From: Rhodococcus sp. OK519 | Lineage (GTDB): Bacteria > Actinomycetota > Actinomycetes > Mycobacteriales > Mycobacteriaceae | Reading direction: 5' to 3' | DNA length: 64,000 bases | Assembly: GCF_003051005.1 (NCBI RefSeq) | Contig: NZ_QAOW01000004.1 | Location: forward strand, 310,001 to 374,000 | Shown: positions 1 through 64,000 of the stretch, piece after piece | Layout: every line of letters starts with the position of its first letter | Position numbering within the stretch: the stretch's first letter is position 1 | The notes under the pieces: generated by a model | Databases searched by the model: none | What the model was told of the DNA's origin: nothing | Seen by the model: only the letters and a program-made list of their open reading frames with translations | Translations under genes and position numbers: made by a program

Positions 1-273
1 CAGGGACTCGACACGACCACGCCGCTGGACGGGTTCGCATACGCCGTCCTCGACCCCGAGACCGGCGCGGTGAAGTCCACCAAGACCGTCACCGGCACGC
101 TGCTCGGCGACACGCTGCAGATGTCGGCGCTCATCACCGCCGACGGGCGCTACATGCAGGGCACCATCTCGGGAATCGTCTCGGTCAACCCGCCGGGCAG
201 TGGCTCGGGCGGGTCGTCGGGGTCGTCGGAGTCATCGGGGTCGTCAGGGTCGTCGGGGTCGTCGGGGTCATAG
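1..273 (+). CDS. 3' end of unknown protein with Ser/Gly-rich tail (partial)
   Basis: The reading frame is open from the first base of the window to a TAG at 271-273, so this is the C-terminal 90 residues of a gene that begins upstream. A GTG lies at 70, but the frame reads on sensibly before it, which argues for a longer protein. Residues before the tail are Thr/Gly/Val-rich with short alternating patterns that look like beta structure. The last 25 or so residues are almost only Gly and Ser, built from 9-base repeats. I do not recognise the family. A flexible Gly/Ser tail suits a surface or secreted protein, but no signal peptide or anchor is visible in this part. Confidence 0.6.
   Translation, partial: QGLDTTTPLDGFAYAVLDPETGAVKSTKTVTGTLLGDTLQMSALITADGRYMQGTISGIVSVNPPGSGSGGSSGSSESSGSSGSSGSSGS
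214..270 (+). repeat. 9-bp tandem repeat encoding Ser-Ser-Gly units
   Basis: Six near-perfect copies of the 9-mer TCGTCGGGG (214-267) plus a partial copy encode the Ser/Ser/Gly(Glu) tail of the preceding gene. Copies differ by single bases (TCGTCGGAG, TCATCGGGG, TCGTCAGGG). Such in-frame repeats tend to change copy number by slippage. Confidence 0.85.
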
Positions 274-326
274 CCTGCGCGGAGAATCACACCGGATGAT
301 GCGGGGGCAACTACACCTCGTAGTGG

Positions 327-1322
327 ATGGACCTCTACCATCGGGGCGTGTTTTATCGCGGGTTTGTGAACCTGGTCAACCGTCTACCGCTGCCGTCGTT
401 GGCGGTCCAGAAGTGGATCGCGATCGCGGTGATCGTGACGCAGGGCGGCATCGCCGTCACCGGATCCGTGGTCCGCGTGACGGCGTCCGGCCTGGGCTGC
501 ACCACGTGGCCGCAGTGCTACCCGGGCAGCTTCATCCCGACCGGTGATTCCACCGCACCCTGGTTCCACCAGTCGATCGAGTTCGGCAACCGGCTGCTCA
601 CGTTCCTGGTGGTCGCGACTGCGGCGGCCGTGGTCCTCGCGGTGACCCGCGCGGGACGCCGCCGTGAGGTGCTCGCCTACGCCTGGCTGATGCCACTGTC
701 GACCATCGCTCAGGCCGTTCTCGGCGGCATCACCGTGCTCACCGGCCTGCTCTGGTGGACGGTGGCGCTGCACCTGCTGGTGTCGATGGCGATGGTGTGG
801 CTGTCGGTGATGCTCTACCACAAGATCGACCAGCCGGACGACGGCGTCGAGGTCACGACCCTCCCCAGGCCGCTGAGCTGGCTCACCGCCCTCTCCGGTG
901 TCGCCCTGGCCGGAACGCTCGTCGCCGGAACGATGGTGACCGGTGCCGGCCCGCACGCCGGCGACAAGAATCCGGAGCGCACGGTCGAACGCCTCGACCT
1001 CGACATCACGAACCTGGTGCATCTGCACGCCGAACTGCTGGTCGCCTATCTGGCGCTGCTCGTCGGTCTCGGCTTCGGCCTGTATGCCGTCGGCGCGAGT
1101 GCCGCCGTGAAGCTGCGATTGAAGGTCGTGGTCGCGCTGGTCGCGGCGCAGGCGTGCGTCGGCCTGGTGCAGTTCTGGACCCACGTACCTGCCGCGCTGG
1201 TGACCATTCACGTCGCACTCGCCGGTGCCTGCACCGCCGCCACCGCAGCCCTGTACGCGGCGGGCCGGATCCGTGAGCCGGTCAGCGACCGCACCGACGC
1301 CGAAGCAGTCGCGCCCGCCTGA
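327..1322 (+). CDS. ctaA: Heme A synthase CtaA (COX15 family)
   Basis: An integral membrane enzyme that oxidises the C8 methyl of heme O to the formyl group of heme A, the cofactor of aa3-type cytochrome oxidase. The product has about eight hydrophobic segments. It has the extracellular Cys pair of the family (GLGCTTWPQC, about residues 56-65) and four candidate heme-ligand His residues in helices (FHQSIEFGNR, VALHLLV, LVHLHAELL, VTIHVAL). An in-frame GTG at 366 gives a shorter N-terminus that starts closer to the first membrane helix and may be the true start. ctaB, which makes the heme O substrate, lies 1.5 kb downstream on the other strand. The gene ends at a strong shared terminator. Confidence 0.92.
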   Translation: MDLYHRGVFYRGFVNLVNRLPLPSLAVQKWIAIAVIVTQGGIAVTGSVVRVTASGLGCTTWPQCYPGSFIPTGDSTAPWFHQSIEFGNRLLTFLVVATAAAVVLAVTRAGRRREVLAYAWLMPLSTIAQAVLGGITVLTGLLWWTVALHLLVSMAMVWLSVMLYHKIDQPDDGVEVTTLPRPLSWLTALSGVALAGTLVAGTMVTGAGPHAGDKNPERTVERLDLDITNLVHLHAELLVAYLALLVGLGFGLYAVGASAAVKLRLKVVVALVAAQACVGLVQFWTHVPAALVTIHVALAGACTAATAALYAAGRIREPVSDRTDAEAVAPA

Positions 1323-1343
1323 CCCGGCGTCACCCGCGAACGA

Positions 1344-1385
1344 CGAAGGCCGGGGTCCTGCACATGTGCAGGACCCCGGCCTTCG
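1344..1385. terminator. Perfect 21-bp inverted repeat, bidirectional terminator
   Basis: A perfectly palindromic 42-base stretch (arms of 21, no loop) lies between the convergent ctaA (ends 1322) and the small minus-strand gene (ends 1392). It is GC-rich and bounded by GAA/TTC. Its position and symmetry fit a terminator that serves both strands. Confidence 0.85.
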
Positions 1386-1391
1386 AACGTG

Positions 1392-1745
1392 TCAGCGCTC
1401 GTTGCGCGCCTTGGGGAAGCGCGTCTGATGCGCCACCCAGCCCGCCATCTTCGCGTAGTGGCCCTTACGCGGGGTCACCACGCTCGTCAGGGCGCGATCC
1501 CACTCGGAGACAGTGATCTCGTCGAACGACGCCACGACCGCATTCGCGATCGCAACGGTGTCGACCACCTGGTCGCCGAGGATGCCGTCGGCGCCGACGA
1601 GGGTGATCCGCACACCCGCACGACCGACCGGCTGGATGACCGCGCTCGCGGTTCCGCCGTGCTCGGAGACGAACTTCCGGATGGCGGCGACCGTGCCCGA
1701 GGGCAGGACCGGGGCCGCAGCGGTGCTCTGGGTATCGGTGCTCAT
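1392..1745 (-). CDS. Conserved hypothetical protein, 117 aa
   Basis: A small soluble protein with an ATG start and no signal peptide or membrane segment. It has a Thr/Ala-rich N-terminus, a central stretch of alternating hydrophobics (VRITLVGADGILGD) and a basic C-terminal tail. Codon use matches its neighbours, and the gene sits alone between two strong terminator or promoter regions, divergent from qor (82-bp gap). I do not recognise the family. Its position between ctaA and qor/ctaB may reflect a conserved nocardial arrangement but does not reveal a function. Confidence 0.7.
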   Translation of the reverse strand: MSTDTQSTAAAPVLPSGTVAAIRKFVSEHGGTASAVIQPVGRAGVRITLVGADGILGDQVVDTVAIANAVVASFDEITVSEWDRALTSVVTPRKGHYAKMAGWVAHQTRFPKARNER

Positions 1746-1827
1746 GGGGTCAGACTACTGTGCGGTAGCCGAGCGACCGCTACGACCGTCCCATCGATCG
1801 ATGTGTGGCGCGGTGTAGAACAAGAAC

Positions 1828-2793
1828 ATGCGTGCAATCGTGGTTTCCGAGAACGGCGGTCCCGAGGTCCTCACTCCCACCGATGTGCCCGATCCGCAGC
1901 CCGGGCCCGGCGATCTGCTGGTCGCCACCGATGCCATCGGTATCAACTTCATCGATACCTACATTCGCGCCGGAACCTACGCCTCGGAGCTGCCCTACAT
2001 CCCGGGCAACGAGGGCACCGGAACCGTCGTCGCGGTGGGATCCGACGTCACCGAGTTCGGTGTCGGTGATCGCGTCGCCTGGGCGGAGGCGCAGGGTAGC
2101 TACGCCGAGAAGGTCGTCGTGCCGGCCGCCCTCGCGGTGGACGTGCCCGCCGGCGTCGCACCCGAGCAGGCCGCGTCGGCGCTCCTGCAGGGCATGACGG
2201 CGCACTACCTGATCGAATCCACGTATCCGGCGCGCGCGGACGAGACGATCCTCGTCCACGCCGGAGCAGGCGGTGTCGGACTGCTGCTGACCCAGATGGC
2301 TGCCGCGAAGGGCGTCAAGGTCATCACTACGGTGTCGACGGACGAGAAAGAGTCGCTCTCGCGTGACGCCGGCGCCTGGCGGGTGCTCCGCTACGGAGAC
2401 CGACTCGCCGCGAAGGTGCGTGAACTGACCGGCGGCGAGGGGGTCGCCGCGGTGTACGACGGTGTCGGCAAGGACACGTTCGACGCCAGCCTGGAATCGC
2501 TGCGGATCCGCGGCACCCTCGTGCTGTTCGGGGCGGCGAGTGGACCGGTTCCGCCTTTCGATCTGCAGCGCCTCAACGCCGGCGGGTCCCTGTTCGTCAC
2601 CCGCCCGACCCTGGCCCACTATGTGCGGGACCGCGAAGAACTGACGTGGCGTGCGGGCGCCGTGCTCGACGCGATCGCCGCGGGCACGCTGAAGCTGCGG
2701 GTCGGTGGAAGCTATCCCCTGGACGAGGCCGCGCAGGCACATCGCGATCTCGAGGGCCGCAAGACCACCGGTTCGATCGTGCTGGTGCCCTAG
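1828..2793 (+). CDS. qor: NADPH:quinone oxidoreductase, zinc-less MDR family
   Basis: A medium-chain dehydrogenase/reductase of the quinone oxidoreductase group, 321 aa, the usual length. The N-terminal catalytic domain has the typical NFIDTYIRAG and PGNEGTGTV stretches. The Rossmann fold follows with the glycine-rich HAGAGGVGLLL (about residues 148-158), and no structural-zinc Cys cluster is present. These enzymes transfer one or two electrons from NADPH to quinones. The substrate here is not determinable. The gene lies between ctaA and ctaB, as in mycobacteria, and runs convergent with ctaB across a strong terminator. Confidence 0.88.
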   Translation: MRAIVVSENGGPEVLTPTDVPDPQPGPGDLLVATDAIGINFIDTYIRAGTYASELPYIPGNEGTGTVVAVGSDVTEFGVGDRVAWAEAQGSYAEKVVVPAALAVDVPAGVAPEQAASALLQGMTAHYLIESTYPARADETILVHAGAGGVGLLLTQMAAAKGVKVITTVSTDEKESLSRDAGAWRVLRYGDRLAAKVRELTGGEGVAAVYDGVGKDTFDASLESLRIRGTLVLFGAASGPVPPFDLQRLNAGGSLFVTRPTLAHYVRDREELTWRAGAVLDAIAAGTLKLRVGGSYPLDEAAQAHRDLEGRKTTGSIVLVP

Positions 2794-2812
2794 GACGCGA
2801 CACCCGTACGAC

Positions 2813-2850
2813 GACGAAGGCCCCGGTCGCACCCGACCGGGGCCTTCGTC
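2813..2850. terminator. Bidirectional terminator between qor and ctaB
   Basis: Perfect 17-bp arms (GACGAAGGCCCCGGTCG and its complement) flank a 4-base loop, placed 19 bp after the qor stop and 10 bp before the ctaB stop on the opposite strand. The outer GAAGGCC/GGCCTTC resembles the ctaA terminator at 1344. Confidence 0.9.
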
Positions 2851-2860
2851 ATATGTGTTG

Positions 2861-3850
2861 TCAGAAGTAGCTGGCGATGGTGTTCCAGCCGAGCACCGAG
2901 TCCACGGCGAGGCCGCAGCACACCACCGCGAGGTAGTTGTTCGACTGCAGGAAGAGCTTGAGCGGCTTGACCGAGCCGCCGCCGCGGACGCTGTTGTACA
3001 GCTGGTGCGCGACGAAGAGGAACCAGGCACCGGCGAGCAGTGTGACGACCGCGTAGATCCATCCTGCGGCCGGGACCAGCGCGAGCGAGGCGAGAACCGT
3101 GGCCCACGTGTAGATGACGATCTGCTTGGTGACGTGCGTTTCGGTAGCGATGACCGGGAGCATCGGCACGCCCGCGGCCTTGTAGTCCTCCTTGTAGCGC
3201 ATCGCGAGGGCCCACGTGTGCGGCGGCGTCCAGAAGAAGATGATCAGGAAGAGGACGACCGGCTCCCAGCTGAGCGATCCGGTGACCGCCGCCCAGCCGA
3301 CCATGACCGGCATACAGCCGGCCGCGCCGCCCCAGATCACGTTCTGCCACGTGCGGCGCTTGAGCACCATCGTGTAGACGAGGACGTAGAAGGCGATCGT
3401 CAGGACGACGAGCAGACCCGCGAGCAGGTTCGTCCGCCACCACAACCACACGAACGACGCGACACCCAGGGTCATGCCGAACACGAACGCGTGCCGGGTC
3501 GGAACGGCCTGACGAGCGAGGGGACGCAGCGCTGTCCGCTTCATCACCTTGTCGATGTCGGCATCGACGACGCAGTTCAGGGAGTTGGCGCTCGCGGCGC
3601 CCAGCCAGCCGCCGAACAGCGTGCTCAGGATCAGTACCAAATCGATGTGACCGCGATCCGCCAGCAACATCGCCGGAATCGTCGCGACGAGCAGCAGCTC
3701 GATCACCCGCGGCTTCGTCAGCGCGATATACGCCAGAATCGTCGACGACATCCGACCCCAGAGCGTGGTGGTGTCCCGCGCAGCCTTCGAATCCGATGCG
3801 TCGGTGGGGCTGCCGAAACCATGTCCGCTCGGCCGATGCCCTGTACGCAC
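2861..3850 (-). CDS. ctaB: Protoheme IX farnesyltransferase (heme O synthase)
   Basis: A polytopic membrane prenyltransferase of the UbiA superfamily that adds farnesyl diphosphate to heme B to give heme O. It carries the prenyl-diphosphate binding motif NCVVDADID (NxxxDxxxD), the second conserved loop around YKEDYKAAG, and many hydrophobic helices. I chose the GTG at 3850 because an AAGGAG box lies 5-6 bases upstream. A GTG at 3868 would add six residues but has that box inside the gene. Length is 329 aa. It works with CtaA in heme A supply for cytochrome oxidase and is divergent from tkt over a roughly 200-bp control region. Confidence 0.93.
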
Positions 3851-4054
3851 GCTATCTCCTTGCCCCACGCGACTACATCCTCGCTTACTACTGCACTACT
3901 ACAAACGATGGTAGACGGCGGCAACCCCTGAACCGAATCGACCCGATCGGGGCGGCACACTAGGCTGGAAGCGCACTCGAGGTACGGCGGCGCCCACTGC
4001 ACCCTCGGGACACCCTCCGGCTCCACGTACAACCATGTCAGGAGACATCTGCCC

Positions 4055-6163
4055 GTGTCGATCACAGACGAGATCCGCGTCCTCACGCAACCGGTCCACC
4101 CCACCGACTGGACCGACCTGGACACCAAGGCCGTCGACACCGCCCGCGTCCTCGCCGCGGACGCCGTCCAGAAGGTCGGCAACGGCCACCCCGGTACCGC
4201 GATGAGCCTCGCGCCGCTGGCGTACACGCTGTTCCAGCGTGTCATGCGGCACGATCCCGCGGATGCCGACTGGATCGGGCGTGACCGATTCGTCCTCTCC
4301 TGTGGCCACTCGAGCCTGACCCTGTACGTCCAGCTGTACCTGGCGGGCTACGGCCTCGAACTCGACGACTTGAAGTCGTTGCGCACGTGGGGCTCCAAGA
4401 CGCCGGGCCATCCCGAGCATGGGCACACGCGCGGCGTCGAGATCACCACCGGACCGCTCGGCCAGGGTCTCGCGTCGGCTGTCGGCATGGCGATGGCGGC
4501 CCGCCGCGAGCGCGGCCTGTTCGACCCTGACGCGGCTCCGGGTGAGAGCCCGTTCGATCACCACATCTACGTGGTCGCCTCGGACGGCGACATCGAGGAG
4601 GGTGTCACGTCGGAGGCGTCCTCGATCGCCGGTGTGCAGCAGCTGGGCAACCTCACGTTGATCTACGACGACAACAAGATCTCGATCGAGGACGACACGG
4701 CGATCGCGCTGTCCGAGGACACCGCCGCCCGCTACGAGTCCTACGGCTGGCACGTTCAGGTCGTCGAGGGCGGCGAGAACGTCGTCGCGATCGAGCAGGC
4801 GCTGGAGAAGGCTCGCGAGGTCACCGACCGCCCCTCGCTGGTCCTGCTCCGCACCATCATCGGCTACCCGGCGCCGACCAAGATGAACACCGGTGCCGCG
4901 CACGGTGCCGCGCTGGGCGCCGACGAGGTCGCCGCAGTGAAGACGGCGCTCGGGTTCGACCCCACTCAGACCTTCGAGGTGGCCGCGGAGGTCATCGCCC
5001 ACACCCGCAAGGTCGTCGACCGCGGCGTGCGTGCGCACCAGGAGTGGCAGGCGCAGTACGACGAGTGGGTGCAGCGCGCGCCCGAGGGTAAGAAGCTTCT
5101 CGACCGCCTGACCGGCCGGGACCTGCCCGCCGGCTGGGCCGATGTGCTTCCGACATGGGAGCCGGACGCGAAAGGCCTGGCCACCCGCAAGGCGTCTGCC
5201 GCCGTGCTCAACGCCGTCGGCCCCGTCCTGCCCGAGTTGTGGGGCGGTTCGGCGGACCTCGCGGAAAGCAACAACACCACGATCAAGGGCTCCGATTCGT
5301 TCGGCCCCACCTCCATCTCGACCGACATGTGGAACGCCCAGCCGTACGGCCGCACCCTCCACTTCGGTGTGCGCGAGCACGCGATGGGCTCGATCCTCAA
5401 CGGCATCGCCCTGCACGGACCGACCCGCCCCTACGGTGGCACCTTCCTCGTCTTCAGCGACTACATGCGACCCGCGGTGCGCCTCGCGGCGATCATGAAG
5501 ACCCCGGTCGTCTACGTGTGGACGCACGACTCGATCGGTCTCGGCGAGGACGGGCCGACGCATCAGCCGATCGAGCACCTCGCAGCCCTGCGGGCGATCC
5601 CCGGCCTGTACGTCGTCCGACCCGGCGACGCCAACGAGACCGCACACGCTTGGCGCGCTGTGCTGGAGAAGGGCTCCGACGAGGCGACTCGCGCGCCCGC
5701 CGGTCTGGCACTGACCCGACAGGATCTGCCGGTCCTCGAGGGCACCGACTACGACGGTGTCTCGCGAGGCGGCTACGTTCTCGCCGAGGCATCCACCGGG
5801 AGCCCCGAAATCGTCCTCATCGGCACCGGTTCGGAGCTGCAGCTCGCGGTCGCAGCTCGCGAGGCACTCGAGGCCGACGGGGTCCCCACCCGGGTTGTCT
5901 CGATGCCGTGTGTCGAGTGGTTCGACGCCCAGGACCAGGCCTACCGTGACGGCGTCCTGCCGCCCACCGTCAAGGCCCGGGTCGCGGTCGAGGCCGGTAT
6001 CGCGATGCCGTGGCACCGATTCGTCGGCGACGCCGGTGAGATCGTGTCGATCGAGCACTTCGGCGCGTCCGCCGACTACAAGACCCTGTTCCGCGAGTTC
6101 GGCATCACCGCCGAAGCCGTCACCGCGGCTGCGCAGCGCTCGCTCGCTCGAGTGAAGGGATGA
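4055..6163 (+). CDS. tkt: Transketolase
   Basis: A thiamine diphosphate enzyme that moves two-carbon units between pentose, triose, tetrose and hexose phosphates. At 702 aa it is full length. Visible motifs are GHPGTAMS near the N-terminus, the ThDP/Mg motif starting SDGDIEEG with its downstream DDNKIS, and the central pyrimidine-domain residues around REHAMGS. The GTG start is preceded by AGGAG at 4041-4045. It is the first gene of the oxidative and non-oxidative pentose phosphate operon tkt-tal-zwf-opcA-pgl. Confidence 0.96.
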
Positions 6164-6171
6164 ATTGCACG

Positions 6172-7293
6172 ATGACTCAGAACGCGAATCTGCAGAAGCT
6201 GTCCGAGGCCGGCGTCTCGGTGTGGCTGGACGATCTGTCCCGCGACCGGATCGAGTCGGGCAATCTCGCCGAACTGATCGCCACCAAGAGCATCGTCGGT
6301 GTCACCACGAACCCGTCGATCTTCCAGGCAGCACTCAGCAAGGGGCACGTCTACGACGCTCAGGTCCGTGAACTTGCAGCACGCGGCGCCGACGTCGAAG
6401 CCACCATCCGCACGGTGACCACCGACGATGTGCGTGCTGCGTGCGACGTGCTCGCCCCGCAGTTCGAGGCGAGCCACGGCAAGGACGGCCGCGTGTCGAT
6501 CGAGGTCGATCCACGACTGGCCCACGACGCAGACAAGACGGTCGCACAGGCGATCGAGCTGTGGAAGATCGTGGACCGCCCCAACCTGTTCATCAAGATT
6601 CCGGCGACGGAGGCCGGTCTGCCGGCGATCACCCGAGTGATCGGCGAAGGCATCAGCGTCAATGTGACCCTGATCTTCTCGGTCGAGCGGTACCGGAAGG
6701 TCATGGAGGCCTACCTCGACGGGCTCGAGGCGGCCAAGGTTGCCGGACACGATCTGTCCGGAATCCATTCGGTGGCATCGTTCTTCGTCTCCCGGGTGGA
6801 TACCGAGATCGACAAGCGACTCGACAAGATCGGCACCCCGGAAGCGCTCGCGCTGCGCGGTAAGGCCGGTGTCGCCAACGCCCGCCTGGCGTACGCCACG
6901 TATCAGGAGGTCTTCGAGGTCGACTCGCGGTTCCATGCCCTCCTCGACAGCGGCGCTCGTCCGCAGCGCGCACTGTGGGCATCGACGGGCGTCAAGAACC
7001 CCGCCTACCCCGACACCCTCTACGTCACCGAGCTGGTCGCCCCCAACACGGTGAACACGATGCCGGAGAGCACCCTCGACGCGGTCGCTGACCACGGCGA
7101 TATCACCGGCGACACCACCTCGGGTACCGCGGTCGAGTCCCAGAAGATCTTCGACGAGCTCGCGGCCGTCGGCATCGATCTCACCGACGTCTTCGTGGTG
7201 CTCGAGAACGAGGGTATCGACAAGTTCGAGGTGTCCTGGAACGAGCTGCTCGACGCGACCGCTCAGCAGCTCTCCGCTGCTCGAGAGAGCTGA
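6172..7293 (+). CDS. tal: Transaldolase
   Basis: Transfers a dihydroxyacetone unit from sedoheptulose 7-phosphate to glyceraldehyde 3-phosphate through a Schiff-base lysine. The product contains [14 protein letters not shown] near the N-terminus, TNPSIFQ, and the active-site strand NLFIKIPAT with the catalytic Lys. It is about 373 aa, the long actinobacterial/plant class. The ATG at 6172 fits the family N-terminus (MTQNANL) and has AAGGGA at a usable distance. An ATG at 6160 that overlaps the tkt stop is possible but has no room for a ribosome site. Confidence 0.95.
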
Positions 7294-7296
7294 TCC

Positions 7297-8838
7297 GTGA
7301 GCGGACCCGCGGCGGACGGTTGGATCAACCCACTACGGGACAGCAGGGACCGGCGACTGCCTCGCATCGCCGGCCCCTGTGGCCTTGTGATCTTCGGTGT
7401 CACAGGCGATTTGGCGCGCAAGAAGCTGATGCCCGCGGTGTACGACCTCGCCAACAGAGGCCTCCTGCCGCCCGGGTTCGCTCTCGTCGGGTTCGCCCGG
7501 CGGGACTGGGCGGACCAGGATTTCGCTCAGGTCGTGCACGATGCGGTGCGCGAGCACGCGCGCACCCCGTTCAGCGAGGACGTCTGGGAACAGCTGTCGA
7601 AGGGCATCCGCTTCGTGCAGGGCAGCTTCGACGACGAGGCAGCCTTCACGGAACTGTCGAACACGTTGGCGACCCTCGATCGTGAGCGGGGCACCCGCGG
7701 CAATCACGCGTTCTACCTGTCGATTCCGCCCGCCCAGTTCCCGACCGTGTGCGAACAGTTGTCGAACTCGGGCCTCGCGAAGTCGGCGGACGGGCAGTGG
7801 CGGCGCGTCGTCATCGAGAAGCCGTTCGGACACGACCTCGAGAGTGCACGGGAACTGAACGCCGTCGTGAACAACGTGTTCCCCGAGGACATGGTGTTCC
7901 GAATCGATCACTACCTGGGCAAGGAAACGGTCCAGAACATCCTGGCGCTCCGTTTCGCGAACCAGTTGTTCGATCCGATCTGGAACGCCCACTACGTCGA
8001 CCATGTGCAGATCACGATGGCCGAGGACATCGGCCTGGGCGGCCGCGCCGGCTACTACGACGGCATCGGTGCCGCGCGCGATGTGATCCAGAATCACCTG
8101 CTCCAACTGTTGGCGTTCACCGCGATGGAGGAGCCCGTCAGCTTCGAGCCGTCCGAGCTGCAGGCCGAGAAGATCAAGGTGCTCTCGGCGACCCGCTTGG
8201 CCGAACCGCTCGACGAGACCACCGCGCGCGGGCAGTACGTGGGTGGCTGGCAGGGCGGACGCAAGGTCATCGGGCTTCTCGAAGAGGAGGGCTTCGCTCA
8301 GGACTCGACCACCGAGACCTACGCGGCCATCACGCTGGAGGTCGACACCCGACGCTGGGCCGGGGTTCCGTTCTATCTGCGGACCGGAAAGCGGCTGGGC
8401 CGCAGGGTCACCGAGATCGCGGTCGTGTTCAAGCGCGCCCCGCATCTGCCGTTCGACGCGACGATGACCGAGGAACTCGGACAGAACGCGCTCGTGATCC
8501 GGGTCCAGCCCGACGAGGGCATCACCATGCGCTTCGGATCCAAGGTCCCCGGGTCGAGCATGGAGGTCCGCGACGTCAACATGGACTTCAGCTACGGGCA
8601 GGCGTTCACCGAGTCGTCACCCGAGGCATACGAGCGCCTGATCCTCGACGTCCTGTTGGGCGAGCCGTCGCTCTTCCCGGTCAACGCCGAGGTCGAGTTG
8701 TCTTGGAAGATCCTCGACCCGGTCCTCGAGCAGTGGGCGAAGCAGGGACGGCCGGAACCGTACGAGGCAGGCACCTGGGGTCCGCCGTCGGCCCAGGAAA
8801 TGATGCGCCGCACCGGTCGCGAATGGAGAAGACCGTGA
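7297..8838 (+). CDS. zwf: Glucose-6-phosphate 1-dehydrogenase
   Basis: Oxidises glucose 6-phosphate to 6-phosphogluconolactone with NADP+, feeding the oxidative pentose phosphate pathway. The product has the Rossmann motif FGVTGDLARKK, the substrate motif RIDHYLGKE with its catalytic His region, and the family C-terminal domain; 513 aa is the usual length. The GTG start lies 3 bp after the tal stop, and the stop overlaps the GTG of opcA, so translation is probably coupled. It is expected to need OpcA for full activity in actinobacteria. Confidence 0.96.
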   Translation: MSGPAADGWINPLRDSRDRRLPRIAGPCGLVIFGVTGDLARKKLMPAVYDLANRGLLPPGFALVGFARRDWADQDFAQVVHDAVREHARTPFSEDVWEQLSKGIRFVQGSFDDEAAFTELSNTLATLDRERGTRGNHAFYLSIPPAQFPTVCEQLSNSGLAKSADGQWRRVVIEKPFGHDLESARELNAVVNNVFPEDMVFRIDHYLGKETVQNILALRFANQLFDPIWNAHYVDHVQITMAEDIGLGGRAGYYDGIGAARDVIQNHLLQLLAFTAMEEPVSFEPSELQAEKIKVLSATRLAEPLDETTARGQYVGGWQGGRKVIGLLEEEGFAQDSTTETYAAITLEVDTRRWAGVPFYLRTGKRLGRRVTEIAVVFKRAPHLPFDATMTEELGQNALVIRVQPDEGITMRFGSKVPGSSMEVRDVNMDFSYGQAFTESSPEAYERLILDVLLGEPSLFPVNAEVELSWKILDPVLEQWAKQGRPEPYEAGTWGPPSAQEMMRRTGREWRRP

Positions 8839-9743
8839 TCATCGAGCTGCCGGGCACCACCACAGGCGCGATCAACAAGAAGCTCGTCGAGCTGCGAGAG
8901 ACGGGAGGCGCGGTCACGCTCGGCCGCGTCCTCACGCTCGTGGTCTGCACCCGCGAGAGCAAGAACTCCGAAGACGTCATCGACGCCGCCAACGAGGCGA
9001 GCCGCGAGCACCCCTGTCGCGTGATCGTCGTCGCTCGCGGATCACGTTCGGAGGAGACACATCTCGATGCGGAGATCCGTGTGGGCGGCGACGCCGGCGC
9101 CTCCGAGGTCGTGATCCTGCGCGTGTACGGCGAGCTCGCCGACCACGAGGCCAGCGTCGTGGTCCCGTTCCTGCTGCCCGACACCCCCGTGGTGGCGTGG
9201 TGGCCGGAGGACGCTCCCACCGTGCCCGCACTGGACCCGGTGGGCCGGTTGGCCATTCGCCGTATCACCGATGCAACAGGTGCCGACGATCCGACCGCGA
9301 CCATCAAGAGTCGTCTCGGGTCGTACACGGCCGGCGACACCGACCTGGCGTGGAGCCGCGTCACCTACTGGCGTGCGCTCCTGACCTCCGCGCTCGATCA
9401 GCCGCCGCACGAGCAGATCGTGTCGGCGACCGTGTCCGGTCTCGCGACCGAGCCGGCGCTCGATATCCTGGCGGGCTGGCTCGCCGGTCGCATCGACGGT
9501 CCTGTCCGGCGGCAGACCGGTGAGCTGTTCGTGGAGTTGAAGCTCGCGAACGACACCATCGCGATCAGCCGCCCGCAGGTGGAAACCACTGCGACACTGA
9601 CCCGTACCGGCCAGCCCGACGCCCTCGTCGCCCTGGCGCGCCGCGAGACGCGGGACTGCCTGGCTGAGGAACTCCGGCGCCTGGACCCGGACGAGATCTA
9701 CGAAGCCGCCCTGACCGGACTGTCGAAGGTGGAATATGTCTGA
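8835..9743 (+). CDS. opcA: Glucose-6-phosphate dehydrogenase assembly protein OpcA
   Basis: A partner protein that activates or assembles glucose-6-phosphate dehydrogenase in cyanobacteria and actinobacteria. I place the start at the GTG at 8835, which overlaps the zwf stop (GTGA) and has GGAGAAG just upstream; it gives the family N-terminus VIIELPGTTT. An ATG at 8823 is in frame but sits inside the ribosome site. Length is 302 aa, soluble, with no catalytic motif. The stop overlaps the ATG of pgl by 8 bases. Confidence 0.92.
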   Translation: MIIELPGTTTGAINKKLVELRETGGAVTLGRVLTLVVCTRESKNSEDVIDAANEASREHPCRVIVVARGSRSEETHLDAEIRVGGDAGASEVVILRVYGELADHEASVVVPFLLPDTPVVAWWPEDAPTVPALDPVGRLAIRRITDATGADDPTATIKSRLGSYTAGDTDLAWSRVTYWRALLTSALDQPPHEQIVSATVSGLATEPALDILAGWLAGRIDGPVRRQTGELFVELKLANDTIAISRPQVETTATLTRTGQPDALVALARRETRDCLAEELRRLDPDEIYEAALTGLSKVEYV

Positions 9744-10485
9744 CCTGAACGAGATTCAGCGCTTCGCCGACACCGATGCCCTCGTGCGTGCGGCGGCCGA
9801 GCGATTCGTCGACACCGTCGTGGCCGCACAGCGCGAGCGCGGTTCGGCCTCGGTGGTACTCACCGGCGGCGGCACCGGCATCGCCCTGCTCGAGCACGTG
9901 CGCGCCAACCCCGGTGCCATCGACTGGTCGGCGCTGGACGTGTTCTTCGGCGACGAACGCTTTCTGCCCACCGGCGATCCCGAGCGCAACGAGGTGCAGG
10001 CGCACCACGCACTGCTCGACCACGTTCCGGTCGATCCCGCCCGCGTCCACGTCATGGCGGCCTCCGACGGCGCCTACGGCAGCGATCCCGTCACGGCCGC
10101 CGCCGCGTACGGCGAGGTGCTCGAGACGTTCGGCGCCGACCGCACCGGCCCGCTGTTCGACGTCCATCTGCTCGGCATGGGCGGTGAGGGGCACGTCAAT
10201 TCGCTGTTCCCCCACACCGATGCGGTCCGTGAATCGGAGCAGTTGGTGGTCGCGGTCACCGACTCCCCCAAGCCGCCGGCGGTGCGCGTGACCCTCACGT
10301 TGCCGGCGCTGCAGTCCGCGCGCGAGGTGTGGCTGATCGTCTCGGGTGAGGCGAAGGCCGACGCGGTCGCCGCGGCGGTCGGCGGCGCCCACCCGGACGA
10401 GATCCCGGCCGCGGGTGCACGCGGCAGCGAGAAGACCGTGTGGCTGCTCGAAGAGTCCGCGGCGAGCGCACTCCCCCGCTCCTGA
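9736..10485 (+). CDS. pgl: 6-phosphogluconolactonase
   Basis: Hydrolyses 6-phosphogluconolactone to 6-phosphogluconate, completing the step started by Zwf. The protein (249 aa) belongs to the glucosamine-6-phosphate isomerase-like DevB/SOL family. It shows VLTGGGTG near the N-terminus, the conserved FFGDERF region and the GMGGEGHVNSLFPH active-site stretch. The ATG overlaps the opcA stop, and the gene closes the tkt-tal-zwf-opcA-pgl operon. A hairpin terminator follows at 10549. Confidence 0.95.
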   Translation: MSDLNEIQRFADTDALVRAAAERFVDTVVAAQRERGSASVVLTGGGTGIALLEHVRANPGAIDWSALDVFFGDERFLPTGDPERNEVQAHHALLDHVPVDPARVHVMAASDGAYGSDPVTAAAAYGEVLETFGADRTGPLFDVHLLGMGGEGHVNSLFPHTDAVRESEQLVVAVTDSPKPPAVRVTLTLPALQSAREVWLIVSGEAKADAVAAAVGGAHPDEIPAAGARGSEKTVWLLEESAASALPRS

Positions 10486-10548
10486 CCTCGCACGTCATTC
10501 CGGCTGGTCCTCGACGGGCTCACCCGGAATCGGCGGCGGGAACTGACC

Positions 10549-10580
10549 GGTGTCGGCCACGATCGATCGTGGCCGACACC
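10549..10580. terminator. Perfect 16-bp inverted repeat after pgl
   Basis: The arms GGTGTCGGCCACGATC and the exact complement meet at a GATC|GATC centre, 63 bp after the pgl stop. This is the likely end of the pentose phosphate operon. No clear T run follows, so an operator role cannot be excluded. Confidence 0.7.
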
Positions 10581-10783
10581 CAGTAGACAACAGTGCGCCG
10601 CTGCGTGGTCCGCCGGCGCCGCGTGATCCGAGACGCCGATACGTCGTTTCCCTCGGGCATCGCTCCATAGATTGGCTCCCTCCCTGGCAGTCCCCGATCA
10701 CTTCCGTTCGATCAGTAGGACGTGCCCTGGCTCCGATCGGTTCCCTCGGTCGTACACGCGAACCGGGCGGTAGCCTGTGGCGT

Positions 10784-11239
10784 GTGGATCGCGATGAGTA
10801 TCTGGCGGCGCTCGCCGACGTGCTGAACCGTCACACCGACGCCGCTGCCACCAAGCTTTCAGCGATCCTCGACGTGCTTCCGGCGGAGGCCACCGAGCTG
10901 TGTATCGACGTGTTTCCCGACCAGGACGGTGAGGGCACATTCGATGTGTGGGTTCGCCTCGATGGACCGGACTACTTCACGCTGAACAATCGGATCGACG
11001 CCCACCGCCATCTCTTCGGCGTCGTCTACACCGAGGACGGCGTCGAACCTGACGTCCCGCTCATGTCGGGAGACGCGCCCTTCGTGGTCGAGGATGCCGT
11101 CGTCGATGCCGCCGCGACCTGGCTGACGGAATTATGGTCCCGGGTGGGCGCAGGCCGCTCCTCGCTACCGTGGCCCGTCGACGGCGAGGACGGCTGCGGG
11201 ACCGTCACACCGTTGCTGTTCGAGCCGACTCGGCGCTGA
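10784..11239 (+). CDS. Conserved hypothetical protein, about 151 aa
   Basis: The frame is open from further upstream, but the sensible protein starts at the GTG at 10784 (VDRDEYLAAL); residues encoded before it are low-complexity Arg/Pro/Ser and look non-coding. The product is acidic and soluble, with an N-terminal helix, FDVWVRLDGPDYFTLNN in the middle and a PDVPLMSGDAPF segment. No enzyme motif is visible. A similarly placed small gene lies next to the pentose phosphate genes in mycobacteria, so it may be a conserved neighbour. The start has no strong Shine-Dalgarno box and the mRNA could be leaderless. Confidence 0.65.
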   Translation: MDRDEYLAALADVLNRHTDAAATKLSAILDVLPAEATELCIDVFPDQDGEGTFDVWVRLDGPDYFTLNNRIDAHRHLFGVVYTEDGVEPDVPLMSGDAPFVVEDAVVDAAATWLTELWSRVGAGRSSLPWPVDGEDGCGTVTPLLFEPTRR

Positions 11240-11426
11240 GACAGAGACTTCGTCACCGGCGCAGCGCGTCCGACAGTTCCGCGATCAACCCCGTCGCCGG
11301 GCTCATCGGGTCGGCCCGGCCACTCGGGACAGTGCCGCGCCCGTTCTGACCTCCCGCGGACGCGATCGCGCGGGCAGCGGGTCAATTCGGGAGCGGCGTC
11401 CACCGGCCGACATCCGTCGCCGACGG

Positions 11427-14222
11427 TCACCCGCTGTTGCGCAGCGCCGTCGCGAGACCGTTCATGGTGAGCTGGATGCCGCGCCGGACACCATCGGAGT
11501 CGTCGCCGGCGCGGTAGCGGCGCAACAACTCGACCTGCAGGTGGTTGAGCGGCTCGAGGTACGGAAAGCGGTTGTGCACCGACCTATCCAGCGCCGGGTT
11601 GTCCCACAGCAGGTTGTCATGACCGGTGATGGCCCGGTACATCGCGAGGGTCCGCGCATGCTCGGCCGCGATCTTGCCGAACACCTCCTCGCGCAGCGCC
11701 GCGTCGGGCACCAGCTCGGAATACCGTGCGGCCAGGCCCATGTCGGACTTCGACATCACCTGCGCCATGTTCGAGAGCACCGTCCGGAAGAACGGCCACC
11801 GCTCGTAGAGGTCGGTGAGCGTCGCGAGACGATCCTCGTCGTCGCCGACCCACCGCTCGAAAGCCGTTCCGGTGCCGTACCAGCCGGGCAACATCACCCT
11901 CGACTGGCTCCACGAGAGCACCCACGGGATGGCGCGCAGGTCCGAGATCGACTCCGTCGGTTTGCGCGATGCCGGACGGCTTCCGATGTTGAGCGCGCCG
12001 ATCTCTGCGACGGGTGTCGACGCCTTGAAGTACTCGACGAATCCGGGGGTATCGTGCACGAGGTCGGCGTAGGCCACGCGTGCCAGTTCGGCGAGTTCGT
12101 CGAGGATCGCGTATGCGGGGACGGCGTCGTCGCCCAGGCCCTCGACGTCGAGCAGCGTCGACTCGAGGGTCGCGGAGACCAGCGCCTCGAGATTGCGGCG
12201 CGCCAGGCGGGGTTCGGCATACTTCGCGGCGATGATCTCGCCCTGCTCGGTGATCCGCAGCGAGCCCTCCACCGCACCAGGTGGCTGCGCAAGGATCGCG
12301 TCGTAGCTGGGTCCGCCGCCGCGGCCGACGGTGCCACCGCGACCGTGGAAGAGCCGCAACCGGATTCCGGCCTCCCGCGCGACCCGCACGAGGTCCAGTT
12401 CGGCCCGGTACAGCGCCCAGTTCGCGGCGAGGTATCCGCCGTCCTTGTTCGAGTCGGAGTAGCCGAGCATCACTTCCTGGCTCTGTCCGCGATTGGCGAC
12501 CAGCGCCCGATAGACCGGGACATCCAGGGTCGCGGTGAGAGTCTCCGCGCCGTGCCGCAGGTCCTCGATCGTCTCGAACAAGGGCACGATCCCTACCGTG
12601 CACCGCGGACCCTCGGCGCCGTCCGGATCGAACAGTCCCACCTCCGCGAGCAGGATCGCGGCCTCGAGCATGTCGCTGACCGACTCGCACATGCTGATGA
12701 CGTAGTTGGGGATCGCCTCGGGCCCGATGCGGTCGACGGCGTCGGCCGCGGCCCGCAGGATGCCGAGTTCCTTCGTGGTGAGTTCACTGAACTCGGCGTG
12801 CGGCCCGGCCAATGGACGGCGGGTCGCCAACTCTCGCGACAGCAACGCCACCCGCGCGTCCTCGGGCAGCGACCGGTAGTCCGGATGAACGCCGGCCCAC
12901 GCGAGCAACTCGGCGACGACGGTCTCGTGGACCTCGGAGTTCTGCCGCATGTCCAGGCCGGACAGGTGGAAACCGAACACCTCCACCGAGTTCCGCAACT
13001 GCGCCAGGCGGTCGTCGGCGACGGCGCCGTCGCCGTGCGAGCGCAACGACGCATCGACCACCTCGAGGTCCGCGAGCAATTCGGCCGGTCCGGTGTAGCC
13101 CTGCAGTTCGCCGGCGACCGCGTGCACCGCGGGGTGCCCGAGAATCCGCGCGGCCGTGACGGTCAGGCGGGCACGCATGCCCCGCACGGCCCGCCGGTAC
13201 GGTTCGTCCGCCCGGAACGCCGATTCATCTGCCGACTCGTCCGCCAGCGCTTCGAGGTCCGGGGTGACCGTGACCAACCGGGCCGACATCGACAGTTCCC
13301 GTTCGAGTACCTCCAACTCCGCGAGGTGGTGCTCGATCGCGGTCTCCGCGGCGCGGTGCGTAGCCCGCGCAACCACGTCGGCGGTGACGTACGGATTACC
13401 GTCGCGGTCGCCGCCGATCCAGGATCCGGGTCGCAGCATGGGGTCAGCGAGCACTTCGGACTCCGGCCACCGGGCCCGCAACGCGTCCCTCAGTTCGGCA
13501 TTGATCCGGGGCACCACCTCGAACAGCGAGGCATCGTAGTATCGCAGCCCCACCTCGATCTCGTCCTGGATCCGCAAGCGCGACAGCCGAATCAACGCGG
13601 TCTGCCACAGCGTGAGGACCTGCCGCCGCAATTGCTTCTCGACGACGTCCGACTCGCCGGGGTCGCCGGACACCCACTCACGCCGCCGCATCAGTTCCAT
13701 GATCCGGTTCTGCGTCTCGAAGATCGTGCGGCGCCGAGTCTCGGTGGGATGCGCGGTGATCACCGGCGCTACGAGCGCCCCGGCCAGCGCCGCGGCCGCG
13801 ATCTCCGGATCGACCGGCGCCGCATCGAGTTTCGCGTAGGTGGCGGCGAGGCTGCTGTCCTGGGGTGGTTCTCCGGCCCGGACATGGATGGCACGCCGTC
13901 GTTCGCGGTGAACGTCTTCCGCAACGTTTGCGAGCAACGCGAAATGACTGAACGCGCGGATCACGGGGATTGCGTCAGCGGTGTCGATGGTCGCGAACAT
14001 CTCGGCCAGATCGGCGCGGTCGATCTCCGACCGGCGGACCCGGAACGACTCCACCCGAGCGCGTTCGACCAGGTCGAAGACGTCCTCGCCCGCCTGTTCG
14101 CGGACAATGTCGCCGAGGATTCCGCCGAGCAGTCGAATATCTTCGCGCAGCGGCTCGGTGGCCGCGCGCGACGCGGAAGGTGCCGAAGTGGTTGCCGACG
14201 AATCCGAGGTCCCGGTCATCAC
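11427..14222 (-). CDS. ppc: Phosphoenolpyruvate carboxylase
   Basis: An anaplerotic enzyme that carboxylates PEP with bicarbonate to oxaloacetate. At 931 aa it is full length. It carries the N-terminal catalytic signature [13 protein letters not shown] (about residues 155-167), the second signature [15 protein letters not shown], and the flexible glycine loop [14 protein letters not shown]. It ends with the usual NG-containing C-terminus near [13 protein letters not shown]. It is transcribed in the same direction as secG, 145 bp downstream of it. Confidence 0.97.
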
Positions 14223-14367
14223 CTGATTATCGGCTGACGACCGGCCACCCGCACGACAACGAGGAGGCTGGCCTCAGCCCTTGGAACGCACCTTCGATCG
14301 GGGTGAGCCGGACGACCACCCACGGGGTGTCGAGGGCGTCGTGCGCCCTCCGCTCAGTACCTGCGTG

Positions 14368-14601
14368 TCAGCTGAACTTGATCTCGAGCCCGATGCCGAG
14401 GATCGCGATGACCCAGATCGCGGCCGTGAACACCGTCATGCGGTCGAGGTTCTTCTCGACGACGCTCGATCCGGCCAGGCTCGACTGGACGCCGCCGCCG
14501 AACAGGCTGGACAGACCGCCGCCCTTGGCGCGGTGCAGCAGGATCAGCAGGATCAGCAGCAAGCTGGTGATGACCAGCAGGATGTCCAGAAACAGTGCCA
14601 T
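14368..14601 (-). CDS. secG: Protein-export membrane protein SecG
   Basis: A small subunit of the SecYEG translocon, 77 aa. It has two membrane helices (about residues 4-23 and 54-74) joined by the conserved glycine-rich cytoplasmic loop LHRAKGGGLSSLFGGG. In many actinobacteria secG follows tpiA directly. Here about 2.4 kb of disrupted accessory sequence separates them. Confidence 0.95.
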   Translation of the reverse strand: MALFLDILLVITSLLLILLILLHRAKGGGLSSLFGGGVQSSLAGSSVVEKNLDRMTVFTAAIWVIAILGIGLEIKFS

Positions 14602-14934
14602 CTCGGTATTCGCTGCCCTTCACGCACGACGGATTCGGCCACTAGCGCGCCCAGCTTACCTGTTAACTGCGCGATCGAACGCGAACTCGGCCTTCGTGGC
14701 GTACCAGTCGAACCTGACCAAAGGGACGCATCGCCCGATCAGGCGTGAAGCCCTCCTCGCTGGGGTGCTGACTGCCCGGAAGGTAGTGGGGCACGTTGTG
14801 CCACAAAAGTGGGGCATCTCACTGCGCCCACAGCTCTGCGCCGCACCACCCGAGCCGCCGTGGCAAAACACACCTACCAGGGGCATCGTCGCGAGCCGGG
14901 GCCGGGCCGTCGCCGACATCGACCACCCCTTCTG
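14602..14934. other. Intergenic stretch with no supported gene
   Basis: No convincing coding region was found. Short frames on both strands lack family resemblance and a ribosome site. The part near 14795-14815 (GTGGGGCAC...GTGCCAC) forms a weak inverted repeat. The stretch leads into the phosphatase remnant at 14935 and probably represents decayed inserted DNA plus the secG promoter. Confidence 0.5.
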
Positions 14935-15072
14935 GACGTCGAAGCCGGCTATCTGCAGACCGGGCTCGCCGAGCTGGCGGTGAAGTACGGGACGGTGGAC
15001 AACTATCTGCGCGGCGGTCTCGATCTGTTGCCGGTGACCATCGAGAAGCTGCGCATCAAGCTCTTCGGCTGA
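14935..15072 (+). pseudogene. C-terminal remnant of a tyrosine phosphatase paralogue
   Basis: The last 44 codons before the TGA at 15070-15072 align along their whole length with the C-terminus of the intact phosphatase that ends at 16132. Both have the pattern V-(D/E)-A-x-Y-L, A-E, Y-G, D-x-Y-L, G-L, T-I-x-K-L; I count about 20 identities in 44. The frame upstream (to an ATG at 14809) shows no phosphatase sequence and no HCxxGKDR active site. This is therefore a 5'-deleted copy, not a functional gene. It lies 145 bp before the intact paralogue in the same orientation, as expected after deletion in a tandem duplicate. Confidence 0.8.
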
Positions 15073-15217
15073 GCTAGGCCGTGAACGGTGCCGGGCACGA
15101 ATGAGATCCGCCCGTGCCCGGCGACTCGTCGACTCACTGAGTGAGACAGATCACTCACAGGGTGGAGTGCGGCGATACCTTCCCGGCAGAACACACCACA
15201 TTGCGGAAGGAATCTCT

Positions 15218-16132
15218 GTGACGAAGCCTGTGCACCACAAACGTTTCCGACGTAGCCGGACAACCGCCGCCCTCACCCTGACCGGGGCCCTGCTGCTCGC
15301 CGGATCCGCCATCGCCGACGCAGCCTCGTTGCCCGCGTTCGGCTCCGCGGACGCCGGCTCGACCGCGCCCGCCCGAGAAGACACACCACGCCTGGCGTCG
15401 GTGAACAACTTCCGCGATATCGCGGGCACCGGTGACGGGTACGTCGGCCTCGGCGGTCTCCGCGTCAACGGCGGCCTCTTCTATCGTTCGAACACGCTCG
15501 CGCCGAACCCCGCCGACCTCGCGACTCTCGAGTCGCTCGGCCTGACGACCGTGTACGACCTGCGCACCGACCAGGAGATCGCGGCGAAGCCGGACGTCCT
15601 GCCCGCCGAGGTCCGGTACCGCCAGATCCAGGTTCTCTCGGCCGATCCCAGCGGCGACATCGCCGGGCTGCGAACCCCCGAGGAGGCCCGCGCCTACGTG
15701 CAGGACGGCTACCGTTCCACCGTCAACGATGCGACATCGCGGAGCGGATACCGGCAGTTGCTCACCGAACTTGCCGATACAGCGGGACCGCAGGTGTTCC
15801 ACTGCACCGCCGGCAAGGATCGAACAGGCTGGGCGACGGCTCTACTGCTCGGCATCGCGGGCGTGTCGCGGGAGACCATCCTGGCCGACTATCTGCTGTC
15901 GAACGACTACTCGGCCGACACGATCCGAGCGACGCTCGATCGGATCACCGCCGTCAAGGGTCCGGAGGCGGCAGAGATCTACCGGCAGCTGATCGGGGTC
16001 GACGCCAGCTACCTCGAGGCGTCGTTCGCAGAGGTCGACGCCAACTACGGGTCGTTCGATCGATACCTCGTCGATGGCCTCGGGCTCTCCAAGAGCACCA
16101 TCGTGAAGCTCGCGGCGAAGCTGCTCGTGTGA
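15218..16132 (+). CDS. Secreted tyrosine/phosphoinositide phosphatase (PtpB-like family)
   Basis: 304 aa from the GTG at 15218 (GGAAGG at 15205-15210). The N-terminus has basic residues, a hydrophobic stretch (about 17-35) and AXA-like sites, a clear signal peptide. The mature part begins with the family NFRDIAGT block, has the YDLRTDQE segment and the P-loop VFHCTAGKDRTGW (catalytic Cys, following Lys and Asp as in MptpB-type enzymes). These phosphatases act on phosphotyrosine, and relatives also accept phosphoserine or phosphoinositides. The real substrate is unknown. It lies in an insertion between secG and tpiA beside a decayed copy of itself. Confidence 0.88.
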   Translation: MTKPVHHKRFRRSRTTAALTLTGALLLAGSAIADAASLPAFGSADAGSTAPAREDTPRLASVNNFRDIAGTGDGYVGLGGLRVNGGLFYRSNTLAPNPADLATLESLGLTTVYDLRTDQEIAAKPDVLPAEVRYRQIQVLSADPSGDIAGLRTPEEARAYVQDGYRSTVNDATSRSGYRQLLTELADTAGPQVFHCTAGKDRTGWATALLLGIAGVSRETILADYLLSNDYSADTIRATLDRITAVKGPEAAEIYRQLIGVDASYLEASFAEVDANYGSFDRYLVDGLGLSKSTIVKLAAKLLV

Positions 16133-16969
16133 CCCGATCCACGACGAACGCGGGGCTCGGCGCCAGGTTCGCTCGCCGGGCAATGCTGACGGTGCGGGTC
16201 AGCGTCACACCTTCCAGGTACGTGATCCGCAGCCCCGGATAGTGCAGTGCCGCCATTCGGGGCGCGACGCTCACACCGATACCGCGGGCCACGAATCGGA
16301 GTACCGCGTCCAACTCGGCGCCCTGCACCACAGTGTTCGATCGCAGCCCTGCCACAGCCAACGTCTGGTCGAGGGACGATCGAAGGTCGTAGCTGTCGTG
16401 GCACGCCACGAACTCCTGTGCGGAGAGTTCCTCGAGGGTGATCGTGCCGCCGTCGGTCGGTGGCGGCAGAGCCGCCGACGACACAACCACGAGTTCCTCC
16501 TGCAGCAGCGTTGTCAGGTCGAGGCCGGAACCAATCGTGCCGGGCTCGGCGACCACCAGCGCCACATCCAACTCCCCCTGTTCGATTTTGCTTGTCAGGG
16601 TGCGTGATCCGGCTTCGGTGACGTGCAGGTCGACACCGGGATGTGCGGCGCGATAGCGGCTGAGGACGTCGGCGACGAGACTGATGCACAGGCTCGGTGT
16701 GGCCCCGAGCCGGAGTCGCCCCCTGGTCAGTCCGGCGAGTTCACCGATCTGCCGGTACGCCGCTGCCCTGTCCTCGAGCATCCGCAGGGCCACGGGCAGC
16801 AGTACCTCGCCCGCAGCGCAGAGGGTCACCGCGCCCACGCCCCGGTCGAACAGGCGGACACCCAGATCCTTTTCGAGCGCGGCTATTTGGCGGCTGAGCG
16901 ACGGCTGCGCGATGCCGACCTCGTAGGCGGCCTGGCTGACCGACAAGCCGCAGTGCTGTCGAAACGAAA
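16133..16969 (-). pseudogene. LysR-type regulator truncated at both ends
   Basis: The minus-strand frame encodes most of a LysR regulator: the recognition part of the winged helix (SQAAYEVGIAQPSLSRQI, then LEKDLGVRLFDR) followed by the full effector domain. The usual first 15-20 residues, with helix 1, are missing, because the homology stops where the tpiA terminator begins at 16970-17010. The only start left is a TTG at 16946. At the other end the conserved C-terminus (PSPAFVVD) reaches the phosphatase stop at 16132, and the frame continues antisense through that gene to a stop at 15954. Loss of both proper ends suggests a broken gene, though a shortened protein could still be made. Confidence 0.7.
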
Positions 16970-17010
16970 AACGCGGGGCGCGTGACCTTTCCGGCCACGC
17001 GCCCCGCGTT
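16970..17010 (-). terminator. Rho-independent terminator of gap-pgk-tpiA
   Basis: Perfect 15-bp arms (AACGCGGGGCGCGTG and complement) with an 11-base loop lie 18 bp after the tpiA stop. On the minus strand they are followed by a T-rich tail (TTTTCGTTTC). The LysR remnant starts right behind it. Confidence 0.93.
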
Positions 17011-17028
17011 CGTTCGGTTGCTACCCGA

Positions 17029-17814
17029 TCACGGGAGCGGTCCACCGGCCGCGATGGCCGACAGGGTGGCGAACTCGTCCGCCTTGAGCGATGCTCCGCC
17101 GACCAGTCCACCGTCGACGTCGGGCTGAGAGATGAGCTCGCCGACGTTCTTGGCGTTGACCGAGCCGCCGTAGAGCACCCGCACTGCCTGCGCGATCTCC
17201 GGCGAAGCCAGTTCGCCCAGGGTGGCACGCACCGCGGCGCACACCTCCTGGGCGTCGGCGGCCGAGGCCACCTTGCCGGTGCCGATGGCCCACACGGGCT
17301 CGTACGCGACGACGATCTTGGCGATCTCGTCGGCCGACAGACCCGCGAGCGAGCCCTTCAGCTGCGCGACGTTGTACGCCACGTGCTCACCGGCCTCGCG
17401 GATGTTCAAACCCTCGCCGATACAGACGATCGGGGTGATGCCGTTCGCCAGCGCCGCCTTGGTCTTGGCCAGCACCGTCTCGTCGGTCTCGCCGTGCAGC
17501 GTGCGCCGCTCGGAGTGCCCGACGACGACGAACGTGCAGCCCAGCTTGGCCAGCATGGAACCGCTGATCTCGCCGGTGTAGGCACCCGACTCGTGGGCGG
17601 AGACGTCCTGCGCACCGAAGGTGAGCGGGAGCTTGTCGCCCTCGATCAGCGTCTGCACGCTGCGGATGTCGGTGAACGGCGGAATCACCGTTACGTCGAC
17701 CTTCTCGAAGTACTTGGCGGGCAACGAGAAAGCGATCTTCTGCACCAGGGCGATGGCCTCGAGGTGATTGAGGTTCATCTTCCAGTTGCCGGCGATGAGT
17801 GGCTTCCGTGCCAT
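17029..17814 (-). CDS. tpiA: Triosephosphate isomerase
   Basis: Interconverts dihydroxyacetone phosphate and glyceraldehyde 3-phosphate. The 261-aa product has GNWKMN with the active-site Lys, the VVGHSERR electrophile His, the [11 protein letters not shown] catalytic Glu and loop 6, and the phosphate-binding LYGGSV. It starts 3 bp after the pgk stop and is the last gene of the glycolytic trio. Confidence 0.97.
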
Positions 17815-17817
17815 GCC

Positions 17818-19029
17818 TCAGTCCTCCAGTGCTTCGATGCCGGGCAGGGTCTTGCCCTCGAGGTATTCGAGGGACGCGCCGCCGCCGGTCGAGATGTGCG
17901 AGAAGCCGTCCTCGGGCAGGCCGAGCTGGCGCACGGCCGCCGCGGAATCGCCGCCGCCGACGACGCTGAACGCGCCCTTGCCGGTGGCCTCGATGATCGC
18001 CTCGGCGACACCCTTGGTGCCGGCTGCGAACTTCGGGAACTCGAACACACCCATCGGGCCGTTCCAGAACACCGTCTTGGCACCCGAGAGGATCGCCGCG
18101 AAGCGCTCCACCGACTCCGGTCCGATGTCCAGGCCCATCCAGCCGTCCTCGATCTCGAGGACGGAGACCGTCTTCGACTCGGCATCCGCCGAGAAGGAGT
18201 CCGCGATCACCACGTCCTGCGGGATGTGGATGACGTCCGCGAACCGCTCGAGCAGGTCCTTGCAGGTGCCGATCATCTCTTCCTGGCACAGCGAGTTGCC
18301 GACCGAGATGCCCTGCGCGGCAAGGAAGGTGTAGAACATGCCGCCACCGATGACGAGCGTGTCGACCTTGGGAGCCAACGCCTCGATCACGGCGAGCTTG
18401 TCCGACACCTTGGAGCCACCGAGCACGACCGCGTACGGACGCTCGGAGTCCTGGGTCAGCTTCTGCAAGACCTCGACCTCTTCCGCGACCAGGTTGCCCG
18501 CGTAGTGCGGGAGCAGCTGGGCCACGTCGTAGACCGACGCCTGCTTGCGGTGCACGACACCGAAGCCGTCGGAGACGAACGCGCCGTCGCCGTCGACCAG
18601 GTCGACGAGCGCCTTGGCCAGAGCCTGACGCTCGGCGTCGTCCTTGCTGGTCTCGCGCGGATCGAATCGGATGTTCTCCAGCAGCAGGACATCGCCGTCC
18701 GTGAGGCCCTCGGAGCGCGCGAGCGCATCCTGACCGACGACGTCACCGGCGAGCTGGACGTTGCGGCCCAGGACCTCGCCGAGCTTCGCGGCGACCGGCG
18801 CCAGAGACAGCGCAGCGTCGACCTCGCCCTTCGGGCGGCCGAGATGCGCCATCACGATCACCTTGGCGCCCGCCTCGGCCAGCGCCGAGATGGTCGGCGC
18901 GGACGCGACGATGCGGCCCGGGTCAGTGATGGTGCCGTTGTCCAGCGGGACGTTCAGGTCGGAGCGCACCAGCACGGTACGGCCCTCGACGCCCTCGTCC
19001 AGCAGGTCCTTCAGCGTCTTGACTGCCAC
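17818..19029 (-). CDS. pgk: Phosphoglycerate kinase
   Basis: Transfers the acyl phosphate of 1,3-bisphosphoglycerate to ADP. The 403-aa protein has the N-domain [12 protein letters not shown], the hinge region with [10 protein letters not shown], and the nucleotide-binding [10 protein letters not shown] and GGGDSA segments. The start lies 4 bp after the gap stop, consistent with a gap-pgk-tpiA operon. Confidence 0.97.
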
Positions 19030-19033
19030 GGCG

Positions 19034-20176
<1,143 letters not shown>

Positions 20177-20278
20177 CTAGTTGGCGGAGCGCGGTCGGCG
20201 CGCATCTGCCCCGGTCACCGGAACCGGTGCCCGTCACAGCAAGGTGAACGAGACCTCGACGAGACCATTCGGCCGCCG

Positions 20279-21256
20279 TCAGGCCTCTTCGAGCAACTCG
20301 GGGGTCACGGCCGACTCCGTGTCGGGGAGTCCGAATTCCTTCGCCTTGCGATCGGCCATCGACAGCAGACGACGGATCCGTCCGGCGACCGCGTCCTTCG
20401 TCATCGGCGGGTCCGCGAGCTGACCGAGTTCCTCGAGCGAGGCCTGTCGATGCTTGACACGGAGAGAGCCCGCGGCCGCGAGATGATCGGGCACGTCCGC
20501 GCCGAGGATCTCGAGCGCACGCTCCACCCGAGCAGCGGCCGCGACGGCTGCCCGTGCCGAGCGGCGCAGGTTGGCATCATCGAAGTTCGCCAGACGGTTG
20601 GCCGTCGCACGCACCTCGCGGCGCATGCGCCGCTCCTCCCACGTCAGGCGCGTGTCCTGCGCACCCATCCGCGTGAGCAGCGCACCGATGGCCTCGCCGT
20701 CCCGGACGACGACACGGTCGGTGCCCCGGACCTCACGGGCCTTGGCCGCGATGCCCAGCCGGCGCGCGGCGCCGACCAGGGCGAGCGCGGCCTCCGGACC
20801 CGGGCAACTGATCTCGAGCGCAGACGAGCGGCCCGGTTCGGTGAGCGACCCGTGTGCCAGGAACGCACCCCGCCAGGCGGCCTCGGCGTCTCCGACGCTG
20901 CCACCGACCACCTGCGCGGGAAGGCCCCGCACCGGCCGACCACGCATGTCGAGGAGCCCGGTGCGTCGGGCCAGCGCCTCACCGTCCTTCGCGACGCGAA
21001 CCACGTAGCGCGAACTCTTGCGCAGGCCACCGGCACTGAGCACGTGTACATCCGTCTGGTACCCGTACAGGTCGAGGATCTCGCCGCGCAGCCGCCGCGC
21101 GGTCGAACCGAGGTCCACCTCGGCCTCCACCACCACGCGGCCGCCGACGATGTGCAGACCGCCCGCGAACCGCAGCAGCGCCGACACCTCCGCCTTGCGG
21201 CAGCTGATCTGGGTGATCGTGAGCCTGCTGAGCTCGTCCTTGACCTCGGCTGTCAT
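20279..21256 (-). CDS. whiA: Sporulation/cell division regulator WhiA
   Basis: A DNA-binding protein made of a degenerate LAGLIDADG homing-endonuclease fold and a C-terminal helix-turn-helix; in Streptomyces it controls sporulation and divisome genes. The 325-aa product begins [12 protein letters not shown], has the two LAGLIDADG-like regions without catalytic acidic residues, and ends with the HTH segment [21 protein letters not shown]. The ATG overlaps the yvcK stop (ATGA), so it is the last gene of uvrC-rapZ-yvcK-whiA. In this non-sporulating lineage the role is probably in growth or division. Confidence 0.95.
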
Positions 21257-22314
21257 CGCCACGAGGCGCTCTCCCTTCCACCGACTGTCCGTTCGGCGGC
21301 TCGTTCGATGTCGTCGCGGCCGGTCGCCGGACCGGCCTGCCTGTGCCGCTCCGCGAGGAGCGCGAGGACATCCGCGAGCTTGGCCGCGTGATGCTTGTGG
21401 CTGCCGTCCTCCGCGACGTCCGCGTAGACGACCTCGGCGCCCAGTTGCCTCGCCGCCCGACACAGGTGGTCCCGTTCGCGACCGGCCGGCACGGACGCCG
21501 AGTCGACGACGACGTGGTCGACACGAAATCCTGGCGCGTGTTGGCACAGTACGTGCAGATGACGCTCCGCGGAGAATCCTGCGGTCTCCCCCGGCTCCGG
21601 CGCGAGGTTGAGAACCAACACCTTCCTGGCCGACGTGCGCATCAACCCGTCGAGCAGTTCGGGAATCAACACGTGCGGGATCACACTCGAGAACCACGAT
21701 CCGGGGCCGAGGATCGCGAGGTCCGCCGTCGCGAGCGCCGCGAGCGCGTCGGGGCAGGCAGGCGGATCGGCGGGTAGCAGGCGCACCCGGCGAACCTTGC
21801 CGGGGGTGGTGGCCACCGCGACCTGGCCGCGGATGCAGCGACTGACCCGAGGATCCGTCTCGAGGCCGACCACGTCGGCCTCGATCTGCAGGGCCTGCGT
21901 CGACATCGGCAGCACTCGCCCCTCGACCTGGAGTAGACGGGCGAGGGTGTCGAGTGCCGCGATCGGGTCGCCCAGCACCTCGGTGAGGCCCGCGAGGATC
22001 AGGTTCCCGACGGAGTGCCCCGCGAGCGCGCCGGACCCGCCGAAGCGGTGCTGCACGGTCTCGGTCCACGACTGGACGTCCGGGGTCTGCGCGGCCAGTG
22101 CCGCGAGTGCCATCCGGAGATCGCCTGGCGGAATCATCCCCAGTTCGTTGCGCAGTCGCCCCGAGGAACCACCGTCGTCGGCGACGGTGACGACGGCGGT
22201 CACGTCGGAACTGAGCCGACGCGCCGCGCTGAGCGTCGCGTAGAGGCCGTGGCCGCCGCCGAAGGCGACGATCCTGGGCGCACGGCCATCGGTGCGGGTC
22301 GAGACGTCCGTCAT
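21253..22314 (-). CDS. Gluconeogenesis factor YvcK/CofD-like protein
   Basis: 353 aa of the YvcK branch of the CofD family, which binds UDP-sugars and influences carbon metabolism and cell-wall synthesis; it is phosphorylated by Ser/Thr kinases in some actinobacteria. The N-terminus carries [13 protein letters not shown], followed by [13 protein letters not shown] and [12 protein letters not shown], the family signatures. The CofD deazaflavin-synthesis role is not expected for this branch. The ATG at 22314 overlaps the rapZ stop, and the stop overlaps the whiA start. Confidence 0.92.
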
Positions 22315-23210
22315 TCGCGCCCCACATCGCGGTGGACGACGCGGACGGACAGACCGTCCTCGCAGCCGAGTCGCGCAGCAAGTGCCTCGGACATCGCAAC
22401 GCTCCGATGCTTGCCGCCGGTGCAACCGACCGCGATCGTCATGTAGCGCTTTCCCTCCCGGCGGTATCCCGCCGTCGTCAGTGCGAGGAGTCGCATGAAG
22501 GTGTCGAGGTACTCCTCGGCCCCGTCACGGGACAGGACGTAGTCCCGTACCGCCTCCTCCAGCCCGGTGTGCGGGCGAAGTTCCGGAATCCAATGGGGAT
22601 TCGGCAGGAATCGGACATCGCAGACCATGTCCGCGTCCATCGGCAGCCCGTGCTTGAACCCGAAGGACTGCACGGTCACCTGGATCGCGCCGGTGGCCTC
22701 ACCACCGAAGGCGGTCTCGATCTTCTCGCGCAGTTCGCGCACCGACAGCGCCGAGGTGTCGACGACGAGATCGGCGGACGCCCTGACCTGAGCCAGCTTG
22801 GCCCGTTCGGCCGCGATTCCCTCGGACAGCGTGCCTTCCTTGCTGTCGCTCTGCAACGGATGGCTGCGGCGCACGTGCTCGAAGCGCCGGACCAACACCG
22901 GATCGTTGGCCTCGAGATACAGCACCCGGATCTGCACCGGCATGGCTTCGAGGGCGGTGACGACCCGGCCGAGGTCACCCGTGAACGGTCGGCTGCGGAT
23001 GTCGATCACCACCGCGAGGCGGCTGATCGGCGGATCCGACTCCACGCCGAGTTCGACCATCCGCGTGATCAGTTCGGGCGGCAGGTTGTCGACCACGTAC
23101 CACCCGAGATCCTCGAGCAGCTTGGCCGCCGTGCTGAGCCCCGCCCCGGACAGACCTGTGACCAGCGCGACCTCCACGTCTCCCCCACCACGTACCTGCT
23201 GGTCGTTCAC
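22311..23210 (-). CDS. rapZ: RNase adapter/nucleotide-binding protein RapZ
   Basis: 299 aa with a P-loop near the N-terminus ([10 protein letters not shown]) and the C-terminal domain containing [10 protein letters not shown], typical of RapZ/YvcJ. In E. coli RapZ directs RNase E cleavage of GlmZ RNA and senses glucosamine 6-phosphate. In Gram-positives the function is less clear, although the gene stays next to yvcK and whiA. The P-loop has Leu where most relatives have Arg or Lys. The GTG start overlaps the uvrC stop (GTGA). Confidence 0.93.
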
Positions 23211-25342
23211 TCGCGACTGTGTCCTGTTCGTTCCGATGCGCCGATGTCCGTCACATCATCCCCCACCACGACGCCTCCCGCAGCGACATCTGCGGCGGCC
23301 TCGCCGGTCGAGGGCGCTCCGCGCTGCCCGGACGTCGGTTCGGCGAGGGCCGCGAGCACGGCCTGCGCGGTGGTGACGCCGATGCCGGGCACCGCCGTGA
23401 TCTCCTCCACCGTCGCCTCGCGGAGCTTGGCCACCGAGCCGAAGTGCGTGACGAGTGCGGTACGGCGCGTCTCTCCCAGGCCGCGCACCGAATCAAGCGC
23501 CGACGCCGTCATCCGCCGCGAGCGCTTGCTGCGGTGGAACGTGATCGCGAAGCGGTGCGCCTCATCGCGGACCCGCTGCAACAGGTACAGCGACTCGCTC
23601 GTGCGCGGCAGGATCACCGGGTCCTCCTCGTTCGGCACCCACACCTCCTCGAGTCGCTTCGCCAGACCGATCACCGCGACGTCGGTGACCCCGAGTTCGT
23701 CGAGCACCTCCGCGGCCGCGTTGACCTGCGGGGATCCGCCGTCGACGACGAACAGGTTGGGCGGGTACGCGAACTTGCGAGGCCGGCCGGTCTGCGGATC
23801 GAGGGCCGCTTCGGGCGCCTGGTCGCCGCCATCAGCACCGGCGCCACCACCGGAGGCGGCGTCCCGGTTGTGTCGCAGGAACCGGCGCCGGGTGACCTCC
23901 GCGATACTCGCGACGTCGTCCGAACGCCCGTCGCCGGCGGCCTCCCTGATCGCATAGTGCCGGTAGTCGGACTTGCGCGGCAGTCCGTCCTCGAAGACCA
24001 CGAGCGACGCGACCACGTCGGTGCCCTGCACGTGACTGATGTCGACGCACTCGATCCGCAACGGGGCCGAATCGAGATCGAGTGCCTCCTGAATGCCCTG
24101 CAGCGCAGCAGATCTCGATGTGAAGTCGCCCGCACGCCGCAGTTTGTGCTGCGCCAGCGACTCCTTGGCGTTGCGTTCGACGGTCTCGGCGAGCGCCTTC
24201 TTGTCGCCGCGCTGCGGGACCCGGAGCTGAACGGCCGAACCTCGCAGCGTCGAGAGCCACTGCTGGAGACCCTCGACATCCCGCGGCAGCGCCGGTACCA
24301 GCACCTCGCGCGGAACGGCATTCGCCGGCTGGTCGGCCTGCGCGCCGCCCTCGGAGAGCGCGGCCTGCTCACCGTAGAACTGGGTGAGGAACTGCTCGAC
24401 CAGGATCGCCAGTTCGGACTCGTCGCCCGTGTCCGCCGCGACCGCGTCGCGTTCGATGGCGTCGCCGGCCTTCTCCACCACCCAGCCGCGCTGTCCGCGG
24501 ACCCGCCCACCGCGAACGTGGAAGACCTGCACCGCCACCTCGAGGTCGTCGGACGCGAATGCCACGAGGTCGGCGTCGGTGCCGTCACCGAGCACGACGG
24601 CCTGCTTCTCGAGAGCTTTCTTCAACGCGCCGACGTCGTCACGAAGCCGCGCGGCGGTCTCGAAGTCGAGGTCCTCCGCCGCGTCGTGCATGCGGGTCTC
24701 GAGCTGCCGGACCAGGCGATCGGTGCGGCCCGACAGGAAGTCGCAGAAGTCCTCCACGATCTCCCGGTGCTCGGCGGCACTGACCCGCCCCACGCACGGC
24801 GCCGAGCACTTGTCGATGTAGCCGAGCAGGCACGGCCTGCCGATCTGGTTGTGACGCTTGAACACTCCCGCCGAACACGTGCGCGCCGGGAACACCCGCA
24901 GCAGCAGGTCGAGGGTCTCGCGGATCGCCCACGCGTGCGAGTACGGACCGAAGTAGCGCACACCCTTGCGCCGCGGTCCGCGGTAGACGAACAGCCGCGG
25001 GAACTCCTCGTTCAGGGTCACCGCGAGGACCGGATACGTCTTGTCGTCCCGGTACCGGACGTTGAACCGAGGGTCGAACTCCTTGATCCAGTTGTACTCG
25101 AGCTGGAGCGCCTCGACCTCGGTACTGACGACGGTCCATTCGACGCTGCCCGCGGTGGTCACCATCTGACGGGTGCGCGGGTGCAGCGACGAGACGTCGG
25201 CGAAGTACGAGTTGAGCCGCGAACGCAGACTCTTGGCCTTGCCGACGTAGATCACGCGGCCGTGCGGGTCTCGGAACTTGTACACGCCCGGATCCGCCGG
25301 GATGGTTCCCGGCGCGGGTCGATAGGTGGAGGGATCGGGCAC
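23207..25342 (-). CDS. uvrC: UvrABC system protein C
   Basis: The dual-incision nuclease of nucleotide excision repair, 711 aa. Domains in order: GIY-YIG nuclease ([20 protein letters not shown], about residues 17-36), a Cys-containing middle region, the UVR domain that binds UvrB (about 205-240), the RNase H-like nuclease (IECVDISH and [12 protein letters not shown]), and a C-terminal helix-hairpin-helix pair ([23 protein letters not shown]). The start is the ATG at 25342, 32 bp after the PH-domain gene. Head of the uvrC-rapZ-yvcK-whiA series. Confidence 0.96.
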
Positions 25343-25374
25343 GGTTCCAGGCTAGTCGGAGGTACCGACGGCAC

Positions 25375-27571
<2,197 letters not shown>

Positions 27572-27647
27572 GTGCTTGGGCTCCAAAATCTTGAACTGGT
27601 GTGCTCGAGTATGTCCCGGCGCATCGCTTCAGATGCACCTCAACAGT

Positions 27648-27670
27648 ACGACCTCGCGTGACGAGGTCGT
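27648..27670 (-). promoter_or_regulatory. Hairpin between ribE and ribBA
   Basis: A perfect 9-bp stem (ACGACCTCG / CGAGGTCGT) with a 5-base loop lies 8 bp after the ribE stop in the 107-bp gap before ribBA. No T run follows. It could be a weak terminator, a processing site or a stability element. I see no FMN riboswitch core here. Confidence 0.5.
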
Positions 27671-27678
27671 TATTCCGG

Positions 27679-28290
27679 CTACCGTCCGGCAGCCGTGTGC
27701 AGGCGCTCGACGTACTTGGCGATGACGTCGACCTCGAGGTTGACGGGCGTGCCCGGTTCCGCCGCACCGAGGGTGGTCAGCGCGAGCGTCGTCGGAATCA
27801 GCGAGATCTCGAAGTATTCGGCACCCGGTTCACCGCCGAGCGCGGACACCGTGAGGGAGACCCCGTCGACGGTGATCGAGCCCTTCTCCACGACGTAGCG
27901 CGAGATGGTCGACGGCAGCGAGATGCGCACGACGGTCCAGTTCTCGGACGGCGTCCGGCTGATGACCTCGCCGGTGCCGTCGACATGCCCTTGGACGATG
28001 TGCCCGCCGAGGCGACTGTTGATCGCGGCCGCGCGCTCGAGGTTGACGCGGCTACCGACCTGCAGTGCGCCGAGACTCGACCGCACCAGCGTCTCGCGCA
28101 TGACGTCCGCGGTGAACGCCTCGCCGCCCTGGACGTCGACCACCGTCAGACAGACGCCGTTGACGGCGATCGAGTCGCCGTGGCCGGCGTCCGAGGTGAC
28201 CAGCGGTCCCTTGACGGTGAACCGGGCCGCGTCGGCCAGATCCTCCTTGGCGACGATCTCGCCGAGTTCCTCGACGATTCCGGTGAACAT
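27679..28290 (-). CDS. ribE: Riboflavin synthase, alpha chain
   Basis: Dismutates two lumazine molecules to riboflavin. 203 aa made of two similar barrels, each with the lumazine-binding pattern (MFTGIVEELGEI and VNLERA; then GHIVQGHVDGTGEV). The N-terminal MFTGIVE, which supplies the catalytic segment, is intact. It starts 21 bp after the ribD stop and is followed by a hairpin before ribBA. Confidence 0.96.
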   Translation of the reverse strand: MFTGIVEELGEIVAKEDLADAARFTVKGPLVTSDAGHGDSIAVNGVCLTVVDVQGGEAFTADVMRETLVRSSLGALQVGSRVNLERAAAINSRLGGHIVQGHVDGTGEVISRTPSENWTVVRISLPSTISRYVVEKGSITVDGVSLTVSALGGEPGAEYFEISLIPTTLALTTLGAAEPGTPVNLEVDVIAKYVERLHTAAGR

Positions 28291-28311
28291 GTCTTCGCTC
28301 CCTTGGATCGA

Positions 28312-29325
28312 TCAGCTACTGATCACGGGGATCAGATTCAACAACAAGTCATCGCCGAGGACCTCGACGCTCTCCCGCCGAAACCGTAGCGCCTCGGCAA
28401 TCGTGGACACCCCAGCATCTTCCACTGCGTGGGACCCCGCGCCCAGCACGACGGGTGCGAGGTACGCCTGGATCCGATCGACCCGTCCGGCGGCGAGGAA
28501 GGCACCCGCCAGCCGCGGCCCACCCTCGACGAGCACGTCATCGTGATCCGTCAGAGCTGCGAGAACGTCGTCGACGTCCCGGGTGCGCACCATCAGGGTG
28601 GGCGCCGCGTCGTCCAGCACTCTCGCGGTGGCCGGGATGTCCCGCGTTCCGACCACGACCCGCAGGGGCTGGTGCGGGGCGAGGGAGCCGTCGGGCAACC
28701 GCGCGGTGAGCCACGGATCATCGGCGAGGACCGTCCCGGTGCCGACGACGATCGCGTCGAGCCGCGCCCGGTCGGCATGCACGCGGGCGCGCGCGTCGGG
28801 TCCGGTGATCCACTGGCTCGTGCCGTCGTCGGCGGCGCTGCGGCCGTCGAGTGTGGCGGCGAACTTCCACGTCACGTGCGGGCGCCCGGTCCGCTGCCGG
28901 TGCAGCCACGCACGGAGCGGACCGCGTTCGACGTCGTCGGCGAGCAGCCCGCCGACAACCTCGATCCCCGCCCCGCGCAGGGCGTCGGCGCCACCCGCGG
29001 CAGTCGGGTTGGGGTCGCCCACCGCGTAATGCACCGACTCGACGCCGGCGTCGATCAGGGCCTGGGAGCACGGGCCGGTCCGGCCCCGGTGATTGCAGGG
29101 CTCGAGCGTGACGACCGCGGTTCCGCCGCGGGCCCGCTCCCCCGACTCGGCCAACGCGACCACCTCGGCGTGCGGACCACCGGGCGGACGCGTCGCGCCC
29201 ACACCGACGACCTCACCGGACGCGTCGAGAATCACCGCGCCGACCGGAGGGTTGGGGCTGGTGCTGCCGCGCGCAGCCTGGGAGGCGTCGATCGCGAGCC
29301 GCATCGCGGCGTCGAGCGAGGTCAC
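28312..29325 (-). CDS. ribD: Riboflavin deaminase/reductase
   Basis: A bifunctional enzyme for the second and third steps of the pyrimidine branch. The N-terminal deaminase has the zinc site GGPHAEVVAL and PCNHRGRTGPC. The C-terminal reductase (from about residue 145) has the ITGPDARARVH and LVEGGPRLAGAF segments that bind NADPH and substrate. 337 aa. It lies 11 bp after rpe in the same direction. Confidence 0.95.
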   Translation of the reverse strand: MTSLDAAMRLAIDASQAARGSTSPNPPVGAVILDASGEVVGVGATRPPGGPHAEVVALAESGERARGGTAVVTLEPCNHRGRTGPCSQALIDAGVESVHYAVGDPNPTAAGGADALRGAGIEVVGGLLADDVERGPLRAWLHRQRTGRPHVTWKFAATLDGRSAADDGTSQWITGPDARARVHADRARLDAIVVGTGTVLADDPWLTARLPDGSLAPHQPLRVVVGTRDIPATARVLDDAAPTLMVRTRDVDDVLAALTDHDDVLVEGGPRLAGAFLAAGRVDRIQAYLAPVVLGAGSHAVEDAGVSTIAEALRFRRESVEVLGDDLLLNLIPVISS

Positions 29326-29336
29326 CGCGAGTCTCG

Positions 29337-30020
29337 TCAGATCGCCAGCGTCAGGTGCGGCGATGCCTTGGCCGCCTGCTCCCGCAGTCCGCGGACCGCC
29401 GCGGCGGGGTCGGCGGCACCGTAGACCGCGGATCCCGCGACGAAGCAGTCGATGCCGGCCTCGGCGGCCTGTTCGATGGTGTCGACGTTGATGCCGCCGT
29501 CGATCTCCACCAGCAGCCGCAGGTCCCCGGAGTCGACGAGCTTGCGGACGGCGCGGGCCTTGTCGAGGACCGCCGGGATGAACGACTGTCCGCCGAATCC
29601 GGGTTCGACGCTCATCACGAGCAGCGTGTCGAAGCTCTTCAGGATCTCGAGGTACGGCTCGATCGGCGTGTTCGGCTTGATGCTCAGGCCGGCCTTCGCA
29701 CCCGCGGCGCGGATGTCACGAGCGACCGCGATCGGGTCGTCCGTGGCCTCGGCGTGGAACGTGACGTTGTGCGCCCCGGCTTCCGCGTACGGCGGCGCCC
29801 AACGGCCCGGATCGTCGATCATCAGGTGGCAGTCCAACGGGATGTCGGTGGCCTGCAACAGGCTCTGCACCACCGGCAGTCCCAGCGTCAGGTTGGGCAC
29901 GAAGTGGGCGTCCATGACGTCCACGTGCAGCCAGTCGGCGCCGGCCACGGCGTCGGCCTCCTCGGCCAGGCGCGCGAAATCGGCGGAGAGGATGGACGGT
30001 GCGATCATCGGGGTTGCCAC
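29337..30020 (-). CDS. rpe: Ribulose-phosphate 3-epimerase
   Basis: Interconverts ribulose 5-phosphate and xylulose 5-phosphate in the pentose phosphate pathway; ribulose 5-phosphate is also the RibB substrate, which may explain linkage to the rib genes. 227 aa TIM barrel with [24 protein letters not shown] (metal ligands), CHLMI, and [10 protein letters not shown]. It begins only 10 bp after the GH65 stop, so upstream read-through is likely. Confidence 0.96.
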
Positions 30021-30030
30021 GACGGCGAGT

Positions 30031-32406
30031 TTAGTCGGCGGACCGCGACCGATCGCCGGTGCCGGGGTGCCGCCTGGCGGGCACCCGTCCGGCAGGCTGT
30101 GTCACCACCGGCCCCGCCGGCGGATGCACCGTCGGCATCACGCGAACCTCGTTGTGGTGCAACGTGATCGACGTACCGTCGTGCTGCAGCGTCAACTCGT
30201 CGCCCACCACGAGGTGGTACCGCGTCTCGACGTGGTCGATCTCCACGCGCAAACGACATCCCGCGGCGGCCACCCCGAACGCGAGGCGATCGATGCCCTG
30301 CGGCAGCGTCGGCCGGAACGTGATCCCGGACCGACGTCGGCGCGCGCCACCGAATCCTTGGACGAGGACGATCCAGATGCCGGCGAGCGAGGCGAGGTGC
30401 AGGCCGTCGCTGGTGTTGTGTTCCAGGTTGTGCAGGTCGATCAGCGCCGTCTCCCCGAGATAGTCGAGGGCGAGATCGACGGCGCCGACGTCGGCGGCGA
30501 CGACCGCCTGACTACACGCCGACAGCGACGAGTCCCGCACCGTGAGCCGCTCGTAGTACGCGAAGTTCCGCGCCCTCTGCTCGTCCGTGAACTCGTCGGG
30601 GACCCACTGCATCGCCAGCACGACGTCCGCCTGCTTGACCACCTGCTTGCGGTACAGGTCGAAGTACGGAAAGTGCAGCAGCAGCGGATACTGCGCAGGC
30701 GACGTCGACGCGAAGTCCCAGACCTGGCGATCGGTGAATCCGGAGGACTGCGGATGCACGCCGCGCGGCCCGTCGTACGGGACGAACATTCGCGCCGCGG
30801 CGGTGCGCCAGCCACCGAGTTCCTGGTCGGTGATCCCGAGATCGGGCATCCGCTCGCGGTGGCATTCGACCACCGCGACCGCCGATTCCAGATTCTCGCG
30901 CGCCATCAGGTTCGTGTAGAGGTTGTTGCGCACGAGCGCGCTGTACTCGTCCGGGCCGGTGACACCGTCGATGCGGAACGACCCCTCCTCGTCGAAGTAT
31001 CCGAGCGAGTGCCACAGCCGGGCCGTCTCGACCAGCAGGTCCAGGCCGACGGTCCGTTCGAATTCGCCGTTGCCGTTGGTCCGGATGTAGCCGATCGCCG
31101 CGCGCGCGATCGCCGCGTTGACATGGAAGGCGGCCGCACCCGCCGGCCAGTAGCCGCTGCACTCCTTGCCGGTGATCGTCCGCCACGGGAAGGCTGCCCC
31201 CTCGAACCCCAGTTGGCGGGCCCGGTTGCGGGCCTGATCGAGCGTCGAATGCCGCCAGCGGAGCGCGTCGGCCACGGCCCGCGGCAGGACCGACGTCAGC
31301 ACCGGCAGCACGAACATCTCGGTGTCCCAGAAGGCATGACCGTCGTATCCGCGGCCCGTCAGCCCCTTCGACGCGATCGCGGTGCCCTCGGCGCGAGCCG
31401 ACGCCTGCAGGATGTGGAACAGCGCGAAGCGCACCGCCTGTTGGATCTCGGGGTCGCCGTCGACGGTCACGTCGGCGAGCGCCCAGAACGCGTCGAGGTA
31501 CGCGCGCTGCTCGGAAACCAGCCCGTCCCAGCCACTCTCGCGGGCGAGCGTCAACTCCCCCGCCACCTGGTCCCGCATCGCCGGGGCGGTGCGGCGCGCC
31601 GACCACGCGTGCGACACATACTTGACCATCCGCACGCGTTCGCCCTGCGACAGTTCCGACGTGATCGTCACCCGGCCCTGATCGGGGTAGCTCTCGACGT
31701 CGATGTGCACGCCCGGTCCGGTCACCTCGTGGTCCATCGCAACGGCGATCCGCAACCCACTCTGGGCCGTGGTGTGAGTCAGTTGGACGAGGGCCTCGTG
31801 GTGGAAGTTCTCCTCCGCGAAGAGCGGTTCCGCCAGGACCGCGGCCGCACGCGGGTCCGCCTCCTGCTGCGGCATCGGCTCGTTCGCGACGAGTTCCGAC
31901 TGCAGGACCACGCGGGCGGGGCCGTCCAACGCCTCGACGACGTAGTCGATCGCCCCGACCGTGCGTTGCGTGAACGACACAAGTCGTGTCGTGGTGACCC
32001 GGACGGTCCGGCCCGCGGGCGAGCGCCACTCGACCTTGCGCCGCAACACTCCGGCCCGCAGGTCCAGTTCCTGTTCGTGCACCAGGATCTTGCCTCGGCG
32101 GACGTCGAACGGTTCGTCGTCGACGAGCAGGCGCACGATCTTGCCGTCGGTGACGTTGATGATGGTCTCGCCCGAATCGGGGTAGCCGTAGCCGGGCTCC
32201 GCGTACGGCATCGGCCGTACCTCGTACACACCGGCCAGGTAGCTACCGGGCAGGCCGTGCGGGTCCCCCTCGTCGAGGTTGGCCCGCCAGCCCAGATGCC
32301 CGTTCGCGAGCGCGAACAACGATTCCGTCTGTGCGAGGACGTCGAGGTCGAGGGTCGTCGCGCGGAGACTCCACGGTTCGACGGTGAAGGCGGGATGGGT
32401 GATCAT
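30031..32406 (-). CDS. GH65 family disaccharide phosphorylase
   Basis: 791 aa from the ATG at 32406 ([12 protein letters not shown]); an open extension to 32643 lacks homology. The order is the family one: N-terminal beta-sandwich, linker, (alpha/alpha)6 barrel with [15 protein letters not shown], the catalytic acid Glu in GVTGPDEYS (about residue 490), and a C-terminal beta-sheet. GH65 enzymes split alpha-glucosides such as trehalose, maltose or kojibiose with phosphate to beta-glucose 1-phosphate; the substrate cannot be fixed here. No beta-phosphoglucomutase gene is adjacent, unlike many GH65 loci. It lies between the alcohol dehydrogenase and rpe on the same strand. Confidence 0.88.
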
Positions 32407-32479
32407 GCGGCCGTCCTCCCACTCACGGGCCGGCCCACTGCGATCGGGCCGGTGAGTCCACGCTAGGACAGTGGCGCGC

Positions 32480-33496
32480 TCACGGCACGAGAACGGCGGC
32501 GCCGCCGAACACTCCACCGGCGAGGTCGGCGAGCGCCTTGTCTGCCGCATCGAGCGGATATCGATGCGCGCTGACCCGCAGGCGGTGCTGCTGCGCGAAC
32601 GCGAGGAACTCGCGCGCATCGTCCCGGGTGTTCGCGGTGACACTGCGCAGTTGGCGCTCCCGGAACAGGTGACGCTGGTAGTTCAGCGGCGGGATGTCGC
32701 TGAGATGAATGCCGGCAACCGCCAGCGTGCCGCCCGCGTCGAGCGCCTCGAGCGCCGGAAGCACCAGGTCACCGGCAGGGGCGAACAGAATCGCCGAATC
32801 CAGCGGCTCCGGGGGCGGATCGGCTGCCCCCTGAACGGATGCGGCGCCCAGGCTGAACGCAAGTTCGCGGGCCTCGGCCCCGCGAGTCATCACGTGCACC
32901 CGCGCGCCCCGGGCGAGTGCGACCTGCGCAGTCAGATGCGCGCTGCCCCCGAACCCGTAGATGCCGAGACTGCCGCCGTCAGGCAGATCGGCCCGCTGCA
33001 ATGAGCGATAGCCGATGATGCCCGCGCACAGCAGCGGAGCCAGTTCCACGACCGGGTAGCCGGTCGGCAGTTCGAGGGCGTAGTCGGCGGGCACCGTCGT
33101 GTACTCGGCGTAACCCCCGTCGGCGTCCCACCCGGTGTACGTCGAATAGGGGCACAGGTTCTCGTCGCCGCGAACGCAGTACCGGCAATGCCCGCAGGTG
33201 CCCCGCAGCCACGCGACACCGACCCGCTGCCCCACCGAGAATCGACCACCGGCCTCGTCGCCGACACCGACGACCTCCCCGATCACCTCGTGCCCGGGCA
33301 CCACGTTGAGCCGGTGCGGCCGCAGCTCGCCCTCGACGACGTGCAGATCGGTTCGGCAGACACCGCATGCCAGCACTCTGACCAGGAGTTCCTTGCTCGT
33401 CGGCCGCGGGAGCAGCTCGCGCCCCAGATGCAGCGGACGATCGGTGAGCGGGCCCGGTCTCGTGGTCCGCCAGGCGCGCATGGTGGTGGCCGGCAT
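32480..33496 (-). CDS. Zinc-dependent alcohol dehydrogenase (AdhA-like)
   Basis: A medium-chain dehydrogenase with catalytic zinc ligands in [15 protein letters not shown] and GHEVIGEV, and the structural zinc lobe [15 protein letters not shown]. The Rossmann motif is unusual ([16 protein letters not shown]), the form seen in the branch of zinc ADHs that includes mycobacterial AdhA. Three starts are possible (ATG at 33481, 33496 or 33532), none with a strong ribosome box; 33496 is a compromise. 338 aa from there. It is divergent from the phosphoketolase across 250 bp, so the two may share regulation. The true alcohol or aldehyde substrate is unknown. Confidence 0.85.
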
Positions 33497-33747
33497 CGTT
33501 GTACTCGAGGTGCGCGAGTTGTCAGTCCGCATACAAGATCCGTACTTCGTCGCGAAGGCGCCGGCGGGACCGGTACACGGCCTCTTCGGAGAGTGCCGCG
33601 GTCGCCACTTCCAGGATGCCTGGTTCGACGCGCCCACAACAAGGGGGAACCGGAGGAACCGGTCGGCCCGGCGGCAGATCTCATGCGCAGACGGGAACCA
33701 GCAGTCAGGATGGAGACACCTTCGCCCCCCGAACGGAGGACCGCTCG

Positions 33748-36135
33748 ATGGCCACAAGCCCGAACGACCTCGCAACCGACGACGAACTCCGACTGCTCCA
33801 CCGGTACTGGATGGCGGCCAACTATCTGACGGTCGCGCAGATCTACCTGCGCGACAACGTCCTGCTCCGACGACCGCTGGTGCCGCCGGACATCAAACCC
33901 CGCCTGCTCGGGCACTGGGGCACGAGTCCCGGCCTGTCACTCGTGTATGCGCACCTCAACCGGCTCATCCGACGCACCGACGCGGATGTGCTGTTTATCG
34001 CCGGGCCCGGTCACGGCGGCCCGGCCGTCGTGGCGAACACGTATCTGGAGGGCACGTATTCGCAGTTGTATCCGGATGTGACACCGGATGAGGCGGGGCT
34101 GCGCAGGCTGGCGCGACAGTTCTCGACCCCGGGCGGAATCCCGAGCCATTCCGGTGTCGAGACTCCGGGCTCGATCAACGAGGGCGGCGAACTCGGCTAT
34201 TCGCTCGCGCACGCCGCCGGCGCCGCGATGGACAATCCGGATCTGATCGTCGCATGCGTCGTCGGCGACGGCGAGGCCGAGACCGGTCCCCTGTCCGCTT
34301 CGTGGAAGGTGCCGTTCTTCCTCGACGCCACGAGGGACGGCGCCGTGCTGCCGATTCTGCACCTCAACGGCTACAAGATCTCCGGACCGACGGTGCTCGG
34401 GCGCCGCACCGACGACGAGGTGCTCGCGGTGATCCGCGCCTTCGGGTGGGACGCGGTGCTCGTCTCCGGCGACGATCCGATGCAGGTGCACCGCGACCTG
34501 GCCGAAACCCTCGACCGCGCCCATACCGCGATCACCCGAATCCGCCGCGACGCCCGCGACTCGGGCTTGCCGGACCGGCCGCGCTGGCCCGCTATTGTGC
34601 TCCGCACCCCGAAGGGCTGGACGGGCCCGGACGTCGTCGACGGCGTCCAGGTGGAGGGGACGTTCCGCGCGCACCAGGTCCCCATCGCCGACGTCCGCGA
34701 GGATCCCGCCCACCTGCTCAGGCTCGAGGAATGGATGCGCTCGTACGCACCGGACGACCAGTTCGATCCGCAGGGCCGCCTGGTACCCGAACTCGCGGCG
34801 CTCGCCCCGACGGGCGATAAACGGATGGGCGCGAACCCGCACGCGAACGGCGGCCGACTTCTACGCGACCTCGACCTTCCCGCGGTGGCGCGGTACGCCG
34901 TCGACGTGCAGGCGCCCGGTGCGACCCACCACGAGACGACGCGTCCACTGGGCGAGTTGCTGCGCGACATCTACGTCGCCAACCCGGACAACTTCCGACT
35001 GTTCTGCCCCGACGAGACGAACAGCAACCGACTCGGCGCGGTGTTCGAGGTGACCGACCGCTGCTCCGCCGGGACCGTCGTCCCGGGCGACGATCACGTC
35101 GGTCGCCACGGCCGCGTGATGGAGGTGTTGTCGGAGCACCTGTGCCAGGGCTGGCTCGAGGGCTATCTGCTCACCGGGCGGCACGGCCTGTTCGCGACCT
35201 ACGAGGCATTCGCCATGGTGAGCGCGTCCATGACGATCCAGCACACCAAGTGGCTCGAACGGGCCCGCTCGCTCGACTGGCGCGCACCGGTCGCGAGCCT
35301 GAACATCCTGCTCACCTCCACCTGTTGGCGCAACGACCACAACGGGTTCTCACACCAGGGTCCGGGGCTGATCGACACGGTGCTCTCCCTGTCCGGCGGT
35401 GTCACCCGCGTCTATCTGCCTCCGGATTCCAACTGTCTGCTGGTGGTGGCGGAGCACGTGTTCGCCGAGCGGGACTGCGTCAACCTGCTCGTCGTCGACA
35501 AGCAGTCGCATCCGCAGTACCTCCCACTCGAGCAGGCCCGCGAGCACGTCGACGCGGGCGCCTCGATCTGGGACTGGGCGGGCACCGAGAACACCGAGGG
35601 CTCCCCCGGCGCCGAACCCGACATCGTGCTCGCGTGTGTCGGCGACGTGCCCACCGAGGAGACGCTCGCGGCCGCGGCACTACTGCGCGGACACGTCCCG
35701 GATCTGCGGGTGCGGGTCGTCAACGTCGTCGACCTGATGTCGATGGCGCCGCCCGACGTGCATCCGCACGGGCGCTCGCACGAGGACTTCGCGCACTTGT
35801 TCACCGAGGACGTCGACGTCGTCGTCGCGTGGCACGGCTACGCCCGCGCCTTCCACCAGTTGCTGCACGGCCGGATGAACCCCGATCGGTTCCACGTCCG
35901 CGGCTATACCGAGCAGGGTTCGACGACGACGCCCTTCGACATGGTGGTGCTCAACCACATGAGCCGCTACCACCTCGCGATCGAGGCGCTGCGACGATCC
36001 ACTCGGACGCCGGCCGGCGCCGAGGCCCTGTCCGGGTACTGCGAGCGCATGCTCGAACGCCATCACGGATACGTGCGCGAGCATCTCGAGGACATGCCCG
36101 AGGTCCGGAACTGGGTGTGGCCCGAACCTGTGTGA
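33748..36135 (+). CDS. xfp: Phosphoketolase (xylulose-5-P / fructose-6-P)
   Basis: A thiamine diphosphate enzyme that splits xylulose 5-phosphate (and often fructose 6-phosphate) with phosphate into acetyl phosphate and an aldose phosphate. 795 aa, the usual length. It shows [29 protein letters not shown], the ThDP motif [23 protein letters not shown], and the C-terminal [14 protein letters not shown]. The ATG at 33748 has GGAGGA at 33735-33740; the frame upstream is not coding-like. It opens a bypass from pentose phosphates to C2 units beside a complete pentose phosphate pathway in the same window. Confidence 0.96.
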
Positions 36136-36228
36136 TCAGCAGTTGCCGTGCAATCGACCACCGAATGTGCAAGATTCGACACAGATTATCTCCCGAAGAC
36201 GCCTGATATCTTTTCGAGAGGAGCACCT

Positions 36229-36999
36229 GTGTCCTGTAACGCAAACCCCGACCCGCGCTCCGCTCACCGGACGGGTCCCGCCCGCGCGCCGAAGTGCGTC
36301 GTCACAGTCGTCCCGGCCCACGACGAGCGAGATCTTCTCCCGCGCTGCCTGACAGCATTGGACGCCGCCGCACGACGCTGCCCGGTGCCGGTGCGGACGA
36401 CGGTCGTCCTCGACGCCTGCACGGACGGCACCGAGGCGGTGATCCCCGAGGGCGTAGCTCGGATCGACGTCCGAGGCCGCAACGTGGGCGCCGCTCGGGC
36501 CGCCGGCTTCGCCGCGAGTGGATGCGTCGGCCGTGACGACGTGTGGTTCGCGACCACGGACGCGGATTCGGTCGTGCCGGAATCCTGGTTCGTCGACCAG
36601 TTGGTGTTCTGGGCCGACCACGACGCGATGGTGGGCACCGTGCGCGTCGATTGGACGCATCACACCGCTGCGACCAGAAGTCGATACGAACGTCGGTATC
36701 GCCGACGCGACGGCTCGGTGCACGGTCACGTACACGGGGCGAACCTCGGGATCCGCGCGGACGTGTACGGCGCCCTCGGTGGCTTTCACGCCCACGCCAC
36801 CGGCGAGGACGTGGACCTCGTCGACCGTCTGCAGCGCGCCGGGCACCGCATCGCGTGGGACGAGCAGAGCATCGTCTCGACCTCCGATCGCCGCGATCCC
36901 CGGGCACCGGGGGGCTTCGGCCAGTACCTGCACTCCGTCGCCGCGGCGAGCGGATCATCGGGCCTCGTGGTCAGCGCTGCGGCCGTGGAGGAACGATGA
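36229..36999 (+). CDS. Family 2 glycosyltransferase of the four-gene cassette
   Basis: 256 aa from the GTG at 36229, with AGAGGAG just upstream. A GT-A fold is visible: the nucleotide-binding start VVTVVPAHDERDLLPRCL, RGRNVGAARAAG, the metal-binding DADS (DxD motif), and an acceptor-side GEDVDLVDRL. There are no membrane helices, so this is not a NodC- or chitin-synthase-type processive enzyme. Donor and acceptor are unknown. Its stop overlaps the next start by 4 bases. The 93-bp gap after xfp is richer in A/T and may hold the cassette promoter, though no clean -35/-10 pair could be assigned. Confidence 0.85.
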   Translation: MSCNANPDPRSAHRTGPARAPKCVVTVVPAHDERDLLPRCLTALDAAARRCPVPVRTTVVLDACTDGTEAVIPEGVARIDVRGRNVGAARAAGFAASGCVGRDDVWFATTDADSVVPESWFVDQLVFWADHDAMVGTVRVDWTHHTAATRSRYERRYRRRDGSVHGHVHGANLGIRADVYGALGGFHAHATGEDVDLVDRLQRAGHRIAWDEQSIVSTSDRRDPRAPGGFGQYLHSVAAASGSSGLVVSAAAVEER

Positions 37000-37943
37000 C
37001 GATGAGTTCGGTTACCGTCCATCCGAACGTGACACCCGACGACGCCACCGGTTGGCCGTTGCCGGGGTCGGGCGGCACGAGGAGCAGGTGGCAGGCGCTC
37101 ACCGACGCGGCGCGCAGCGATCTCGTCGGGGCTCGAATCCTCGAGGCACACGCGGACGCGGTCGCGATCCTCGCCGAACTGCGGGGTCCGCAACCCCGCC
37201 CGGGTGAACTCTGGGGCGTGTGGGCCGCAGAGCCGCCCTCACCGGTTCTCACTGCACACCGCACCGCATCGGGTTTCGTGCTCGACGGACGCAAGCCCTG
37301 GTGTTCGGGTGCGCACACGTGCACGCACGCGCTCGTGACCGCGCGGCTCGAGGGTGAACGGGCGCTGTACGCGGTCGATCTGCGAGGACCCGACACAGTG
37401 GCGGTGCCCGACACGTGGCATGCGGTCGGCATGGCGGCGAGCGACTCCGGGGCTGTGGATTTCGTCGGCGTTCCCGCCGTCCGGGTCGGGGATCCCGGCG
37501 CGTACCTGACCCGCCCCGGATTCTGGCACGGCGCGATCGGCGTGGCCGCCTGCTGGTACGGCGGTGCCCTCGCCGTCGCGGACCAGCTCCGGCGTCGCGC
37601 GGGCGACGATCCCCACCGGCTGGCCCATCTGGGGGCGGTGGACGCCGCGCTGTACTCGGTGGAGTGCGTCCTCGATGTCGCGGCCGCGGAACTCGACGCC
37701 GATCCGACCGATGCGCACGCCGGCCGGATCCGTGCACGACGGGTGCGCGCCGTCGCCGAGGCCGCCGCGACCGAGACGCTCGACCGGGTGGGACGAGCGC
37801 TGGGCGCCGGGCCGCTGTGCGACAACCACGCCCACGCGCAGTTGGTGGCCGACCTCACCGTGTATCTCCGCCAGAGTCACGCAGAACACGACCTCGCCGA
37901 TCTGGGAGCCGCCCTCACCCGACCCGAAAGGAGCATCCTGTGA
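36996..37943 (+). CDS. Acyl-CoA dehydrogenase-like protein of the cassette
   Basis: 315 aa from the ATG at 36996 (GGAGGA at 36987-36992; ATGA overlap with the previous stop). It resembles acyl-CoA dehydrogenases in the middle beta domain (LWGVWAAEPP, LDGRKPWCSGA) and in the C-terminal helical domain (RPGFWHGAIGVAACWYGGAL). It is about 60-70 residues shorter than usual, mainly at the N-terminal helical domain, and I cannot place the usual catalytic Glu. FAD binding is plausible. It may oxidise a non-CoA substrate or have another role. Linked to PIG-L, GT2 and NodS-like genes. Confidence 0.78.
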   Translation: MTMSSVTVHPNVTPDDATGWPLPGSGGTRSRWQALTDAARSDLVGARILEAHADAVAILAELRGPQPRPGELWGVWAAEPPSPVLTAHRTASGFVLDGRKPWCSGAHTCTHALVTARLEGERALYAVDLRGPDTVAVPDTWHAVGMAASDSGAVDFVGVPAVRVGDPGAYLTRPGFWHGAIGVAACWYGGALAVADQLRRRAGDDPHRLAHLGAVDAALYSVECVLDVAAAELDADPTDAHAGRIRARRVRAVAEAAATETLDRVGRALGAGPLCDNHAHAQLVADLTVYLRQSHAEHDLADLGAALTRPERSIL

Positions 37944-38722
37944 CGGCGAACGCGCCCCGGATCTCGCATCCTCGAACAACGTCCGAACGGTTCGGCGCCG
38001 TCCCCGTAGAGGCCGGCGGGACCCCCGAATCCGAGTGGGCCGGGAACACCTCCTTCGCCCACCTCGACGTCCACACATGCCCGGAACTTCTCGTCGCCGC
38101 TCCGCATCCCGACGACGAGGTGCTGGGCGTCGGAGCGCTCGCGTCGGAGCTCGCGGCGCGCGGCACCCCGGTGTCCATCCTCTCCGTCACCGACGGTGAA
38201 GCGTCACACCCGGACTCACCGACTGTCACACCCGACGCGCTCGCAGCGATGCGCCGTACCGAGTCCGAACGTGCCGCGCAGCGCCTCGGGTTGCCCGCCC
38301 CCGACCGACTCGGACTGCCCGACGGCTCCGTCTCGGATCACGAGAAGGAACTCGCAGAGATGATCACCGAACGCCTGCGCCCCGGCGCATGGTGCGCGGC
38401 ACCCTATCGACACGACGGGCATCCGGACCACGAGTCCGTCGGGCGGGCTGCCGCATACGCCGCCCGGCAGGCGGGGGCGGTGCTGATCGAGTACCCGATC
38501 TGGTTGTGGCACTGGTCGTATCCGCTCGATCCGTCCGTTCCGTGGCACCGCGCGAGAACCTTCCACCCGACGGGCCGTCGACAGCGACTCAAGCGGGACG
38601 CCGTTGCCGAGTTCACCAGCCAGACAGCGGACCTGTCCCCCGACCCCGCCGATCGCGCGATCCTGCCACCGCGGATCCTCGACAGACTGCTGCGCGACCA
38701 CGAGACGGTGTTCGTCCCGTGA
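37940..38722 (+). CDS. PIG-L family deacetylase of the cassette
   Basis: 260 aa from the GTG at 37940, overlapping the previous stop (GTGA) with AAAGGAG upstream. It carries the zinc motif APHPDDEVLG (about residues 54-63) and the second ligand in HDGHPDHESVG, as in MshB and other N-acetylglucosamine deacetylases. It probably removes an acyl group from an N-acyl amino sugar conjugate. Its family also includes mycothiol enzymes, but the neighbours here are not mycothiol genes. Cytosolic; no signal peptide. Confidence 0.85.
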   Translation: MTANAPRISHPRTTSERFGAVPVEAGGTPESEWAGNTSFAHLDVHTCPELLVAAPHPDDEVLGVGALASELAARGTPVSILSVTDGEASHPDSPTVTPDALAAMRRTESERAAQRLGLPAPDRLGLPDGSVSDHEKELAEMITERLRPGAWCAAPYRHDGHPDHESVGRAAAYAARQAGAVLIEYPIWLWHWSYPLDPSVPWHRARTFHPTGRRQRLKRDAVAEFTSQTADLSPDPADRAILPPRILDRLLRDHETVFVP

Positions 38723-39321
38723 ACCGAATGCCCGACGACTACTTCGACCGGATGTACGCCGACTCGGCGGATCCCTGGGGATTCGGCGAGCGCTGGTACG
38801 AGGAACGCAAGCGCGCCCTCACCGCGGCGATACTGCCCCGTCGACGATTCCGCTCGGCATTCGAGCCGGGTTGCTCGATCGGCAATCTCACCGAGGTACT
38901 GACACCGCGCTGCGAGCACGTCCTCGCCACCGATGTCGCCGACGAGGCACTCGACCGCGCGCGGTCGCGGCTCGGGGAATGCAATGTCTCGTTCCGACGC
39001 TGGGCGCTGGGCGACCCGTGGCCGGCCGAGACCTTCGATCTCGTCGTACTCAGTGAGGTCGCGTACTACCTGCACCCCGAGGAACTGACCCGGGCGCTCG
39101 GTGACCTGGTCGAGCACCTGGACGACGACGGGGTGCTCCTCGCAGCGCACTGGCGCCACCCGGTCCCGGACTACCCGCAGACCGGGGACGCCGTCCACAC
39201 CGTGCTGGCGGCGCAGTCGGGCCTCGCGCGCACCGCGCGGTACGCCGACCCGGACGTTCTGATCGAGACCTTCGAGCCATCCGTCCGCTCCGTGGCTGCC
39301 CGCGAGGGCCTGCTGGGATGA
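38719..39321 (+). CDS. NodS-like SAM-dependent methyltransferase of the cassette
   Basis: 200 aa; the GTG at 38719 overlaps the PIG-L stop (GTGA), and an ATG at 38728 is the alternative. The N-terminus DYFDRMYADSADPWGFGERWYEERKRAL is cut here to its hallmarks: DPWGF then WYEERKR, the NodS-family signature. The SAM-binding strand FEPGCSIGNLTE follows, then the post-II motif LSEVAYYL. NodS N-methylates the deacetylated end of rhizobial lipo-chitooligosaccharides; here the acceptor is unknown but could be the amine freed by the PIG-L enzyme. Confidence 0.85.
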   Translation: MNRMPDDYFDRMYADSADPWGFGERWYEERKRALTAAILPRRRFRSAFEPGCSIGNLTEVLTPRCEHVLATDVADEALDRARSRLGECNVSFRRWALGDPWPAETFDLVVLSEVAYYLHPEELTRALGDLVEHLDDDGVLLAAHWRHPVPDYPQTGDAVHTVLAAQSGLARTARYADPDVLIETFEPSVRSVAAREGLLG

Positions 39322-39394
39322 GCCGTCCACAACCGACCACGACACCACCGCTGCAGGCCCGTATCGGCCCGCACCTACGAAGGGAAACCTGATC

Positions 39395-39655
39395 GTGAAC
39401 AAGATGACCGCGAAGGCGTTGTACAAGCCGCTGTCTCTCGCCACCGGAGTGCTCGGCGGCCTGTTGGCCGGCGTCGCGTTCCGGGAGATCTGGAAGCGGG
39501 TCGGCGACGACGACCATGCACCGGACGCGACGGATCTCGAGCGCTCGAACCGGGAAGTTCTGGTCGCCGCGGCGCTGCAGGGCGCCATCTTCGCCGTGGT
39601 CAAGGCCGCGGTCGACCGCGCCGGCGCCAAGGGATATCGCGCACTGACGAACTGA
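39395..39655 (+). CDS. DUF4235 small membrane protein
   Basis: 86 aa, GTG start at 39395 with GAAGGGAAA upstream. Two hydrophobic segments (about residues 8-26 and 57-73) flank an acidic loop. The pattern YKPLSLATGVLGGLLAG, FREIWKR and LQGAIFAVVKAAVDR matches the actinobacterial DUF4235 family, of unknown function. It lies 73 bp after the cassette and just before a terminator; it may be co-transcribed but need not be part of it. Confidence 0.85.
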   Translation: MNKMTAKALYKPLSLATGVLGGLLAGVAFREIWKRVGDDDHAPDATDLERSNREVLVAAALQGAIFAVVKAAVDRAGAKGYRALTN

Positions 39656-39682
39656 CCCCGCGGACCGCGGCCGGGCGCGGGG
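39656..39682. terminator. Hairpin between DUF4235 gene and SDR
   Basis: Arms CCCCGCG / CGCGGGG with a 13-base GC-rich loop start right after the DUF4235 stop and end 7 bp before the stop of the convergent SDR. The position suits a shared terminator. Confidence 0.65.
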
Positions 39683-39689
39683 ACGAAGC

Positions 39690-40547
39690 TCAGACTCCGA
39701 GTTTCATCCCCGCGCCCGCGTCCACCCTCAACTGCTGGCCGGTGACGAACCGCGACTCGTCCGACGCGAGGAACACCACCGCGTGCGAGATGTCCTCGGG
39801 TTCGACCCACGGTGTCGGCATCGCCTGCATGAACGGGAACGTCACCTCGGCGTCCGCGGCCGTCGGGTTCTCGAGATCGGGCCGGAACGTCTTGTACATC
39901 GGCGGGCTCTGCAGCATCGGCGTGTTGCAGTTGGTGGGGTGGATCGCGTTGACGCGAATCGAACTGGGGCCCAGCGTCAACGCCAGCGAGTGCGTGTAGG
40001 TCGCGATCATCTTTTTGGCGAGGCCGTAGCCGTCGCCGCCGGGGCCCTGCAGCGCTTGCTGTCCGTTGATTCCCGTCTGCGGGACGAGGCCCGCCACCGA
40101 TCCGGTGGCGATGATCGATGCGCCGGCACCGAGATGCGGCATCGCCGCGTGGATCGTGTTGACGACCCCGACGAAGTCGACGTCGAACGCATCGACGAAC
40201 CCCTGCGGCGGAATGTGGTTGCCGAGCGGGCAGATTCCCGCATTGGCGACCACGACGTCCAGGCGGCCGAGCTTTTTCACCGCCGCCGTCAGTTCGCGTT
40301 CGAGGGCAGCGCGGTCCCGCACGTCCACCTTGGCGGTGACGACCCGGCGCCCGGCCTTCTCGACCAGATGCCCGGTCTCCTCGAGGTCCGCCTCGGTGGC
40401 GAGCGGGTACTCGTTGCTGCCGATGTCGGCGCAGATGTCGAAGGCGATGATGTCCGCGCCCTCGTCGGCGAGGTGGACGGCGTGACTGCGTCCCTGCCCG
40501 CGTGCGGCGCCCGTGATCAGAACGACTTTCCCGGCAACCCGATTCAT
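39690..40547 (-). CDS. Mycofactocin-type short-chain dehydrogenase
   Basis: 285 aa from the ATG at 40547 (GGAGCA upstream). It has the SDR cofactor motif TGAARGQGRSHA, the NAGI strand, the catalytic YGLAK (YxxxK), and the insertion after the cofactor loop (FDICADIGSNEYP) that marks SDRs thought to use mycofactocin to recycle a tightly bound nicotinamide. No mycofactocin biosynthesis genes are in the window. The substrate, probably an alcohol or a ketone, is unknown. A palindrome lies just upstream. Confidence 0.88.
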   Translation of the reverse strand: MNRVAGKVVLITGAARGQGRSHAVHLADEGADIIAFDICADIGSNEYPLATEADLEETGHLVEKAGRRVVTAKVDVRDRAALERELTAAVKKLGRLDVVVANAGICPLGNHIPPQGFVDAFDVDFVGVVNTIHAAMPHLGAGASIIATGSVAGLVPQTGINGQQALQGPGGDGYGLAKKMIATYTHSLALTLGPSSIRVNAIHPTNCNTPMLQSPPMYKTFRPDLENPTAADAEVTFPFMQAMPTPWVEPEDISHAVVFLASDESRFVTGQQLRVDAGAGMKLGV

Positions 40548-40566
40548 CAGTGCTCCTCCGTGGCCG

Positions 40567-40602
40567 TCCACAGTGAGCGGCGGTGCCGCCGCCCACTGTG
40601 GA
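40567..40602. promoter_or_regulatory. Palindrome upstream of the SDR, possible operator
   Basis: Outer arms TCCACAGTG and CACTGTGGA (9 bp, perfect) enclose an inner GGCGGTGCCGCC-type dyad, 20 bp upstream of the SDR start and 48 bp after the rsmB stop. It could be an operator for a TetR-like repressor or a terminator of rsmB. No T run is seen on the minus strand after it. Confidence 0.55.
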
Positions 40603-40649
40603 TTAGAACACGTTCGACTGTGACTCAGGCCACGTTCGTCGGGTCCGGA

Positions 40650-42122
40650 TCAGGAGTCCGACGGCCTGCGCAGCGCCGCCATGAACATCGCGTCCGTCCC
40701 GTGGCGGTGAGGCCACAGCTGGACGCCCGGGCCCTCGCCCAGGCCCGGGACACCGGGCACCAGCTCGCGCGTGTCGAGGGCGATCGCACCGTGCCGGCGG
40801 ACCGCGTCCGCCACCACCGCGACCGTCTCGGACGCATGCGGCGAACACGTCGAGTACATCACCACGCCACCAGGACGAACCAGCTTCAGGGCCGACGCCA
40901 ACAACTCGCGCTGCAGCTTCACCAGCGCGGCCACGTCCGACGGCTGCCGCCGCCACCGGGCCTCCGGCCGGCGCCGCAGCGCGCCCAGGCCGGTGCAGGG
41001 CGCGTCGACGAGGACTCGGTCGTAGCCGCCGTCGAGACCCGGGTCGCGGCCGTCCGCGACGTGCACGTCCACCGGCAGGTCCTTGGTGGTCTTGCGTACC
41101 AACTCCGCCCGATGCTCGGACGGCTCCACCGCGTCGAGCCGTCCGCCCTCGATGCCGACGAGGGCGCCCAGCAGGGCGGCCTTGCCGCCGGGTCCAGCGC
41201 ACAGGTCGAGCCATCGCCCACCGTCGGGTCCGTCGAGCGGCGCCAGCGTCAGCGCGCGGGCCACCAGCTGGCTGCCCTCGTCCTGCACCCCCGCGAGACC
41301 CTCGCGTACCGCATCGAGCTGGCCGGGATCGCCACCGTCGAGGTGCACCGCGTACGGCGAGTACGGACCCATCTCACCACCGGTGACGAGCGCGAGTTCC
41401 TCCGCGGAGATCTCGCCCGGACGCGCGACGAGGTGCACGGTGGGCCGGGCATCATCTGCGATCAGCACGTCCTGCAGTTCGGCGGCGTCGGCGCCGAGGG
41501 AGTCCGCAAACGCCTGCGCGATCCACTTCGGATGCGCGTAGCGGAAGGCCAGGTGACCCACCGGATCGGTGACGGCGTCGGGAGCGAGCTCGGCGACCCA
41601 CTCGTCCTCGGTCTTCTCCGACACCCGTCGCAGCACCGCGTTGACGAACCCCGACTTGCCGGGACCGGCCTCCGCGCGCACCAGGTCCACCGACGTGGCG
41701 ACCGCCGCGTGCGGGGCGACCCGGGTGCGGAGCAGTTGGTACGCGCCGAGTTGCAGCACGTCGAGCAGCGGCCCGTCGATCTCCTCGACGGGGCGGCCCG
41801 CACACGTGGCGATCACCGCGTCGAGCAGACCACGCGCCCGGGCCGCGCCGTACGCCAGCTCGGTCGCCAGAGCGGCGTCGCGGCCGTCGAGCCGCCGCTC
41901 CCGAAGGAGGCCCGGCAGAACCAGATTCGCGTACGAATCGCGTTCGCGGACGGCCCGCAGGACGTCGCGAGCCGCGCGGCGTGGCTGATCGACCGAGGCC
42001 TGCGCCGGATCCGGGCGGCGGGCCTGGCGCGGGCGATCGTTGCGCCGGCCCGATCCTCCGGGGCGACCACTCGATCCTCCGGCTCCGCCGGATCGCCGTG
42101 CCGGTCGCTTCTCGTCACTCAC
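40650..42122 (-). CDS. rsmB: 16S rRNA (cytosine-967-C5)-methyltransferase
   Basis: 490 aa. A basic, Gly/Arg/Pro-rich N-terminus (about 40 residues) precedes a NusB-like RNA-binding domain and a C-terminal SAM methyltransferase domain with [14 protein letters not shown], the [16 protein letters not shown] motif IV with its Pro-Cys, and the nucleophile Cys in [11 protein letters not shown]. The GTG start overlaps the fmt stop (GTGA). The fmt-rsmB pair is a conserved translation-related operon. Confidence 0.95.
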
Positions 42123-43042
42123 TGTGCTCGTACCTCTCCGTCGAGGCGCGCACCGCGCGCCCAGTCCACTGCCGCCATCTGCTTCTTGCCCTGCGGCTGC
42201 ACCTGATCGAGGCGCACCGCCGTCGTCGACGTCCCGACGAAGAAGCCGTCCTTGCGAACCTCGATCCGTCCCGGCGGCAGCGTCTCCTGCGCCAACGTCA
42301 CCGGTCCGACCTTCACCCGCAGATCACCGATCATCGTCCAGGCCCCGGGAGCCGGGGTCACGGAGCGAACGTGGCGGTGCACCGCGAGCGCGGGCTGATC
42401 CCACCGGATCCGCGCCGACTCGACCGACACCTTCGGAGCGTGCGAGACGCCGTCGCGAGGCTGCGGGACCGCCTGAACCGACCCCTCCTCGACGCCGTCG
42501 AGGACGCTCTCGAGCAGGATCGCACCGCTCTCCGCAAGTCGGCCGAGCAGCGTGCCCGCGGTGTCGGTCGTGCGGATCGACTCGGTGACGACGCCGTACA
42601 CGGGACCCGTGTCCATGCCCTCGTCGAGCGCGAACACGGTGGCGCCCGTCATCTCGTCACCGGCGTTGATGGCGGCCTGCACGGGCGCCGCGCCGCGCCA
42701 CGCCGGCAGCAGCGAGAAGTGCAGGTTCATCCATCCGAAGCGCGGGACATCGAGCACCGGGCGCGGCAGCAGATTGCCGTACGCGACGACCGGGCAGGCG
42801 TCCGGCGCCAGTTCCTGCAGTCGCGCGAGAAACTCCGGGTCGGACGCCGACTTCGGCGTCAGCACCTCGATGCCGTGTTCGTCGGCGAGCTGTCCGATCG
42901 GCGAGCGCACCAGTTTGCGGCCCCGGCCGGCGACGGCGTCGGGCCTGGTGACGACGGCGACCACCTCGTGTCGCTCCGAGTCGATCAGCCGTCGCAGCGA
43001 CGGCACGGCCGGTTCCGGTGTCCCGGCGAAGACGATCCGCAT
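42119..43042 (-). CDS. fmt: Methionyl-tRNA formyltransferase
   Basis: Formylates initiator Met-tRNA with 10-formyl-tetrahydrofolate. 307 aa from the ATG at 43042 ([10 protein letters not shown]). The hydrolase-like N-terminal domain has [15 protein letters not shown], with catalytic Asn, His and the downstream Asp, and the C-terminal domain has the OB-like fold. The open frame extends to 43489 without similarity. Transcribed with rsmB. Confidence 0.96.
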
Positions 43043-43161
43043 CAGCGTCGGACCTCCGTGCGCGGGGTACGGGTGGTCCTGCGAGTGGACACGGACTTCA
43101 CGAGGGCGGCTCCCGGAGCGTCGAATCCCGGCGGTGCCGGGAGGGGGTTCACCCCGCGATT

Positions 43162-44907
43162 CTACGGAGCGCCCCCATCCCCGGTCAGCGCCGCCTGCAC
43201 CCGCGCGGTGTCCGCGTCGGACCACCCCTCGGGCTGGAGAATTCGCGCCCACATTCCGGTGGCCTCGGGCCCGTACGAATGGCCGTGCCCGTCCGGCACA
43301 TCCGCGGAGAACACCATGTCGAGGGTCACCTGCCAGAACGTCACGAACGGCATCCACGTCATGTTGGGGTCCACGTCGCGGCCCCGCGGTTCCTGCAGCC
43401 AGTCGGGCTCGTTGAACAGCAGGCTCGGCGACCACCACACGATGGGGTCGCTCGCGTGCTGCCAGTACACGATCCGGCGCGGTTTCCACGGCGTTCCGAG
43501 ATCGAGGTCCTCGGGTTCGGACGCGAACCGCACCGAGGCGCCGTCTCCGACCACCGGCAGGATCTCCGGCGATCCGGCATCACGGGCCGCCGTCACCTCC
43601 TGCCACTGTGGCGTGAAGTTGGGGGTTCCGACCCAGAGTCCGCCGTCGACGCGGGCGGCCATGTCCTGGAATCCGGCGAAGGCGTTCTGGCCGCCGTAGG
43701 AGCCCAGGCTCTCACCGAACACCACCAGCCTCGGTCGGGTTTCGACCGGCAGGTCGATCCACCGGGTGAACACCGCGTTGAAGAGGGCGCGCCCGGCGAT
43801 CTGCGGGCTCTCCCGGTCCGCGATGAACGCCAGCGGGCTCGGCAGGAACGAATACTGCATCGACGCGATGGCCGTGTCGCCCGCCTCGATGTACTCGAGC
43901 GACGACGCCACACTCTGGTTCACCCAGCCGCGTCCCGTGGTCGTGTTGACGGCCAGGACCTTTCGCTCCCAGGCCTTCGTCCGGTCCAGTTCGGCGACGA
44001 CCAGGTTCGCGACCGAAGGCACGGAATCCGCCGACTCGCGTCCGGCGTACACCCGGATCGGTTCCTTCGCGGGACGGCCCGTGACCGCGGTGATGTCCGC
44101 AGCACCCGGGCCGCGGCCGACGAACGTGCGCCCCTCCTGCCCGAGCGTGTCCCACGCCTGCGCCGATGCGGGCGACCCGCTCCGCTCGGGGACGGTCGGC
44201 TGTTCGACGCCGGCAGCGGTTGCGGTGTCGGCGCCCGAGAAGCTCCAGTTGGCAAACGCAACCAGGCCGTTGTAGAGCGCGCCGTTGACGAGCAGGACTG
44301 CGAGCAGGACCGCCACAGCCAGCCCCGCCACGTTGGCAGCGGGCCGCGGAATCAGGCGCCGGGCCAGCGCGGCGAGCTTCCTGGTCCCGACCCGGATGCC
44401 CCGCCCCGCTTCGAGCAGCACGAACCAGACGACGAGAGCGATGAGAAACACCAACAGGACGTTGGCCTGGTGGGTGCGCTCGATGCCGACGAGATCACGG
44501 ACGTAGTTCTGCCACACCCCGCCGAGCACCAGGAACACGGGAACGAGGATCACGGCAGCGACGCCGAGAACCCACCAGCCGATCCGCCGGGTACGCGGCG
44601 ACCACGACGGTTGCACGCCGCACGAGCGGATCACCCAGGCCGCCAGGCACCCCGCCCCGTAGCCGGCGGCGACAGAGATTCCGGTCGCGACACCCTGCAG
44701 GTACCAGGCACGCGGCAGCAGCGAGGGGCTGATGGACCATGTGAAGAGCACCAGGGCGAAGGCGAGCCCCACCGGATGCAGTCGCCGGCCGTACGTCCGC
44801 GTCCCGCGCCAGAACCGGCTCAGCGCCGACCGGGAGTCGGCTCCACCGTCGGCGGGTAGGTCGTCTGGCACGTCGGCGGCGCCGGACGTCCTGGTGGCAG
44901 CAGTCAT
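43162..44907 (-). CDS. Membrane alpha/beta-hydrolase family protein
   Basis: 581 aa from the ATG at 44907. The N-terminal half has four to five hydrophobic helices (about residues 45-225), and the C-terminal half is an alpha/beta hydrolase with the nucleophile elbow [10 protein letters not shown]. The layout matches the actinobacterial family Abhydrolase_9, of unknown substrate, thought to face the periplasm. Conserved pieces include [17 protein letters not shown], and [11 protein letters not shown]. It follows fmt but is separated by 119 bp, and lies divergent from the 68-aa gene. Confidence 0.82.
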
Positions 44908-45032
44908 GGCCGGAACGATAAGGCCTCGACACCGTTTCGACGCCGCAAACGCCACGCTGCCGCCGTGTCCTGCGGTCTACTGCGAGCGCGGGTGCGTCTG
45001 GACCCGCCCGAAACCGAGGCTCGGAGGCCGAC

Positions 45033-45239
45033 ATGACGGGAATCGCCACCAAGTTCGACAAGGCCTTCGAAACGCGATCGGTCGACGATCTCGCCGACGC
45101 GCCGGTCTCGGCGTTGCAGGGTGTGAGCGATTCCGACGCCGAGCACCTGAAGGCCGCGTTCAACATCAGGACTGTGCGCGATCTGGGCACGAACAAGTAT
45201 TTCCTGTGGGCGCAGGCCGTGGCGAAACTCGCCGAATGA
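45033..45239 (+). CDS. Small conserved protein, 68 aa, helix-hairpin-helix-like
   Basis: ATG at 45033 with a strong GGAGG box (45023-45027). The protein is soluble and mostly helical. The middle LADAPVSALQGVSDSDAEHL, followed by FNIRTVRDLGTNKY, resembles the helix-hairpin-helix repeats of SAM-like DNA-binding domains but lacks a clear GxG hairpin. The function is unknown. It is single, placed between a divergent hydrolase and a convergent lipase. Confidence 0.75.
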   Translation: MTGIATKFDKAFETRSVDDLADAPVSALQGVSDSDAEHLKAAFNIRTVRDLGTNKYFLWAQAVAKLAE

Positions 45240-45253
45240 CCCGACACGGACCG

Positions 45254-46249
45254 TCAGGAGTTACTGACGACGATCATGTCGAGGATCCCGGTCCCCAGCG
45301 GGACCGGCCGGCACACCGGTGCGGGGGCCGTGGGATCGAGTTCGCGCACAACCAGTCCGAGCGCGAAGGAGTCGTACACCATGTTGAAGTGTCCACCCTT
45401 GTTCTCCGGGCACAGATCCTGCACCGACAGATTCGTCGCACCCGGATCCCGTAGCGCAATGTTGCTGTGGGGCTGGATCATCTCGTCGTAGCGCGAGCCG
45501 ATCGTGGTGTACCTGACACCGGGCACGGTGTCGCCCCCCGCATTGAGTGCGGCCAGGAACGCGGACCCCTGCATCTGCTGGCTGATCGCCTCCGACGTGA
45601 GCCATTCGACGATGCGGTCCGGCCGCGGCAGAAGTCTGAGCAGTGTGACGATCCCGTACATGTTGCCGCCGTACGTGGGCGACGCGACCCCCACCCAGCG
45701 ATCGACCACCGCGGCGCCCCCGAGTCGATTGACGTAGTAGCGCGCGACGGTGGCGCCCTGCGAGTAGCCCACCAGGTCGACCTTGGCGGCCGTGGTCGCG
45801 GCACGCACCCGTTCGACGAAGTCCGCCACCTCGGCGGCGCTGCGCGCCATGTCGCCCCGCGCGTACTTCCCGGGCTTGCCGTCCGAACCGTAGTTGAGCG
45901 TGAACACGCAGGCGCCGCGTTCGGCGAGCATCGGCGCCAGGGCGGCCCAGTCGATGTACGAGTCCGAGTCGCTTCCGTGTACAAGGACGACCGGATCCGG
46001 ATCAGTCGGGCCTGTCCGGCACTCGAAATCGTTCGAGCCGGGCGGCGCCGAGTCCGGATGGTCCTCGGCGTACAGCAGCGCTGCGGCGTGGCGAGTCTGG
46101 ACCGGACCCGGTTGGGTCGGAACGACATACGACGTATCGGCGGCGGACGATCCCACCGGGAGCGCACCGACGGCCGCCCGCGACGCACCCAGGGCGATCA
46201 CGAGTACGACTCCCGCCGTTGCCGCGATCATTCGTACGGACCGACCCAT
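45254..46249 (-). CDS. Secreted lipase/esterase (class 2 lipase-like)
   Basis: 331 aa from the ATG at 46249, preceded by GGGAGGTG. A signal peptide is evident (MGRSVRM then a hydrophobic core to about residue 29). The mature part has PVVLVHGSDSDSY, which forms the oxyanion region, the nucleophile elbow GYSQG and the likely catalytic His in GGHFNM. This matches the lipase family of triacylglycerol lipases in actinobacteria. Probable extracellular ester hydrolysis. Divergent from corA. Confidence 0.85.
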   Translation of the reverse strand: MGRSVRMIAATAGVVLVIALGASRAAVGALPVGSSAADTSYVVPTQPGPVQTRHAAALLYAEDHPDSAPPGSNDFECRTGPTDPDPVVLVHGSDSDSYIDWAALAPMLAERGACVFTLNYGSDGKPGKYARGDMARSAAEVADFVERVRAATTAAKVDLVGYSQGATVARYYVNRLGGAAVVDRWVGVASPTYGGNMYGIVTLLRLLPRPDRIVEWLTSEAISQQMQGSAFLAALNAGGDTVPGVRYTTIGSRYDEMIQPHSNIALRDPGATNLSVQDLCPENKGGHFNMVYDSFALGLVVRELDPTAPAPVCRPVPLGTGILDMIVVSNS

Positions 46250-46388
46250 ACGCACCTCCCGTGGCGGAAAACCTGGACCGTGTCTACCAAGATCACCGGG
46301 GCCGCGTCGCCTCGGCGACCGGTGGGCGAGATAACGATCCGGGAACGTGATGGAATAGGGCCATTGCGCGAGAGAATCAGGGGCACTG

Positions 46389-47405
46389 ATGACCATCGTG
46401 GACAACGCGGTCTACGTCGACGGAGCGCGCGTGGACACTCCGCCGTCGCTCGACTGCACCTACCGCGCCCTGCGCGAGCACGGCGGCATGGCCTGGATCG
46501 GCCTGTATCGACCGGATGCCGCCGAGGTGGAGTCGCTCGCCGACGAATTCGGCCTGCATCATCTCGCCGTCGAGGACACGATCGCGGCTCATCAACGTCC
46601 CAAGCTCGAACGGTACGACCAGACCCTGTTCGTGGTGCTCCGGCCCGCCCGCTACCTCGACGACGTCGAGAAGGTCGAGTTCGGCGAGGTGCACCTGTTC
46701 GTCGGTCCCGATTTCGTGGTGACAATCCGGCACGCCGAATCCCCCGACCTCGCGCAGGTCCGGCACCGCCTCGAAGCCGACCCCGAACTGCTGAAACTGG
46801 GGCCGGAAGCCGTTCTGTACGCGATTCTCGACCAGATCGTCGACGACTACCTGCCCGTCGCGGCGGGCCTCGAGAACGACATCGACGAGATCGAGAACCA
46901 GGTCTTCACGGGTGATCCTGACGTCGCCAAGCGCATCTACGACCTGTCCGGCGAGGTCATCGACTTCCAGCGCGCCACCCATCCACTGGTGACGATCCTC
47001 GAGGCCCTCGAACGCGGGTCCGACAAGTACCGCGTCGACCTCGAACTCCAACGGCACCTGCGCGACGTCCTGGACCACACACTGCGGGTCGTCGAGCGCG
47101 CCGATTCGTTCCGCTCTCACCTACAGACTGCGCTGACCGTGCACGCCACGCTGGTCGCCCAGCAGCAGAACGAAGAGATGCGCCGGCTCACGCTGACCAG
47201 CCTGGCGCAGAACGAGGAGGTCAAGAAGATCTCCGCCTGGGCCGCAATCCTTTTCGCGCCGACCCTGGTCGGCACCGTGTACGGCATGAATTTCGCCGAC
47301 ATGCCCGAACTCGGGTGGCAGTTCGGCTATCCGATGGCCGTCCTGCTCATGGTCGCGACATCGGTGACCCTGTATCTCGTCTTCAAACGCCAGCGCTGGC
47401 TGTGA
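46389..47405 (+). CDS. corA: Magnesium/cobalt transporter CorA
   Basis: 338 aa. A large soluble N-terminal domain with a long helix ends in two C-terminal membrane segments. The hallmark GMN motif lies in VYGMNFADMPEL between them. CorA forms a pentamer that conducts Mg2+ and other divalent ions. The ATG is preceded by only a weak box (AGGGGC). It is divergent from the lipase. Confidence 0.93.
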   Translation: MTIVDNAVYVDGARVDTPPSLDCTYRALREHGGMAWIGLYRPDAAEVESLADEFGLHHLAVEDTIAAHQRPKLERYDQTLFVVLRPARYLDDVEKVEFGEVHLFVGPDFVVTIRHAESPDLAQVRHRLEADPELLKLGPEAVLYAILDQIVDDYLPVAAGLENDIDEIENQVFTGDPDVAKRIYDLSGEVIDFQRATHPLVTILEALERGSDKYRVDLELQRHLRDVLDHTLRVVERADSFRSHLQTALTVHATLVAQQQNEEMRRLTLTSLAQNEEVKKISAWAAILFAPTLVGTVYGMNFADMPELGWQFGYPMAVLLMVATSVTLYLVFKRQRWL

Positions 47406-47471
47406 GATTCACCTTCCGGTGAGCGAGATCACATCTCGCTCGAATACCGAATGCGCACTTACAGTCCCGGA

Positions 47472-47819
47472 ATGATCAAAGCCGTCGCTCTCCTCGCCCG
47501 TAAGTCCGGACTCACGCACGCCGAGTTCGTCGACTACTACGAGAACAACCACGCCAAGCTGATCCGCAGCCTGCTGCCGCAGATTCGGGAGTACCGCCGC
47601 AACTATCTCGACGTGGCATCGGGAATCGGCGCGGACGGCGCGCCCACTCCGGACTTCGACGTCATCAGCGAGTTCGTGTTCGACGACCGAGCCGCCTACG
47701 ACGACATGCTCGCCACGCACGCGCGACCCGAGGTCGCCGCCGCAATCGAGGCGGACGAGGAGAACTTCCTCGACCGGTCACGCAACCGCATGTACATCGT
47801 CGACATCCGCGAGAGCTAA
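47472..47819 (+). CDS. EthD-like dimeric alpha-beta barrel protein
   Basis: 115 aa from the ATG at 47472 (MIKAVALLARK); an ATG at 47451 would add seven residues. The start matches EthD-domain proteins: ARKSGLTHAEFVDYYENNHAKL, cut here to its hallmarks LTHAEFVDYYE and NNHAKL. It continues with two beta-strands of a ferredoxin-like fold. EthD is needed for ether degradation by a cytochrome P450 in Rhodococcus, but the family is broad and no P450 is nearby. Its stop overlaps the convergent priA stop by 4 bases. Confidence 0.78.
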   Translation: MIKAVALLARKSGLTHAEFVDYYENNHAKLIRSLLPQIREYRRNYLDVASGIGADGAPTPDFDVISEFVFDDRAAYDDMLATHARPEVAAAIEADEENFLDRSRNRMYIVDIRES

Positions 47820-49798
47820 CCGATCCGCAGCGGGTCCACCTGCACTCGAACGGGACCTGTCGACCGGCGGGCGCTCCGCACCGCACGCGCCTCGGCCAGC
47901 GCCTTGGCGAGCGCCCGCCCGTCGGCGCGGGGCACCCGAACGAGCATGCGCTCCACCTCTTCCGGTTCCGGTTCGTCGCTCGAGAACGGCAGTCGTTCAC
48001 CGGGCGGCAGGGGCACCGGTCCCAGGACCTCCGCCGAATCGGGCAGCGCAGCCAGCTCGAGTATCTCGCCGATCGATGCCGCCGTGCCGTCGATCGCGGC
48101 AAGGTGCACGGCGGGCGGGAAACCGACCTCCGTCCGCTCCTCGAGCTGAGCGCGGGCGTGCCACACCGGATCCCAGCGCACCAGCGCCTGGACCGTGGGG
48201 ATCCCGGAATCGGCGACAACCACCACCTGACCACCATCGCCGTGCGGACGGACGAGCGCCGACGCGGTCATCCATCGGCGCAGCGCCTCCTCCGCGGCCC
48301 GCAGATCCGCGCGGCCCAGCAACGCCCATCCGTCGAGCAACAGCGCCGCTCCGTATCCGCCGGGCATCACCGGTTCGGCGCCTACCGTCGACACGACCAG
48401 CTTGGGCCCCGGCTCGATCTCGGACTTGACGTCCGAGCCACCCGACGTGTGCACCGCGAACCCGGCGAAGGCTCTGCCCAACTCCTCGGCGGTGCGACCG
48501 GCACCCACGACGACCGCGCGCAGCGCGCGTGCACCGCACGCATTGCAGCGGTGGTTGGTGTCGGCGACTCCGCACCACTTGCACGTCGGGGAGCCTGCAC
48601 CATCCGGCCCCGCGGCCGCCGGCAGCGACAGCGGGCCGTTGCACCGTCGACACCGCGCGGGTGCACGGCACTTCGCACACGCCAGCGAAGGAACGTAGCC
48701 ACGGCGCGGAACCTGCACCAGCACACCGTTTCCTGCGGCCAGCGCCTGCCGGGCCGCGGCGAAGGCGATGCCCGGCAGACGAGCGGCGCGGGCACCGGGG
48801 TCGCGGGCGAGCGCGTGATCGCTGTCCGCGAGTGCGGTGATCATCGGTGTCCGGGACCGTACGACGTCTCGCCCCGCCACCAGGTCGTGCGCCCACCCCG
48901 AGTCCACGAGGGCCTCCGCCTCCGCCGTCCGTGCATGCCCGGCCAGGACCACGGCGCACCCCGTCGAGTGCGCGCGCAGCAGCGCGACCTCGCGCGCGTG
49001 CGGGTACGGCGATCGGGGCTCGGACAGGCTGCTGTCGCCGTCGTCCCACACCACCACCAGACCGAGGTCCGGTGTGGGCGCGAAGACCGATGCCCTGGTT
49101 CCGACGACGATCCGCGCCGTGCCCCGCAGGGCTGCGAGCCATCGGCGATAACGCGCGGACGGGCCGAGGCCGGCCGCCAACCCGACGACGTGATCGGCGC
49201 CGACGACGCTCTCGCATGCCGTGACCAGTCTGTCGAGGTCTCGCTGGTCAGGGACCACGAGGACCGCCCCCCGACCCGTCGCCGCCACGACACCCGCCAA
49301 CTCACCCAATCGCAGCGCCCAGTCCTCACCGGGGAGTGCCTGCCACGCGGCGCGGGGACCACGTCCGGACTCGAGCGCCTCCAGGAAGTTGACGCCGTGG
49401 GTATACGCGGACCAGGCTTCCCGATCGACCTTCGCGACGTCCGGTGCCGGGCGTGGGGCCCACTCCTCCGACTCGACCTTGGCATGCCGGGGTGGGATCG
49501 CCAGACGCAGTACGTCGGTACGGGTCCCGGCGTAGCGGTGGGCCACCGCGTCGACCAGGTCCCGAACCTCCTCGGTGAGAACGGGTTCCGCCGAGACCAC
49601 TCGGTCCAGCCACCCGAGCTTCCCGGGATGATCGCTCGACGGGGCCCGCTCGAGGATGAAACCGTCGACGAGACGCCCCGAGAACCGAACCCGCACGCGC
49701 ACACCGGGCACGGCCTGATCGTCGAGGTCCGCCGGAACGAGGTAGTCGAACTCCCGGTCCAGGTGCGCAACAGGAAGCAGCGGCAGCACACGCGCCAC
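47816..49798 (-). CDS. priA: Primosomal protein PriA, actinobacterial degenerate form
   Basis: About 660 aa from the GTG at 49798. The N-terminal DNA-binding domain (HLDREFDYLVP, then VRVRFSGRLVDGF) and the zinc-binding Cys pairs (CAKCRAPARCRRC, CKWCG, CNACG) are present. The ATPase signatures are lost: there is no GxTGSGKT where TGRGAVLVVPDQ occurs, and WDDGD replaces the DEAH box. This matches actinobacterial PriA, which likely keeps a scaffold role in replication restart but not helicase activity. No start codon occurs in frame between the metK stop and 49798; a GTG at 49789 is the next choice. Confidence 0.85.
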   Translation of the reverse strand: MARVLPLLPVAHLDREFDYLVPADLDDQAVPGVRVRVRFSGRLVDGFILERAPSSDHPGKLGWLDRVVSAEPVLTEEVRDLVDAVAHRYAGTRTDVLRLAIPPRHAKVESEEWAPRPAPDVAKVDREAWSAYTHGVNFLEALESGRGPRAAWQALPGEDWALRLGELAGVVAATGRGAVLVVPDQRDLDRLVTACESVVGADHVVGLAAGLGPSARYRRWLAALRGTARIVVGTRASVFAPTPDLGLVVVWDDGDSSLSEPRSPYPHAREVALLRAHSTGCAVVLAGHARTAEAEALVDSGWAHDLVAGRDVVRSRTPMITALADSDHALARDPGARAARLPGIAFAAARQALAAGNGVLVQVPRRGYVPSLACAKCRAPARCRRCNGPLSLPAAAGPDGAGSPTCKWCGVADTNHRCNACGARALRAVVVGAGRTAEELGRAFAGFAVHTSGGSDVKSEIEPGPKLVVSTVGAEPVMPGGYGAALLLDGWALLGRADLRAAEEALRRWMTASALVRPHGDGGQVVVVADSGIPTVQALVRWDPVWHARAQLEERTEVGFPPAVHLAAIDGTAASIGEILELAALPDSAEVLGPVPLPPGERLPFSSDEPEPEEVERMLVRVPRADGRALAKALAEARAVRSARRSTGPVRVQVDPLRIG

Positions 49799-49815
49799 AG
49801 GCGCGTGTGCTGCCG
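49781..49815. terminator. Perfect 15-bp inverted repeat between metK and priA
   Basis: Arms CGGCAGCACACGCGC and the complement flank the 5-base loop CACAG, 45 bp after the metK stop. The strength suggests a terminator or attenuator for metK, but the minus-strand tail is not U-rich. The priA start codon falls in the loop. Confidence 0.7.
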
Positions 49816-49859
49816 CTGTCTTGTCGGTGCCGGTCAGCGAACCGATCTCTCGGTCGCGA

Positions 49860-51071
49860 TCAGAGGCCTGCGGCCGCGCGCAACTTCTCCGCGCGGTCGG
49901 TGCGCTCCCACGGCAGGTCCACGTCGGTGCGACCGAAGTGGCCGTACGCCGCGGTGTCCGAGTAGATCGGGCGCAGCAGGTCCAGGTCGCGGATGATCGC
50001 GCCGGGACGCAGGTCGAAGACCTCGCTGATGGCCTGCTGGATGGTGGCCACGTCCACCTTCTCGGTGCCGAACGCCTCGACGAACAGGCCGACGGGGGCG
50101 GCCTTGCCGATGGCGTAGGCCACCTGAACCTCGATGCGGTCGGCGAGACCGGCCGCAACGGCATTCTTGGCGACCCAGCGCATCGCGTAGGCGGCCGAGC
50201 GGTCCACCTTGGAGGGATCCTTGCCGGAGAACGCGCCGCCACCGTGGCGGGCCATGCCGCCGTAGGTGTCGACGATGATCTTGCGGCCGGTGAGCCCAGC
50301 GTCGCCCATGGGGCCGCCGAGCACGAACTTGCCCGTCGGGTTCACGAGCAGACGGACGTCGGCGGTGTCGAGCGGAATGGTGAGCTCGGACAGGACATGT
50401 CCGAGGACCTTCTCCCGCAGATCCGGGGTCAGCAGGTTGTCGAGGTCGATGTCGGCGGCGTGCTGCGTCGAGATGACAACCGTGTCGAGGCGGACCGGAC
50501 GGTCGCCGTCGTACTCGATGGTGACCTGGGTCTTACCGTCCGGGCGCAGATACGGCAGCACACCGGTCTTGCGGACCTCGGTCAGACGACGCGACAGACG
50601 ATGTGCGAGCGCGATCGGCAGCGGCATCAGTTCCGGGGTGTCGGTGCACGCGTAGCCGAACATCAGGCCCTGGTCGCCGGCGCCCTGACGATCGATCTCG
50701 TCGTCGGAGGCACCATCGACACGCGCCTCGTGCGAATGGTCGACGCCCTGTGCGATCTCGGGCGACTGCGCGCCGATCGCGATGTTGACACCACACGAGT
50801 TGCCGTCGAAACCCTTGGCGGAGGAGTCGTAGCCGATCTCGAGAACCTTGTCGCGCACGATCTTCGGAATGTCGACGTACGCGGACGTGGTGACCTCGCC
50901 GGCGACGTGAACCTGTCCGGTCGTCACCATGGTCTCGACCGCGACGCGGCTGCGCGGATCCTTCTCGAGCATCGCATCGAGGATGGAGTCACTGATCGCG
51001 TCACAGATCTTGTCCGGGTGACCTTCGGTCACGGACTCACTGGTGAATAGCCGCTTGCCGGACGTGCTCAC
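49860..51071 (-). CDS. metK: S-adenosylmethionine synthetase
   Basis: Makes SAM from methionine and ATP. 403 aa with a GTG start at 51071 (GGGAG upstream). It has SVTEGHPDK at the N-terminus, the [12 protein letters not shown] loop and the GGGAFSGKD glycine-rich loop. The 170 bp upstream were checked for a SAM riboswitch and none could be recognised. A strong inverted repeat follows. Confidence 0.97.
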
Positions 51072-51241
51072 AGATCTCCCTCTCGACGTTCTGCCGAATC
51101 CCGAGTCGCCGGACCCGTGTTGCCGGACTCCGGGAACTCGATACGACACCTGAGCTGATTTTCGTTTCGACTTCTATTCAATACCGCGGACGACCCTAGT
51201 GCCAGGAAGCCGTCCCCGGCGCCATCTGCTGGCGCAGTGTG

Positions 51242-52537
51242 TTACTCGAAGACCATCAGACCGGCGACCGCGTCGAGGACACGACTCGCCATCAGCGATT
51301 TCGATCCCGGCTCGATGGCCGACTCGGTGCCATCCGCACCGAGCAACCAGCCGTCGTTGTGGTCCACCTCGAACGCCTTGCCGTCTCCGACGGCATTGAC
51401 GACGAGAAGGTCACAGCCCTTGCGGGCAAGTTTGGTGCGGGCATGATCGAGAACCCCGCCCGTCGCGTCACCGGTCTCGGCGGCGAACCCGACGATCGCG
51501 GTGGACGGCGCGATCGTGCCGTCTCGACGAGCCTGCACGAGACCCGCCAGGATGTCCTCGTTACGGACCAGCGGAATCGTATCCGGCTCGTCCGCCCCCT
51601 TCTTGATCTTGCTGGTGGCCACGGTCGCCGGGCGAAAGTCCGCGACGGCAGCAGACATGATCACGGCATCGGCGTCGATCACGTGCTTCATGACCGCCTC
51701 GCGCATCTGCTCGGCGGTACGTACGTGCACGACGTCGACGGCGGCCGGGTCCCCGAGCTCCGCGGTGGCCCCCGCGACGAGCGTCACCTGGGCGCCGCGC
51801 TGGGCGGCCAGGCGCGCGATCGCGTAGCCCTGCTTGCCGGAACTCCGATTGCCCAGGAACCGCACCGGGTCGAGCGGTTCACGCGTGCCGCCTGCGGACA
51901 CGACGATGCGCCGCCCCTCGAGGTCCCGCGGCAGTGCCGCGGGCCGCTCGAGAAGCAGCGAGGCCAGCGTGAAGATCTCCTCGGGCTCGGGCATGCGGCC
52001 CGCGCCCGTGTCCTTGCCGGTGAGCCGGCCCGACGCGGGTTCTATGACGATGCTGCCGCGTTCACGCAGCGTCGCGACGTTCCAGACGGTCGCGGCGTGC
52101 TCCCACATCTCGGTGTGCATCGCGGGCGCGAACACCACGGGGCAACGCGCGGTGAGGAGCGTCGCGGTCAGCAGGTCGTCCGCGCGTCCTGCCACCGCGC
52201 GGGCCATGAGGTCCGCGGTGGCCGGCGCGATGACGACGAGATCTGCTTCCTGGCCGAGGCGGACATGAGCCACCTCCGGCACGTCCGCGAACACCCCGGT
52301 CTGAACCGGGTTGCCCGACAGCGCCTCGAAGGTCGCGCGGCCGACGAACTGGAGCGCAGCCTCGGTAGGGATCACCCGGACACTGTGACCGCTCTCCGTG
52401 AAACTCCGGACGAGGGCACAACTCTTGTAGGCGGCGATACCGCCGCCGACGCCGACGACGATCCGCTTCCGCGCCACCTGCGACCCGTCAGCCGCCGAAT
52501 CGGGTTCCCGATCGGACACGGGCGTTGCTCCGCTCAC
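51242..52537 (-). CDS. coaBC: Phosphopantothenoylcysteine decarboxylase/synthase CoaBC
   Basis: Two steps of coenzyme A synthesis. The N-terminal flavin-dependent CoaC part has [12 protein letters not shown] and [10 protein letters not shown] (the usual PAMN with His in place of Asn, common in actinobacteria). The C-terminal CoaB synthetase has [24 protein letters not shown] and SAAVADF, cut here to the hallmarks [10 protein letters not shown] and NRSSGKQG. 431 aa; the GTG overlaps the rpoZ stop (GTGA). Confidence 0.95.
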
Positions 52538-52833
52538 TCGCCTTCGGTGTGCTCGAGCAGGTCGGAGTGGATCTCGCGCAGCGCGATCGACAGCGGCTTC
52601 TCCTGCAGACCCGGCTCGACGAGCGGGCCGACGTATTCGAGGATGCCGTCACCGAGCTGGTTGTAGTAGTCGTTGATCTGACGAGCGCGCTTGGCCGAGT
52701 AGATGACCAGGGCGTACTTGGACGACGTGCGCTCGAGCAACTCGTCGATCGGCGGGTTGGTGATGCCGAGCGGGGTGTCGTAGGCAGGCAGGGCGCCTGC
52801 AGTTTCGGACACTAGTGCTTCGGTGCTGCTCAC
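52534..52833 (-). CDS. rpoZ: RNA polymerase omega subunit
   Basis: 99 aa. It stabilises the beta-prime subunit. The family core [18 protein letters not shown] is visible (hallmarks SKYALV and AKRARQI), with the usual C-terminal ending DLLEHTEGE. It lies 66 bp after gmk and overlaps the coaBC start. Confidence 0.95.
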
Positions 52834-52899
52834 TCGGTTTCTCCTGAACTGGACTGGTTAAGTGCCAAATCGAAATGCCGGAACTAGGGGCAACTGTAC

Positions 52900-53535
52900 C
52901 TAGACCTGTCGCCCAGCCAGTAAGGATACCAACTCGTGGCAGGCCTGGCTGACGTCCTCGTTCACGATGACCGTGTCGAACTCGTCCTGCGCGGCCAGTT
53001 CGACCTTCGCGGTCTGGAGCCGCCGCTCGACGACGTCGGCAGGTTCGGTTCCGCGGCCCGTGAGGCGAGACACCAGCACATCCCAACTCGGGGGTGCCAT
53101 GAAGGCCAGCACAGCCTCCGGCATGGCCGCCCGCACGGAGCGGGCGCCGACCAGATCGACCTCGAGGAGAACGGGCTTGCCCTCACTCAATGCCCGACGG
53201 ACCGGCTCGGCCGGCGTGCCGGAGCGCTGCAGACCTCCGTGAATCTCCGCCCATTCGAGCAGTTCACCCGCCGCGATCATGCGGTCGAACTCCTCGCGCG
53301 TGACGAAGTGGTAGTCCTGGCCGTCGACCTCACCCGGACGCGGGTCGCGGGTGGTGGCCGAGACGCTGAAGACAACCTCGGGGAAACGCTCCCGCAGCAG
53401 CCGAACGACGCTGGACTTACCCACGGCCGAGGGGCCGGCCAGTACTACCAGCCGACCCCTCCGCACTGCGCTGTCTGCCTCGGACATCGCCGAGGCGGCA
53501 CTGCTGCCTGACACGTTTTCTGCGTCAGAGATCAC
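52900..53535 (-). CDS. gmk: Guanylate kinase
   Basis: Phosphorylates GMP to GDP. 211 aa with the P-loop [11 protein letters not shown] (about residues 33-43), the GMP-binding [14 protein letters not shown] and YHF segment, and the C-terminal LID region. The GTG at 53535 is used; an ATG at 53487 ([11 protein letters not shown]) is an equally sensible start that would remove a 16-residue Ser/Ala-rich extension. It starts 9 bp after the mihF stop. Confidence 0.95.
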
Positions 53536-53544
53536 GTCTCTCGC

Positions 53545-53865
53545 TCAGGCCTCGAAATCGAAGCGCTGCAGCAGAGCCTTGCGCTGACGGTCGCCCAGGC
53601 CGCGCAAGCGGCGGGTCGGGGCGATCTCCAGCTCGGTCATGATCTCCTGAGCCTTGACCTTGCCAACCTTGGGCAGAGCCTCGAGCAGCGCCGAGACCTT
53701 CATCTTGCCGAGAATTTCGTTCTCTTCGGCATCCTTCAGGACCTGCTTCAGGTCGGTGCCGCCGCGCTTGAGGCGCTCCTTGAGCTCAGCCCGGGCCTTA
53801 CGGGCGGCAGCCGCCTTCTCCAAAGCAGCAGCGCGCTGCTCATCGGTCAACTGGGGAAGGGCCAC
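53545..53865 (-). CDS. mihF: Actinobacterial integration host factor
   Basis: 106 aa, a nucleoid-associated protein essential in mycobacteria. An N-terminal helix rich in Lys, Ala and Glu (about residues 8-35) precedes a helix-two turns-helix region with GKVKAQEIMTEL and APTRRLRGLGDRQRKAL, which binds DNA. The ATG is preceded by GGAGGAA (RC of 53870-53876). It heads the mihF-gmk-rpoZ-coaBC group. Confidence 0.96.
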   Translation of the reverse strand: MALPQLTDEQRAAALEKAAAARKARAELKERLKRGGTDLKQVLKDAEENEILGKMKVSALLEALPKVGKVKAQEIMTELEIAPTRRLRGLGDRQRKALLQRFDFEA

Positions 53866-54276
53866 GGTTCCTCCGTCTCATCGTGTGCACATATGGTCTA
53901 CAACCCCCGGATAACCAGGGGCGATAGCGACCGTACCCACGTGGAGCGTCGATTGCTAACCCACCCCCCGACGTAGACGCCCGATTCGGGTGGGATATGT
54001 GTTCATTCGACGGTGCGTTCGAATGGGACGTAACGCACCGGACGATTCGAACACGAATCCACGCGCCAACCTGGGCCCGAGCGCTATAACCCCAGGTCGT
54101 GGCCGCATTCCACGCCCTCGCGGCCCGGTCGGCTCACCGCGACGGCGTGGTGTGGCACACAGTTCGACCGCGGCCGGTCGTCGACTCGGAAAAATCCGGA
54201 AGAATTCGCGAAAGTCACGCGCCGTCGTCGCGTGTCGCACGGCTGTGCCATGCGGAATCGGCACCCCCACAACGAC
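53866..54276. other. Intergenic control region between mihF and pyrF with short inverted repeats
   Basis: No gene is supported. The mihF promoter must lie here. Three small inverted repeats with ATTCG or TTCGA cores occur in 80 bp: 53980-53990 (CCCGA/TCGGG), 54004-54025 (CATTCGA/TCGAATG) and 54044-54059 (GATTCG/CGAATC). They do not match the LexA box spacing. The rest is unremarkable. Confidence 0.5.
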
Positions 54277-54309
54277 AAAAGCCGGACCCGGTGAGTCACC
54301 GGATCCGGC
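54277..54309 (-). terminator. Rho-independent terminator of the pyr operon
   Basis: Stem GCCGGACCCGGTG / CACCGGATCCGGC with one mismatch and a 3-base loop, followed on the minus strand by TTTTG. It lies 43 bp after the pyrF stop, the last gene of the pyrimidine operon. Confidence 0.88.
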
Positions 54310-54352
54310 CTGTGCCGGTGTGTCACGGCGCGTGAGCGCCGTTTCAGGAGCG

Positions 54353-55188
54353 TCAGCCCTGAAGGAATGCGAAGGCCTCGACCGACCGCCCCACGGCCTC
54401 CTGCAGCGCCGTCACGGACGGCCCTGCCCGCAGCACCTCACGGGACACGCTGGGGACGACTGCGCGCAGGCTGGCACCCGCGAGACGGCGGACGTCGTCC
54501 GCGGTGCCGCCCTGATGCCCGACGCCCGGCATGAGGATCGGCCCGTGGAGTGCGCTCAGGTCGGGCGCGTCGGCCAGCGTTGCGCCGACAACGACGCCGA
54601 CCGAGCCGAGGACGTCCGCACCGGCGTTGCGGGCGGCCGCTTCGTCGACCATCACCTGGCTGATCTTGCGGCCGTCGGCCGACGTCGACAGCTGGACCTG
54701 CGCACCCTCCGGGTTGGACGTCGCCGCGAGGACGAACAGTCCGCCGCCATTTCGCTCCGCCAACTCCAGCACGGGGTCGAGAGAGCCGAACCCGAGGTAC
54801 GGGGACACCGTCACCGCATCGGACTCCAGCGGCGACCCCTCCCCCAGCCAGGCCCGCGCATACGCGTTCATCGTGGAGCCGATGTCGCCGCGCTTGGCGT
54901 CGGCCAGCACGAGTGTCCCGGCCTCCCGCAGCACCGTCACGGTCCGTTCCAGGACCGCCATGCCCCCCGAGCCGTACGCCTCGAAGAAGGCGACCTGCGG
55001 CTTGACGAGTGCCACCTGCCCGACGAAGGCCTCGACGCAGATCTCGCTGAACCGCTCGAGCCCCTCGACGCTGTCCGGCAGACCCCACGCCGCGAGCAAC
55101 TCGGGGTGCGGATCCACGCCGACGCACAGCGAGCCGTGACGGCCCGTCGCCGCGTGGAGCCGCGCCCCGAACGACTGGCGAGCCGCCA

Positions 55189-55192
<4 letters not shown>
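54353..55192 (-). CDS. pyrF: Orotidine 5'-phosphate decarboxylase (type 2)
   Basis: Last step of UMP synthesis. 279 aa, the larger class found in actinobacteria and Myxococcus. It has the active-site [12 protein letters not shown] (Asp-Lys-Asp set), [12 protein letters not shown] near the N-terminus and PGVGHQGG. The GTG at 55192 (overlapping the carB stop) or the ATG at 55189 starts it. Confidence 0.95.
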
Positions 55193-58541
<3,349 letters not shown>

Positions 58542-58542
<1 letters not shown>

Positions 58543-59702
58543 TACTTCTTGACTCCCTCGAGCAGGTTGGCGAAACGGTCGAACAGGTACGCGGCGTCGT
58601 GCGGTCCCGCCGCGGCCTCGGGGTGGTACTGCACGGAGAACGCGGAATCGTCGAGCAGGCGGACGCCCTCGACGGCGCCGTCGTTGGCGCACGTGTGGCT
58701 CACCACGGCGCGGCCGAACGGCGTGTCGAACTCCTGCCCTGCCTCGCCCTCCAGCGCGAACCCGTGGTTCTGCGCGGTGATCGCGATGCGGCCGGTGCCG
58801 TGTTCGATGACCGGAATGTTGATGCCGCGGTGGCCGAACTTCATCTTGTAGGTGTTCAGCCCCAGGGCGCGGCCCAGGATCTGGTTACCGAAGCAGATGC
58901 CGAACAGCGGCAGCCCCTGTCCCAGCACCTCCTTCGTGAGGTGCACGGCGCCGTCGGCGGTGGCGGGGTCGCCCGGGCCGTTGGACAGGAAGACGCCGTC
59001 GGCCTTCAGATCCAGGATGTCGTGCAGCGTCGCGGTCGACGGCAGCACGTGCACCCGGATGCCCCGCTCGGCGAACATGCGCGGAGTGTTGGTCTTGATG
59101 CCGAGGTCGATGGCAGCCACGGTGAAGCGGGCCTCGCCACCGGTCGGCTCGACGATGTAGCCGTTGGGCGTGGACACCTCACCGGCCAGGTCGGCACCGA
59201 GCATCGTCGGCTGGCTCTTGACGCGCTCCAGCAGGATATCCACGTCCGCGAGTGCGGCACCCGAGAACACGCCGGCACGCATCGAGCCGCGGGTGCGCAG
59301 GTGGCGCACGAGGGCGCGGGTGTCGATCCCGGCGATGCCGACGATGTCCTGACGGACCAGTTCGTCCTGCAGGGAGCCGGTGGCACGCCAGCTGGACGTG
59401 CGGCGCGAGGGGTCGCGCACGACGTAGCCGGCCACCCAGATCTTGGACTCGGACGACTTACCGGTCGGCCCGACCGACTCGTTGTCCTCGTCGTTCCAGC
59501 CGGTGTTGCCGATCTGCGGTGCCGTCGACACCACGATCTGGCGGTGGTAGCTGGGGTCGGTCAGCGTCTCCTGGTAGCCGGTCATGCCGGTGCTGAAGAC
59601 GGCCTCGCCGAGGGTCTGTCCCACGGCCCCGAAGGTGGTTCCGCGGAAGACCCTGCCGTCCTCGAGAACCAGAACCGCCGTAGTGGAATCAAAGTCGCTC
59701 AT
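58542..59702 (-). CDS. carA: Carbamoyl-phosphate synthase, small chain
   Basis: 386 aa glutamine amidotransferase subunit. The N-terminal CarA domain has [16 protein letters not shown], and the class I amidotransferase has the nucleophile Cys in FGICFGNQ (most relatives have ICLGHQ) and the C-terminal HPEAA catalytic His/Glu. Supplies ammonia from glutamine to CarB. Its ATG overlaps the stop of the small membrane gene. Confidence 0.96.
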
Positions 59703-60241
59703 GCGTCTTCTCCGTTCTGCTCGACCTCACCAGAGCCCGCCGCATTCGCTGTGTCATCACTGTCTGTCTTGCGCACCCACTCGGGGTACACCGTCTTGTC
59801 GTCGCCACGGAATCCCGTGTCGATCTCGGTGCCGGTGGGCAGTTCCCACCGGATCACCAGGACTCCGTCTTTCGTCATGACCTTTCCGGCGAGTCCGCTC
59901 TCGGTGCGGATCGCGCGGATCGATCCCTCGGGGATCCAGATTGCCGAGGCGCCGTCGCGCTCGAGCAGGATTCCGCCCGTCCAGCGGCTGATCTCGCCGG
60001 TGGCGCGGTGGCCGATGTCACCGACGGCGATCCGGTCCTGCCAGCTGGGGGCGATGGTGCTGCCCACGTAGAGGCCGGTGCTCGGGGCGATCAGCTGCCT
60101 GCCGAGATCGGCGGGCACCTTCGGGAGCTCGCCGATGGTCTCGGCCTGCCGCCTGGCCCGGGCCTTCCAACCGCGATACATCAGGAAGACCGCGAAAGCC
60201 CAGATCGCGATACAGCCGACGACCCACAGAATGCGTTCCAT
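59699..60241 (-). CDS. Small membrane-anchored PH-like protein in the pyr operon
   Basis: 180 aa. One membrane helix at the N-terminus (about residues 4-21), a basic stop-transfer (RGWKARARR), then a beta-rich region of the bacterial PH-like type with [27 protein letters not shown], cut here to the hallmarks ISRWTGGI and WIPEGSI; the C-terminus is acidic. The ATG overlaps the pyrC stop (TGATG) and the stop overlaps carA. An equivalent gene lies at this position in mycobacteria. Function unknown; it is unlikely to be an enzyme of the pathway. Confidence 0.8.
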
Positions 60242-61560
60242 CAGACCATCACTCCTCGAGCGCGAACCTTGCCGTCCCGCGCGGTGACGCGGCCGCGCAG
60301 CACCGTGGCCGTCACCTTCCCCGGAAGCGTCATCGCCTCGTACGGGGTGTTGTTCGCGACGCTGGCCAGTTCCGGTCCGTGGACCGTCCACTCCGTGTCC
60401 GGATCGACGAGCACGAGGTTGGCCGGCTCGCCCACCTCGATGGGGCGACCCTGGTCGTCGAGGCCGACGATCTCGGCGGGACGTTCACTCATCACGCGGG
60501 CGACGCCGCGCCAGTCGAGCAGACCGGGCCGGACCATCGTCGCCACGACGATCGACAACGCCGTCTCGAGTCCGAGCATGCCGGGGCGCGCCTGCGAGAA
60601 CTCGCAGCACTTGTCCTGCTCGGCGTGCGGTGCGTGATCGGTGGCCACGCAGTCGATGGTCCCCTCGGCCAGCCCCTTGCGCAGGGCGGCGACGTCCGAC
60701 GCCTCGCGCAACGGCGGGTTGACCTTGTTGACCGCGTCGTACGTCTCGAGACGCGAGTCGTCGAGCAGCAGGTGATGCGGGGTGACCTCGGCCGTGATGG
60801 AGATGCCCTGGCTGCGGGCCCACTTCACGAGCTCGACCGAACCGGCGGTGGACGCGTGGCAGATGTGCACACGCGCACCGGCGTCGCGGGCGAGCAGCGC
60901 GTCGCGGGCCACGATGGACTCCTCGGCCGCTCGCGGCCAGCCGGCCAGTCCGAGACGGGCCGCGGTCGGACCCTCGTGTGCGACGGCCCCCTCGGTGAGC
61001 CGAGGCTCCTCCGCGTGCTGCGCGATCAGCACCCCCAGCGACGCCGAGTACTCGAGCGCCCGACGCATGATCAGCGGGTCGGCGACGCAGTGACCGTCGT
61101 CGGAGAACATTTTCACGCGGCCGACGCCGGCAGCCATCGTCGCCATCTCGGCGAGTTGCCTGCCCGCGAGTCCGACGGTGACCGCACCCACCGGGTGCAC
61201 GTCCACGAGGCCGACTTCCTGGCCACGGCGCCACACATGGTCGGTGATGACGGCCGAGTCGGCGACGGGGCTGGTGTTCGCCATCGCGAACACCGCTGTG
61301 TAGCCGCCCAGCGCCGCGGCGGCGGAACCGGAGTCGATCGTCTCGGTGTCCTCGCGGCCCGGCTCACGCAGGTGCGTGTGCATGTCGACGAAGCCCGGCA
61401 ACAGGATCTGGCCCTGCCCGTCGATGACCTCGACGTCGTCGCCCGCGCTCAGGCCGACGCCGATCTCGAGGATCTGACCGTCGCCCAGGAGCAGATCGGT
61501 CGGCTCGCCCTCCCCGTACACCAGAACGTTCTTGATCAACACGTTCCCGCTCGCGGACAT
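60241..61560 (-). CDS. pyrC: Dihydroorotase
   Basis: A zinc amidohydrolase that closes carbamoyl aspartate to dihydroorotate. About 439 aa from the ATG at 61560. It has [14 protein letters not shown] (first His pair and metal site), HICHAST, VTPHHLL and the ATDHAPH Asp. A GTG at 61617 overlaps the pyrB stop and would add 19 residues, but those ([10 protein letters not shown]) are low GC and contain the GAGAAGG box that serves 61560. Confidence 0.94.
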
Positions 61561-61613
61561 CTGCGGCGCCACCTTCTCGTTTCTCGTCTTTTCGCTATTT
61601 GTGTTCGGTCCGC

Positions 61614-63196
<1,583 letters not shown>

Positions 63197-63207
63197 TTAA
63201 AGGATGT

Positions 63208-63247
63208 CTGACGCGGCTCAGCCTATCAGCGGCGGCAGCCGCGTCAG
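63208..63247 (-). promoter_or_regulatory. 11-bp inverted repeat in the pyr upstream region, overlapping a possible promoter
   Basis: Arms CTGACGCGGCT and AGCCGCGTCAG flank an 18-base loop. A possible sigma-70-type pair on the minus strand, CTGACG then 16 bases then TAGGCT, runs through it. It may be the pyr promoter with an operator-like dyad, or a leader hairpin. Confidence 0.45.
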
Positions 63248-63304
63248 ATTCCGGGTAGTCCGGGTCCAGGGCCGTTCGGACGACGCTGTGTCCACGGCCA
63301 CAGG

Positions 63305-63352
63305 GACGACACTGCCGCCCACCCCGGGGCGGGAATGGGCGGCAGCGTCGTC
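63305..63352 (-). terminator. Hairpin after nusB
   Basis: A 17-bp stem with one mismatch (GACGACACTGCCGCCCA / TGGGCGGCAGCGTCGTC) lies directly after the nusB stop on the minus strand and separates efp-nusB from the pyr operon. Confidence 0.85.
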
Positions 63353-63355
63353 ACG

Positions 63356-63877
63356 TCAGGACTCGGTGTCTTCGGTGTTCTCGGTGTTGTCGATGTTCTC
63401 GATGCTCGGGCGCTGCGAGGTCGCAGCGGCAGCGGCGCGAACCTGGGGCGCCACCAGCACGACCTGGCCCAGCACACCGTTCACGAAGCCCGGCGAATCA
63501 TCGGTGGACAGTTCCTTGGCAAGTTCGACGGCCTCGTCGACAGCCACCACCGGAGGAACGTCGGTGGCATGGAACAGCTCCCACACGGCAATCCGGAGGA
63601 TCGCACGGTCCACCGCAGGCAGACGATCGAGCGTCCAGTCCTGCAGGTGGGACTCGATCACCTGGTCCAGCCGGTCCAGGTTCTCCGCGACACCCTGAAC
63701 GACCGTCACCGTGTACGGGGCGACGGGCGCCACCGAATCGTCGCGGCCCGCGAGATCCGACCGGTCGTCCGCGAGGCGGACCGGATCGACGTCGCGTGCT
63801 TCGGCCTCGAACAGGAAATCGACGGCCCGCTTGCGGGCCTTGTGACGTGCTCCGAGTTTCTTATGCGTGCCCGACAC
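63356..63877 (-). CDS. nusB: Transcription antitermination factor NusB
   Basis: 173 aa. An all-helical RNA-binding protein that with NusE binds boxA in rRNA leaders. Family features are the N-terminal [17 protein letters not shown], cut to its hallmark [10 protein letters not shown], and the C-terminal [16 protein letters not shown] and [10 protein letters not shown]. An acidic Asn/Thr-rich tail extends it. The GTG follows the efp stop without gap. Confidence 0.95.
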
Positions 63878-64000
63878 TCAGGAATTCACGCGCCCGAGGT
63901 AGTTGCCGTCACGCGAGTCGACCTTGAGCTTGTCACCCGTATTGATGAACAGCGGAACCTGGATCTCGGCACCGGTCTCGAGCGTGGCCGGCTTGGTGCC
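63878..64000 (-). CDS. efp: 3' end of elongation factor P (partial)
   Basis: The frame enters from the window end. It encodes the last 40 residues, ending with [23 protein letters not shown] before a TGA at 63878-63880; the hallmarks [19 protein letters not shown] and GNYLGRV mark EF-P domain III. EF-P rescues ribosomes stalled at polyproline. The stop abuts the nusB GTG, so efp and nusB form one unit. Confidence 0.95.

What the first reader, a model, noticed from the sequence alone, without database searches (positions are those of the whole stretch)
36229..39321. Four overlapping genes (GT2, acyl-CoA dehydrogenase-like, PIG-L deacetylase, NodS-like methyltransferase) form an uncharacterised biosynthetic cassette
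All four starts and stops overlap by exactly 4 bases, so the proteins are probably made in fixed ratio and work together. The combination parallels the logic of Nod factor synthesis (glycosyl transfer, N-deacetylation, N-methylation) but replaces the acyltransferase by an acyl-CoA dehydrogenase-like protein and uses a soluble glycosyltransferase. A methylated amino-sugar conjugate or modified glycolipid is a reasonable guess. The product is not known to me. The enzyme families are seen in the sequence; the pathway is inference.
Basis: partly seen in the sequence, partly recalled or inferred. Interest (0 to 1): 0.82.

Follow-up and report, generated by a model that had tools for sequence, protein, structure and literature searches.

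The report
Stress-linked amino-sugar gene cassette
Four overlapping genes form a cassette found in at least four bacterial phyla, often beside genes for surviving stress, and they most likely build a small methylated amino-sugar compound that nobody has yet identified.

Summary
The cassette is real: GT2, ACAD-fold flavoprotein, PIG-L deacetylase and NodS-like methyltransferase, joined by three 4-base overlaps. Such overlaps are ordinary (10 of 38 other window pairs), but linkage is strong: all four genes lie together in 76 of 80 actinobacterial scan loci and in 16 of 19 plasmid loci fetched, across four phyla, in varying order, with PIG-L and methyltransferase fused in three relatives.

The 'acyl-CoA dehydrogenase' lacks catalytic Glu at both known sites (0 of 14) and leans towards flavin monooxygenases. 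One Rubrobacter cassette has a chitin/peptidoglycan-type deacetylase in place of PIG-L, supporting N-deacetylation of an amino sugar.

Neighbours suggest general stress: catalase, trehalose synthesis (otsA-cassette-otsB in two Comamonas), and a SigF-type promoter in 8 of 8 Nocardia, though not elsewhere and not in the window. In A. baumannii a four-gene operon of this kind falls 31-62-fold together with otsAB and catalase (PMC5660220).

Best reading: stress-linked synthesis of an N-methylated, flavoprotein-oxidised amino-sugar glycoside; donor, acceptor and product are unproven.

The parts
36229..36999 (+). GT2-family glycosyltransferase, 256 aa, no predicted membrane helix (GTG start; an alternative GTG lies at 36148)
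36996..37943 (+). ACAD-fold flavoprotein, 315 aa, N-terminally shortened, without ACAD catalytic Glu; probable oxidase or monooxygenase
37940..38722 (+). PIG-L (LmbE) family N-deacetylase, 260 aa
   Evidence: PF02585 9.3e-25; HPDDE 56-60, D159 and HPDH 161-164 invariant in 17 of 17; nearest solved TT1542 and diacetylchitobiose deacetylases
38719..39321 (+). NodS-like SAM methyltransferase, 200 aa
   Evidence: PF05401 1.2e-16; profile hits PDB 4isc 224.7 bits and NodS 3ofj 99.7 bits, sharing DPW and E-x-x-YY
33748..36135 (+). Phosphoketolase (XFP), flanking gene seen only in near relatives; probably not part of the cassette (alternative start 33499)
   Evidence: PF09364/PF03894/PF09363; found in 4 of 118 other loci searched, L031, L038, L039, L040, of which L031 and L039 are the same contig
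39395..39655 (+). DUF4235 small hydrophobic protein, flanking gene, loosely linked
   Evidence: PF14019 1.7e-27; found in 9 of 118 other loci searched; hydropathy 2.14
30031..32643 (-). GH65-like (disaccharide phosphorylase-type) gene, nearby; relation to cassette open
   Evidence: tblastn 24% over 769 aa to the GH65 gene beside the Legionella lytica cassette, 3.9e-61

Best explanation
The four genes are a stress-linked biosynthetic operon. Proposed path: the soluble GT2 adds an N-acetylated amino sugar (most likely GlcNAc from UDP-GlcNAc) to a small soluble acceptor; the PIG-L enzyme removes the acetyl group; the NodS-like enzyme methylates the freed amine; and the ACAD-fold flavoprotein oxidises the product (amine or sugar carbon) rather than desaturating an acyl-CoA. 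The product would be a small N-methylated amino-sugar glycoside made alongside trehalose and catalase as a protectant. Shown: linkage, gene content, intact PIG-L metal motif, missing ACAD Glu, one CE4-for-PIG-L locus, excess of catalase and trehalose genes nearby, and parallel expression of a like operon with otsAB and catalase in a published Acinetobacter table. Inferred: donor, acceptor, order of steps, target of oxidation, protectant role.
For: Four genes together in 76 of 80 scan loci and 16 of 19 fetched plasmid loci, with changed order or strand and three PIG-L-MT fusions. Matched profile: MT in 22 and ACAD in 25 of 61 genomes, all 22 shared. CE4 deacetylase in place of PIG-L in Rubrobacter, with no PIG-L match on that plasmid. 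No ACAD Glu. No membrane helix by hydropathy. Catalase in 5 of 50 actinobacterial loci against 0.32 expected, and within 10 kb in 6 of 15 plasmids against 0.97; OtsB in 6 of 15 plasmids and within 4 kb of the cassette in all 6. SigF-type promoter in 8 of 8 Nocardia against 0 of 94 other genes. A. baumannii ACICU_02432-02435, listed as operon e, falls 31-62-fold with otsAB and catalase.
Against: No substrate, donor, acceptor or product is known. GT2 structure matches are generic (7-19% identity). The SigF-type motif is not enriched outside Nocardia (3 of 92 against 12 of 787, p = 0.2), is absent in the window, and Nocardia was picked out after seeing the hits. The window shows no catalase or ots gene with these queries. 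Four of 15 plasmids have no catalase, five more have one only far away, and 9 of 15 have no OtsB. 45 of 50 actinobacterial loci have no catalase in the stretch. The CE4 case rests on one locus. The Acinetobacter drop is in colistin-dependent mutants, so it shows parallel expression, not function. Some ACAD-like members also match true ACAD-type models (2 of 17 a desulfinase, 1 of 17 FadE), and VIA-align ranks true ACADs level with monooxygenases.
Confidence: 0.5

Rival explanations
1. The cassette modifies a cell-envelope or lipid-linked glycan: GT2 adds an amino sugar to a lipid or polymer, which is then deacetylated, methylated and oxidised.
For: Extra GT genes flank it in Novosphingobium and Sphingobium and a UDP-galactopyranose mutase plus GT in two Deinococcus; NodS-type MT and CE4 domains occur with GTs and an ABC transporter in Rhizobium leguminosarum; the A. 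baumannii operon drops in colistin-dependent mutants, at least one of them with lpxC disrupted.
Against: No cassette protein has a membrane helix by hydropathy; no flippase or transporter stood out as constant in the clusters and capped family lists; most actinobacterial loci hold just the four-gene core without extra GT seen (not searched exhaustively).
Confidence: 0.2
2. It makes a thiol or redox cofactor related to mycothiol or N-methyl-bacillithiol: amino-sugar glycoside, deacetylated, N-methylated, used against oxidants.
For: PIG-L is closest in NCBIfam to BshB1 (58.8 bits) and catalase neighbours suggest oxidative stress.
Against: Far below the BshB1 and MshB cut-offs (182.5, 224.35); GT is GT2, not the GT4 type of MshA/BshA (recalled); no cysteine-adding gene stood out among neighbours in the clusters and capped lists, which is not a search for one.
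Confidence: 0.1
3. The flavoprotein is an amino-sugar N-oxygenase (nitrososynthase-like), so the product is a hydroxylamine, nitroso or nitrone sugar and the methyl group sits on oxygen or carbon or is itself oxidised.
For: KijD3 and DnmZ, solved amino-sugar N-oxygenases, are among the Foldseek top 50 (ranks 29 and 32) and profile hits (5.6e-8, 7.5e-4).
Against: DszC and several ACADs score as well or better; no N-oxygenase active-site test was made.
Confidence: 0.13
4. The genes are clustered by chance or shared inheritance and have unrelated roles.
For: Each belongs to a large family; 4-base overlaps are common (10 of 38).
Against: Rearranged orders, fusions, four phyla, matched presence/absence (Fisher about 1e-13, relatedness ignored) and parallel expression of the four as one listed operon.
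Confidence: 0.02

Closest known systems
Nod factor backbone tailoring (NodC-NodB-NodS-NodA; pathway recalled)
   Same: Glycosyl transfer, N-deacetylation, N-methylation by a PF05401 enzyme sharing DPW and E-x-x-YY with NodS; a PF01522 (NodB-type) deacetylase stands in place of PIG-L in one Rubrobacter locus
   Different: GT2 small and soluble, PIG-L instead of NodB in the other complete loci, no gene annotated as NodA, an ACAD-fold flavoprotein instead; stress rather than symbiosis context
Bacillithiol, N-methyl-bacillithiol and mycothiol pathways (recalled)
   Same: Glycosyltransferase plus PIG-L deacetylase, and in N-methyl-bacillithiol an N-methyl group
   Different: GT2 not GT4, deacetylase far below BshB/MshB cut-offs, extra flavoprotein, no cysteine-adding enzyme in the core
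ACAD-fold flavin monooxygenases (DszC, SfnB, KijD3, DnmZ, MsuC) and ColB1
   Same: Fold and many of the best matches
   Different: 315 residues against about 370-400 in the solved chains; Gln293 where one HsaA-like protein (L140, so named by eye) has His; activity unknown
Acinetobacter baumannii operon ACICU_02432-02435 (PMC5660220)
   Same: Same four annotated gene types, in the order of the A. baumannii cassette read here; the ACICU proteins themselves were not aligned
   Different: Seen only as a down-regulated operon in an expression table; no function given in section 8, the one section read
PDB 4ISC methyltransferase
   Same: Member of the cassette methyltransferase family by profile, 224.7 bits
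   Different: Listed only as 'Methyltransferase'; substrate not given in the search listing

Membership tests
NodS (nodulation N-methyltransferase) | NCBIfam NF041650 equivalog cut-off 300 bits | tested here: not met
   63.2 bits
NodS (nodulation N-methyltransferase) | PF05401 family and DPW / E-x-x-YY residues seen in NodS 3ofj | tested here: met
   61.6 bits over cut-off 24; alignment
Acyl-CoA dehydrogenase | Catalytic Glu in the C-terminal EGT motif or at the upstream ER position (roles recalled) | tested here: not met
   Present in 7 of 7 own-genome ACADs aligned (4 EGT, 3 ER; 7 of the 8 fetched out of 54 matches), absent in 14 of 14 cassette proteins
Acyl-CoA dehydrogenase | ACAD fold | tested here: met
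ACAD-fold flavin monooxygenase | Curated equivalog score (SfnB 430.9, DszC 850) | tested here: not met
   36.6 and 20.7 bits; this excludes those equivalogs, not the wider class
ACAD-fold flavin monooxygenase | Nearest by fold and profile | tested here: inconclusive
   DszC first by Foldseek E-value, but VIA-align Z ties with true ACADs; of 17 members 11 match SfnB, 4 DszC, 1 HsaA, but 2 a CoA desulfinase and 1 FadE
PIG-L / CE14 deacetylase | HPDDE and HPDH metal-site motifs | tested here: met
   Invariant in 17 of 17
BshB / MshB | Curated cut-offs 182.5 / 224.35 | tested here: not met
   58.8 and 25.8 bits
Nod factor operon | NodA acyltransferase beside NodB/NodC | tested here: inconclusive
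   No gene named NodA among the annotated neighbours shown; no NodA model was run
MftF mycofactocin glycosyltransferase | TIGR03965 cut-off 280 | tested here: not met
   38.1 bits
General stress regulon | SigF/SigB-type promoter upstream | tested here: inconclusive
   8 of 8 Nocardia against 0 of 94 control genes, but 3 of 92 elsewhere and none in the window
Amino-sugar N-methylated glycoside pathway | Enzyme activity on a GlcNAc glycoside | not testable with these tools
   Needs assay

The most novel reading that the evidence does not exclude
The cassette makes a new class of stress metabolite: an N-methylated, possibly quaternary or N-oxidised, glucosaminyl derivative of trehalose or a related sugar, acting as a charged compatible solute or radical scavenger across four phyla, switched on by each lineage's own general stress regulator. 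The otsA-cassette-otsB arrangement in two Comamonas plasmids and otsB-GH65-cassette in Legionella lytica would then mark trehalose as the acceptor.
Probability: 0.2. Interest if true: 0.87.

Novelty: new variant of a known kind. Interest (0 to 1): 0.7.

Why it matters
A four-gene unit kept together through rearrangements in Actinomycetota, Pseudomonadota, Deinococcota and Cyanobacteriota, with an excess of trehalose and catalase genes nearby, should make something useful, yet no product was found in the paper searches made here. If it is a methylated amino-sugar protectant it would be a widespread stress metabolite that standard annotation hides behind the doubtful label 'acyl-CoA dehydrogenase'. 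The steps are few and the proteins look soluble, so it is directly testable.

Tried and rejected
Rejected: acyl-CoA dehydrogenase function for the second gene. Rejected: 4-base overlaps as proof of a unit by themselves. Rejected as unproven: Mycobacterium smegmatis MSMEG_1097, a strongly SigF-dependent group 2 glycosyl transferase (passages of PMC4694148, PMC7174638, PMC5445863; one search is the search). MSMEG_1094-1096 do not occur in the main text of PMC7174638 and no other MSMEG_109x in PMC4694148, so I could not tie it to the cassette. In those SigF papers LmbE and PIG-L do not occur.

Tried without result: EcfG-type motif upstream of plasmid cassettes (1 of the 7 loci printed); SigF-type motif in the window (none). 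The Pfam tally of 257 proteins around 20 loci (only the 25 commonest of 138 and of 134 families shown) gave a mixed picture (short-chain dehydrogenases 11, ANTAR 5, AMP-binding 4, catalase 3, LigD 2, Na/H antiporter 2) and was not run on a control. The stress-gene tblastn queries gave no hit in 13 control stretches, one of them only 7.5 kb. The first set of 'canonical' ACADs was picked as longest ORF and was mostly antisense; redone from Pfam coordinates. Neither the viral library nor the phage collection was searched.

Paper searches that gave no description of the cassette; led to PMC5660220. Papers listed were not opened, except PMC7174638. Limits: the genome-contig scan kept 80 of 569 confirmed relatives, the nearest ones, all Actinomycetota by title; of 69 plasmid records with an ACAD match I fetched 19 places, chosen by me from the 40 listed; chromosomal proteobacteria were not sampled. 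The stress families were chosen after seeing plasmid neighbourhoods and cluster lists, and related species are not independent.
Full report
Observation. The four ORFs are at 36229-36999, 36996-37943, 37940-38722 and 38719-39321 (+), with junctions ATGA, GTGA and GTGA. Pfam gives GT2, ACAD middle domain (just under the cut-off), PIG-L and NodS. Upstream is a phosphoketolase and downstream a DUF4235 protein; they accompany the cassette in near relatives but are found in only 4 and 9 of 118 other loci. None of the four has a membrane helix by hydropathy. By the closest named hits (Prescottella equi, 81%) the window comes from a Rhodococcus/Prescottella-like genome; the species is not established. 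In the same genus the cassette is accessory: 4 of 14 genomes, own included.

Linkage. I built HMMs from 16 or 17 sequences per gene (the window and relatives among L019-L038) and scanned loci. Of 108 loci (20 stretches from relatives, partly the HMM sources; 80 scan loci, none used for the HMMs; 8 plasmid loci; L031/L039 and L032/L064 are the same contigs by length), 99 hold all four genes within 7 kb of the ACAD gene: GT2-ACAD-PIGL-MT 62, ACAD-PIGL-MT-GT2 28, and 9 with other orders or inverted genes. Nine do not: four show ACAD alone (L021, L027, L030, L123) and five lack one or two genes (L069, L076, L080, L087, L120; L076 and L087 end at the contig). Of the 80 scan loci alone, 76 hold all four. 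PIG-L and MT are one frame in L022, L023 and L024. Of 19 plasmid loci fetched through the ACAD-like protein (L119-L136, L169, out of 69 matching records), 16 hold all four; L120 has a PIG-L annotated about 3 kb away that my profile did not pick up, L123 shows ACAD only and L136 only a weak partial ACAD. They include alpha-, beta- and gammaproteobacteria, Deinococcus and Nostoc. Of six further loci fetched through the methyltransferase or its hits (L163-L168), L164, L166, L167 and L168 hold all four, L165 has three with a different deacetylase, and L163 is a different module. In 61 relatives, the MT profile (E <= 1e-25) is in 22 genomes and the ACAD profile (E <= 1e-20) in 25; all 22 overlap, and the three ACAD-only genomes are G041 (fragment at a contig end), G048 (a piece of MT at the end of the stretch) and G059 (Fisher 1e-13, relatedness ignored). 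In a sample of 296 genomes of the phylum 40 match the ACAD profile at 1e-10, 31 of them above 90 bits.

The other enzymes. PIG-L metal-site motifs are invariant in 17 of 17, with nearest solved structures TT1542 and diacetylchitobiose deacetylases. The methyltransferase profile finds PDB 4isc (224.7 bits) and then NodS (99.7 bits). The GT2 model (pLDDT 89) matches GT-A enzymes including TarP/TarS with UDP-GlcNAc and heparosan synthase, at 7-19% identity, which does not fix the donor.

Deacetylase swap. On a Rubrobacter indicoceani plasmid the order is polysaccharide deacetylase, ACAD, MT, FAD oxidoreductase, GT2. ACAD, MT and GT2 score 118, 195 and 157 bits. The deacetylase is PF01522 at 3.6e-26, its best PDB matches being named xylanase/chitin deacetylase and peptidoglycan GlcNAc deacetylase, and the plasmid has no PIG-L match (the chromosome was not searched). 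In Rhizobium leguminosarum one protein joins GT2, NodS-type MT and PF01522; it is not the cassette, as no ACAD hit was found in that locus, but it repeats the same logic. Two unrelated deacetylase families in one slot argue for N-deacetylation of an amino sugar; this is one locus.

Stress context. Catalase: in 15 plasmid records, 11 have one and 6 have it within 10 kb of the ACAD-like gene (expected 0.97, P 6e-5; 2e-4 without one of two near-identical Acinetobacter islands). Of 50 actinobacterial genomes (50 of the 80 loci, picked for variety), 5 loci hold a catalase (L043, L048, L080, L082, L108) against 0.32 expected (P 2e-5; 3e-4 if the two mycobacteria count once); over all 80 it is 6, with L042. 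In L025 and L026 it sits between cassette genes. Trehalose phosphatase: 6 of 15 plasmids encode it (one copy broken by stops), in all 6 within 4 kb of the cassette (6e-5 after collapsing to three lineages). In both Comamonas the order is otsA, cassette, otsB, in Legionella lytica otsB, GH65, cassette. Ku or LigD genes are near in Bradyrhizobium and Novosphingobium, with Dps, Hsp20, CsbD or PA2169-type proteins in others. A SigF-type promoter (GTTT-N14-17-GGGTA; consensus GTTT-N14-19-GGGTA in PMC4694148, passages seen) precedes the cassette in 8 of 8 Nocardia loci with differing spacers and 0 of 94 other genes there, but only 3 of 92 against 12 of 787 elsewhere, and not in the window. PMC5660220 (section 8 read; other passages) lists ACICU_02432-02435 (glycosyltransferase, SAM methyltransferase, LmbE protein, acyl-CoA dehydrogenase-related protein) as operon e, down 31-62-fold in two colistin-dependent A. 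baumannii mutants together with otsA, otsB and catalase and some 30 other genes. The A. baumannii cassette I read (L164) has the matching order and scores 274/222/217/252 bits; I did not align the ACICU proteins themselves.

Mechanism. I infer glycosyl transfer, N-deacetylation, N-methylation and a flavin oxidation giving a small soluble glycoside. Trehalose as acceptor is possible but rests on a few lineages and could be co-regulation only.

Known or new. The enzyme families are known and the logic resembles Nod factor tailoring and bacillithiol/mycothiol synthesis (pathways recalled), but the curated NodS, BshB, MshB and MftF cut-offs and the ACAD Glu test are not met. The paper searches named under Tried and rejected found no description of the cassette or its product; one expression table contains an operon of the same four gene types.

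Noticed in passing
L125:7591-9954 and L135:6573-8921 (Deinococcus): The ACAD-like protein is fused behind about 400 residues without a Pfam match at 0.001 that by eye look like a GH-A type glycosidase (L125 only printed); D. radiophilus has an annotated ACAD-family gene of similar size.
   Followed up: partly
L163:4408-7410 (Rhizobium leguminosarum plasmid pSK03): A 1000-residue protein joins GT2, NodS-type methyltransferase and a PF01522 deacetylase beside GTs and an ABC transporter: a separate Nod-like module.
   Followed up: partly
L164 (Acinetobacter baumannii record NZ_CP077849.1): The cassette lies about 4.5 kb from a predicted aph(3')-Ia gene in a 3.66 Mb record that the plasmid database calls a plasmid; the size suggests a chromosome or mislabelled record.
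   Followed up: no
G031:C217:4642-5584: The ACAD-like gene is split into two overlapping frames, a frameshift or assembly error.
   Followed up: no
window 30031-36135: A GH65-like gene and a phosphoketolase sit on opposite strands just upstream of the cassette; a GH65 gene also lies next to the Legionella lytica cassette and in L081.
   Followed up: partly
M. smegmatis MSMEG_1097: A group 2 glycosyl transferase strongly dependent on SigF, lowered by a zinc chelator and listed in a spray-drying microarray table; whether it is a cassette gene is open.
   Followed up: partly
L123 (Methylobacterium sp. FF17 plasmid) and L027: Cassette-type ACAD-like proteins (162 and 375 bits) without the other three genes nearby, so the flavoprotein also occurs alone.
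   Followed up: no
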